Part shown: positions 1-64,000 of the stretch, in pieces
Numbering within the stretch: position 1 is the stretch's first letter
Layout: every line of letters starts with the position of its first letter
Translations under genes and position numbers: made by a program
DNA from: a virus
Direction: 5' to 3' (one strand)
Length of the DNA: 64,000 bases
IMG/VR virus record: IMGVR_UViG_3300008113_000031
Location: 1 to 64,000 of that record
The notes under the pieces: model-generated
Database searches by the model: none
What the model saw: only the letters and a program-made list of their open reading frames with translations
Told to the model about the DNA's origin: nothing

Positions 1-290
1 TGGGTCTGAACGTTCTCGTTTCACCATTTGTTAGCTTCACAGCAAAGACAAGTGGCAGCGCAGCTAAGTCAGACCTCTTCCTCATCGACCGTAACGAGGT
101 TGGCTCACTTTTGGTCAAGGACGATTTGTCCACCGATCAGTTTGATGATCCATCACGCGACATTCGTCAGATGAAGATGAAAGAGCGCTACGACATCGTA
201 ATGCTGGGTGACGGCGAAGGTATTACCGTCGCAAAGAACGTCAAGCTCAGCCGTAACTACGAAGTTGCAGTTACAAACGAACTAGCCTGA
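1..290 (+). CDS. major capsid protein, C-terminal part (5' truncated)
   Basis: An open frame enters from the left edge (codons begin at base 3) and stops with TGA at 288-290, giving about 95 residues. The visible part reads like the C-terminus of an HK97-fold capsid subunit: a segment with DDLSTDQFDDPSRDIRQMKM, then a KERYDIVMLGDGEG stretch, then a beta-rich end. The codons are C-ending and GC-richer (CGT, CGC, GAC, AAC) than most of the window, like the sheath and tube genes, which fits a very highly expressed product. A strong terminator follows directly. Identity rests on this context and general resemblance; another abundant head protein is possible. Confidence 0.6.
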   Translation, partial: GLNVLVSPFVSFTAKTSGSAAKSDLFLIDRNEVGSLLVKDDLSTDQFDDPSRDIRQMKMKERYDIVMLGDGEGITVAKNVKLSRNYEVAVTNELA

Positions 291-338
291 CCTTAGGGCG
301 GTATAGTTACGGTCACTTAAAGGTGACAGCCCGTAGGC

Positions 339-376
339 AGAGGGCGGTGGCGAAAGCTACCGCCCTCTGTTCTTTA
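339..376 (+). terminator. Rho-independent terminator after the capsid gene
   Basis: The 13-bp stem starts AGAGGGCGGT and ends ACCGCCCTCT (one G-T pair), is closed by a GAAA tetraloop (bases 339-368), and is followed by a T-rich run GTTCTTTAT. It separates the capsid gene from the fibre genes. Confidence 0.9.
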
Positions 377-388
377 TATGCCAAAACT

Positions 389-405
389 GTTACTATTTAA
401 TTAGA
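389..405 (+). promoter_or_regulatory. candidate phage promoter motif, copy 1
   Basis: GTTACTATTTAATTAGA lies just after the terminator and 20 bases before the GTG of the next gene. Very similar 17-base strings precede the connector gene (10867) and the sheath gene (14589), all in gaps that start transcription units. No clear -35 element is seen. Confidence 0.35.
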
Positions 406-424
406 ATTTCTGTAAGGAGAAGCT

Positions 425-1195
425 GTGGCTCTATATTTAATAGAAAGCGCCAGCGTAGATGCTGATGTCGTTGTAATTAAGTTCGGAAGAACTGTAAAAA
501 TTAGTTCTTTAATAAATGCAAATTTTACAGTCCAAACAACTCATGCTACACCAGTTGTTGTAGCTAGTCCTTTTACTGCAATAAATACAATAACTGATTT
601 TAATCAAATTTCAAGAACACTTAGGCTTTTTTGGGACGTAGTTTTAACTTCTGGTCAAGAATATGAAATAGTTGTCTCAAACATAAAAGACGCAGTGAAC
701 GAGACAATCCCTACTGAAAAAATTAAGTTTACAAAACTAGATGCTGCAACACCTTCCACAATAACTTCCTATTCAGAACCTGTATATGAAGAAGTACTGA
801 TAGAAGATAAGTCAGTAAGAACAGACGCTTTTTCTACCGTTCAAATACTTGCAAAGAATCCTAATTTTTATATTGTTTCAGTTGATCCTTTAAATGGAGA
901 TTTCTATTTAGAAAACTCATATAATAAAGGTAGGGTTACAATAGAATTTAGTGCACGACCTGCATCTAACTTTCTTAATACAAAATATTTTAAAGTCCAA
1001 AGAAAAAAAATACAGAGAACAGCTTCAAGGTGGGAATCTGTAGATGCAAATATATCTTTGCATTCGTGGAAGCCAGAAGTTTATGTTGATTTTCCATCAA
1101 ATGATGCAACACCAGTATATACAACTTCTAATAAAGAATATTTTGAAACAGGATATAAGTATAGAATTATATTATCTAAAGATATAGGTATATAA
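425..1195 (+). CDS. virion protein with Ig-like/beta-sandwich character, unknown role
   Basis: 256 aa, starting at GTG with a good ribosome site (AAGGAGA at 414-420). First gene of the unit after the capsid terminator. The sequence is beta-rich with no signal peptide or membrane segment. The first ~110 residues look like an Ig-type fold (alternating V/I/F strands ending in a Y-E-I-V-V-S-N-I strand). Three ATP tripeptides (HATP, AATP, DATP) resemble the unusual [AS]TP motifs of the protein at 49609-54214. I do not recognise a named family; a head decoration or fibre-attachment protein is the natural guess from position only. Confidence 0.6.
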   Translation: MALYLIESASVDADVVVIKFGRTVKISSLINANFTVQTTHATPVVVASPFTAINTITDFNQISRTLRLFWDVVLTSGQEYEIVVSNIKDAVNETIPTEKIKFTKLDAATPSTITSYSEPVYEEVLIEDKSVRTDAFSTVQILAKNPNFYIVSVDPLNGDFYLENSYNKGRVTIEFSARPASNFLNTKYFKVQRKKIQRTASRWESVDANISLHSWKPEVYVDFPSNDATPVYTTSNKEYFETGYKYRIILSKDIGI

Positions 1196-1198
1196 ATT

Positions 1199-1600
1199 AT
1201 GGCAAATTTTGTCTACGGTAAAGCTAAACAGGGTATATTAAATGGTTATTTTAATTTTGGATCAAATAATTTTAAAATAGCATTAGTAAAAAATACTTAT
1301 ACTCCTAGTCAAAACATAGATGAATTTGTTTCTGATATTACAAATGAAAAAATTGCATTTAGAACAGAAAACATTCCAAACTTAACAAACACTTTGGGTG
1401 TTGTTAGCTCTCAAGATTTTGTTTTTACGTTACCCGCAAATACAGCATTCAATGCTGCAGTAATTTATCAAGTTGGATCTTCTGATTCAAACTCAAGGCT
1501 TTTAAGTTATACCGATACAGCTACTGGTTTTCCATTTACTGGTTCCCAAAATTCAGTAATAGTATCTTTTGACTGGATAGCTTCTGTTTTAACATTATGA
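1199..1600 (+). CDS. small phage virion protein of the MANxVYxKxK type
   Basis: 133 aa. The N-terminus (ANFVYGKAKQGILNG, then a K-I-A-L-V-K-N strand) and the C-terminal strand with F-D-W resemble a small-protein family found beside tail-fibre genes of many tailed phages, with the layout V-Y-x-K-x-K, K-V-A-L-V, and a final W-D strand. No enzyme motif. It starts three bases after the preceding stop (TAA ATT ATG) with no obvious Shine-Dalgarno sequence, so translation is probably coupled. Likely a fibre or decoration component; exact role unknown. Confidence 0.6.
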   Translation: MANFVYGKAKQGILNGYFNFGSNNFKIALVKNTYTPSQNIDEFVSDITNEKIAFRTENIPNLTNTLGVVSSQDFVFTLPANTAFNAAVIYQVGSSDSNSRLLSYTDTATGFPFTGSQNSVIVSFDWIASVLTL

Positions 1601-1607
1601 GGTAAAA

Positions 1608-1946
1608 ATGGCAACACAATATCCAAATTCTTTAGACGTATTCACAAACCCAACAGCTACCGATACACTTAATTCAGGATCAGTACCACATCACCTACAG
1701 CACGCAAATATAAACGATGCAGTAGAAGCTATGCAGACAGTATTAGGGTTGAATCCTGCTGGCGCACATTTAACCATCAAAGATAGAATCATAGCAGCAG
1801 AGACTAGTATAACTAATCAGTCGGTATTAAATGGGCTAACGGATGTTACTATTACATCTGCTTCAGCTGGAAACGTATTAAGATATAACGGTTCTGAATG
1901 GGTTAATTACTCTGAGACAAACATCGTAGATGGAGGAAACTTTTAA
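1608..1946 (+). CDS. small tail-fibre-associated protein
   Basis: 112 aa, ATG preceded by GAGGT. The N-terminal half (PNSLDVFTNPTATDTLNS, then a helix ending A-V-E-A-M-Q-T-V-L-G) is a recurrent module at the start of phage fibre proteins. The C-terminus (L-R-Y-N-G-S-E-W-V) is a typical fibre beta-hairpin seen in cyanophage-like tail proteins. It lies immediately upstream of a full fibre gene, with GGAGG of the next gene inside its 3' end. Probably an adaptor or trimerising fibre segment. Confidence 0.6.
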   Translation: MATQYPNSLDVFTNPTATDTLNSGSVPHHLQHANINDAVEAMQTVLGLNPAGAHLTIKDRIIAAETSITNQSVLNGLTDVTITSASAGNVLRYNGSEWVNYSETNIVDGGNF

Positions 1947-1948
1947 AA

Positions 1949-2839
1949 ATGGCAAATACAATTAGAATTAAAAGAAGAGCTGGAACAGGTGCTGCCGGTG
2001 CCCCATCTTCGTTAAAGAACGCAGAGTTAGCATACAATGAAGCTGATGATATTCTTTACTATGGTAAAGGTTCAGATGGTAGTGGTGATGCAACATCTAT
2101 ACCTGCAATCGCCGGCGCAGGAGCATATTTAACCCTAGGTACTACTCAAACTGTAACTGGTAACAAAACATTTTCTGGAACAGTATCAGTTGCAACACCT
2201 TCTTCGAATGCGCATGCCGCTACAAAGCTTTATGTAGACACAGCGGTTTCTGGAGTAACTCCAAGTGGAACCTCAAATCAAATTACGGTAACAAGTGGTG
2301 TAATAGCTTTGGCTAGTAGTGTCACAACTCCTGGAGACTTGACTGTCACAGGAAACTTAACAGTTAATGGCACCACTACAACGGTTAACTCTACAACTGT
2401 TTCTATTGATGATAAGAATATAGAACTAGCAAGTACAGCATCCCCAAGTGATGCTGGCGCAGACGGTGCTGGAATAACGGTTAAAGGAACAACAGATAAA
2501 ACATTCAATTGGGTTGATGCAACTGACGCATGGACTTCATCAGAGCATTTAAATCTTTTAACCGGAAAAGCCTTTTACATAAATGGAACATCTGTCTTAA
2601 ACTCTACAACACTTGGTTCCAATATAACAAGCTCTAGCCTTACTTCAGTAGGGACAATTTCAACAGGAACATGGCAGGGTACAGCTATAGGCCTTGCGTA
2701 CGGAGGCACTGGAGCTACAACGGCATCAGGAGCTAGAACGGCACTAGAGCTTGGATCAATTGCTACACAAAACGCTAATAACGTTAATATAACAGGTGGT
2801 ACAATAGACGGTATATCTATTGATGGCGGAACTTTCTAA
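1949..2839 (+). CDS. tail fibre protein with Mtd-like N-terminal domain
   Basis: 296 aa. Residues 1-45 (IRIKRR.GTG...P.SLKNAELAYNEADDILYYGKG) match the N-terminal domain of major-tropism-determinant-type phage fibres. The middle carries the fibre motif GNLTVNGTTTTVNSTTVSID followed by DDKNIELA, common in cyanophage-type fibres. The C-terminus has GGTGATTASGARTAL and a short G-G-T-I-D-G-I-S-I-D-G-G-T-F end. Low complexity, rich in T/S/G. GGAGG at 1931-1935 inside the upstream gene may serve as its ribosome site. It probably binds host receptors or forms a fibre shaft; no chaperone domain is visible. Confidence 0.75.
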   Translation: MANTIRIKRRAGTGAAGAPSSLKNAELAYNEADDILYYGKGSDGSGDATSIPAIAGAGAYLTLGTTQTVTGNKTFSGTVSVATPSSNAHAATKLYVDTAVSGVTPSGTSNQITVTSGVIALASSVTTPGDLTVTGNLTVNGTTTTVNSTTVSIDDKNIELASTASPSDAGADGAGITVKGTTDKTFNWVDATDAWTSSEHLNLLTGKAFYINGTSVLNSTTLGSNITSSSLTSVGTISTGTWQGTAIGLAYGGTGATTASGARTALELGSIATQNANNVNITGGTIDGISIDGGTF

Positions 2840-2862
2840 AACAATAAATTTACGGGGCTTAA

Positions 2863-3087
2863 ATGGCTAATACTATTAAGATTAAAAGAAGTGGTACAGC
2901 CACTCAAGTTCCTGCAGCTTTGGAATATGGCGAATTAGCAATAAACTACGCTGATGGTAAATTGTTTTATAAGAATAGTTCTGATCAAATAGTAGAACTT
3001 TCTTCCGGTTCTGGTTCAGTTTCAACTACTGGTATCTCAGAAGATATAAGAGACGTAAAAATAATGCTTTATATGGAGGTCATTTAA
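2863..3087 (+). CDS. short Mtd-N-like fibre protein
   Basis: 74 aa. Residues 1-40 (NTIKIKRSGTATQVPAALEYGELAINYADGKLFYKNS) repeat the N-terminal module of the gene just upstream, without a shaft or tip. It ends with a charged helix and a hydrophobic MLYMEVI tail. The GGAGGT inside its last codons (about 3075) serves the next gene. Probably a duplicated and shortened fibre head domain acting as attachment adaptor. Confidence 0.6.
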   Translation: MANTIKIKRSGTATQVPAALEYGELAINYADGKLFYKNSSDQIVELSSGSGSVSTTGISEDIRDVKIMLYMEVI

Positions 3088-3088
3088 A

Positions 3089-3442
3089 ATGGCAATTAAT
3101 CAAAAACGCTTGGCTGGCCCAGCACAGCTTGGTACAACAAGCGTCGCTTATTATACTGTACCAGCTGCAACAACTACAATTGTTAAACAAGTTGTAATAA
3201 CTAATACAACTGCATCAGCAAAAACTGTTACAGTTCGCCTAGTTCCCTCTGGAGCTAGCGAAGGAGCTACTCCTAATTCGCTAGATATTATTAGCGCAAT
3301 GACATTATCGGCAAATGAAACAATGGCCTTTAATTGCTCAATGGTTATGGTCTATACTGGTGGAGCTGGCGATCAACTAAAGGCACTAGCTAGTGCAAGT
3401 GGATCTGTTAATATTTCTGTATTTGGAATAGAAGAGGCCTAA
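3089..3442 (+). CDS. small beta-sandwich virion protein
   Basis: 117 aa. The pattern A-x-L-G-T-T-S-V-A-Y-Y-T-V-P-A..T.T-I-V-K-Q-V-V-I-T-N-T..A.T-V-T-V-R-L-V-P is a known small phage protein type with a jelly-roll-like fold, often encoded among fibre or collar genes. Good ribosome site GGAGGT overlapping the previous stop. No enzyme motif, signal peptide or membrane segment. Likely fibre or decoration protein. Confidence 0.55.
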   Translation: MAINQKRLAGPAQLGTTSVAYYTVPAATTTIVKQVVITNTTASAKTVTVRLVPSGASEGATPNSLDIISAMTLSANETMAFNCSMVMVYTGGAGDQLKALASASGSVNISVFGIEEA

Positions 3443-3447
3443 TAACT

Positions 3448-4159
3448 ATGGCAGGAATGGTTAGGTATGGAGCGCCTAGCGCAATGGCATCTTTTATAGA
3501 TGCCCCTGATCCAATATTTGGAACGGGAACAGATGGAGATGCTACCTTAGATGGTAGCTCAACCGTTCTTGGAATGACTCCTTCTTCTAGTGTTTATTCA
3601 ATGACATCTGATCTATATTTTAATAATCTTACAATAAATGAAGGTGTTAGACTTGCTCCCAATGGATATAGAATATTTGTTAAAAATATTTTAACTTTAA
3701 ATAATAACTCTATTATAGGTTTTACAACTGGTTATTCAACAGCTGGTTCTATAGCACAGCGGAGGAGCTGCTTCAACAGCCGTAACCCATAGTCTTGGCG
3801 GCTCTGCAACTGGTTTTTCTGCCACCGCTCCAGTCGCTGCATTAGGTGGTTCAAAATACTATCAAATTCCTCATCAAGCTATAAGGGGATGGGCAGTAAG
3901 TGCATCTAGTACCACTCCAACTTTTTTAAGAGGCGGTGCAGGCGGAGCAGGGCAAGCTGGTGGTGGTGTTATAATTCTATCTGCAAGATATTTAACTGGT
4001 CCAAGTTCTGGCACTGCTTATATTCAGGCTCCAGGAACAGCACCAGCTGGCGGAGGGGTTATTCTAATAGTTTCATCTCATTCAGCCCTGCCAGTTTCTA
4101 TATCAACAAATGTTACTGGGCAAAACGCCGGAACAGTAAATTATATGCAGTTGGTCTAA
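3448..4159 (+). CDS. glycine-rich fibre protein, made through a +1 frameshift at CGG-A (3760)
   Basis: The first 104 codons run in one frame to an in-frame CGG at 3760-3762, then reach TAG at 3790. Skipping one base continues the protein (GGAAST..., several G-G-A/G-G-G-V-I-I segments, last residues MQLV) to TAA at 4157-4159, 236 aa in all. Residues 1-95 are paralogous to the next gene: MAG start, Y/L-G-T-DG head, SDLYFNNLTI versus SDMYYNDLEV, then N-G-Y-R-I-F-V-K-N-I-L-T-L-N. The Gly-rich half with V-I-I-L-S and V-I-L-I-V-S strands is like phage Gly-rich receptor-binding fibres. Without the shift all of the Gly-rich half is lost. The join occurs inside matching low-complexity sequence, so both halves clearly belong together. 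Confidence 0.75.
3760..3763 (+). other. +1 frameshift site 1 (CAG CGG A to GGA GGA)
   Basis: The zero-frame codon is CGG after CAG; dropping the C gives GGA GGA GCT GCT in the frame that stays open to 4159. The zero-frame stop is at 3790-3792. Confidence 0.8.
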
Positions 4160-4161
4160 TT

Positions 4162-5715
4162 ATGGCTGGTATAGAGAGAGTAGGTCAGCAAAGAGTTCAA
4201 AGAGCTGGCAATGATTCTATATATGGATCCGGACTAGATGGTAGCGGATATGTTAACTCTGCAATTACACTTACTAGCGATATGTATTATAATGACTTAG
4301 AGGTTACCTCTAGTGGAATTATATATACTAACGGTTTTAAAATATTTGTTAAAGGAACATTAACTCTCAATGGATATATTGGAGTTGGTTCAGTTTCTTC
4401 CGGAACAGTTGCAGAGTCTGGTTCAAATATTTCAGACGGGACAATTGCTGGACAAGCAAGTTCAACTATTTCTTACAGATTAGGTGGACAAGGTGGCGGT
4501 GGCTCTAATCCAAATGTGTCAACTCTACCTAGTTATTTATATAAAAATTTAAACAACCTTTTAGGTGGAAGTTATATTGATCCAGCAAACACTGGCGGAG
4601 TAAAGGTTACTGGAGGCTCTGCTGGAACAACTGGAACGACAGGCACAACTACTCCCGCCCCAGCTACATGGCCAAATAAAGCAGGTAAAGCAGGTTCTAA
4701 CGGCGGATATGCACCAAGTGCTACTACAGTAAATGCTCCTGGTGGTAAAGGTAATCCTGCAGCTGACGGTGGTGCAAACTCTGGTCCAGCACCTGGTGGC
4801 GCTGGTGGTTCTGGTGGTGTAGGAGGAGCAGTTGTGGCAGTTTTTGCAAAAACAATTGTTGGATCGGGTAAACTTTTTTCATTAGGAAGATCAGGAGCAG
4901 CAGGCTCAGTTGGAACAACAATTCCAGCTGGAACACCAGGTGCAAACGGAGCAGCTGCCCCAAATAGGACCGACCATCACCACGTTGCGCCTGGCCACAG
5001 TCATGCCCCGCATACAAGAAATCATGATCATCACAACCATACAACAAAACATTCTGACCGTCATGGGCATAAAGTCGCTCCACATGGTGACTTTAAGGGA
5101 CATCACTATGAAGGTCCTCACTGGCACCATGGTGGCCACTATCACCACCCACATAATGACGGCCCTCATGGCGGAATACATCACTGGGATGGGCACTATT
5201 GGCACGCTTGGAAACCTCATGAATCCTTGGGTCACTGGACTCATTATCCTCCACATGGCCACCAAAAGCCAAATGGACATCATAACTGGTACGAGCCATC
5301 TGGAAATGCTCATCATCATGAAAGAATTTATCACGGCCATGCTGGCGGTCATGATGGTCACACTCATGCAGGATTTTCAGAGCCAGGCCACACGCACACT
5401 CATGCTGGTTCTCATACCACCAGTTCTCCTAGGTATCATCATCATAATCATTCCGTCTCACACCCAAACCCAGATGCGTCAGCGCATTATGCAGGTGGTG
5501 CAGGAGGCGTAAATGATGCCTCTCATGGAGTTGGAGCTCCAGCTATTACTGGGGGAACAGGAAAAAAAGGTGGAGCTGGTGGTGGTGGAGCTATTGTTAT
5601 AGTTTGTGATACTATTAGTAATTCAATAGCATTTGATACTAGAGCTGGTTTAACAGCAGATGCAGATAACTTTGCTGCATCTTCTGGTTCTTCGTATATA
5701 ATATACAATATCTAA
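4162..5715 (+). CDS. glycine-rich fibre protein with long histidine-rich insertion
   Basis: 517 aa. The N-terminal ~90 residues are paralogous to the preceding gene. Residues ~100-265 are Gly/Ala/Pro-rich (GGQGGGGSN, GGAGGSGGVGGAVVAVF) like Gly-rich phage adhesins. Residues ~270-442 are extraordinarily His-rich with HxH, HH and GHxH groups mixed with Trp, Tyr, Gly and Pro. The end returns to G-G-A-G-G-G-G-A-I-V-I-V and a strand ending Y-I-I-Y-N-I. HxH clusters in T4-type fibres bind iron along the trimer axis, so metal-stabilised needle or pH-sensitive binding are reasonable ideas. Both CAT and CAC codons are used, so the segment is not a recent codon-repeat expansion. Starts two bases after the previous stop, without a clear ribosome site. 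Confidence 0.75.
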   Translation: MAGIERVGQQRVQRAGNDSIYGSGLDGSGYVNSAITLTSDMYYNDLEVTSSGIIYTNGFKIFVKGTLTLNGYIGVGSVSSGTVAESGSNISDGTIAGQASSTISYRLGGQGGGGSNPNVSTLPSYLYKNLNNLLGGSYIDPANTGGVKVTGGSAGTTGTTGTTTPAPATWPNKAGKAGSNGGYAPSATTVNAPGGKGNPAADGGANSGPAPGGAGGSGGVGGAVVAVFAKTIVGSGKLFSLGRSGAAGSVGTTIPAGTPGANGAAAPNRTDHHHVAPGHSHAPHTRNHDHHNHTTKHSDRHGHKVAPHGDFKGHHYEGPHWHHGGHYHHPHNDGPHGGIHHWDGHYWHAWKPHESLGHWTHYPPHGHQKPNGHHNWYEPSGNAHHHERIYHGHAGGHDGHTHAGFSEPGHTHTHAGSHTTSSPRYHHHNHSVSHPNPDASAHYAGGAGGVNDASHGVGAPAITGGTGKKGGAGGGGAIVIVCDTISNSIAFDTRAGLTADADNFAASSGSSYIIYNI

Positions 5716-5729
5716 AAAGGAGAAATAAC

Positions 5730-5957
5730 GTGGATTTTGAATTAACCGCACAACAAAAGATAGATACATTAACAGCAACTAAAAAAAATATTAAAACTGA
5801 AATATATAATATTTTAATTAGAGTTGGTATTGATCCAGACACTTTTGATGAAACTGATTTATCAGGCTTTGACCCCGTAATGGTTGGAGAAAAAGAAAGA
5901 GTTCAGTCTCTTATCAATGGACTAACAATGATTGAGGCCAAGTTAGCTGCTCTGTAA
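5730..5957 (+). CDS. small coiled protein, paralogue of 9260-9508
   Basis: 75 aa, GTG start with AAAAAGGAGA seven bases upstream. Two predicted amphipathic helices flank a loop with G-I-D-P-D-T-F-D. The protein at 9260-9508 has the same design (K-I-D-T-L-T... against K-I-E-A-L-Q; GIDPDTFD against GFDPDEFD; ending M-I-E-A-K-L-A-A-L against I-V-E-S-K-I-G-A-I). Function unknown; its TAA overlaps the next ATG. The two copies bracket the oxygenase/halogenase genes. Confidence 0.6.
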   Translation: MDFELTAQQKIDTLTATKKNIKTEIYNILIRVGIDPDTFDETDLSGFDPVMVGEKERVQSLINGLTMIEAKLAAL

Positions 5958-6355
5958 TGAAAAGATTTGTTTGCGTTCCGCAATCGTTAGTATATGATGG
6001 GATGCCAGAAGAAGTTAAAAAGTTATCTGAAGAATCTCAACTTCCAATAAGTGTCTCTGAAGAGTATAGCGATATATTTATAGGATCTTTTCCTGAAACT
6101 TTTTCTATAGAGTCACCTGATTCTATACAAAGCGGTTATATATATTGGTTAGATATCACTGATGAATATAATGCTTTTTCAAAAAATGTATTCATTATTT
6201 GTAAGAGTTTGAGTAATGAATATAAATTTTCTCCAACATTAAGAGAAAAACATATATTAAGATTTCGTTTTAGAATACCTGAAAAAAATAGATATAACTA
6301 TGAAATCTGGAATGATGATACCATGTTATATGAAGGTGAATTTGAGGTTATATGA
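5957..6355 (+). CDS. hypothetical protein in accessory cassette
   Basis: 132 aa, starting in the TAATG overlap with the previous gene and sharing ATGA with the next. Mixed alpha/beta and acidic with many aromatic residues; no signal peptide, no membrane segment, no motif I can name. The operon position directly before the 2OG oxygenase suggests cofunction with it, but the sequence does not show how. Confidence 0.5.
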   Translation: MKRFVCVPQSLVYDGMPEEVKKLSEESQLPISVSEEYSDIFIGSFPETFSIESPDSIQSGYIYWLDITDEYNAFSKNVFIICKSLSNEYKFSPTLREKHILRFRFRIPEKNRYNYEIWNDDTMLYEGEFEVI

Positions 6356-6933
6356 AAGTAGAAAGTCCAGTAAAATGTATCTCAATCTATAGAGATGTTT
6401 TTTCAAAAGATCATGCGGAACATTTCATAAAAAATTTAGAAAAAGAAACTACTTCTGATTGGTCTGAATTGCATTGGGGTTCGTCTAAAATTGGAAACGG
6501 TGTTTCTTCTAAATATAGAACATCTTTAAGTTGCTCATTAATACCATTGATGAGACCATATCCAGAAACCGAATTATCTAAGTATTTTTGGCAAAATATT
6601 TGTTCTCCAATAGAAAAAGTTACAGAAGATTATAGGACTGAATATTTCATCCCTTCTGGAATGCACGCTGCATATCAATTGTTAAAATATTATCCAGAAT
6701 CAGAATATCATGCACATGTAGACCATGCTCCTGATAATAGAAGAGTTTTCAGCATGGTGTCTTGCATCCTTGCTCCAGAAGATGGTGGTGATTTAGAGTT
6801 TCCATTTTTTGATTTATCTATCCCTATGGAGACTGGATCAGTTATATTGTTTCCTTCTAACTTTCCTTACTTGCATATAGCTCATTCTGTTAATTCTGGA
6901 ATTAAGTACAGTTTAGTAACCTGGTATGAATAA
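6352..6933 (+). CDS. 2-oxoglutarate/Fe(II)-dependent oxygenase (prolyl-4-hydroxylase-like)
   Basis: 193 aa. The iron ligands are visible: H122-V-D124 in the YHAHVDHAP segment and a distal His near 175-178 (FPYLHIAHSV), followed by a basic residue ~185 in GIKYSLVTWY that would hold 2-oxoglutarate. The double-stranded beta-helix core strands (RRVFSMVSCIL, GDLEFPFF, GSVILFPS) are in the expected order and the length is normal. Expected to hydroxylate a substrate using O2 and 2-oxoglutarate; the substrate is unknown. Such enzymes are common in large aquatic myoviruses beside fibre genes, where they may modify virion or host proteins. Coupled by ATGA to the gene before it. Confidence 0.8.
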   Translation: MKVESPVKCISIYRDVFSKDHAEHFIKNLEKETTSDWSELHWGSSKIGNGVSSKYRTSLSCSLIPLMRPYPETELSKYFWQNICSPIEKVTEDYRTEYFIPSGMHAAYQLLKYYPESEYHAHVDHAPDNRRVFSMVSCILAPEDGGDLEFPFFDLSIPMETGSVILFPSNFPYLHIAHSVNSGIKYSLVTWYE

Positions 6934-6942
6934 TGGTATAAT
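6934..6942 (+). promoter_or_regulatory. extended -10 promoter-like element before the halogenase
   Basis: TGGTATAAT is a perfect extended -10 (TGnTATAAT) seven bases before the ATG at 6949. No good -35 is seen. If active, the mRNA would be nearly leaderless; the halogenase also lacks a Shine-Dalgarno sequence. AT-rich chance occurrence is possible. Confidence 0.35.
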
Positions 6943-6948
6943 ATATAT

Positions 6949-8463
6949 ATGGATGATAATTTAAATAAATTTAAACCAAAAACCTTTGGAATAATTGGAT
7001 CTGGAACAGCCGGCTTGATAACCGCTCTTCTTCTAAGAAGGGCATTCCCTGCATGCAGTATTACTGTAGTTTCTTCTTCTGAAGTTGGGATTATTGGAGT
7101 TGGAGAAGGTTCAACCGAACATTGGCGTCAGTTCATGGAAGTATGTAATGTTCCTTTACATGAGATGTTGATGGAAACTGCAGCAACCCATAAATATGGG
7201 ATTAGGTATGAGAACTGGACAAATCATACTCCAGACTATTTCCATAGTGTTTCAGGAGTAGATGACATATATTGCTTTGGTCTATTTGGGGCATATATGG
7301 GGATTATGGAAACTGGAAAAACATTAACATCTCAAACATCATCAATTGGTTTAGTAAGAGATAAGATTAGAAGAGAAAACTTACATAATAATACAAATCA
7401 ATATCACTTTGATACTTTTAAACTAAATGAATATTTTATTTCTTTAGCATTTAATAGGAATGTTAGATTTGTTGATGGTTTTGTTGAAAAAGTTCAAAAG
7501 AACGAAGATGGAACCATAAAGTGCGTCCAAACAAAACAGGGTGACGAAATAGAAGCAGACTTTTGGTTTGACGCATCTGGCTTTAAGAGAGTTCTTCTAA
7601 AAGAAGTTGGCAATGTAAATTGGCAATCTTTTAATGATTATTTATTATGCAACACTGCTATTCCATTTCCTACAGAATCTGATCCAAGTGGAAAGATCCA
7701 TGGATATACAAGAGCAAAAGCAGCCTCTTCTGGTTGGATGTGGGAAATACCCACACAGGAAAGAAGAGGAAATGGATACGTTTTTTGTGATAAGTTTATA
7801 TCTATTGAGGAAGCAATAGAAGAAGCAGAAAAGATAAGTGGATATAAACTCCCTAAAGATCCTAGGGTAATCAGTTTTGATGCTGGGTACGTAAAAGAGC
7901 CATGGCAAAAAAATGTTATTGCAGTTGGATTGGCTTCTTCTTTTGTTGAGCCCCTAGAAGCTACTAGTATTGGTTCTACGATTCAGCAAATTCGTCAGGC
8001 GATACCATATATAGCTTCTTATAAATCAAGTCATAAGTTTTCGCAAAAGCATTTTAATGAATCTTTTGAAAAAGTTATGAGAAATATACTAACTATGATT
8101 AGATTACATTATTATAGCGATAGAAGAGATAGTAAATTTTGGCAAGAAATGGCACACATGCCAGTGAACAAGGAACTTCAGGATATTATTGATTTATGGT
8201 CAGAAAGACCTCCGTCAAGAAATGATTTTGACCACTCTAATGGAGAGATGTTTTTAGCTGCTCATATGACACATGTGGGTCAAGGTCAAGGTATCATAAA
8301 TATAGAAGCTTGCACAGATGCTATAAATCATTTTGGAATTAGAGCAGAAGTAGAAAAGCAATTAGATGAGTTTCATAGGGGTAGAAGTAACCATGAACTT
8401 GTCGATCATGCTGAGTCATTAAGAGAATTGTATAACTTAGACCAAGAATGGAATAATCAGTGA
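6949..8463 (+). CDS. flavin-dependent tryptophan-halogenase-like protein
   Basis: 504 aa. The FAD-binding GSGTAGL lies at residues ~15-21 and the GVGEGST segment at ~50. The lysine in ATHKYGIRYENW (about K82) matches the catalytic lysine that carries the chloramine. GWMWEIP at ~262-268 is the diagnostic halogenase WxWxIP motif. VGLASSFVEPLEATSIGS (~325) contains the active-site glutamate region. Length fits the family. It needs reduced FAD from a partner reductase, none of which is visible here. Related halogenases are known from cyanophages (VirX1 type). Halide and organic substrate cannot be predicted. Its stop overlaps the next GTG. Confidence 0.85.
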   Translation: MDDNLNKFKPKTFGIIGSGTAGLITALLLRRAFPACSITVVSSSEVGIIGVGEGSTEHWRQFMEVCNVPLHEMLMETAATHKYGIRYENWTNHTPDYFHSVSGVDDIYCFGLFGAYMGIMETGKTLTSQTSSIGLVRDKIRRENLHNNTNQYHFDTFKLNEYFISLAFNRNVRFVDGFVEKVQKNEDGTIKCVQTKQGDEIEADFWFDASGFKRVLLKEVGNVNWQSFNDYLLCNTAIPFPTESDPSGKIHGYTRAKAASSGWMWEIPTQERRGNGYVFCDKFISIEEAIEEAEKISGYKLPKDPRVISFDAGYVKEPWQKNVIAVGLASSFVEPLEATSIGSTIQQIRQAIPYIASYKSSHKFSQKHFNESFEKVMRNILTMIRLHYYSDRRDSKFWQEMAHMPVNKELQDIIDLWSERPPSRNDFDHSNGEMFLAAHMTHVGQGQGIINIEACTDAINHFGIRAEVEKQLDEFHRGRSNHELVDHAESLRELYNLDQEWNNQ

Positions 8464-9257
8464 GTCCAAAACCTAAAAAAGAAAAATTAAAACCAGGTCA
8501 AATTAGATTTACTCCTATGGATAATAGACTTATGGAGTCGGCTCCATTCGCAAACTCTTTAACTAATCAACCATCTTGGTTTAAAAGAATAAAAAAAGAA
8601 GGTGGTTCATTAAGAAGATGCGCTGGCACAATAGATTTTTTAACCGCTGGCGTTACATTACCAATGTGGACTAATTATAGATTTAGGCCAGATGGTCGCG
8701 GTTCTTGGGAAACTGGATCTGATGATTTTTTCCCATCTGCAGTTATTGGGGGGAAAGATGTTCCAATAGGATCTATATCTGGATTCAATTATAATTCCAC
8801 GGGTGAATGCCCAATGACAGCTGTCAGAAAGATTGAGACTGGTCAGTATCCAAAGATTATTAATCCATGGAGAATTGAAACAGCACCAGGTTGGTCAACT
8901 TTAATGGTTCCAATTTATTGGGAGCCAAATGAAGACTACACTGTTTTACCTGCAATTGTTCATACTGATTTTTATCATCAAATGAATGTAGTTATCAATC
9001 CAATTAATGATAGACCGTTTACTATTAGATTTGGAACACCAATGGCTCAGCTTATTCCATTTAAAAGAGATTCGGATTTTACAGAAGTTCTTTTTAATGA
9101 TGAAGAATATTTTAAATACGTGGCTTCTTCAGGAATGGGTAGCGGCCATCTTTCTCCAGCAGATGGAACCGGTGCTCCATACAGAAGAGAAAGAATTAAG
9201 ATTGACGCTGAACTAAAAAACAACGCCAAAAAAAAATTCTTTAGAAGAGGGAATTGA
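8460..9257 (+). CDS. conserved hypothetical protein linked to the halogenase
   Basis: 265 aa from GTG, overlapping the halogenase TGA by four bases. Features: a Lys-rich start, PSWFKRIKKEGGSLRRCAGTIDFL then a G-V-T-L-P-M-W strand, GWSTLMVPIYW, and HTDFYHQMNVVINP with two histidines and an aspartate (H-T-D-F-Y-H) that could bind metal in a cupin-like barrel. It vaguely resembles conserved unknowns of cyanophages found near oxygenases. Function not assigned; translational coupling suggests it works with the halogenase. Confidence 0.6.
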   Translation: MSPKPKKEKLKPGQIRFTPMDNRLMESAPFANSLTNQPSWFKRIKKEGGSLRRCAGTIDFLTAGVTLPMWTNYRFRPDGRGSWETGSDDFFPSAVIGGKDVPIGSISGFNYNSTGECPMTAVRKIETGQYPKIINPWRIETAPGWSTLMVPIYWEPNEDYTVLPAIVHTDFYHQMNVVINPINDRPFTIRFGTPMAQLIPFKRDSDFTEVLFNDEEYFKYVASSGMGSGHLSPADGTGAPYRRERIKIDAELKNNAKKKFFRRGN

Positions 9258-9259
9258 CA

Positions 9260-9508
9260 ATGGGTATAGAATCATTTCTTAATACTGAAAGTAAAATTGA
9301 AGCGCTACAAGAGCTAAAAATGCTCATAGCAAAAGAAATATATATAAAATGTATAACATTAGGTTTTGATCCCGATGAGTTTGATCACGTTGAATATGTA
9401 TCAAGTTTTGAGCAAAATCCTGTAACAGCAGAGGGCATTAATCAAAACTATTTACTGGGTCTTTGTAAAAAAATGTTAATTGTTGAATCTAAAATAGGAG
9501 CTATTTAA
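9260..9508 (+). CDS. small coiled protein, paralogue of 5730-5957
   Basis: 82 aa. The ATG at 9260 is preferred because AGAGGGA lies nine bases upstream; a TTG at 9254 overlapping the previous stop is possible but too close to that site. Same two-helix plan and D-P-D-E-F-D loop as the protein at 5730-5957, with an extra insert (HVEYVSSFEQN) in the middle. Function unknown. Its TAA overlaps the ATG of the next gene. Confidence 0.6.
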   Translation: MGIESFLNTESKIEALQELKMLIAKEIYIKCITLGFDPDEFDHVEYVSSFEQNPVTAEGINQNYLLGLCKKMLIVESKIGAI

Positions 9509-10179
9509 TGCTAGCTAATGATAGGCTTTTAGAGGAATCTAATGCGTTAGACTGTGGATTTTTTACGTTAGCAAAAGTCGCTTTGGTTATACCTGGAAAA
9601 AATGCACCAAGAACTGATAGACGTGATAATTTTCAGGTTACTGGGTTAATAGTGACTCAAAATACAGAGTATGAGAGTCAGGCTTCTGTAATAGGTAAAA
9701 GTTCTTTATATTCTGATTCAGTTCTACTTCCAAAGCATATTACAAAAATTGAATACCCAATTTATTATTCTCCAAGTTGGTTAATTTCTTACATTGAAGT
9801 GTTAGATGATAAAACAGTTGTTCCAATGACTTTTATTGATCCACAAACAGATCCAACACCTTCTACTATGTGGCTAGCAAGATCTATATATCAACTTTTT
9901 AAAAATATTAGAGAATGGTCTTTTATGGTTGATGAGCCGTTTAGCTCTGACCATCCAATGGCCACCTACTCTAAGTTGGTTATAGACTCACTGAATCCTC
10001 CTCAGGAGATACTAGACGAAATAGACGCAATGCCTGATATGCACTTAGCGAAGTTTCTAAAGGGTCAGTCTGATTACAAACAAATACCACCACATGTTGG
10101 TGTATCGCAATTATTCAAGGATTGGATTTTAGAAATTAGTCAGCAGTATCCATATAAACGTTTTGAGGAGCAACTTTAG
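9508..10179 (+). CDS. hypothetical protein
   Basis: 223 aa, starting in a TAATG overlap and ending in TAGTG with the next start. Aromatic- and Pro-rich, no membrane segment, no cofactor or catalytic motif that I can name. The coupling to its neighbours places it in the same transcript as the halogenase cassette. Confidence 0.55.
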   Translation: MLANDRLLEESNALDCGFFTLAKVALVIPGKNAPRTDRRDNFQVTGLIVTQNTEYESQASVIGKSSLYSDSVLLPKHITKIEYPIYYSPSWLISYIEVLDDKTVVPMTFIDPQTDPTPSTMWLARSIYQLFKNIREWSFMVDEPFSSDHPMATYSKLVIDSLNPPQEILDEIDAMPDMHLAKFLKGQSDYKQIPPHVGVSQLFKDWILEISQQYPYKRFEEQL

Positions 10180-10478
10180 TGTTTAAAAATATATTATTGT
10201 TTTTTAATAAAATTAAAGTAGCAGTAAAAACAATGTCCAATAAAACTTATTGGAGTAAAGCAAACAGCGTAGAGGCTTGGGGTTTCGCTACAAAATTGGC
10301 TATAATTTTTCCGGGTCTTCTTTTTGGTAAACAATTTTGGTGGCTATATATATTTGCAATTCTCTCTAGCATTGCTTTAATATGGTCCTCTACAGTTAAA
10401 ACACTTCCAACTATAATACTATTTAATGTATGTTGGGTTGTTTTAGCTAGTTTAGCTATAGCAAAACATTTTATCTAG
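10179..10478 (+). CDS. small membrane protein
   Basis: 99 aa from GTG (TAGTG overlap). About 40 basic N-terminal residues are followed by two to three hydrophobic spans (about residues 42-50, 53-70 and 76-97: AIIFPGLLF, FWWLYIFAILSSIALIW, TIILFNVCWVVLASLAIA). It could be a holin-like or host-membrane-acting protein, but it has no lysin neighbour and no diagnostic motif. Confidence 0.55.
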   Translation: MFKNILLFFNKIKVAVKTMSNKTYWSKANSVEAWGFATKLAIIFPGLLFGKQFWWLYIFAILSSIALIWSSTVKTLPTIILFNVCWVVLASLAIAKHFI

Positions 10479-10487
10479 GAGTTAATC

Positions 10488-10850
10488 ATGTTATACAACG
10501 ACCTGGTAGGATATAGTCAAACTGGAGTATCCTATGAGGGGTCGTTGACTTTATCTGTTCCTGGGTTTTCTTTAACCTTATTACCGCCATCAATAGCCGT
10601 ATACGTAGGTGATGAACCAGATTTTAGTAATTTAACAAGCATAGGGCTTGTTACTATTACATCAGTTAAAACTGGTTCAATTACATTGGAAACCACAGAG
10701 CAACAAGCAGAATTAATTGCTCAGTCGTCTTTGGTATATGTGGTCAAATCAGCAGATATTTCCCTTCAAAATAACGCATTAGAAGAAGGTAGCTTAGTTC
10801 AGGTTGCAGTGTTAAATTCCGCAAAATCTGCAGAACAGACCCTTGCTTAG
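10488..10850 (+). CDS. hypothetical beta-rich virion protein
   Basis: 120 aa, ATG with TAGGAG upstream. All-beta pattern (G-S-L-T-L-S-V-P-G-F-S-L-T-L-L), Thr/Ser/Val-rich, no enzymatic motif. Last gene before the connector unit and a promoter-like gap. Structural role likely from composition and place, nothing more specific. Confidence 0.5.
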   Translation: MLYNDLVGYSQTGVSYEGSLTLSVPGFSLTLLPPSIAVYVGDEPDFSNLTSIGLVTITSVKTGSITLETTEQQAELIAQSSLVYVVKSADISLQNNALEEGSLVQVAVLNSAKSAEQTLA

Positions 10851-10866
10851 TAATTTCTAGAATTAA

Positions 10867-10883
10867 GTACTATTATATATAGA
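10867..10883 (+). promoter_or_regulatory. candidate phage promoter motif, copy 2, with palindrome
   Basis: GTACTATTATATATAGA resembles the 17-base strings at 389 and 14589. It overlaps a perfect 12-base palindrome TATAGATCTATA at 10878-10889. It stands in a 52-base gap, 20 bases before the next ATG. Confidence 0.35.
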
Positions 10884-10902
10884 TCTATAAAATGGAGATA
10901 AA

Positions 10903-11802
10903 ATGTCTAGTTCCGTCCTGGTTAATGATACCGTTAGAATTAAAGTTAAATTTGTAGACGTTAATCCGACTACGGGGGAACAACAATCTGTTTCCCCATC
11001 TTCTGTAATCGTTAATATTGAAAAAGCAGACGGACAAAACGTTGTAACAAATGCATTTGCTACGGCCATTAATTCATCAGAGTATTACTATGATTTTACT
11101 CCTTCCGTAGCAGGTCAATACACAGTAATGTTCAATGGCATTATGCCAGACACATCTCAGATACTCGTCAATCAAAATCTATATGTCAGCGATGCGGAAT
11201 CCGATTACAGGCCTACAGTAACTCTTAAGGCAGATGAAACAATAATCTTTGCCGCTGACTTAGATCCTTTGTACATAGATCCAGAAGAGCTTTTGTCATT
11301 TTTCCCAGATGCATCGCTTCTTGAAATCGGTGAGTTAATTCATCACTATTCTTTAGAGGTTAAGGAAATATTCAACTTACTTGATACGGAAAATGGAACT
11401 GGAATTAATTTTACAACAGCAGAATACATTAAAGCTTCTGCATGTTGTGAGTTAAGTAGGACTTATGGTTTCGGCGGGGATGATGAGCTTTCTTTAAAAC
11501 TTGCGGATTTATCTATAACAAATAGATCTAATCCAAGAACTTCTATTAATAGAGGGAATGCCACCACTTGGTGTCAAATAGCAGCTGCTTTAAGAAAAGA
11601 ACTGATGGCCTCAAGGGTTGGAATGAGAGCAGTTACGCCAAAAGGTTTGCCTTCAGAAAAGATTGCTACAGCTGGTAAAAATGTAGATCCAGAAACTGGT
11701 GCAATCATATATCTTTCAGATAGAGAACTTTATGGTAGGGGTAAGAAAAAATCTCCAAAAGAAGACCCTATGCCATCAAGAGGTTTAAAGAAGTATGATT
11801 GA
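10903..11802 (+). CDS. head-tail connector (adaptor) protein with N-terminal Ig-like domain
   Basis: 299 aa, ATG with GGAG upstream. Residues ~1-95 form an Ig-like domain (DTVRIKVKF, Y-Y-D-F-T-P..AGQYTVMF). Residues ~120-230 are helical with D-P-E-E-L-L..F-P and A-S-A-C-C-E-L-S-R-T-Y-G, like head-tail adaptors. The C-terminus is basic and Pro-rich. Assignment rests on order: it lies directly upstream of a head-closure-like protein, sheath and tail-terminator genes, and overlaps the next start by eight bases. Confidence 0.55.
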   Translation: MSSSVLVNDTVRIKVKFVDVNPTTGEQQSVSPSSVIVNIEKADGQNVVTNAFATAINSSEYYYDFTPSVAGQYTVMFNGIMPDTSQILVNQNLYVSDAESDYRPTVTLKADETIIFAADLDPLYIDPEELLSFFPDASLLEIGELIHHYSLEVKEIFNLLDTENGTGINFTTAEYIKASACCELSRTYGFGGDDELSLKLADLSITNRSNPRTSINRGNATTWCQIAAALRKELMASRVGMRAVTPKGLPSEKIATAGKNVDPETGAIIYLSDRELYGRGKKKSPKEDPMPSRGLKKYD

Positions 11803-12172
11803 TCCTAAAAAAGCTTTTAGAAAAATTCTTAGAGAATATGGTCACGATGTCCTCTTGCAAAGAAGAGTATCTGATGATTTTTTGTATTCAACAAATTTTG
11901 AAAGAATAACAACTAGACATTTCTTTCCATCAGCAGAAGTTTTAGCCCAAGCGCAAAAAGAAGATAATGAAGGTTTTGTTACCAACGTTGATTTAATTTT
12001 TTATTTTGAATCAGAAGTAAACCCAAAACAAGGCGATAGAATATACGAGGAGTCTCCATCCAATGTTAATGACCCAAACGTCTACATGATAGACTTTGCT
12101 GCACCAGTAAGAGGTAGAATGGGTAAAATAGTTTATTGGACAGTCGGAGCTACCAGAGAAAGGCCAAGTTAA
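11795..12172 (+). CDS. head closure (stopper) protein
   Basis: 125 aa. The pattern H-D-V-L-L-Q-R-R-V near the start, Q-G-D-R-I-Y-E in the middle, and Y-M-I-D-F-A-A-P-V-R-G-R-M-G-K-I-V-Y-W-T-V-G at the end fits small stopper/head-completion proteins that seal the filled head and receive the tail. Size and place between adaptor and tail terminator agree. Its TAA shares bases with the ATG of the next gene. Confidence 0.65.
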   Translation: MIDPKKAFRKILREYGHDVLLQRRVSDDFLYSTNFERITTRHFFPSAEVLAQAQKEDNEGFVTNVDLIFYFESEVNPKQGDRIYEESPSNVNDPNVYMIDFAAPVRGRMGKIVYWTVGATRERPS

Positions 12173-13827
12173 TGATAGTTTTATCTCCAGGCCAAACTGG
12201 TACTTTTGAATTTATTTTTAATGAAAATAATACTTTTTATGATCCAACATCTGGAGCAACTCCTTCTGATGTTTTAGTGTCTGTCTACAGAGGGGATGCA
12301 GGATCAGGTACCGTAATAGATGGTCCTTATTCTTATCTATTTCAGGCCGCCACTCCAAGTGGAAATTACATAGAAAAAACTACAAACAATACTATATATC
12401 ACGGTAATTTCGGAGATTTACCTGGCCAGAATGTGTCTACATTAAACGCAACAAAGTTTTCTTTTTACTACACTCCTCCTGAAAAGCTTTTTCCAGGAAA
12501 CTATTCAGTAGTAGCAACTACATATTCTGGGGCTAGCATTATACAATATATAGCCCATTTTCAAATCCCGCAAACAAGCGTAGCTTTATCTTCTGCTTAT
12601 GCATCAGGGCAAAGAGAGATAATTCAATCTTTTGTTCCAGCTTATCAGAATCTTGATCAATATAAAACAAACTCAGTCCTTTTAATTGGCCACGCTGATG
12701 GAATAGAATTAAACAACATAATTAGAATTGGTTCTATTCAAGAAGCTGTAGATTTATTAAAAGCAAATGTTAATTCACCTCTACTAAGAGGTGTTTTTGA
12801 CGCATATGCAGCAGGCGCTAGAGATATTTATATATGCGCAGCAGCTCCGATGACCGAATATATTGAGGGCATATCTGAGAGAAACGCTGCAAAGCCATTT
12901 TATTCAATGAATGATGCAACCCCTGTTAACTATAATTTTTACCAAAGATATTGGTCTAGACTAGAAGAAACTTATCATGTAATTAAAGATTATGATTATA
13001 TTGATATCGTTGTTCCTTTAGAGACAAGTATATTAAATACCGGATCTGTTGACTTTACAACACAATTAGCTTCATATTGTCAAGACTTTCACAATAAAAG
13101 TGGAATGATTCAGATAGGGGTTATTGGAAGCAGAACGGGAGCAATAACAGAAGCTGACATAGTTGCTTTAGAAAGTAAAAACATATTTATAAATAGGTAC
13201 ACAATGTTTGATCCACAAAATCAAATTATAGGGGATATGGGTAGATTTGTTGTACCAATTTATGGTGAACTAATTATCAATCACAACTTTTTAAATATAA
13301 CATATGTATCGTCTGGTGCAGCGACAGTAGCTGGAATGATATCAGCAAACCCAGTAAATCAAAGTCTTATAAGAAAAAATGTACCCTCTGCTTTTGGTTT
13401 AAGTGGAATATCTTTAAATCAATCTCAAGTAGACAGATTAGATAACATTGGCGTCAATACCTTTACACGCAATGCCAGAACAAGAAGAGGCAATACTTAT
13501 CAAATATATTTGACTAACGATAACACTATGGCACACCCTACATCTAATTATAGAAAGCTTCCGCAAATTAGATTATGTGCAATGTTAATAAATGAAATCA
13601 AAGCGTTATCGAATAATAATATAAGTAAATTTTCTTCCCAAAAAGCGGTAGAAGATGTAAGAAAGCTTTTATCTTTCTTAAAAACTAACAATATAATTGC
13701 AGATTATACTTTTGAGGCCTACAGTGATCAGGAGATAAAAGGAAAACTATACTTTGACATTAGTGTAACTTCTTCTCTGGGTCTTAAAAAAATGTCATTT
13801 AGCATATCATCAGGCAAGGCAGCATAA
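12172..13827 (+). CDS. sheath-fold protein 1 (sheath paralogue with Ig-like N-terminus)
   Basis: 551 aa, starting at the ATG at 12172 that overlaps the previous stop. Residues ~1-130 look Ig-like and carry two of the ATP tripeptides. The rest has sheath features: a domain with SVLLIGHADG, a long central region with A-Y-A-A-G-A-R-D-I-Y-I-C-A-A-A-P, and a C-terminal domain with R-L-C-A-M-L-I-N-E-I-K-A-L then Y-T-F-E-A-Y-S-D and an ISV beta-hairpin, as in tail sheath C-termini. A shorter, more abundant-type sheath is encoded at 14647. This one may form a special ring such as a neck or end-of-sheath piece; the role is inferred. Confidence 0.65.
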   Translation: MIVLSPGQTGTFEFIFNENNTFYDPTSGATPSDVLVSVYRGDAGSGTVIDGPYSYLFQAATPSGNYIEKTTNNTIYHGNFGDLPGQNVSTLNATKFSFYYTPPEKLFPGNYSVVATTYSGASIIQYIAHFQIPQTSVALSSAYASGQREIIQSFVPAYQNLDQYKTNSVLLIGHADGIELNNIIRIGSIQEAVDLLKANVNSPLLRGVFDAYAAGARDIYICAAAPMTEYIEGISERNAAKPFYSMNDATPVNYNFYQRYWSRLEETYHVIKDYDYIDIVVPLETSILNTGSVDFTTQLASYCQDFHNKSGMIQIGVIGSRTGAITEADIVALESKNIFINRYTMFDPQNQIIGDMGRFVVPIYGELIINHNFLNITYVSSGAATVAGMISANPVNQSLIRKNVPSAFGLSGISLNQSQVDRLDNIGVNTFTRNARTRRGNTYQIYLTNDNTMAHPTSNYRKLPQIRLCAMLINEIKALSNNNISKFSSQKAVEDVRKLLSFLKTNNIIADYTFEAYSDQEIKGKLYFDISVTSSLGLKKMSFSISSGKAA

Positions 13828-13828
13828 C

Positions 13829-14569
13829 ATGGCACAAAACGCATTTGGATTTCCATTACCAGCTTTAAACGAGGTGGCAAATAATAGGACCTTTGGTCCA
13901 CCACTTCAAGCAGCCGGTAATTTAACTTATCTTGAATTTATATCTGTAGTTAAATTATTGTGGGAAAACCTTCATCCAGACATTCCAGTGGTTCCCACTC
14001 AGCCGGCTCAGTACGCAACGTACCCATGCATCGTGTATGGCCTAGAGTTGAGAAAGGCACACTCTGTAGAACCAAAGCCTAGAAGTAGGCACGTCATTGA
14101 AAATGACATGATGGTTTTTGGGCAGAGATTTCAAAATGTTGTATCTTTTACTATAACAACAAAAGTTATGGGAGGGGCAACTAAGACCCCGGAATCAAGA
14201 TATGACGGAGCAGAAGTAGCAGACTCCTTAGCAGAGATTTTTGAGGACTTTATGCTTGAATATACCCCAGTTTTTAAAAGATTAGGGGCATCAGAATTTG
14301 TCTATGCGAGAAGACTCGCAGACGCAGAGGAAAATAAGGGAAGTACTGACGTAGTCAAAAGAACTGTTACGTATATGTTAACTACAGAAAAGCTTATAGC
14401 TAGCTCAGTTGGAACCATAGAGCAAATAGCTATAGATGTTAGAACTTATATGGCCTATGAAAAAGAGTTAATTAAAGAGCCATTTGAAAAAGCAACTCCT
14501 GATTTCGAGGGCACAGAAGTAACTATTATAGACCTATATCAAAATTCTACACCAAATATTAACTCATAG
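13829..14569 (+). CDS. tail terminator/completion-type protein
   Basis: 246 aa. A Y-P-C-I-V-Y-G-L-E-L strand, a long beta-hairpin (FQNVVSFTITTKVMG) and a helix A-D-S-L-A-E-I-F-E-D-F-M match the layout of tail terminators that cap tube and sheath at the neck. The place just before the sheath gene is usual. N- and C-terminal extensions are longer than in minimal terminators. No enzyme motif. Confidence 0.55.
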   Translation: MAQNAFGFPLPALNEVANNRTFGPPLQAAGNLTYLEFISVVKLLWENLHPDIPVVPTQPAQYATYPCIVYGLELRKAHSVEPKPRSRHVIENDMMVFGQRFQNVVSFTITTKVMGGATKTPESRYDGAEVADSLAEIFEDFMLEYTPVFKRLGASEFVYARRLADAEENKGSTDVVKRTVTYMLTTEKLIASSVGTIEQIAIDVRTYMAYEKELIKEPFEKATPDFEGTEVTIIDLYQNSTPNINS

Positions 14570-14588
14570 TTGTTTTTATAGGTTGTTC

Positions 14589-14605
14589 GTTACTATACAT
14601 TAAGA
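14589..14605 (+). promoter_or_regulatory. candidate phage promoter motif, copy 3
   Basis: GTTACTATACATTAAGA is 42 bases upstream of the sheath ATG and aligns with copies at 389 and 10867. A TTGTTT about 18 bases further upstream could be a -35 element. The sheath gene needs high expression and has a strong GGAGG ribosome site (14632-14636). Confidence 0.4.
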
Positions 14606-14646
14606 CTAGACCTACAAAAGACTGCAAACCGGAGGTTTAAAATTCA

Positions 14647-15933
14647 ATGGCTCTACCTGGCGTTAAAACAATCGTAAAAGATCGCTTTTATAGCATCTCA
14701 AGACAGGATTCTCCTGTCGGTCCAAGAATCTGTGTAATCGGCATGCGTAGCACCGCCGATGGCACTGGCAACGTAGCTGACTTAGACGTCGTTCAAGTTA
14801 CAAAAGAATCTGACGTTATCACCGCTTTTGGTGAGGGTTCACAGCTGCACAAAGCTTATAAGGAATTAGTTGCTGCTGGTGCAGATAGAATCTTTATGGT
14901 TCCTCTCCCAAGCAATACAACATTTAATCATACCAATGGTACAGCTACTTCTGGTGGCACAGACGTCTTTGATGCAGCATTCGCTGCAGCTGAAGTCGCC
15001 CTTCCAGACATCATTGTTCCTTGGGGTAGAGGTGGCACCACTTCAGACTGGCAAGATCCAGCAACTCCTGGTGACGACGTTGAGTATGGTTTCCATGCTG
15101 ACAACACTACAACAGTAGCAAACAACTGGGCATACAAAGTAGCCAACAAGGTTAAGGCAATCAGCGAAAACAGCAATCCATGTGTTGCCGTAATGGGAAT
15201 TAGACCATGGATTGGCACTGGTGCAACTCCTGCAACCGCAGAGACAATGACACCAGCTAATGTTTCAACACACCTTAGCCTTACTCGCCTTCCAGACAAG
15301 AATGCAACTTCTGGTTCATCATATACCTGGGGCGGAATTGGTAGATACGTTATAATCATTGCAGCAGAGGTCAAGCCAGTCAATTACAGCTCAGAAAACT
15401 ACGCAGACTTTGGTTACGCAAATGGCGCAACAACTTTTGCAGCTTCTTTGAGCAGAATGGCTTCTTACGTAAGTCCAGTCAACAAGACAGTCTTTAACGT
15501 AACAAGACTGCGCTACAATCCAACTAGAACACAACTTTCTAACGACCAAGCAACTGGTGTTACCGACAAGGGTGTAAACGCAATTGTCCTTAACTTTAAT
15601 AAGATTCCAGTATATGCAGAAGGCATGACATTTGCTCCCGCTACCTCAGACTACAACAGAATTTCAACTTCAAGAATTATCAACGAAGCTGCTCTTGTTG
15701 TCCGTCAGGTTTGTCAGAAGTTTGTTGGTGAGCCTTCAACAATGCAAGTCCGCAACTCGATGGAAACAGCTATTACTTCGGGTCTACGCGGGATGCAACA
15801 GCTTGGCGCTCTTCTTGACAGTGACTTCACCGTAAGTTACATTCCAAGCGAAAACAAAGCCCTAGTTGACCTAGTGCTAACACCAGCTTTTGAACTTAAG
15901 TCAATTGAAGTTCAAATAGCAGTTAACCTTTAA
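14647..15933 (+). CDS. contractile tail sheath protein
   Basis: 428 aa. The start ALPGVKTIVKDRFYS, a Rossmann-like segment with RICVIGMRSTA and S-Q-L-H-K-A-Y-K-E-L-V-A-A-G-A-D-R-I-F-M-V, and a C-terminal domain ending F-E-L-K-S-I-E-V-Q-I-A-V are typical of sheath subunits. It surrounds the tube and contracts to drive it into the host. Codon use is C-ending and GC-richer than the neighbours, as for the capsid and tube, consistent with very high expression. The tube gene follows after a 31-base gap with its own AGGAGGG. Confidence 0.85.
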   Translation: MALPGVKTIVKDRFYSISRQDSPVGPRICVIGMRSTADGTGNVADLDVVQVTKESDVITAFGEGSQLHKAYKELVAAGADRIFMVPLPSNTTFNHTNGTATSGGTDVFDAAFAAAEVALPDIIVPWGRGGTTSDWQDPATPGDDVEYGFHADNTTTVANNWAYKVANKVKAISENSNPCVAVMGIRPWIGTGATPATAETMTPANVSTHLSLTRLPDKNATSGSSYTWGGIGRYVIIIAAEVKPVNYSSENYADFGYANGATTFAASLSRMASYVSPVNKTVFNVTRLRYNPTRTQLSNDQATGVTDKGVNAIVLNFNKIPVYAEGMTFAPATSDYNRISTSRIINEAALVVRQVCQKFVGEPSTMQVRNSMETAITSGLRGMQQLGALLDSDFTVSYIPSENKALVDLVLTPAFELKSIEVQIAVNL

Positions 15934-15964
15934 TATTAACACTATAAGATAGGAGGGTACACAG

Positions 15965-16657
15965 ATGCCAGCATCAGGCGAGTACTACGATTCACCGGTT
16001 AACAAATACCTTAATACATATACCACTTTCTCCGGAGCAGATATTGTTGCCACCTTTGGCGGTAAGGAGATCGGAGCATTGTCGGGTATTACTTTCTCGG
16101 TTACAAGAGAAAAAGCACCAATTTATACCATGGGTTCACCAAACCCAAGGTCATTCTCCAGAGGTAAAAGAGGTATCGCTGGTTCATTGATCTTCACAGT
16201 CTTTGACCGCCCTGCCCTTTACACAATGCTTGAGACCCACCACGGCACCTCTCAAGAAATGAAGTTCTGGACAAGATCAAGCAACACACTTCCAGGTGAT
16301 CCTTCACATAGAAGAGGTATTGCTGAGTTTGACGACCAATCAAGAGACGTTGTAAGCAAGGTTCCTTACTACGCAGACCAAATTCCACCATTTGACATCA
16401 CCATTACATTTGTCAATGAATATGGTCAGGGCGCAGTAAGATCAATCTACGGCGTTGAGCTTCTTAACGAAGGTTCTGGCGCTTCAATGGACGATATCGT
16501 TATTGAAGAGACAATGACCTACGTAGCTCGTGAGATTGGTCCTATGTACACCATTTCTAACTCACAATTGAGCAGATTCGGTGGCAGCTTGTCTGACATC
16601 ATTTCCAAGGACGCAGTAACCTCAAGTGGTCTAAACTCAGAAATCATTAGACCATAA
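15965..16657 (+). CDS. tail tube protein
   Basis: 230 aa, ATG with AGGAGGGT upstream. Tube-fold pattern: GALSGITFSVTREKAPIYTM, then P-N-P-R-S-F-S-R-G-K-R-G-I-A-G-S-L-I-F-T-V-F, P-P-F-D-I-T-I-T-F-V-N-E-Y-G, and I-Y-G-V-E-L-L-N-E-G-S-G-A-S. Same design as the two genes downstream. Optimised codons and a terminator directly behind it indicate this is the main tube subunit. Confidence 0.85.
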   Translation: MPASGEYYDSPVNKYLNTYTTFSGADIVATFGGKEIGALSGITFSVTREKAPIYTMGSPNPRSFSRGKRGIAGSLIFTVFDRPALYTMLETHHGTSQEMKFWTRSSNTLPGDPSHRRGIAEFDDQSRDVVSKVPYYADQIPPFDITITFVNEYGQGAVRSIYGVELLNEGSGASMDDIVIEETMTYVAREIGPMYTISNSQLSRFGGSLSDIISKDAVTSSGLNSEIIRP

Positions 16658-16684
16658 TTTTTAAGGTTAAGTCTTAACATCTAT

Positions 16685-16727
16685 AGCGTGGAGGATGACT
16701 AGTTTGTCCTCCACGCTTTAGTTTTTA
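16685..16727 (+). terminator. Rho-independent terminator after the tube gene
   Basis: Perfect 11-bp stem AGCGTGGAGGA / TCCTCCACGCT with an 11-base loop at 16685-16717, followed by TTAGTTTTTAT. It would lower transcription of the two tube paralogues relative to the major sheath and tube. Confidence 0.88.
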
Positions 16728-16737
16728 TCGGAGCAAA

Positions 16738-17472
16738 ATGTACAAAGATATTGAAAAACTTAAAATAGAACAAAGAAAAGTAGTAGACTACGCCAATCAG
16801 GTGGAGTCAGTTAGAAGAGAAAAGGGTCTTCCAGATCCATTCTCAAATATGTCTTTTGCTGGCGTGGACATTCAAGCCACTATGGTTCTTCCAAGGATGG
16901 GCGATGAGACATCAAGTGATGATGGCGATTTTATTGAACTTGGCGAACTGCAAACCATATCATATTCTATACACAGAGAAAACAGTCCAGTTAGAACGCT
17001 TGGCCACGTAAACCCCAGAGGCTTTGTCAAGGGGTCTAGAACTATTGCTGGATCTTTAATATTTACTGTTTTTAACGAATATGCTTTTTATAGAATTAAA
17101 GAATTTAAGAGAGCTTTGCTTGAAAGAAATTATGCTCCGCTAGCTGATATGCTACCGCCATTTGATGTCGTCTTAACTTTCTTTAATGAATACGGTTTAG
17201 CTGCTAAAATGAAGATATATGGAATTACTATAGTAGACGAAGGTCAAACTATGTCCGTAGACGACCTTATCACAGAACAGACATATACTTATATGGCAAG
17301 AGGTATACAGCCTCTAATGCATCTAGACCCTGTAGAAGATAGAAATATTTATTCTAATAATTCAGATGATTTAGCAAGACAGGCTCTCGATGCATCTGCA
17401 ATATCAACCAACTTTTTTGGTGATAGAATAGAACTTTATAAAAACTTTATCAACTCAAGGATGAGTATTTAA
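16738..17472 (+). CDS. tube-fold protein 2 (tube paralogue)
   Basis: 244 aa, ATG with CGGAGC upstream. A charged helical N-terminus (~35 residues) precedes a tube domain: ISYSIHRENSPVRTLGHVNPRGF with G-S-R-T-I-A-G-S-L-I-F-T-V-F, then L-P-P-F-D-V-V-L-T-F-F-N-E-Y-G. Clearly related to the main tube protein. In T4-like tails, gp48/gp54 tube-fold proteins start the tube on the baseplate; this and the next gene are good candidates for such initiators. It lies behind the terminator, as expected for a low-copy part. Confidence 0.75.
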   Translation: MYKDIEKLKIEQRKVVDYANQVESVRREKGLPDPFSNMSFAGVDIQATMVLPRMGDETSSDDGDFIELGELQTISYSIHRENSPVRTLGHVNPRGFVKGSRTIAGSLIFTVFNEYAFYRIKEFKRALLERNYAPLADMLPPFDVVLTFFNEYGLAAKMKIYGITIVDEGQTMSVDDLITEQTYTYMARGIQPLMHLDPVEDRNIYSNNSDDLARQALDASAISTNFFGDRIELYKNFINSRMSI

Positions 17473-18501
17473 ATGCCAGAGTCATCTTACAGTAGAGCAC
17501 CATACAGGCCTTTCACTGCATACATGCCCAGAAACTTAAAAGAGGGTGATGATTACTTTGACCCAATTAATCAGGCAATAGATCTTGAGTGGGGTGGAAC
17601 AAGAACTGACGAAAAGTTTAATAGTTATTTTGATTATTTCTTTTCTGGAGAAGATGTAAAAGTTTATATTGATGGTCTTTTTGATGAAAAATATGAAATG
17701 GACATAGCATCAATGGCTTTTGTGATTAAACAAGAAAAGCAGCCGTTGTATGGATTTTGGTCTTATAACTACGATGCAGTAATGATGGGTACCAGATTGA
17801 TTACTGGAGAGCTTTCAATTTATTCTAGATATCCAAGAAGGATGACAGATCTCCTAGAGGAAGCAGCTAGAGTAAGAATGGAAAGTTCTAGCTCTAATCC
17901 ATCTTCTGCTGTTATGAGCGTTCTTGGTAGTTCCACCGATCAGGCTAGAAAAGATGATGAAATAAATATACAAAAATATTGGCTTAATTCAGAATTAGAT
18001 AGAGTCACATCAGATCCAATGGCAACATCTTTGGTTCAAAACCAAGGTGCTGGACACAATATTTTTAGTGCCCATCCTCCATTTAATTTAGTTGTATTTT
18101 ATGGAACAGAAGAGGTTGCAATAACTAATAATAAGATAGTTACATACGAGTCCGCCTCAAATGTAAACAGACAATTAAATTCTGACAGAATTTTAGCAAC
18201 AGATTATAATGAAAGAAAAACTTTAAATAATGTTTCTAGTCCAATGAAACTAGTTCTTCAAAACATTAACTTAATGTCAATGACCACTTCATATACAAGC
18301 GGTGGTCAGCCATTAGTTGAAAACTATCAATTTATCGCAAGAGATATGTATTTTACAGATGCAAGAGCTGGCGACAACGCTGTTACTGGACAGCGTGCAA
18401 CTGTCCCAGATGAAACAGAAAAGCAGTATACTATTCAACCCGTAACAACAGAAACTGTTGTATCTGGAGTTACTTTTAATAGTGGAGAATATACAGCGTA
18501 A
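17473..18501 (+). CDS. tube-fold protein 3 (divergent, with insertion)
   Basis: 342 aa, ATG directly after the previous stop. The tube motif is recognisable: M-A-F-V-I-K-Q-E-K-Q-P-L-Y-G-F-W-S-Y-N, then M-M-G-T-R-L-I-T-G-E-L-S-I-Y-S. A Ser-rich insertion of ~60 residues follows (~140-200), then P-P-F-N-L-V-V-F-Y-G-T-E-E and a C-terminal strand Y-Q-F-I-A-R-D-M-Y-F-T. Probably a baseplate-end tube adaptor. Assignment to the fold is firm; the exact position in the tail is inferred. Confidence 0.7.
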   Translation: MPESSYSRAPYRPFTAYMPRNLKEGDDYFDPINQAIDLEWGGTRTDEKFNSYFDYFFSGEDVKVYIDGLFDEKYEMDIASMAFVIKQEKQPLYGFWSYNYDAVMMGTRLITGELSIYSRYPRRMTDLLEEAARVRMESSSSNPSSAVMSVLGSSTDQARKDDEINIQKYWLNSELDRVTSDPMATSLVQNQGAGHNIFSAHPPFNLVVFYGTEEVAITNNKIVTYESASNVNRQLNSDRILATDYNERKTLNNVSSPMKLVLQNINLMSMTTSYTSGGQPLVENYQFIARDMYFTDARAGDNAVTGQRATVPDETEKQYTIQPVTTETVVSGVTFNSGEYTA

Positions 18502-18511
18502 TATAAAAGTA

Positions 18512-18520
18512 TGATATAAT
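18512..18520 (+). promoter_or_regulatory. extended -10 promoter-like element before the chaperone genes
   Basis: TGATATAAT is a full extended -10. It overlaps the left arm of a small hairpin ATTGGA...TCCAAT (18519-18538). The next ATG, with AAAGGAG, is at 18556. No convincing -35. Confidence 0.35.
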
Positions 18521-18555
18521 TGGACCTAATAATCCAATGCGCAAAAGGAGAAAAA

Positions 18556-19059
18556 ATGTCAGGTGAAAAAAAAGTGGTAGTTACTACCGATGAGGCTACG
18601 AAAGAAGAGCTTGGTGTTGAAGATTACCAGGTTATTTCGCTCGAAGACGATGAAGATATGAATCAAGAGCAACAGGGTATGACCGTTGAAGATCTTGATG
18701 ACAGTGAAGAGATTTGGGACGGTGGCCCAACTGCTGGGCAAATCAAACAATGGAAGGCAATGTTTGGCGATGTCTACGTAACATCTATTACATTTGACAA
18801 GCACATTGTCTGGAGAACTCTTAATAGAAATGAATACAAGCAGCTCGTAAAGAAGATGGAGCAGCTTGTTCAGGCCGGTCAAATGTCAACCGCAGAGGCA
18901 AACCTTTGGAACGAAGAAGCAATCACGGAAATATGCCTGCTCTTCCCAGCCTATGACAAGATTGCACTTTCTAATGAAATGGCAGGACTTCCTTCGCTTC
19001 TTTCTCAGGAAATACTAGAAGCTTCGGGATTCGTAGCTCTAGAGGTTCGTCAGTTATAA
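18556..19059 (+). CDS. tail assembly chaperone 1
   Basis: 167 aa from the ATG at 18556, chosen because AAAGGAG lies six bases upstream; an in-frame ATG at 18520 lacks a ribosome site. The first 60 residues are strongly acidic (DDEDMNQEQ, DLDDSEE). The rest is helical with W-R-T-L-N-R-N-E-Y-K-Q-L and C-L-L-F-P-A-Y-D, mirrored in the next gene (F-R-E-L-T-F-A-E-F-D-K-I; I-V-Y-P-E-G-F-D). Two chaperones before the tape measure are the rule in tailed phages. Here they are separate genes rather than a frameshifted pair. C-ending codons suggest strong expression. Confidence 0.75.
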   Translation: MSGEKKVVVTTDEATKEELGVEDYQVISLEDDEDMNQEQQGMTVEDLDDSEEIWDGGPTAGQIKQWKAMFGDVYVTSITFDKHIVWRTLNRNEYKQLVKKMEQLVQAGQMSTAEANLWNEEAITEICLLFPAYDKIALSNEMAGLPSLLSQEILEASGFVALEVRQL

Positions 19060-19062
19060 ATT

Positions 19063-19689
19063 ATGGATGATGAGGTTCTCTTAGAACTGAAACAAAAATA
19101 CGGTCCCCTTTACGCAGTCAATGTAAAGGGGACTGATTTGTTATTCAGGGAATTAACATTCGCTGAGTTTGATAAAATATCGACAATAGGACAGGCACAA
19201 GGATTCTCATCAGCAGACGCAGAAGATGAGATATTAAAAACTACAATTGTATATCCTGAAGGTTTTGATATATACAGAATTCCAGCCGGAATGGTTTCCG
19301 CTGTTGCCCAAGAGGTCATAGATGCTTCAGGATTTCAGTCTGCAAGAGTGGCTAAAAGAATACTGGAATCAAAAAGAGAAGCTGCTGGAGAAGTTAGAAA
19401 TTTAATGAAAGCCTTTGTTTTGGCTACTATAGGTACATACTCTCCAGAAGATTTAGATAACATGACCTTTAGTCAACTATCAGAAAGAGTTGCACTAGCA
19501 GAAAAAATAATTGAAATTCAGCAGAATGTGTACGGGATAGAGTCGACTAATATCAAACTAGAATTAATAGATCCAGAAGAAGAAATGCTGAGAGAACAAG
19601 CAAAAGCTGCAAACTACAATGCCTCAAGAAAACAAGGCGAAGCAGCTTACGAAGACCCAGTTGCCAGAAAGCTTTGGGGGGCAATGTAA
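19063..19689 (+). CDS. tail assembly chaperone 2
   Basis: 208 aa. The first ~110 residues repeat the core of chaperone 1 (Y-G-P-L-Y-A-V-N-V, S-A-V-A-Q-E-V-I-D-A-S-G-F against L-S-Q-E-I-L-E-A-S-G-F). A helical, charged C-terminal extension ends with A-R-K-L-W-G-A-M. It starts three bases after the previous stop (TAA ATT ATG). Expected to coat the tape-measure protein during tube assembly; it directly precedes that gene. Confidence 0.75.
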   Translation: MDDEVLLELKQKYGPLYAVNVKGTDLLFRELTFAEFDKISTIGQAQGFSSADAEDEILKTTIVYPEGFDIYRIPAGMVSAVAQEVIDASGFQSARVAKRILESKREAAGEVRNLMKAFVLATIGTYSPEDLDNMTFSQLSERVALAEKIIEIQQNVYGIESTNIKLELIDPEEEMLREQAKAANYNASRKQGEAAYEDPVARKLWGAM

Positions 19690-19702
19690 TTAGGAGGACT
19701 AA

Positions 19703-22700
19703 ATGTTTAGGGACAAGGGACCTATACATAATTTAGGGCACGGTGTTTCATCTAGGGACATGCCATCTAGAGAGGGTGAAACAGAAACACCTAGTCCTAA
19801 TTCAGGCTATGTAGCAAAGGCTTTAGATGCGCATCCTATGATGCGTTTTTTTGCGTCTGCTGGCACAGCAATGTTGGTTACTACACTTGCTTCAAGGCTC
19901 ACTAAATCTGGTGGTTTAAAACTAGGTCAAGCCCTACAGAATTCTTCCGACGCAGCAATGAGAGCTGGTCGCACAGATGCTTTGTCAACCAGAGCAATTA
20001 GAAGTATTACTGAAATTAGAAAAGAGCTAGACAATCTTAGCGCAATGCATAGAAGCATTGATGGGGTTGATGATCCGTATCTAAAAGCTGTTTATGAAGT
20101 TGACGGAAAACTTACAACTGGTTATAATCCAACTTTAGGTAGAAGAAAATTCTTTAGACCACTTAGCCAAGAAGGTGCAAGAAGTTCCGCAAGAGGGCTT
20201 ACTTCAGAATCCGCAGAAGCTTGGACAATGCGAGATGAGCTACAGGTTAGATTAGTTAGAGCTGCTCGAAGAATGCCATATGAACTACCGGCATTATATG
20301 TTACTCAAAAAGCTGTTACTGAGCCACTTTTTGGTCAAAACCAAGAGAAGAAAAGACTTAATTGGTATAACCCAGCAGATGTAATTTCTGACTTCGTTAA
20401 GCAGTCAACCCTAAACGTTGCCACTATGATCCTGCCATTTGAGGCAGTCGGAGCTGCAGGGGCTGCTGGAAGAAGCTCTCTTACAACGCTAGCTGGGTCA
20501 ATGAATGATCTTAGAGCTTTGTCTCCAGTTCAAAGAAAAGCAGCAAACGCAGCCATTGACATTAGGTCACTTCTTGCTGAAGTTGGCCAAGACATAGCAG
20601 GAATGACCAATAAAGTTCTTAAGATGTCATCTCAAACCAGCGGTGCTTTTGCTGCTGGTGTGTCTGAGGCGGGTAATTCACAACCTGAATTCGTTCATGA
20701 GGCGGGTAATTCACAACCTGAATTCGTTCAAGCTTTAAGGGCTGCTAGGCACGGAGCAAAACAGGCCGTACAAGATATGGCTGATGCTGACAGGTCTAAG
20801 AGACTTAAGGTGATGACAGCCAGGGCAAGAGGATTCTTTACAGGAACAACAGAAGAAGGAATAGGCGTTTTAGACGTACTACCAACTTTTAAGGGTATTG
20901 GCGTAGGCACAGCTGCCGGCAAAAATCAATTCAAAGCACTAGGTGTAGCTCATGATGTTGTTTCTGGAAGGCTAACCAGAGAACAAGCATTAGGTAAGCT
21001 AACTCAAAAATTTGGATACTCCACCGATGATGCTTTTGCCACAGCCCTTGCCGAAAATGGAAGTAGACTTAAACTAAGAGGCCTTAGTGGTACTTCCGCA
21101 GATGAAATATTAACCAAAGCTATCAATGCCGTTCAATCCCAACACTCCAGTAAATTAACTAGATTAAGTCAAGATTTTTATAGATTAGGGGCTGGAGGTC
21201 CTAATACAGACAGGTTTAAAGGCAGTGAATTTTATCAAAAGTCTTTACAGGATGAATACAAAGATCAGCTGTCTAGACATCTTGTAAATGTTAAAGGTGT
21301 AGACCAAAAAGCTGCAGATAGTTTTGTAGCTCAAATAAAAATTAATCAACTTCCTTCTGCAAAGCAAGAATCTGCAGTAACTAATAGAATTTCTCTTGGA
21401 AGAAAAAAACAATTCTCTGATGATGCAGACACATTTTTTGATGATCTTTTAGAAAGATTTAGGGGAATTAAAGGCGGTAAAGATTTCCAAGCTGCAATAG
21501 GATCAGGAAATGCTCTTAAAGAATCTATAGAAGAAGTAGATAGATTATTCGTATCAGAAGAATTCAGAAGATCTTTAACGGAAAAAATAGCCAGTAATTG
21601 GAATCAATTTAGAGTTAGCGCAATGCCCGATGTGGCATCGGATATATTAAAGCCAGCAAAACAAAGTTATTTAGATTTTATTGGGCCAATATCTGAAGGT
21701 AAGCAAACATTTTTGCAAAGAAAAACTGCACAAACTCTTGGAATACCTTTAGTCCAAAAAGATGGAAGAAGGATTTCTCAATCTGTTCTTGAATCAAAAT
21801 TAGCGGGTCAAGGATTTGACCCAACTGACTTTAGCTACATGAGAGATTTTCTCTTAAATCAGAGAAAATTAACAACAGGTTTTTTTGGCGGCGGTAGTGC
21901 AAATATTCTAGGCCTAAAGCCTCTTTTGGTCGACGAAGGTGTAGATCGTGGACTGTTTAAGTTTATGCCAGAGGAACAGCAGTCTTCAATTAGGCAACTT
22001 GCTTCAACTCAAGCTACATTTGATCCAGTAACCGGTGGTCTTGGCAGTGCTACCGCAACAATGGGTAGAAGTGCAATAGGTGGTGTTTATAAAACAAGAT
22101 CTGGAGAAATCTTAGACTTTACAAAAGTCACAAGTATGTTGACAAAAGCTAAAGACTTTATTGCTTCTGATTTTAGAGTTCCAATTGTTGGCTTCAATCC
22201 AGCAGACCTTTTTGGCAATAGGTCTTTAAAGGATATTAGAAATTCACCAGTATTACAGTACGTTTCTTCTAGATCTGTTCAACCATTTGTTCCCCAACAA
22301 GGGGCAAGGCCAGATTTTTATATTCTTAATAGAACAAAAGGAACAAAAGGAACCTTAAGATCTTTTGCTTCAGATGAATCTGGAAGGCTAACTACATCAA
22401 AACTACCAGGCTTTTATCGAGCTGCGCCATCTGCAAGTACGGAAATATTCTCTAGGGAAGCACGAAATGCAGCAGGATTAACTGGAGAAAGAGTAGATAC
22501 TCTTGGTGGTCAAAATACAAGGTTTGCTAGATTCAAAAAAACATTTGACATTGACCCAGAGCAGCCTAATTCTTTATTTAGATTAGCCTCTAGATATAGA
22601 AACAGACAGTCTGATATTCGAAATCCTAGAGTATTAGCGCAGCTTCTTTCTAACGAAAACAATACTGTCACTTACAATACCTTAAAAGGCAAAAGATCAC

Positions 22701-25700
22701 TTAGGCTTAATATCGCATCTGAAACGGACGACGCTCTTAGAAAAATTTCTGTAGTAGATGACGCTGGAAATGAAGTATATAACCAATCTCAGGTTCTATC
22801 TGCAGTAGAGTCTTTTAGAAAGAGAATATTTAACTTTAAGATCAATCAAAGAGTAATGAAGGAGCTTGAAGAGGTTTCACCGGATCTTTTTAGGTCTACA
22901 TCTGGGATTAGAGCAAGCACAATAAGTACAGTTCAAGATGTCAGAAATGCCGTAAGAACTTTAATTTCAGAGCAAGGGCAAGCCTATGCTCAAATAAGAA
23001 GTTCTGGAATGGATCCAAAGCAGCTTACTAAGTCGTTCTCGCGACTACAAAGCTACATGGATGAAACTCAGTTTGATGTAGATGAAGCTGGTTCAGAGAT
23101 ATTTAGGTATATCTCTCAAAGAAATCAAATGCTACAACAGTCAATGCCGACAGCATCAAGAACAGTAAATATAACTGATGACATTTTTACTCAAATTGAA
23201 AAAGTTACCAGACAACTTCAGGCAGAAGGAAAGATAGGAATAGATGCAGCAGTAGAAGCTAGAGCTTTCGGTGTTGCTACACTATTTAACTTTAGCGCAT
23301 TTAGCACCCATAGAGGTGGTCGTGAGCTAACAGAAAATGCAGTAAGTGCATTAAACAATATAGTTTCAAGTGCAACTAGTAATGAATCTGTAAGAAAACT
23401 TTTTGGCGAGTTTACTAGGGGCAATACTTCAATGCTCAACACGAGTATTAGAAGACCTGCATCAAGATTACTGCCCGGATTAAGCAGAAAATTTGGAACA
23501 GCGCCATATGAAATAAATGATCTTTCCGTTAACGTACTTGGTAGTGGGCAGCAATATACAATGCTGCCAACTTTTGGAACAGTTTTTGCCAGAAATCCAA
23601 TGGCAGCTATCAAGAGTGCGGCAGGAATTGGAACTTACAAAAATCCAGAAGCATTTTCAACAGGGTCAATACCAACTGCACATATTTTTGGAAGATTAAA
23701 TAAATACTTTGGTACCTTTGGTGCACAGTTAGATCAGTCTCAATATGGCGGTCCTCTTGACTTGTACATGAGAGGAATGGTTGGCAAAAGAGTTCTTCCA
23801 CTCACAGCTGCTGGTGCAACCTTTATGGCTGTGGATAGAACAATTGGTGGATACGCTAACGAAAGAGATCAAAGGGGAGAAAGAGTTTATTCTCCATTCT
23901 TTACCACTAAATTAGCAAGAGCAGCTGTTGAAGGTCAGTCTATCGGAGCTGGCCTAGTGCCTGGTGGAATGTCTTACGAGGAAAAGAAAGATCAACTTTT
24001 AAATGGTGAAGTTGCCGTTAGGCAAGGTAGATATTGGCCCTTGGGAACAACTCCATTTCAGGGTGGAAAAGTACTCTACTACAGGCCATCTTACTATAGA
24101 AAACTAGCAGAAGGAACTGGTTTAACTTCTGATTCATATTCTTCTCCGGCAGAGAAGCTAGCTTTTGGCTACGATTTTTCTCCATTAAGACCATTTGATC
24201 CGTATAGGTTTGAGAGAGAAAATTATTACGATAGACCATACCCTGTTACTGGTGAATACTTTACTGGACCCTATGGTCCGGCAACTTCTCTTGGCAACTT
24301 AACTATAGGCAAACTCCTCAAACCCCAAATGCCGATGCACGAAGATGCTGTATCGGCAGGATTGGCGGCTTACGTTCCTGCAGGAGAGTCTGGCGCATAC
24401 AATGCCCAAGGTCTGTTAGATTCAGGCAAGGTATCTCCTGTTATGGGTTCAGGGGGTGCCATTACTTCGCTAAATTCTGCTAGTGGTGGATATTACGGAG
24501 CAGGCAGACAAATAGCTGGCTATAACAATGCTATGTCAGCAAACGCTGGAGCTATGGCTACAGCTAGCAGATCTGTTACTGGTCAAATAGGGTCTTACAA
24601 CAATGCACTAACTAATGCAGCTACATCTGGTCCAAATAGAGTAACTCAAGCTGCTCAGGCAACTTATGGTCCACCAAAAGTTCCTGGAATTATACCTCCA
24701 TCCATAGTCCCTGCCGGTCAACCAACCAACACCGGCGCAATGTCGTTCCAAGCGAGTGAGTTAGGATACAGACTTCAGGAAACAGCTGGTATTTATGGAT
24801 TTGCATTTGGATCACTTAGAGAAGGACTTGGTTTTGGAAATCAAGATATGTCCCCTCAAGTTTCTGCACTACAATCTGCTTCAAAAGGATATGGTTCTAC
24901 TAGAGCATTTTGGGATCTTAATCTTGGTGGTCTTGGCGACGTTCCAATGGCTGGAGAGGGTTCTATTGGAAATATAGAAGTTTCTGAAATTGTCAGAAGA
25001 TTTATACCCAAAGAAAGAACGGATATAAATTACATAAACCCCATTCCAAACACCATGGGGCAGCAGTATCCATTCTTGCCAGGATCTGATTACTTTATAA
25101 ATTTCAAAACTGGTGATCCTTTTACAAGAGTTCAAGAAGGAGAAATAAGATTACCTGGCGTTGGCTATGAAAGATTAAATACTCTATATGGAGATGAAAC
25201 AGGAAGGTATGGCAGGGTTAATCAGTTGGATATACTTGCTGACGTAGCGCCTTATTCTAAAGAGTTTAGATCTTTAAATAGAACTATTAAAATGGGAGAC
25301 CTTTCCCCCGCAGAAAGAATTAAAGTTCAAGAAATAAGAGGTCAAGTAGAAAATACCACAACAAAATACCAGTTCTCTGCATATAAATATAAAGATACGT
25401 CAGCAGAAGAAATGGGAATGCACCCAACAGTACATGCACTTAGTAGGGCTGGAGAATTCATAGCACATAGGGACACGTTCTTTAATACAAAGTTCTTGAA
25501 TAAAAGAACTGCCACCGAAGACTGGGAAAGAAGAAATGTATATGGAGCTACCTTTCCAGAATGGCAAAGGCCATATGAAAGCTTTATACAGCCAATGGTT
25601 AATAAGGCGTCTCAAAGAGATCCTATATCTGCAACCATTGCAATGGGCGCTGCAGGATCATTCTTTGGTAGAACAGCAACAGCAAAAACAGTTGGTTCTT

Positions 25701-26446
25701 TAGTCGGTGGTCTTGCTGGATTAACTTCTTCTGTCAAAGGTAATCTTCATGAGATGGTTACTGGCGAAAGACAAATGCCAAAAACTAGAGTAAAAGAACT
25801 TGCACTAGAAGAGTATATAGACATTCTTGGTTATGTTAAAAATACAAGTCTAGCTGCAGAAGCGAAAGCTAGGGGCGATGCTGCTGCTGCAGCAAGCTTT
25901 ACGTCAGCTGCAAAAAGAACAATGTATGGAGCAGATGTTTATGGTGGATCTGTAGAAAATTTATCTTTAGCTATTCCAAAAAGAAAAAGAGAACACTTTA
26001 AAGCTATGATAAATGCTCCAGAAGAAGAAAGGGAAAGAATACTTTCTACTGCTGGAAGACTAGAGAGAAGATTCTATCAAGCTGCCTGGGGAATGAGTGT
26101 TGAAGAAAAACCAGATTTGGCAGAGTATTTTTCTAGACACCAGCTACCAGATCAACACTGGGAGGGTTGGCACGCAAACACTAATCTAGAGCATGTTAAA
26201 ATAAAGATGGGGCAATCTATGGGTCTAGAAATGTCTCAAATGGGTTACTATCCACAACAGGTTAAAGAAGCAAATTTAACCAATCCATCTTATCCATCAT
26301 TTTTTGAAAATAATTCTGAAGAAAATGTTGGCTCTCAACTTAGAGCTATGATGTCAAGAATGGGAGTTTCTGGAAGCGTAAGAGAAAACAGAAACCCTTA
26401 TGGTTCTAACTCTATAAATTTATCGTCCGCAATAAATATATTTTAA
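19703..26446 (+). CDS. very large tape-measure-like virion protein
   Basis: 2247 aa, ATG with TAGGAGG upstream, directly after the chaperones, where the tape measure is expected. Mostly helical and Arg/Ser/Ala-rich. Hydrophobic segments lie near residues 45-65 (HPMMRFFASAGTAMLVTTLAS), ~1360-1380, and ~1975-2010 (ATIAMGAAGSFFG, VGSLVGGLAGL). A tandem duplicated unit sits at ~322-343. The last third is rich in Tyr/Pro/Gly and is unlike a plain coiled tape measure. No peptidase or lysozyme motif seen. It may share the tape-measure job with the next gene. Codons are AT-rich with no in-frame CGG. Confidence 0.6.
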   Translation: MFRDKGPIHNLGHGVSSRDMPSREGETETPSPNSGYVAKALDAHPMMRFFASAGTAMLVTTLASRLTKSGGLKLGQALQNSSDAAMRAGRTDALSTRAIRSITEIRKELDNLSAMHRSIDGVDDPYLKAVYEVDGKLTTGYNPTLGRRKFFRPLSQEGARSSARGLTSESAEAWTMRDELQVRLVRAARRMPYELPALYVTQKAVTEPLFGQNQEKKRLNWYNPADVISDFVKQSTLNVATMILPFEAVGAAGAAGRSSLTTLAGSMNDLRALSPVQRKAANAAIDIRSLLAEVGQDIAGMTNKVLKMSSQTSGAFAAGVSEAGNSQPEFVHEAGNSQPEFVQALRAARHGAKQAVQDMADADRSKRLKVMTARARGFFTGTTEEGIGVLDVLPTFKGIGVGTAAGKNQFKALGVAHDVVSGRLTREQALGKLTQKFGYSTDDAFATALAENGSRLKLRGLSGTSADEILTKAINAVQSQHSSKLTRLSQDFYRLGAGGPNTDRFKGSEFYQKSLQDEYKDQLSRHLVNVKGVDQKAADSFVAQIKINQLPSAKQESAVTNRISLGRKKQFSDDADTFFDDLLERFRGIKGGKDFQAAIGSGNALKESIEEVDRLFVSEEFRRSLTEKIASNWNQFRVSAMPDVASDILKPAKQSYLDFIGPISEGKQTFLQRKTAQTLGIPLVQKDGRRISQSVLESKLAGQGFDPTDFSYMRDFLLNQRKLTTGFFGGGSANILGLKPLLVDEGVDRGLFKFMPEEQQSSIRQLASTQATFDPVTGGLGSATATMGRSAIGGVYKTRSGEILDFTKVTSMLTKAKDFIASDFRVPIVGFNPADLFGNRSLKDIRNSPVLQYVSSRSVQPFVPQQGARPDFYILNRTKGTKGTLRSFASDESGRLTTSKLPGFYRAAPSASTEIFSREARNAAGLTGERVDTLGGQNTRFARFKKTFDIDPEQPNSLFRLASRYRNRQSDIRNPRVLAQLLSNENNTVTYNTLKGKRSLRLNIASETDDALRKISVVDDAGNEVYNQSQVLSAVESFRKRIFNFKINQRVMKELEEVSPDLFRSTSGIRASTISTVQDVRNAVRTLISEQGQAYAQIRSSGMDPKQLTKSFSRLQSYMDETQFDVDEAGSEIFRYISQRNQMLQQSMPTASRTVNITDDIFTQIEKVTRQLQAEGKIGIDAAVEARAFGVATLFNFSAFSTHRGGRELTENAVSALNNIVSSATSNESVRKLFGEFTRGNTSMLNTSIRRPASRLLPGLSRKFGTAPYEINDLSVNVLGSGQQYTMLPTFGTVFARNPMAAIKSAAGIGTYKNPEAFSTGSIPTAHIFGRLNKYFGTFGAQLDQSQYGGPLDLYMRGMVGKRVLPLTAAGATFMAVDRTIGGYANERDQRGERVYSPFFTTKLARAAVEGQSIGAGLVPGGMSYEEKKDQLLNGEVAVRQGRYWPLGTTPFQGGKVLYYRPSYYRKLAEGTGLTSDSYSSPAEKLAFGYDFSPLRPFDPYRFERENYYDRPYPVTGEYFTGPYGPATSLGNLTIGKLLKPQMPMHEDAVSAGLAAYVPAGESGAYNAQGLLDSGKVSPVMGSGGAITSLNSASGGYYGAGRQIAGYNNAMSANAGAMATASRSVTGQIGSYNNALTNAATSGPNRVTQAAQATYGPPKVPGIIPPSIVPAGQPTNTGAMSFQASELGYRLQETAGIYGFAFGSLREGLGFGNQDMSPQVSALQSASKGYGSTRAFWDLNLGGLGDVPMAGEGSIGNIEVSEIVRRFIPKERTDINYINPIPNTMGQQYPFLPGSDYFINFKTGDPFTRVQEGEIRLPGVGYERLNTLYGDETGRYGRVNQLDILADVAPYSKEFRSLNRTIKMGDLSPAERIKVQEIRGQVENTTTKYQFSAYKYKDTSAEEMGMHPTVHALSRAGEFIAHRDTFFNTKFLNKRTATEDWERRNVYGATFPEWQRPYESFIQPMVNKASQRDPISATIAMGAAGSFFGRTATAKTVGSLVGGLAGLTSSVKGNLHEMVTGERQMPKTRVKELALEEYIDILGYVKNTSLAAEAKARGDAAAAASFTSAAKRTMYGADVYGGSVENLSLAIPKRKREHFKAMINAPEEERERILSTAGRLERRFYQAAWGMSVEEKPDLAEYFSRHQLPDQHWEGWHANTNLEHVKIKMGQSMGLEMSQMGYYPQQVKEANLTNPSYPSFFENNSEENVGSQLRAMMSRMGVSGSVRENRNPYGSNSINLSSAINIF
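20666..20730 (+). repeat. in-frame 33-bp tandem duplication
   Basis: A 32-base unit beginning GAGGCGGGTAATTCACAACC occurs twice, at 20666-20697 and 20699-20730, identical, separated by one T. It encodes E-A-G-N-S-Q-P-E-F-V-H followed by E-A-G-N-S-Q-P-E-F-V-Q. Identity at third codon positions points to a recent duplication. Confidence 0.95.
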
Positions 26447-26457
26447 AGTGAAAAAAA

Positions 26458-29400
26458 ATGGTAACAATTAATCCACTTATCAGCACTGAGGCAATGCCAC
26501 TAAAAAAACTTAGAGCTGAACAACGCCTCCTTAGGCGCAGCATGTATGGAATGACAGACATGATCAGGGTTGATCTTGATGGTGAAAATCTTGTATACAC
26601 TCTTAATACTAGCGGGCAAACTTTTAATACAGCAAAAGAAGCGTTTGATGCAGCAGGAAAAACTGGCATGACGACGTTTGCTAGATTAACCGGAGACATT
26701 GAAACATCATCTTATAATATGAGGGGTCTTGCTGGATTAGAAGAAAGACTTAAATCAATAACTGAACAGTTAAATGTTGACACAGGTCTTGCTAGTAGAC
26801 TTGGTGTAAATGATCCTAATTTAATTCGCTTTGAAGTTGGAAGCTTTAAAACTGATTTAGGAAACAAAACAACAATTAAATCTATTGTTGAACAATTAGA
26901 CGGACGTGGCATTATGGTTCCTGATGATTCTGCCTTCAACTTACTGAGAGTTTTTGAGGGCGACAGAGAAATGACAGTAGGGGAAATATCAAGGTTATTC
27001 AGTGCGACTTCAGAAGGTGCAGGTGGCATTCTTTCTACTAGCGAACTTATGGACAAACTAGAAGGCGGCGCTCAAAAAGTTGCATCAATGTATTCAAAAT
27101 CTGGCAAACGTGTAAGAGGAGCAATAGGTTTAAGGGATATATCTTTATCGGGAAAAGATCTATCTAATATACTTGAGCAAGTTAGTGGCACATCACGCTT
27201 AGATGAGAGATCTGTAAGGGTATTTAAAATAAGTGACGATCTTACGGAAATAGCAAAAAATTACTTATCAGTAATTTCTACAGATGAATATCGTAGAATT
27301 TCTGACCCAGTAAGTGCAATGAGGTATGCGGAACACGAAGTTATGGATTTTGCAAAATTCCGTCGCACAGCAGAAACTGCAGATGACATACAAAGACGAG
27401 CTTATTATTCTAGATCAGGAACAATGGAACAAGTTATTTCTGCATTAAAAGGTATGAATATCCTAAATGAAGATGGAACTGTAGCTAGAGCAAATGCTTT
27501 TATAGAGGGGGCAGACGGAGCATTGAGTTCAAAAGAAACTGAACAGCTTATAGCAAAGTTTGAATCTGGAGCTGATGGAACCGGAGTCATGAACGCCAAA
27601 ACATTTAATGCAATGAGAAGTCAGATAAAATCAGAACTAGAAACGCTAACACAACTCCTTCCTGTTTCAGCAAACAAAGAAGCTATAACAATGAGGATTG
27701 GAGAACTTACTTCTCAGCTAGATAAAATGGAAGGTGATTTATTTGAAACAATCACCGGAAGAATATTTATGAATGTTGAAAGGGGCGGCCAATCAGTGCC
27801 GATGATGGCCAAACTGGTTACCGGTCAAGCAGAGTTCGCAGAACCGCTATCTACATTTTCAATGTTAATACCGGATGTTGCATTTAAAAGAGAAACATCA
27901 ATTATGGGTAGGGTTGATTCTTTAAACCTTGTTCTACAGGGAGAACCCTCGCCAAGAGTCTATGCTGACCCACTGGCTCCGGCTTTTCATTACAATGTTC
28001 TTTCTGATCCGAGTGTACTTAGGGCAAAGCAACTCAGACAAAATAGAATTATAGCCGAATTAAACCTTGCAATTGAAACTGGAGAAATTAAAGGTAACTT
28101 AAGAAGACAGATATATCAGTCAGCAGAAGCTAATTTAGATTTAATTTCAGAAACAGGTAGGAATTCCGCAGAAAGAAACAGAATGTTTATGCGTCAGCTT
28201 AAAGAAGCTATAGAGTCTGGGGTCGACGTAAGAACAATGCCTCAATTATTAAACTATCTAAAGAAAAACGCTGCTGCAGATTTATTTAAAGAAAAAACTG
28301 GAGTTGGTTATTTGCCAGCACTTGAAGATTCTTTTAGATTAGCACTTGATACTGAAGCGTCTTACTTCCGCGGAAAGAAAGACAAAGCAGCTAGGTTGGG
28401 AGAAGGCTTAACAGATATAACCATAAGAGGTCGTAGTGACACGATAAAGGCTCTTACTTTCCAAGTTCAAGGTCACAAAATGTTATTTGCTGGCGATGCA
28501 ACCAGTATATTCAAACACTCTCTTGGTGGATTTGACTTGGACGACAAAGGAATAGTCATGCCAAGAATTTTTGAAGATGCAGGAGGAAAAAGGCTTGGAG
28601 CTTTTATCTTCCGTCAGCCCACTGGTCCTGGAGAATTTATTTTTGGCAAAGCAGATTTTAGAAATATAGATACGATTAAATTATTCATAGGAAATAATGA
28701 TGCTCTTATGAATGAACTTGATATTCAAAAGAAAGCTATAACAGGAAATGCTCTTTTGGATACAGTACATGAAGCGATGAGCTTAAATCAAGGTAAAAGA
28801 TTTGATCAATTAGATACTTTAATAGGTCAACAAAGTTCTGATCAAATTGAACAATTTATCATACGCCTTATGGAAGCAGCAGAATCTAGAGGTACCTATA
28901 AGACTCAAACAATTGACATGTCTCATTCTGTATTTCAAATGCTTGAAGGTAAAGAGTTTACTTCACCACTGGCATTGACAAGAGAAAGAATTGGCCTTCT
29001 AGCTGAAGCTGGTGTAGCTGATGAAAAATATTTAGTTGAACAATACAATTACGGGAATATGACAAGAATATTTGCCACCGAAGGTTCTTTTGATTTTAGT
29101 GACGAAATACACGAAGGGCTAAGGGCTTATGTTGGGGCTGATGAATTTGAAGATCTTGCTCAAAAGAGATTGCAATATCAGTCTTTAATGAAGTCTGCAG
29201 TTAAAAGTGAAGTAGATGCAGGAATTGCACTACAGAATGAATATAGTGACACAATAGCTAAAATAATGAGGGCTTCTGATGAAGAAACTAGAGCTGGAAT
29301 ATCTTCTTTGTTTGACGAAGATTTAGCTAGAAAAGGAAGAGCAAAAGTTTTAGGTGGAGACACTATTGGTAGTTATATAAATAGATTAACCATAGCAGCT

Positions 29401-31333
29401 GCCGGCGCAGATCAGCAGCAGGCAATATTAAGTAGACTTGAAGGTAAAGTTGACAATAGAGTTTTAAGTGCAATTAGAAATACAAGAATAGCAACATTTG
29501 CTCCATCTGACGTTGTTGACGTTATAGCTAACCTTAACGAAGGAGTAAGCGTTGAGTCAGTTGCTGGTCTAGAAAGACTGTATGGCAGCGCTGTAGATCA
29601 AGAAGCAGCAGCTAGGGCAATATTAAAAATTACATCTCAGATAAGCGCAGATGCAGGAGTTTCTGCAGTTGAAGCAGCTGGTAGGCAAATGATTCAAACA
29701 AAATTTGAATTATTAGGAGAACTAAGAGCACTAGCAATGCAAAATTTAACGGAAGAAGCTGACTATAAAAATTTATTATCTGGGATAGATAATGCAATTA
29801 TAGGCGAAAGGCTTAAGCGGAGATGATATAGCTACTGCACTTCAATCTTATAAAACTGGATTTACAAAAGTAACACAAGCAGATGGAGCAGTTGTTTCAG
29901 AAGAGATGTCTAAATACTCCTCAAAAATAAATGCGGCAATTACTGGCGGAGATGATATAAATAGACAGCAAGCAGTAAAAGATTTACTTGGATTAGATGC
30001 AGACAATCCTTACGCTCATGCTTCAAAAATCCTTAGACTTGGGCAGCAGGGAGACGAAGCAATGAGAGCTTCTGGTGAAGCAATTTTTAGATTAAATCAA
30101 ATCGCATATGCAGCGGAAATAGCTACAACTAGAGAGTCTTCTATATTAGCTTCAAATATTTTGCAAGAAGCAGAGTCAATGCTTCAAAAAAACGCCGCAT
30201 CTTTAAGTAAAGCTTTTGGCGTTTCACAAGACACAGCAAGTGAGTTTTCTAAATATATTAATCCAAAGATGAGAGCAGAAGTAGTAGACAAAGTTCAATC
30301 TATGATCTATGAAGCAGCTGGGGGCTCAGAAGGGACAACGGTCAGACAACTCTTAGACTCCATGGAAATGCAAATGGCTGGAAGGTACAAAGGTTTAAGA
30401 AAATTAATTACTTCACAGCCTGGGTATTTAGATGAAAATGGTTTAATTAATATGTTTAGCGCAAGACAACAGGAAAGGGCTGTTTCTTTCCTAACTAGGC
30501 AAGAGGGCATATCAGCTTTGGCAGATCAATATGATGACATGGTTCAAAACTTTGATGCGATGTCTGTTGAAGAAAGACGAGAAATTTTAGCAATATCAGA
30601 AGATATGATAGGTAAATCTAGAAGAGGCGTCGCTGCTGTGGACGAAGATCAATTTAGGATAGCTGCAGGCCTATTGACCAAAAATGCAGAAAGGTCAATA
30701 GAAAGCCTCAATCTAGATGAGGCTACAGAAAAAGCAGTTAGACAGATGAAACTACTTCAGACAGCAAGAAGTCAACTATCTGAATTTGGCGACGAAATGG
30801 ATGAGGTGCTTTCCTTTGGGGGAAGGGCATCTGCAGCTGGATTTGCCCCTGATATGGTAGATTTAACAGACGATGAAAGAGCTAATTTATTTAGAGGTCT
30901 TGACGGGGAAGTTATGGGGGAAACAGCAAGGCCAACAGAAACAGGATACAAGCGTATAGGTAAAGAATTTTTTGATAAGCCAATAGTTAAAAAATCAGCA
31001 TACGCTGCTGCTGGTTTAATAGCTGCTAGCTTTCTATACTCGGCATCAAAAGATAGAACCCAAGAAGATGCTGCTGGTCCTCCTTTGCTACCTGGAGGTT
31101 CAGCATATGAGGCAATGTCTCAAAGAGATCCTCAAATGCCAGAGACTTCCATGTTTTCTGGCTACGATGAAGGGGTCGGGTACAGTGTTAATATAGAAGG
31201 AACAAGAGAACAAGCAGAATCTTTTTCAAGATCTATCGGATCTGTTGCTAGAGGCTCAGTTAACAGTACTATGTATAGAGGATTGCCACAGTTGGGCAAA
31301 GATCCCTATTCGCAAATTGCTAGTTCGTATTAG
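26458..31333 (+). CDS. second very large tail protein, +1 frameshift at CGG-A (29818)
   Basis: 1624 aa after skipping one base. The first 1120 codons run to CGG at 29818, with a zero-frame TGA two codons later. In the +1 frame the protein continues without a gap (GDDIATALQSYKTGF...) to TAG at 31331. The C-terminal part alone would have no start with a ribosome site. Helical, Ala/Glu/Leu-rich, tape-measure-like. A hydrophobic span near the C-terminus (AYAAAGLIAASFLYSAS) precedes a disordered tail. No enzymatic motif. Together with the preceding 2247-aa protein it may form a two-part tape measure or central tail hub. The zero-frame product would lack the membrane-like segment. Confidence 0.7.
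29818..29821 (+). other. +1 frameshift site 2 (AAG CGG A to GGA GAT)
   Basis: CGG follows AAG; skipping C gives GGA GAT GAT ATA GCT. The zero frame meets TGA at 29824-29826. Confidence 0.8.
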
Positions 31334-31344
31334 GTTGATTTTAT

Positions 31345-31809
31345 ATGATTTTTGGTGCAGATAATCAAAATAAAAACCTTAGGGCTGCGTCAACAATTAA
31401 AGCTAATCCCACGGCCAAAACAAAAACAGCAAATCATTATTCTGCATCGATCTCTAGTTCAAAAACTACAGCAAATTCTACATCATCTAGAACTCAGCAA
31501 ACTACCGTCCATACATCTAGATCCAATATAAATGACGGTCAACCAGATCCAATAAGAGGTTCAATGGAGGGGCTTGATACAGGTAAATCAGCCCACATAC
31601 AAATGGACAACAGAGGCTACGATGCAAAGAGTTTGCAAACAGCTAGATATAAAGATAAAAATAAAACTTTAAAATCAGTAATGGGAACTTCTCTTTCCTT
31701 TACAAATCTTCAAAATAAGAGTATAATGAATAACTATAGCGGAATTACAATGAGTGGTTCTTCCAGCGATAGAATGTCAAAAAACTTAAGACTAAATAGA
31801 ATGTTCTGA
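31345..31809 (+). CDS. Ser/Thr/Asn-rich low-complexity tail protein
   Basis: 154 aa. Residues ~12-65 are almost only S, T, K, N, A and Q and probably disordered. The C-terminus is basic. No catalytic motif. Lies 11 bases after the second tape-measure-like gene and 6 bases before the giant hub gene; perhaps a flexible linker or scaffold in tail assembly. Confidence 0.5.
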   Translation: MIFGADNQNKNLRAASTIKANPTAKTKTANHYSASISSSKTTANSTSSRTQQTTVHTSRSNINDGQPDPIRGSMEGLDTGKSAHIQMDNRGYDAKSLQTARYKDKNKTLKSVMGTSLSFTNLQNKSIMNNYSGITMSGSSSDRMSKNLRLNRMF

Positions 31810-31815
31810 TAAATT

Positions 31816-34800
31816 ATGGCTAAAGTATCTATAGAAAAATATTTAACCGCCTCTATGGCAACAATGTCAAAAGCAAAATATGATTCTGCCCTTAAAGAAG
31901 TAAGTACAGCTTTAACAACCGCTCTTAGTGTATATTCTGAACTCAAGCAAAAAGTTCAATCAGATCCGAACAAAAGATTTGCAAATAGTTTTAATACAAT
32001 TAACCCTGTCAACTATTCAGAAGAAAGCGGTGGAAACCTAGGTCTGCATAACTTTTGGTATATTGCATTTTCTGAAATAGAAAGAGGTTATGACGAGGAA
32101 TTTGGAGGAGGAAGTGGCGGACAAGATGGTCGTGGCAATAACGTATGGGGGAAGCCAAATACTCCTAGCGTAGCTACTCAAAATTATATAAAAAATACAA
32201 TTTGGCCAAAAGTTGAAAAACTTTTAGATATAAAGAATAAATACGTAAATGACGAACCCAATGGAGAAAACACTATCATTAATGCGTATGACGTTGATGC
32301 ATTCTTTAATAGTTATGCGGCTATGGGTGGTCAATACAATTATTATGAATGGGAAGACGTAGACCCAGCAGCACTTTTGGCTGGTGGAACATTTCTCTGG
32401 CAAACTATATTTGAAACTACTTCTAACGAAGTTGGCGCTAAGGCTGGAATTTACATCAAAGCCTTAGCTAAGGTAAAGATTTTTGGTATTGCGGGCAAAA
32501 TAGGTGGCGCCTCTGTCTTATATGGAACTTTAGCTGGAATCATTGCCTTGCTTCAAGGCGTAAAATATAAACTGGAAAATTTTGATCCAATTACGCATAC
32601 ATTTAAGACAACTTTTGCAGAAGATTTAATTAATCAAGCTCAATCAGAAATTACCCTAGCAAACCAGTTAGATGCAATCTTATCTAAGTATGGAATAGTT
32701 TTTAGTATAGATCAAGAGTTATCCAGAAAATACGGTCAAGTTTTTAGTGCAAATATAACAAAATATAAATCATCATTCTTTAGGGTTATGGCCCCAAATG
32801 ATGTTCTTTTAGAAAAAGATCAGACTTACATTAAGGGTATTTGGGACAGGATTAGAACAAGTGGCTTATTAGACCTTGCATTAAGCGCAACTTCTATAGG
32901 TGAATTCGCACGAAAAAGATTCTCAGCTGGTAACAACTTACTTGACCCACAGTTAGGAAGCGCAAGTCAAGCTTTAGATCCAGTAAGAGATACTTTATGG
33001 TTAAATGACTTAGTTATTGTTACTCAAAATCTTACAAGAGACCCAATAACACTAGCTTTGGTTCAAGCATATTTTCCTAGCCTATCAACATTATTCTTTA
33101 ATGCATCAGCAGCAGCAGCAGATTACTCTGGTGGCAGTGAAGATGATCCAATTAATAATATAGATGAATTAGCTAAATCTTTATTGAGAGCTTTTGGCAC
33201 CGATAAAGATGGCAAACCTATATTTAAACCAGCTTGGGAGTTAACAAACACAGCCCAAAGAATTAAAAAAGCACTTGAAGAATTTCCATTTAGAGAAAAT
33301 ATACCACCAAAGACTCCAGATATATTTCACTTTAGACTAGGCGCTGCAAACTTTTACGTCCCCCCAGTCTCAATTAATGTAAGTTCTCAGTTTAAAACTG
33401 GAAGTTTAACATCAGGTGCAATTAGACAAAAAAATAGCCCTAAGTTTAATGCTGGGTATAAAGAAACAACAATTAATGTTAAGTTATTTTTCCCTAACTA
33501 TGAGGAAATATGGGGCTTATCAATTGATGGAATCAAAGATGTTACAATTAATAAAGACTTTAAGATAGACTTTAAGGAAGCTGGAAACGAAGAGAAAATA
33601 GATAAGTTTTTATCTTCATTGAGAGGCTTAGTTGCAGCATTTAAATATGCGCCAATATTACCAGTTAAGAGTCACTATCTTAATATGGTTCATGGAATTA
33701 GTGGAGTGGCATTGTCGTCAATGAGCATATCTACAATTCCAAATTATCCCTTTGCTTTAGTGGTTGATCTTGAACTTTTAAATTTCAACCACAAACCATT
33801 TCTTCCAATGATTAAAGATTTTAACCAAGCTGTTCACTGGGGTAAATTCAGGCACTATATGGGTAAAGCAGCAGGTAGTTTACATAGTTATATTAATGAA
33901 TCTTTCTTGCTTCCAAAACCAGAAGACGCAGAAGATCCAGATCCCAACTTAACAAGAGTTACTTCTCAAACACCATATTACACAAAAACATCTCCAACTA
34001 AACTTAATAATAATGTTGGAAATCAAGAATCAGAAGTAGAACCAGATCTTATTACCGATCCTTATAAGGATGATATTTTTACAACAAATGTAATTAAAGA
34101 ATATAGAAATGGAAATAATATTTCTTTATTTATACCAGAGAGAATACAGACTAAGTTATTCACCCCAGATACATCTTCGTTTAGATCAGATGAAGAAAGA
34201 ATGTTAGATGACACTGGTGAGTCTATGTGGGATTCTTTGTTGAAAAAAATTGGCATTGATATAAATCAATCAGCTGGCTATTATCGATCACTAGGTTCCG
34301 TTGTTCAAACTTCAATAGAAGGATCAGTTAGCCCCTCTGCAAGAAGAGTCGTACTAGAAAGTATAGAGCTAATAACTGCTGGCGTAAATAAAGATACTTA
34401 TATGGAAAAGGTATATGATTATTTTGCAAAAGCATTCGTTGCAGAAAATAAATCTCTTTTAACACAAGATGAAATTGATTATATATTAAAAGATCCCAAT
34501 GAAAGCACTGTCCAAGATTATACTTCTACAGCACAAACTTTTAAATACAGGGGTAAAGATCTTATAATAAATAACAGTTCTTCTACTGGCGATGAAACAA
34601 ACTATAGCCTTAAGGATGTAAGACACTTATTTAAGCAGGCATCTCGCAATGCTTCTAGTGCACTAGATCAACTTGCCAATGAAGAAGCAGATAGGAAAGC
34701 AGCTACAACCGGCAAGTCAAGAGATCAGTTCATTGACCAAGCAAAAGAAGATATTGGCAGAGCATTTAATGTTCTTGTATATAATAGATTTTTTAAGAGT

Positions 34801-37800
34801 GGACCAATCCAGCAGCTTATGGAGGCCAAGAGGGCAAGGCAGGCAAAGTACCAATTCAATGAATGGGAAGTGCCGATGTTTAAAGTGGATCTTGATCCAA
34901 AGGCGGTTATCGTCAATGGTGTTTCTGTAACACTGGGTAACAACTTGGCTAAAATGCAACTGCAAATGCAGGAAGAGCCAACTTATCAACATATTGGTGG
35001 AAAAGATTCTTATATCAATATATCTATGACTGTTTTTGGTGAAAAAGAATTAATAAAAATTAGAAAAGTTTTTGAGCATATAAATGGTTTAGCTAGGATA
35101 GAACACTCTACTGGCGTCATAGGTTTCATGGGTATTAAAAATATAGTCGCTGCTCTAGCTGGAGTCAAGTATGTAATGCCATTAAGTTATGAGGTTAATA
35201 CAATTCCAAACTTTCCTCATGTTTATGACGTAAGAATGTCTCTTGTCGACTTTGATATTTTCCAGCAGCAAAGAGAAACTATTTCTTCTAAACAGCAAAA
35301 AGAAATGATAGAAACATTTGGAACTAAAAGAAATCCATTCTTGAGAATTAAACAACTATGGGGTGCATTTAATGCATACCCAGATTTTCCCCTTTCCATA
35401 AAAGATTCAAGCGGGGAAGTAGTGGGATGTCTAGATCCTGATTATTATTTCAGATCTTTTGAAATGTTTGACGAAGATATTATTGAACATCTTGCACCAC
35501 AGCAAGAAAAAATGAAATCTTTTTCTATAACGCCAAAACAGTTAAACACACAATCTACAACTGATCATCAAAAAAATGTCAATAGAATTTTGAACGAAAT
35601 TAAAACAATGGTTCAAAATAATGAACTTAAAAAACTAAAAGAATATTTTGATAAAGAACAGATAGGATTACTAGAAGCCTCTGCTTACGTAGAGGGAGCT
35701 GTCAGAGAGTTCTTTAGTGGTCAGAAAAAGAGTCTTTTAATAGATTTTATTAAGGAATATCCAGACGTAGATGATAAGACAGCAACATTTGGTTTAACTG
35801 CAAGTCTTGGGTCTGGCAGTATTAAGTTTAATACCGCAGTGGGAGATTTGTCATACAGTGATTCAAGCGCGACTCAACAAATACAAAATATTTTAGAGAC
35901 AAAAGATTTAGTTGTATCCGAAGATGGCTACTTAAGTATTGATCCAGATGAGTTAACCATACACCATACAATTACTTATATCCCAGCAGAAGAAAATCCT
36001 TCTGATGACAAAATGCCAGCCTTTTTATATCACGCAAATGGGTATCATTTGGGATATGTAAGTAAATCAAATAATAGATTTTACTTTACTGTTGATGGAG
36101 TAAGACCAGTTAAATCTGAGTCTGGTCAAGATAATGATGGCAAATTAAGTTATGTCCCAATTTCTGTTCCTTTTAGCGACGCAGACGATCCAAGTAAGGC
36201 TTATAAAAAGGGAGAGGGAAGCGCTCACATTGATTCACTAAAAGGCGCAGGATCAAACCTAGCTGACTTTAGCGATCCATATTCGGCTGGTTCTGGTGAT
36301 GGCCCAGAAGTAATGTCTACACAAGCTGCTAATAGCAACGTCGCGAAACACTGGGAAAGAATGCTAGTAGACACCAAATACAGAGATATATCAGGAAGAA
36401 TGATTAGAGCGTTTCCTACATATATGCTATGGCTAATAGATGAGGGTGGTTATTTTTCTGGTGTTAAACTTTTTGATAATTTTTATGGACTTCAATCAAT
36501 CATAGATTTTTCTGTTGTTCAATCTGAAGATATCTTAGGGGATACTCTAATTCTTAGAGTGTCAAACTTGTATTCAAAATTAACTACAGCCGAATCAAGT
36601 AGAATATTTGACGCAGAAGAAGAATTTCAAAATGAACAACTAACTCAGCTAGACGGAATTGAATCAGTATTAGATAAGGCGCTGAATAGATCTAGAAATA
36701 TGCTAGCCCATATGGAAAGTACATATGTGGTTGACATTAATAGTATTAGATTAAAGCCAGGTGTGAGAGTCCACTTAAGAGGTGGATATGGTGCAAATCC
36801 AAATGCGCTGCAAACTATTTTTAACGGAACTATTACTTCTGTTGAAAACGGAGAAATAGTAACGATAACAGCTCAATCAGACGCTATTGAATTAAGCCCA
36901 ATTGTTAACTCTACAAATAAAAAAGGTGATAGTGGTAAAATAGATGGTGGTATCAACACTGGTTTTTGGCTTTCAGAACCAAGAGACTTAATGGTAAGAC
37001 TTCTTACTATGGGATCTTCAAGAACCCGTGAAGCAATAGCTCATGCTACAAGAGGTAGAATTTTTTCCGAAAACAAATTTGGCATTAGACACTTTGGGCA
37101 GATACTTTATGAGCCACTTAATGATCTCGAGGCTGCTAAAAATGAAGCTGTAGTTTCACAAGTTAAAGACATGTATGATTCGTTAGGTGAAGCTAGTGGT
37201 AATGCATGGGGTATGGGATCGGCATTAGGCATTCTTTCTTCAGGTTCAAACCAAGGTAGCGGAACTATGTTTGGAATAGGTCCAGAAGTTAGAGCTCCAG
37301 GTGTGTCATTAATGAGAACTTTGTGGGCTAACTTTAGCGCACAAAGGGACTTTGAAATCTTTAAAAGAAATATTTACCCAGGCAATGGAACCGGAATTGC
37401 GCAATTTTTAGGCGGAGACCTTGGTGACGGATGGTCTACAGTAGCTAGTATTACTCCAGAAGATAAGCCAAACGAAAGACTGGAGTATATCGGAAGGCTT
37501 ACTGATTATTCTTGGAATGAAATGGTTTCCAAAGCTGGAAATGGAATCTTTGAAGGTAACCCAGACGCCAAGCAGTTAGTTGACATTAATGGTAAGCCAA
37601 ACGAAATAGGTAATAGCAATAGCTCAGCCGGTTTTGCAAAAGTTGCTCTTGGTGGAGCAATTGCAGCTGCAGGCATTGCGGTTACTGGAGGGTTGGGGGC
37701 TCCAATAATAGGAGGAGTTCTTGCCACTGGTGGATTAGCTGGAGTTTTAAGTGGAAGAGGAGGAACCAGCATATTTAATGCAATGGGGATTACTTCTGGA

Positions 37801-40800
37801 TCAGACGATGATCTTCCTGGGCTAGATGAAGTTTCCTTTAGAGCTCAAACATATATGAGAACAGTTTGGGACCTTTTCCAAATGTGTGCAAGATTACTTC
37901 CTAACTACATTGTTGCCGTCAGACCCTTTGAAGATAGATCAACTGTATTCTATGGTAAGCCACATTGGTTATATACATCTGGAGTTGTACCACTTACAAC
38001 TGGATACCCTGGAACAAAGAGGGCTCAAGAACTTGGAATTTCTTCTCCCAAAGAACTTGACACTGACTACATTCTTGAAAGTACAATGAAAGATATTAAT
38101 GAGTCTTCAAATCCATTAGCAGACGCTGCAGCGTTTAATCAATTGGATACCTCTTTAATATCAATAAATGACACATTATCTCAGCAGTTAACTTCAACTG
38201 AAGGTGGAGTTTATATTCCTGTAGATAAAATTAAAGATGAAAATGGAAAAGGCAGAATAATAGCTTTTGGATATCAATCTACAATGGAGTATAGAGACAA
38301 TTCCGGTAATCCAATAGCTAAGCTTCCAAGCTCTCACGGTTACGCCACAGTAGGCTATCACCTTCCAGTAAGCTCAGAAGAAGTTACTCAAGTAACTCTT
38401 GATGAAGAACAGATTAAAAATCACAAACAAATAGACCAACTACCACTCAGATATAGATTTCCATTCTTTACAGATAGAGATGACAAAATTGTATTGGAAG
38501 ACTTTGCATATTATGCTATTGCGGATCAATTAGGAGCCTGGCAAAACCACCATGCAGACTACATGAAACTTGTTCGCGACAACGCTAGTTACAATGGTGT
38601 AGGTGGGACAAAAGAAGAAACTAGATGGATTGAGTTAATGAAGATGGAAACAAGCCTATACACAGGTGTTTCAACTGTGGATACTGGCGAGTTAAGAAAC
38701 TTCAATGGAATACCTCTTGCGATGAAGTTGCTTTCTGGAAATATTCCAAGTTTCAAGGGTCTAGAGCAAGAAGTTGCAGATAAATATATATTCCAAGAAA
38801 AATTAGGGCAAGCTGGTTTATCAGGAACATCTTCAGTAGTCAGAATGCCACTGCCAGATAATCCAGCTCTTTCTTCTTCCGCAGAAACAAGAGCAGACTT
38901 GTATGATGTTTTAAAGGATCGTCCTGATTTCAATACTAACGCTGCTGGGTTAAGAGATTGGAAAGCTCCAAAAACGCCTTTAGAAGAGCAGTTCTACATT
39001 GCTATGAAATGGCCATATAAACCATCAGATGCATTTAGCGATCAAACAATAGAGCAATTTATACAAAGTCAAGGTGGATATGTTCCAGTCGGCAATGCAA
39101 AAAGTTATCAAGAAAGAAAAGTTATGGTTTACAGCCCTAGCACTGGTAAGGCCGTTGTGTGTAGACCTGCATACTATCTTTGGGGCGAACAAACAGTCAG
39201 TATTGCAAAGCCAAGTGCTAACGACTATACAGATAATGACGATCCTACAAAGAATATAGTGGGAGGATTTGATATCTTTGGAAATCCTAGAGGTGGATCA
39301 AGCGACGACTATGGAGTACTTGATGGGGGCGGCAATGCCCTACAGTTAGGTTATGACATTGCGCTTTCTGCTTTGGTTTCACCAGACGCAGCATATTTCT
39401 TGGGAATGCTTAATTTAACTGCAGCAGAAAAAGCAATTTGGTCATCTGGCGATAGATCTAAGAATGAAGGTGATTGGCACGGCGCAGAAGATGCAATAAA
39501 ATCTTTAGCAGCTGCGGGAGTCGCACCGTTCCCAATGCCAAGAAAGTGCTACTATGCCTTTGTTCCTGATGATATGCCCCTGGGCGTAGTTCCTGATTTT
39601 GTCATGCCAATAGATGAATTCTCGCCTCCTGGTCAAGAGGTTATTCATGAATATGGTTCTGATAAAAAAATAATATCATTTGGAGCATATAAGGGTAAAA
39701 AAACAACCATTAATAACAGTAATTACAATCCAAGTGGATCTTCTGATGGAGAAAATTTCTTTGAGTTTAAACCATCTTCTGCAATAGAAATGGAAGATGT
39801 TTTAAATTCTGTTGGAAAACTTGAAATAGCAGGAAACGTTTTAGGAACAAATGGCACATTTGGTCCTGGCACTGGAGATTATTTTGATTTGGTCAGAAAT
39901 CAAGACTGGGAAGGTATTGAAAATCTAAAGAAAGTTTTAGAAGGAGAACTAAAAGATAGATCAACTTTTGCTCAAAAAAGATTTTCTGCAGTATATGATG
40001 AAGCAGAGCCAAAATCAGTAGAAGCTAGAAATTTTTATGATGAAGATTATAATCCAAGTGTTGCCGTAATAGCAGGAAATGGAAGAACTCTACAGCAGGC
40101 AATGGAAGTATGGGATCAATTTAGGGCTGGGTATCATACGTATTCAAATGTTAAAGAAGCTTTTGTTAGAGCATATGGTCTTCCCGCTGAAGGAGAAGAA
40201 AGCGAACAAGACCTTGGTACATTTTTAACTGGTGGTTTTGGTTTAGGTAAAAAACTTGGAGACAAAGGTTTGACTTCTGGTAAGCAAACACCAGATCAAT
40301 ATATAGATGGACTAGAAGGAAGATACTCTACTCAAACAACAGATTCGCAAGAGTCTGCCGCCGCTGCAGATAAAGATTTAAAAAATCTATTCCAGTATTA
40401 TAGTGAATCAAATAATTCTGCTGAAGATGAATTTAGTTTGGTTTTTGGAGACAGCTTCTTTGCTAATCCAGATTGGGTTGGTAGCGAAAACGCTGCTACA
40501 CAAGCTGCTCTCAGAGGAAATCCGGAAAAAATAAGACAAGGTTTAGAGGCAGCTAGAAAAGATTTTATTGATAATCCAGATTCAAAAAATGGATTAATTA
40601 GTTATTTTAATGAATTACTTAATGATAAATTAGATAAGATATTATCAATAATTAGAGATTCTTTGTCATTATCTGGAGTGACGGATAAAGAAGCTCAGGA
40701 TCAGTATATAGCTTCAATTAAAACATCTAGACAACTTTTCTTATTTATGGTTGGAGCATTCAGAAACAGAATGTGGTCAGACCCATATGCAAGAGCATGG

Positions 40801-43743
40801 TTAGTTTTGAAGCCAAACAGAAAACTTGTAGGCGATGACAAATGGGATTTTAATCCAGTACTAAAAATGTTCCAAGCTTATATTGATCCAAATGAAGACT
40901 ACGCTAAGAGTAAAGATAAGTTTACAAAGCTTTTGGCACAAAATAGATCAGAAGGAAGCAGTGCAACAAACTTTATAGGCAAATGGGGAGAAGACATTAG
41001 TGGATTCTGGGATAAGAATATTGGTCCACTTTTCAGCGCTCTAGGTGATTCCCTTAGCGGTTTAGTAAACTTGTTTAGAATGTCTATGATGCAGTTGGGG
41101 TATGGTTTATCTCAGGTTGGTCAAATGACAAAGCAGGCAAATATTCTAAACAAGGTTCTTAATGACTCTATATATTATTCCTTAGGAAGACCTGGTTCAT
41201 TACTAAGAGCTGTTGATAACCCATTTACCAGAGAGTACGCAGAGCCTGTAATAGAAATTAGACAACCTTTCCAAAGGGTTCATTATCTAAGTTCATTTTC
41301 TCATATTATTTCTAATGGTATAACAGAAAACTTAAACGGTGTTGCAACTATGGTAACTGCTGTTTCTGATGGAAAATATCCAGTTACGGTTGCAATGGAT
41401 AAGTCTGCTCCAGCAGAAAGACAGGTTGAGAAAACTGTTGAAACTGGTTTGTTTTTTGATAACGCCACTGGGTCTGGATTGTTTGGCGCACTTCATCCAA
41501 TACTTCATCCATTTGAATTTGCTAGAGGAATTTCAAAATTTGCTCAAGGTACACCAGATGAAATGTTAGCCAGGAGAGTTGCGCTGGCCCATTTGAAAGA
41601 GTCACTAAAAGATATCTATACAGGGGAAATTCTAATAGTAGGCAATGCCGATATTAGACCTCATGATATAGTTTATCTTGCTGACGTTTATGAGAGAATG
41701 TACGGCATGTTTGAAGTTGAGCAGGTTGTACATCACTTTACTTCTGAACTCGGCTTTGTAACATCCATAACTCCCAATGCTCTGGTGACAGTTAACGACC
41801 CCGCAAAATGGTTTATGTCTTCTTGGATTGGAACATGGATGCATATGCAATCATTAAGAAATGACACTAGACTATACATGGGTTCTCTTGGTTCTGGAGT
41901 TAATTCAATGGCGCAGATCAGTGTAGACGGTTTAGCAGACGCACTTCAAACCCAAATGGTTGGCGGTCTTCAGTTTACCCACGGAGCAGCAGCGTTGACA
42001 AAAGATATAATGGCGCATTTTACCTCTGAAGGAATAAACGACATTAATACTCAAGTTAAGGCTTTAGTAGCAGAAGGTTCTGCTGTGTCTTCTGGCAAAA
42101 TTGCACTCGGAGGTATGGGTGCTATGTTTGCCGGAGCGACTGCCCTGGGTGCCACTGCAGCAGGAATTGCTTCTATGGCAATACCTGGAGCCGGTTTATT
42201 GGTTGGAGGAATTTCTGCTGGCCTTGGAGCTGGAGTTGGTGGAAAGTTAGCGTGGAAGGGCTGGACATGGATGAGAGATAATGTGTTGGATCAACACGGT
42301 TGCTACATTCAGTACCTTAACAAAAACGGTAAAGCCATGGATGCTGGGCTGGGTTTAAGCGGTCAAGGAATGGTAGTGGGAAGATATCATACTAAGAAGC
42401 TACTCCCAGGAATATTGGGCGTAAGTTCAAAGATTAGAACAGCAGAAGGGTATTCTTACATTAGAACTAATGATTTATTATCAAAACTTGGTTGGAAAGA
42501 AAAAGAAATTAATGATCTAGTTAGGTATATAGACTTTGAAAACGCTCTAGTAAATACTCAAGTGTTAAGATATTCTGGAATTGGTCCAGAAAAAGCTGGA
42601 CTTAATAGATTCTTTAAGGTTATTTGCAAAGTTGAAGATGTGCTTGACGGCGACACTATAGACGTAGTTGACTTGTTAGACACTTCTGGTAAAAAATTTA
42701 GAATAAGATTTGACGGAATAAACACTCCAGAAATTAATATTATTAAAACAGACTTGCATGTAAGCGGAAAGATGGCAAATATTACAAATATACAAATTTC
42801 TTCAGGTAAAGCAACAATAACAACAGAGTCAAATCATAATTTTGAAAAAGACGAAGTATGCGCAATCGCCATAGATAACCCAGGTGGTTTTTACTTGTTA
42901 AATAGTTCTGCAAAAATTGAGGCTACTCCAACAGCAAACACTTTTATCGTATCAACTGTTCTTCCCGACAATGCACAAGCTAAAACTGGAAAAGTTAGAG
43001 TGTATGCAAACAGTTCTGGAGACTTTATCAATTCTTCTTCGCCAGGTGGTAAAGCAAAAATGTTTACAAAGAACGCATTAAAGGATAAGATATTTGTTCT
43101 TAGAATATCTCCAGAAAATGTAACAGCTTCTTTTACTGAGTTGGATTTTGAAGCCGGCTCTGCAAAGTCATTAGAGAGAAAAAATATAAACGGAGAATCT
43201 CTGCCAGCTTATTATGACAAAGATGTTTTTGGAGAAAGAATTCTTGGAGTTGTTTTCTACAAAACACCTGAACAGGTAATGGAGACAATTATTAAAGAAA
43301 CTAATTCTTTATTTGAAAAATATAAAAAAGCTTCTAATTCAGATTTAGTTTCGCAACTAGCTTCTAGTTTTTCTCCAGGAGTTTTTTCAGATAGATATTC
43401 TGATCTTTTAGAGCAAGCAAAAAATATTAATAAAACTAATTACTTTGCACAATATGCAACATCGCCTCTTAGTGCAAGTTCAGCCAGTTTTAAAAATACA
43501 TATAATGCATATGTTTCCTTGAGGGTTGTTCAGTATATATATGAAAAAGTTTCTGAGTGGCCAAATGTTGAATGGGACGAGTACTATGATGACGGAACTC
43601 CAGTTTCTTTAAACTATGAGTTAATTATCAACGGATTAGCAAAAGTCTATACAAAGGGACTTTTAATGGAGCAGCCGTCCGTTATAGATTCATATGAAAA
43701 TGCCGCCCTACCAAGTAGGGTAACAGTCAGGGAAGACAGATAA
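31816..43743 (+). CDS. giant baseplate hub protein with C-terminal staphylococcal-nuclease-like domain
   Basis: 3975 aa in one frame. Two related beta modules, ~500-680 (Q-F-K-T-G-S-L-T, P-N-Y-P-F-A-L-V-V-D-L) and ~1020-1160 (V-S-V-T-L-G-N-N, P-N-F-P-H-V-Y-D-V-R-M), look like duplicated baseplate domains. Near ~1640-1700 lies a hub/VgrG-like beta segment (LKPGVRVHLRGGYG). Gly/Ala-rich hydrophobic stretches are at ~215-235, ~1942-1980 and ~3430-3480. Residues ~3275-3330 carry the hub motif P-H-D-I-V-Y-L-A-D-V-Y-E-R-M-Y-G-M-F-E-V. Residues ~3600-3640 (VEDVLDGDTIDVVDLL, R-I-R-F-D-G-I-N-T-P-E) and ~3799-3815 (YDKDVFGERILGVVF) are the two parts of a staphylococcal-nuclease fold, split by an inserted beta domain. 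Central hub around which the spike and lysin genes that follow would assemble. Confidence 0.7.
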   Translation: MAKVSIEKYLTASMATMSKAKYDSALKEVSTALTTALSVYSELKQKVQSDPNKRFANSFNTINPVNYSEESGGNLGLHNFWYIAFSEIERGYDEEFGGGSGGQDGRGNNVWGKPNTPSVATQNYIKNTIWPKVEKLLDIKNKYVNDEPNGENTIINAYDVDAFFNSYAAMGGQYNYYEWEDVDPAALLAGGTFLWQTIFETTSNEVGAKAGIYIKALAKVKIFGIAGKIGGASVLYGTLAGIIALLQGVKYKLENFDPITHTFKTTFAEDLINQAQSEITLANQLDAILSKYGIVFSIDQELSRKYGQVFSANITKYKSSFFRVMAPNDVLLEKDQTYIKGIWDRIRTSGLLDLALSATSIGEFARKRFSAGNNLLDPQLGSASQALDPVRDTLWLNDLVIVTQNLTRDPITLALVQAYFPSLSTLFFNASAAAADYSGGSEDDPINNIDELAKSLLRAFGTDKDGKPIFKPAWELTNTAQRIKKALEEFPFRENIPPKTPDIFHFRLGAANFYVPPVSINVSSQFKTGSLTSGAIRQKNSPKFNAGYKETTINVKLFFPNYEEIWGLSIDGIKDVTINKDFKIDFKEAGNEEKIDKFLSSLRGLVAAFKYAPILPVKSHYLNMVHGISGVALSSMSISTIPNYPFALVVDLELLNFNHKPFLPMIKDFNQAVHWGKFRHYMGKAAGSLHSYINESFLLPKPEDAEDPDPNLTRVTSQTPYYTKTSPTKLNNNVGNQESEVEPDLITDPYKDDIFTTNVIKEYRNGNNISLFIPERIQTKLFTPDTSSFRSDEERMLDDTGESMWDSLLKKIGIDINQSAGYYRSLGSVVQTSIEGSVSPSARRVVLESIELITAGVNKDTYMEKVYDYFAKAFVAENKSLLTQDEIDYILKDPNESTVQDYTSTAQTFKYRGKDLIINNSSSTGDETNYSLKDVRHLFKQASRNASSALDQLANEEADRKAATTGKSRDQFIDQAKEDIGRAFNVLVYNRFFKSGPIQQLMEAKRARQAKYQFNEWEVPMFKVDLDPKAVIVNGVSVTLGNNLAKMQLQMQEEPTYQHIGGKDSYINISMTVFGEKELIKIRKVFEHINGLARIEHSTGVIGFMGIKNIVAALAGVKYVMPLSYEVNTIPNFPHVYDVRMSLVDFDIFQQQRETISSKQQKEMIETFGTKRNPFLRIKQLWGAFNAYPDFPLSIKDSSGEVVGCLDPDYYFRSFEMFDEDIIEHLAPQQEKMKSFSITPKQLNTQSTTDHQKNVNRILNEIKTMVQNNELKKLKEYFDKEQIGLLEASAYVEGAVREFFSGQKKSLLIDFIKEYPDVDDKTATFGLTASLGSGSIKFNTAVGDLSYSDSSATQQIQNILETKDLVVSEDGYLSIDPDELTIHHTITYIPAEENPSDDKMPAFLYHANGYHLGYVSKSNNRFYFTVDGVRPVKSESGQDNDGKLSYVPISVPFSDADDPSKAYKKGEGSAHIDSLKGAGSNLADFSDPYSAGSGDGPEVMSTQAANSNVAKHWERMLVDTKYRDISGRMIRAFPTYMLWLIDEGGYFSGVKLFDNFYGLQSIIDFSVVQSEDILGDTLILRVSNLYSKLTTAESSRIFDAEEEFQNEQLTQLDGIESVLDKALNRSRNMLAHMESTYVVDINSIRLKPGVRVHLRGGYGANPNALQTIFNGTITSVENGEIVTITAQSDAIELSPIVNSTNKKGDSGKIDGGINTGFWLSEPRDLMVRLLTMGSSRTREAIAHATRGRIFSENKFGIRHFGQILYEPLNDLEAAKNEAVVSQVKDMYDSLGEASGNAWGMGSALGILSSGSNQGSGTMFGIGPEVRAPGVSLMRTLWANFSAQRDFEIFKRNIYPGNGTGIAQFLGGDLGDGWSTVASITPEDKPNERLEYIGRLTDYSWNEMVSKAGNGIFEGNPDAKQLVDINGKPNEIGNSNSSAGFAKVALGGAIAAAGIAVTGGLGAPIIGGVLATGGLAGVLSGRGGTSIFNAMGITSGSDDDLPGLDEVSFRAQTYMRTVWDLFQMCARLLPNYIVAVRPFEDRSTVFYGKPHWLYTSGVVPLTTGYPGTKRAQELGISSPKELDTDYILESTMKDINESSNPLADAAAFNQLDTSLISINDTLSQQLTSTEGGVYIPVDKIKDENGKGRIIAFGYQSTMEYRDNSGNPIAKLPSSHGYATVGYHLPVSSEEVTQVTLDEEQIKNHKQIDQLPLRYRFPFFTDRDDKIVLEDFAYYAIADQLGAWQNHHADYMKLVRDNASYNGVGGTKEETRWIELMKMETSLYTGVSTVDTGELRNFNGIPLAMKLLSGNIPSFKGLEQEVADKYIFQEKLGQAGLSGTSSVVRMPLPDNPALSSSAETRADLYDVLKDRPDFNTNAAGLRDWKAPKTPLEEQFYIAMKWPYKPSDAFSDQTIEQFIQSQGGYVPVGNAKSYQERKVMVYSPSTGKAVVCRPAYYLWGEQTVSIAKPSANDYTDNDDPTKNIVGGFDIFGNPRGGSSDDYGVLDGGGNALQLGYDIALSALVSPDAAYFLGMLNLTAAEKAIWSSGDRSKNEGDWHGAEDAIKSLAAAGVAPFPMPRKCYYAFVPDDMPLGVVPDFVMPIDEFSPPGQEVIHEYGSDKKIISFGAYKGKKTTINNSNYNPSGSSDGENFFEFKPSSAIEMEDVLNSVGKLEIAGNVLGTNGTFGPGTGDYFDLVRNQDWEGIENLKKVLEGELKDRSTFAQKRFSAVYDEAEPKSVEARNFYDEDYNPSVAVIAGNGRTLQQAMEVWDQFRAGYHTYSNVKEAFVRAYGLPAEGEESEQDLGTFLTGGFGLGKKLGDKGLTSGKQTPDQYIDGLEGRYSTQTTDSQESAAAADKDLKNLFQYYSESNNSAEDEFSLVFGDSFFANPDWVGSENAATQAALRGNPEKIRQGLEAARKDFIDNPDSKNGLISYFNELLNDKLDKILSIIRDSLSLSGVTDKEAQDQYIASIKTSRQLFLFMVGAFRNRMWSDPYARAWLVLKPNRKLVGDDKWDFNPVLKMFQAYIDPNEDYAKSKDKFTKLLAQNRSEGSSATNFIGKWGEDISGFWDKNIGPLFSALGDSLSGLVNLFRMSMMQLGYGLSQVGQMTKQANILNKVLNDSIYYSLGRPGSLLRAVDNPFTREYAEPVIEIRQPFQRVHYLSSFSHIISNGITENLNGVATMVTAVSDGKYPVTVAMDKSAPAERQVEKTVETGLFFDNATGSGLFGALHPILHPFEFARGISKFAQGTPDEMLARRVALAHLKESLKDIYTGEILIVGNADIRPHDIVYLADVYERMYGMFEVEQVVHHFTSELGFVTSITPNALVTVNDPAKWFMSSWIGTWMHMQSLRNDTRLYMGSLGSGVNSMAQISVDGLADALQTQMVGGLQFTHGAAALTKDIMAHFTSEGINDINTQVKALVAEGSAVSSGKIALGGMGAMFAGATALGATAAGIASMAIPGAGLLVGGISAGLGAGVGGKLAWKGWTWMRDNVLDQHGCYIQYLNKNGKAMDAGLGLSGQGMVVGRYHTKKLLPGILGVSSKIRTAEGYSYIRTNDLLSKLGWKEKEINDLVRYIDFENALVNTQVLRYSGIGPEKAGLNRFFKVICKVEDVLDGDTIDVVDLLDTSGKKFRIRFDGINTPEINIIKTDLHVSGKMANITNIQISSGKATITTESNHNFEKDEVCAIAIDNPGGFYLLNSSAKIEATPTANTFIVSTVLPDNAQAKTGKVRVYANSSGDFINSSSPGGKAKMFTKNALKDKIFVLRISPENVTASFTELDFEAGSAKSLERKNINGESLPAYYDKDVFGERILGVVFYKTPEQVMETIIKETNSLFEKYKKASNSDLVSQLASSFSPGVFSDRYSDLLEQAKNINKTNYFAQYATSPLSASSASFKNTYNAYVSLRVVQYIYEKVSEWPNVEWDEYYDDGTPVSLNYELIINGLAKVYTKGLLMEQPSVIDSYENAALPSRVTVREDR

Positions 43744-43744
43744 A

Positions 43745-45777
43745 ATGCCAGATTTTGATTACAACATAGACGATCTATCTGATACGTCAACACTTGCAAA
43801 TAAAACTTCCTCTGCTTTTTATCCATCGGGAGAACCATTAAAGACTAGCTATTCTGTTAGCGGTGACGTAAATAGGAGCTTAACTCAAAGAGACCTGCAA
43901 AGTGTCCTTTCTCGGAGACGCCTTATATAGATCTCCAAACTTTGCATTACAGGTATCCAATCAGAATACTCAGTCTAGTATTAATTCAATATTAGCAGCA
44001 GTTGGTGGCCCCGACGCCCAAAACTTACAGATACAAGATCCCAATAGTCAGGACCCCAATGCTACTCTGACGGGGTCAGCGGCTGCAAATACTATTGTCT
44101 CAAAATCGTCATTAGGAAAGCAGTCTCTTTCATTTGGAACTAGAAACTTTCTGGGAGAATTGCAAAATAATACACAACAAGGCGCATCTGGATCAAGTGA
44201 TCATCAAGACACATCAAACTTCCCGTTTGATCCAACAAGAGGTGGTCAGTCTGAAGTTAGGGTAGTTACAATAAAGGAAAAGCTATCAGATGAAGAAGCT
44301 AAAATATTTGATGAAAAAATAAAAGAATTAAAAGATAAAGATATATTAACAAGTCACGCAGTTCCATATAAGGCTAATTTTCCCCAAACAAGTGTTAGTC
44401 TTAAGGCAACTGGAGCTAGAGATGTTGCAGATTACGTTTCAGCACCAGACTTTAATTTTCAAAGCTATAATGGACAAACCGTATTACCTTGCGCTTCATT
44501 GATAGAACTAATGCTTGCATTAGAGTCTAAGATAAGAATTAGGGGATCATTTGATTTAAATAGAGGGGCTTTAATATCCGGCGGAAAAGAAATTAAAGAA
44601 GGAGCCACCCTAAATGATCACTCAACGGGAAGAGGTATAGACGTTGGTTATCTGGGGCCAAATGACACTGAGGAATACAGTACTTGGAATAAAAATCTAG
44701 ATGTAAACAGAAAAGCTTTTATCCTTCTCTTGGATACGTTGAATTCTATAGATCAGTCTCTTCATCCAGATTTGATTGTATTCGACGACAGACTTGCAGA
44801 TGAATTCGGAATGGCCAGGGGAATGTATGAAATTGACAATAAACAAGCAAACTTAAATGGAATACTTCAGAAAAAATACCCCAACCTGAGAAAGATAGAC
44901 TTCTGTCCAGATGGTGGGCACCAAAACCACTTTCATATTGCTTTTTCTCCTCAAAGAGCTGGAACATATCAAGATTATACGGAAACAACTACTCCAACTG
45001 GTGGTTCGTCGGGTGATTTTGAAGGCGTTTCTGGTGGATCGTCAGGTGAACAGGCAGAAATCTTTAAAAACTTTATGAACTCAGATGCAAAAATAAGCAA
45101 CACCAACGCTTTATATAAAGCTTTAATTGATTACGGTGGCTTTAGGCCAGAAAGTGCTGCTATTTTTATGATGATAGCAGAGAGAGAGTCTAGGTGGGGT
45201 GTTTCTTCTTTTAATGGCAATCTTAATACCGGGGATTACTCAATAGGACTATGGCAAACAAACTTCCTTCGGAGTTCCAAAGTTTTTAACTAATATTATA
45301 GAACTACCAGTAGGCACACAAGGTGGAATTGTGAAAAAGAAGTACAGGGGTTACCAATTATTATTTAAAGATTATAAAACTTTAGGAATTAAGGATCAAG
45401 AAACAGCGCTTGCAAAAATTAGAGAAGTTGGAACAAAGGGTAAACCACTTGCAGATCCTAATCTGTGGACGGCAATAGGCCAAATAGCAATATTAAAAAT
45501 GCAAGTACAAGCATACCTCAATGATCCAGGTTTAAATAAAAGAGGTTGGTACTATACCCCTTGGGGTGAATATTCTGGGGCTAATCAATATGGTTGGATT
45601 AGACATTTAAAATTTAAAACAGCAGTAGAATTCTATGTAAAAAATAACCCAGGTAAAACTGAAGAGGATCTTATAAAGCATTGTAAACCGTTTATACATA
45701 ATATGCATCCTTCGAATACAGATGGCAAAGCAGTGTACGCTAGATGGCTGGCTGGAGAGGTTTTTGGAAACGAATGA
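43745..45777 (+). CDS. tail lysin: M15-type peptidase plus lysozyme/transglycosylase-like domain, two +1 frameshifts
   Basis: 676 aa after two one-base skips, at 43913 (after 56 codons) and 45270. The middle part has an M15 zinc-peptidase signature: LNDHSTGRGIDVGYLG near residue 292 (H...D) and GHQNHFHIAF near 395 (HxH). The C-terminal part has a transglycosylase/lysozyme core: ERESRWG near 479 (likely catalytic Glu) and GDYSIGLWQTN near 500. The second shift falls five codons after that motif, in the middle of the fold, so the +1 frame (GVPKFLTNIIE...) is needed for a whole domain. Short zero-frame products would lack both enzymes. It should cut peptide and glycan bonds of peptidoglycan at the tail tip. 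Its TGA overlaps the next ATG. Confidence 0.75.
43913..43916 (+). other. +1 frameshift site 3 (TCT CGG A to GGA GAC)
   Basis: CGG at codon 57 of the lysin gene; skipping C gives GGA GAC GCC TTA TAT. Zero-frame TAG at 43928-43930. An in-frame ATG for the downstream frame at about 43902 would need a ribosome site that is not present. Confidence 0.78.
45270..45273 (+). other. +1 frameshift site 4 (CTT CGG A to GGA GTT)
   Basis: Second shift within the lysin gene; skipping C gives GGA GTT CCA AAG TTT. Zero-frame TAA at 45291-45293. Confidence 0.8.
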
Positions 45778-46131
45778 TATATCCAAAGTTTGATCAAAAA
45801 ATTAATGAACAAATTCAGTCTTCAAGAATGCAAGAATCGAAGACTAGAATGGCCACTGTCGCATCTTATGATAGAATTAAGAATACACTTACTTTAATTA
45901 TGGAGTCTCATTACTCTGACACCATTGGAAATATAGTTGGAGATGTCCCATGTCCGTCTATATATCGGTGTTCAAACTGTATCTCCAGAACCTGGAGATA
46001 GGTGCATAGTGGGCTTTAGCGATGAGAACGAAAGATCTCCTTATATTATAAATTTTATAAATGATTTTCCAAACGAAAAAACAGTTAATATAGGAATAGC
46101 CAATACTGGAATACCAAGGTATATGATTTAA
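45774..46131 (+). CDS. small OB-fold-like baseplate/spike protein, +1 frameshift at CGG-T (45966)
   Basis: 118 aa after skipping one base. ATG in the ATGA overlap with the lysin. Residues 1-64 run to CGG at 45966. The continuation G-V-Q-T-V-S-P-E-P-G-D-R-C-I-V-G-F-S-D then completes a typical beta-barrel segment seen in gpV/gp5-type hub proteins (P-C-P-x-I-Y, G-V-Q, P-x-x-G-D-x-C). The barrel is built from both frames, so neither piece alone would fold. It probably joins hub and spike. The shift is at mid-barrel, where the family is expected to have a glycine, favouring reading of GGT as Gly after the skip. Confidence 0.7.
45966..45969 (+). other. +1 frameshift site 5 (TAT CGG T to GGT GTT)
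   Basis: Skipping C gives GGT GTT CAA ACT GTA. The zero-frame continuation ends with TAG at 45999-46001. One of two sites with T as fourth base. Confidence 0.8.
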
Positions 46132-46132
46132 A

Positions 46133-46786
46133 ATGTTAAATAGAAAAACTTTAAGAAATAACGAAACTCAAAATAGAGATAACTTTAATGAGGCAGAGGA
46201 ATTAAGAAAAAGAAACTCATTTTCTAGAAGAGAAGTTGGCCTTACCCATCCGGATACAAGTGCTTTTGTTAGGTTAAATGACAGGGGAGAGGTTGAAATA
46301 TTTGCAGGGGAAGAATTGGGAATTATTATCAGCCCCTCTTCAAGGTCTATATCAATATTTGCTGACGTTGTTAAAATAGTTACAAAAGAAGACTATGGAT
46401 TAAGATGGAATAATATGAGTTTTAATTATTCAGGGGATGAATTCCACGAACCTTCTTTAGTTAAAACTAATGAAAAAGAAATAAATTCAGGATTTAACTA
46501 CGCTGACTATTATTTGGATACATTAGACGATTTTGAGCTTTTGGATAAAGAAACTAATGTTGTTACTATTAGTGGAGAGTTTGCTTTTTCAGATAATCCA
46601 ATAGATTCAGAGTCAGTTTCTGCTGCTGTAATTTCAGGAAAAATATCTGAAGAAGACTACGCTTTACTTAAAGAATATGGCTTAACAAACTCTCAAGAAA
46701 AAGTTAATTACATGAAAAAACTGCTTGAGTCTGGCTTTACCTTTAATCAAGCTAGAGAAAAAACAATGAGGGACAAAGGTGTCTGA
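46133..46786 (+). CDS. baseplate-associated protein of unknown fold
   Basis: 217 aa. A charged N-terminus (residues 1-35, R/N/E-rich) is followed by beta strands A-F-V-R-L-N-D-R-G-E-V-E-I-F-A-G and I-I-I-S-P-S-S-R-S-I-S-I-F-A-D, a pattern often seen in gp5-like beta-helix or OB-attached spike proteins. A helical C-terminus (Y-A-L-L-K-E-Y-G-L-T-N-S-Q-E-K) follows. It lies between the OB-fold gene and the gp25-like gene and overlaps the latter by eight bases. Probably part of hub or wedge. Confidence 0.55.
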   Translation: MLNRKTLRNNETQNRDNFNEAEELRKRNSFSRREVGLTHPDTSAFVRLNDRGEVEIFAGEELGIIISPSSRSISIFADVVKIVTKEDYGLRWNNMSFNYSGDEFHEPSLVKTNEKEINSGFNYADYYLDTLDDFELLDKETNVVTISGEFAFSDNPIDSESVSAAVISGKISEEDYALLKEYGLTNSQEKVNYMKKLLESGFTFNQAREKTMRDKGV

Positions 46787-47159
46787 TTTATTTTTAACCC
46801 TAGATGGGGATTTGATGATTACTGGCAATAAAGACATAGCCAAGGTAAATACACCCATGCAAAATGATATTCAGCAGGTTTACGTTAGACTTATGACGGA
46901 ACCCGGAGATTTCCACGCCTATCCAAGGTTAGGCTTAGACTTGTCAATGCTGTACGGAATGCCTCAAACTAAATCAACTGGCGAAACTGGCAAAAGATTA
47001 ATTCTAGCAGCCCTTGAAAGAGAGGGAGTTTTTAAAGGAAAAAATATTTCAGTAGAAGCAGTTCCAACAAGTCCTGACACAATAAGATTTGACGTTCATA
47101 TTCAATCAGGTTCTTCAAATCCGATTACATTGAGTATTAAGCAAAGCCTAGGAGCATAA
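46779..47159 (+). CDS. gp25-like baseplate wedge / sheath initiator
   Basis: 126 aa, GTG start overlapping the previous gene. Gp25-type features: an early acidic G-D-L-M-I-T-G-N-K-D-I segment, helix N-D-I-Q-Q-V-Y-V-R-L-M-T-E-P-G-D-F, then Y-P-R-L-G-L-D-L-S. In this family the E-P-R/E-P-G region caps the wedge and starts sheath assembly. Length matches. The next gene, a baseplate-J protein, starts directly after the stop, as in many myoviruses. Confidence 0.8.
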   Translation: MSDLFLTLDGDLMITGNKDIAKVNTPMQNDIQQVYVRLMTEPGDFHAYPRLGLDLSMLYGMPQTKSTGETGKRLILAALEREGVFKGKNISVEAVPTSPDTIRFDVHIQSGSSNPITLSIKQSLGA

Positions 47160-48329
47160 ATGCCTACAATAAACACTAAAACAAAAGAAGAAATAATAGT
47201 TAGAATTTTAAATGCACTAGAGCAAAATGCTAACATAACTGCTACATCACCTGGATCTATTGCCAGAGCTTTTGCTGACGCTTTTGGCACTGAAATGTTT
47301 TACCTATATGAATCTTTTAAAGAGGCAATTAGTCAAACTAGTCTTTCTACAGCATCTGGTAGGGGTTTAGATCTCATAGGTGAAATGTATAATGTAAAAA
47401 GAAAGACGCTATCTGATCAATTAGTTTACGAAAGAACAACTGCCAACATAGAGTTTATATTAGATAAACCATACACTTCCGATATTATTATACCTAAGGA
47501 TACATTGGTGTACAATGATGTTGGATCATATAACTCAACTCAATATTCCTACAAAGTAGTTAATAGTATAACTATACTAGCGGGAGCAACCAAGGCGTAT
47601 GGTATGGTTTCGCCAAATTTCCAGTCAAATGACCATGTTGCTTCTGTCGGCTCATTGACTAGACACAATTTTATTACTCCACCTGGAGTTATTATATTTT
47701 GTTCTAACCCCAAAGAAGTTTATCCAGTAATTAATTCTGAGTCTGACGATAACTATAGAAGAAGAATTCTCTCTGCTGTAAAAGTAAGTGCAACTGGAAC
47801 AGTTGAAGCTCTCAGATTTGCTGCATTAGCTGTTAATGGAGTTAGGGACATAAGAATTAGAGAGGCATCTTATGGACTTGGATCTTGTGAAATTATATTA
47901 GTTCCAGAAGTTCCTGGTAGGATAGGAAATCTTCCTAGTTTAGTGAATGCAGCTGTGTCACAAATTAGACCTCTTGGAATTAGAATGAACGTCTCTGTTG
48001 CTAACGCTGTTCCAGTTAGTATCAACGCAACTATTACTTTACCATTCGGCACTGCACAGAACCTAAGAACAGGTATACAAAATCAAGCTTCTATCTTTGT
48101 AAAAAGATATTTAAATTCTCTTACCATAGGAGATACAATGTCTATCCAAGAGGTGGAAAGACAAATAAGAATATCTTCTGATCTAATTCGAAGTATAAAC
48201 GTTACAACCATTACTGCACAAGGTACACCTATAAATAGAAAAGATTTTAGGCCTCAAACAGAAAGAGATTATATAGTTTCTGGCGATATTTCTATAAACT
48301 CTGTTATAATTGGTGTGTCTAACTACTAA
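47160..48329 (+). CDS. baseplate J-like wedge protein
   Basis: 389 aa. N-terminal helical part with P-G-S-I-A-R-A-F-A-D-A-F and S-G-R-G-L-D-L-I-G-E-M-Y-N-V-K-R. Middle domain with D-D-N-Y-R-R-R-I-L-S-A and a G-V-R-D-I-R-I strand. C-terminal domain with I-R-P-L-G-I-R-M-N-V. This is the expected order for baseplate-J/gp6-type proteins, which form the iris-like ring of wedges. The ATG follows the gp25-like stop with no gap. Confidence 0.85.
   Translation: MPTINTKTKEEIIVRILNALEQNANITATSPGSIARAFADAFGTEMFYLYESFKEAISQTSLSTASGRGLDLIGEMYNVKRKTLSDQLVYERTTANIEFILDKPYTSDIIIPKDTLVYNDVGSYNSTQYSYKVVNSITILAGATKAYGMVSPNFQSNDHVASVGSLTRHNFITPPGVIIFCSNPKEVYPVINSESDDNYRRRILSAVKVSATGTVEALRFAALAVNGVRDIRIREASYGLGSCEIILVPEVPGRIGNLPSLVNAAVSQIRPLGIRMNVSVANAVPVSINATITLPFGTAQNLRTGIQNQASIFVKRYLNSLTIGDTMSIQEVERQIRISSDLIRSINVTTITAQGTPINRKDFRPQTERDYIVSGDISINSVIIGVSNY
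48302..48310 (+). promoter_or_regulatory. extended -10 promoter-like element before the metallophosphoesterase
   Basis: TGTTATAAT lies in the last codons of the J gene, 35 bases before the ATG at 48345. It shares TATAATTGG with the element at 18512. No clear -35; may be chance. Confidence 0.3.
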
Positions 48330-48344
48330 AGGTTGGTTTTATAA

Positions 48345-64000: not shown

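Follow-up and report, generated by a model that had tools for sequence, protein, structure and literature searches.

A histidine-rich segment as the probable two-armed tip of a glycine-rich tail adhesin candidate from an uncultivated phage

What is a long histidine-rich segment doing inside a glycine-rich, fiber-like phage protein? Low-complexity His-rich segments are commonly dismissed as disordered metal binders, and the locus described here raises the question whether that description fits. The window, i.e. the whole stretch of DNA that was analyzed, comprises 64 kb of a 93.8-kb viral record. It contains tail-sheath and long tail genes, and the protein encoded at 14647 shares only 26–33% identity with phage tail sheaths, which indicates a contractile-tailed phage that is remote from cultured phages. 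The protein carrying the segment is probably a tail adhesin, judging from its setting among tail genes and from its resemblance to the adhesins S16 gp38 and Pam3 gp24. Its parts and its neighbors are listed in Table 1.

Table 1. Coordinates of the adhesin candidate, its parts and the adjacent genes in the window
Feature	Position (nt)	Strand	Basis
Upstream scaffold paralogue lacking the His tip	3448..4159	+	Two frames, +1 shift at ~3760
Glycine-rich tail adhesin candidate with His-rich tip	4162..5715	+	Single 517-aa ORF; relatives found; no Pfam or PHROGs match
N-terminal scaffold, rich in beta-strands, with glycine-rich motifs	4162..4962	+	Conserved in all relatives; AlphaFold
N-arm of the tip, aa 268-296, NRTDHHHVAPGHSHAPHTRNHDHHNHTTK	4963..5049	+	Length coupled to C-arm; V-A-P unit
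His/Trp/Tyr-rich, putatively distal core, aa 297-425, including HWHHGGHYHHPHNDGPHGG and HHWDGHYWHAW	5050..5436	+	Alignments; low AlphaFold confidence
C-arm of the tip, aa 426-444, HHHNHSVSHPNPDASAHYA	5437..5493	+	Length coupled to N-arm; N-P-D unit
C-terminal scaffold with the final glycine-rich motifs and the closing strands	5494..5712	+	Conserved; AlphaFold
75-aa protein just downstream of the adhesin candidate	5730..5957	+	Conserved in relatives; position

The His-rich segment occupies residues 272–444 (nt 4975–5493). It holds 53 His among 173 residues (31%), together with Trp, Tyr, Pro and Gly. The original prediction had placed it at 4972–5490, correct within one codon, and had rightly described it as embedded in a glycine-rich fiber-like protein. 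In the 16 other ORFs of the window, His makes up 1.2% of 13,394 residues (binomial tail for the segment ~1e-58). The densest 40 residues of the segment contain 15 His, against at most eight in any other window frame of at least 100 codons. The claimed absence of the segment from the upstream paralogue was likewise borne out, as this protein has 3 His in 236 aa when its +1 frameshift is read through. The density is also, as predicted, well above that of the phage T4 needle (11% in gp37 881–1010). The emphasis placed on HxH did not hold: 16 lag-2 His pairs were observed in the segment and 15.9 are expected, so that HxH periodicity was rejected as an organizing feature.

The segment is protein-coding and under strong purifying selection. 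Comparisons of the window with relatives at 78–86% protein identity gave dN/dS values of 0.035 (L004), 0.079 (L005) and 0.065 (L008) in the segment and ~0.09–0.18 in the gene on either side of it; as dS in the segment is near saturation, these values are rough figures whose direction is nevertheless clear. His and Trp positions are each retained at 0.88 among 13 relatives.

A search retrieved 26 relatives from 2.9 million viral contigs. An alignment search yielded 256, of which 80 were kept, and two further searches brought in remote members. About 50 related proteins, all from uncultivated viral contigs, have a His-rich segment at the equivalent site. It lies at the same point in practically all complete close relatives and measures ~55–240 aa, the variation in insert length that the original prediction had proposed to look for. 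No homologue was found among 50,697 phage records with three queries, and sequence and profile searches of the PDB gave no relevant match. In remote relatives, the scaffold is retained and the tip is of another composition: Tyr/Asn/Ser/Gly repeats with a short His-alternating core in L150–L182, Phe/Asn/Pro/Gln in L155 and Arg/Glu/Asn in L156. Tips of such different chemistry on the same scaffold imply that His is one solution rather than the defining function. A limitation of recombination to the tip was considered and rejected; L012 and L018 differ mainly in the tip, but L005 and L008 differ mainly in the scaffold, and exchange or fast change is thus not confined to the tip.

The organization of the tip becomes apparent from the lengths of its two arms. 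The N-arm was defined as the stretch from the scaffold motif AAP to a conserved HSD, and the C-arm as the stretch from a conserved Tyr/Trp to the scaffold GGAGG, both measured on alignment columns. Over 31 relatives, the two lengths are almost perfectly correlated (r=0.98; permutation p=0.0014 on 8 distinct length pairs), whereas the remaining tip segments do not track them. The N/C pairs are 25/16, 27/17, 27/18, 29/19, 38/28 and 44/35, with 27/20 and 43/38 being less exact. The HSATIHAP clade has pairs of 17/12, 30/25 and 32/27, with a constant difference of 5, and the Tyr/Asn-type relatives have 52/50, 54/52 and 55/53. Matching insertions and deletions occur at a similar distance from the scaffold on both arms, which fits an antiparallel pairing.

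A register between the arms could also be identified at the level of single residues. In His-type tips, a (V/I)(A/P)P unit faces (N/Q)P(D/N/A/P/S/Q) on the opposite arm when the arms are aligned antiparallel with an offset of +2. At this offset, 27 unit pairs are complementary and 5 are alike (label permutation p=5e-5); because the unit patterns were picked after viewing the sequences and the relatives are not independent, this p-value and the following ones are optimistic and serve as guides only. The window obeys the rule, its V-A-P unit (V at +7) lying opposite N-P-D (N at −9). Both orientations of the VAP/NPD units between the arms occur. Exceptions to the rule exist (arms of L049, L081 and L011), and like pairs are present in L050, L060, L066 and L073.

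Relatives of the Tyr/Asn type follow a different code. Here, YSY lies opposite NYG, with units of the form YG(S/A/T) matched residue for residue on the other arm, and irregular unit spacings of 4, 6, 7 and 9 are mirrored unit by unit. Eight proteins give 41 exact coincidences, compared to 5.4 under random placement, and their own arms score 0.83 versus 0.32 when combined with the arms of other proteins (p=0.00035). A second Tyr/Asn group, of three proteins only, displays the same pattern at a non-significant level (own versus other, p=0.33). In L166 the units have swapped arms nearly throughout, and in L150 only beside the core; the pairing is kept in both.

Such matching could in principle be produced by repeat slippage combined with gene conversion, with no structural need. 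Some clades indeed carry identical units on both arms (HSATIHAP, 1+1 or 2+2; HPAGHNPH, 4+4), and these equal units are explicable by slippage. The most informative cases, however, have different units on each arm (VAP/NPD, YSY/NYG), which slippage cannot coordinate. Moreover, no inverted repeats were found in the DNA and the RNA fold is ordinary, which argues that the arm match is not a feature of the nucleic acid. We therefore give this explanation hardly any credence.

The same data bear on the classical view, in which the segment would be an unstructured His-rich sponge for metal or a linker that responds to pH. Its low-complexity composition, the low AlphaFold confidence and the maintenance of His as a composition across diverged relatives would all be compatible with this view. 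It is nevertheless very unlikely, considering the coupled arm lengths, the conservation of His and Trp at specific positions and the residue-exact register between the arms. Disorder without a repeat register was part of the outcome that would have spoken against the original prediction; a residue-exact register was found instead.

The protein of the window was modeled by AlphaFold as a monomer with 31 sequences. The glycine-rich part of the scaffold is for the most part predicted with a pLDDT above 90; the values are ~82–95 over aa 151–270, 69–90 over aa 21–90 and 91–93 at aa 441–470, while the tip was left unresolved at ~37–65. The short-tip relative L079, modeled with 13 sequences, reached a pLDDT of 41. 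Foldseek gave no structural match in the PDB, including S16 gp38 (6F45), although this is a weak test for a protein with little regular secondary structure; against BFVD, just collagen-like or unnamed proteins were retrieved, at an uninformative TM of ~0.2. The physical pairing of the arms is therefore read from covariation.

Glycine-rich tail adhesins with a hypervariable tip are already known, and what is uncommon here is the way in which the tip is built. Gp38 of the Salmonella phage S16 has glycine-rich motifs, a beta-strand body and hypervariable distal segments (PMC6851490). Gp24 of Pam3, a freshwater cyanophage with myovirus morphology, combines a glycine-rich domain and a hypervariable distal tip with a dedicated chaperone, gp25 (PMC9608196). 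The adhesin candidate of the window shares with gp38 the glycine-rich motifs on a beta-strand body and the hypervariable, presumably distal, segments, and with gp24 the freshwater myovirus setting and the glycine-rich domain with its hypervariable tip. It has no sequence match to gp38, a protein with short distal loops that is carried by its N-terminus on a gp37 fiber; in the window, one loop would form a stalk and core of 177 residues. Neither a TNF-like domain nor a chaperone match was found for the window proteins, in contrast to the Pam3 system.

It could be proposed that the His-rich strands simply prolong the glycine-rich lattice of such a polyglycine sandwich and end in hypervariable receptor loops. 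The scaffold is modeled with confidence, and its glycine-rich motifs, beta-strands and variable, presumably distal, loops recall S16 gp38 and Pam3 gp24 (PMC6851490, PMC9608196). But no three-residue periodicity is seen, His being depleted at lags 3 and 4 across the family, and the arms also have matched indels of 2. Foldseek did not retrieve gp38 either, though such folds are hard for this program. Overall, a prolonged lattice appears rather improbable.

A parallel in plan is the T4 gp37 needle, which has been solved as a trimer containing seven irons and in which His is essential (PMC6957217). Both proteins would have out-and-back arms around a core, with His motifs in the two of them. In gp37, HxH motifs are located 14 residues apart on both arms beside the core; with its outer spacings unmatched, this is a small positive control. 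The covariation of the window's family likewise points to antiparallel out-and-back arms in register. A true gp37-like needle would be a special case of the two-armed tip proposed here, consisting of three out-and-back chains with six intertwined strands and HxH-bound iron on the axis. The position of the core between two arms, the matched spacing in T4, its irons and essential His, and the motifs HTHYHWH and YHYHYAHSH that flank the core in Tyr/Asn-type relatives are all consistent with it. The HxH content of the window segment does not exceed what its composition predicts, there is no sequence or Foldseek match to the T4 fiber, and the scaffold is of a different kind. The matched units in the window's family are complementary instead of identical, and a trimer with irons would be putative for this family. 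This special case is considered unlikely.

Most likely, the segment consists of an ordered stalk of antiparallel arms that carries a His-rich core at its distal end. It would make up the variable end of a tail adhesin, with a plan like that of the T4 needle in a protein that is no homologue of gp37. That it faces the receptor, with its arms zipped in exact register and a His/Trp/Tyr core at the far end, is in our opinion probable. Both ends of the segment would emerge next to each other from the glycine-rich scaffold, and the two extended arms would pair antiparallel in a zipper-like manner, governed by a small complementary code (V-A-P versus N-P-D in the window). We infer that the register reflects physical strand pairing. 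The core would then be held at the far end, where it could contact the host surface. Tip evolution may proceed through the addition or loss of matched units in both arms and through changes of the core, with the scaffold remaining constant; the code would allow a stepwise matched lengthening of the arms as well as a swap of whole chemistries.

The role of His in the stalk is probably one of packing. A ladder of His-His contacts across the arms is not supported for window-type stalks, since the coincidence of His with His is low at the pairing offset and has no peak. In the window, HHH lies opposite A, D and P; His may pack on these residues of the facing arm. In the HSATIHAP clade, Cys-Cys lies opposite His-His at the same offset, and the units are self-complementary around an Ile-Ile pair. 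A Cys-Cys facing a His-His in short-tip relatives would fit a putative metal site, and we would guess that metal is held by His in the core and in these Cys-Cys variants. Metal loading, pH switching or attachment to metal-rich surfaces, as suggested in the original prediction, would be conceivable functions, the register between the arms being the better-supported point. Short tips with Cys-Cys were observed in L026 (6653–7939), L028 (963–2255), L079, L088 and L099, with a CC arm against an HH arm.

On a broader scale, these proteins may tentatively be regarded as a widespread, undescribed adhesin family with a two-arm zipper tip and the pairing codes VAP/NPD, YSY/NYG, HH/CC and NPHH/NGGHH, in which tips are exchanged or lengthened on one scaffold and the His/Cys variants are stapled by metal; this wider reading is possible rather than probable. 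In a literature search on His-rich, glycine-rich phage fibers, no paper combined all four terms. The prediction of an ordered, register-locked tip from sequence covariation yields a pairing code that can be tested. The retention of the zipper where His is replaced points to a modular principle by which host-binding tips may be constructed and diversified. The relatives also offer structural work a natural collection of peptide arms that match each other, and a family absent from the cultured phages searched could assist in assigning uncultivated aquatic viruses to their hosts.

A few related proteins deviate in other ways. An extra N-terminal domain of ~170 aa (GPAGGVVFITPS...) precedes the scaffold in L023 (5455–7599), L024 (4450–6651), L122 and L124. 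The contig L013 encodes, besides its His-tip adhesin, a separate collar-like fiber protein (2298–3170) with SHTHTLG heptads of the classical HxH type. The sole match in a prokaryote collection with one genome per species, L104, is a 3.2-kb contig of a Phycisphaerae MAG; both paralogues are present on it and no His tip was seen. Phycisphaerae were not retained as host, as a single short MAG contig from a genome scan is too little to name one.

The genes around the adhesin also have some particularities. The 75-aa protein just downstream, which accompanies the adhesin in many relatives, matches nothing in Pfam or PHROGs, known chaperone families included; by its position, it is a candidate assembly chaperone of the adhesin. 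In the upstream paralogue, an additional base at CAG-C-GGAGG shifts the frame. L003, L004, L006, L011, L021 and L112 share this +1 shift, and L044 has it at another place with the same CGGAGGAGC. Past the shift, the +1 frame has a dN/dS of ~0.06–0.19 over 132 codons, and this purifying selection points to programmed +1 frameshifting, with a CGG-AGG/Shine-Dalgarno-like sequence as its site. Close to the adhesin, at 6352–8463, the window encodes a 2OG-Fe(II) oxygenase together with a tryptophan halogenase homologue (Pfam E 8e-100), whose matches among phage records are mostly cyanophages, at less than 60% identity.
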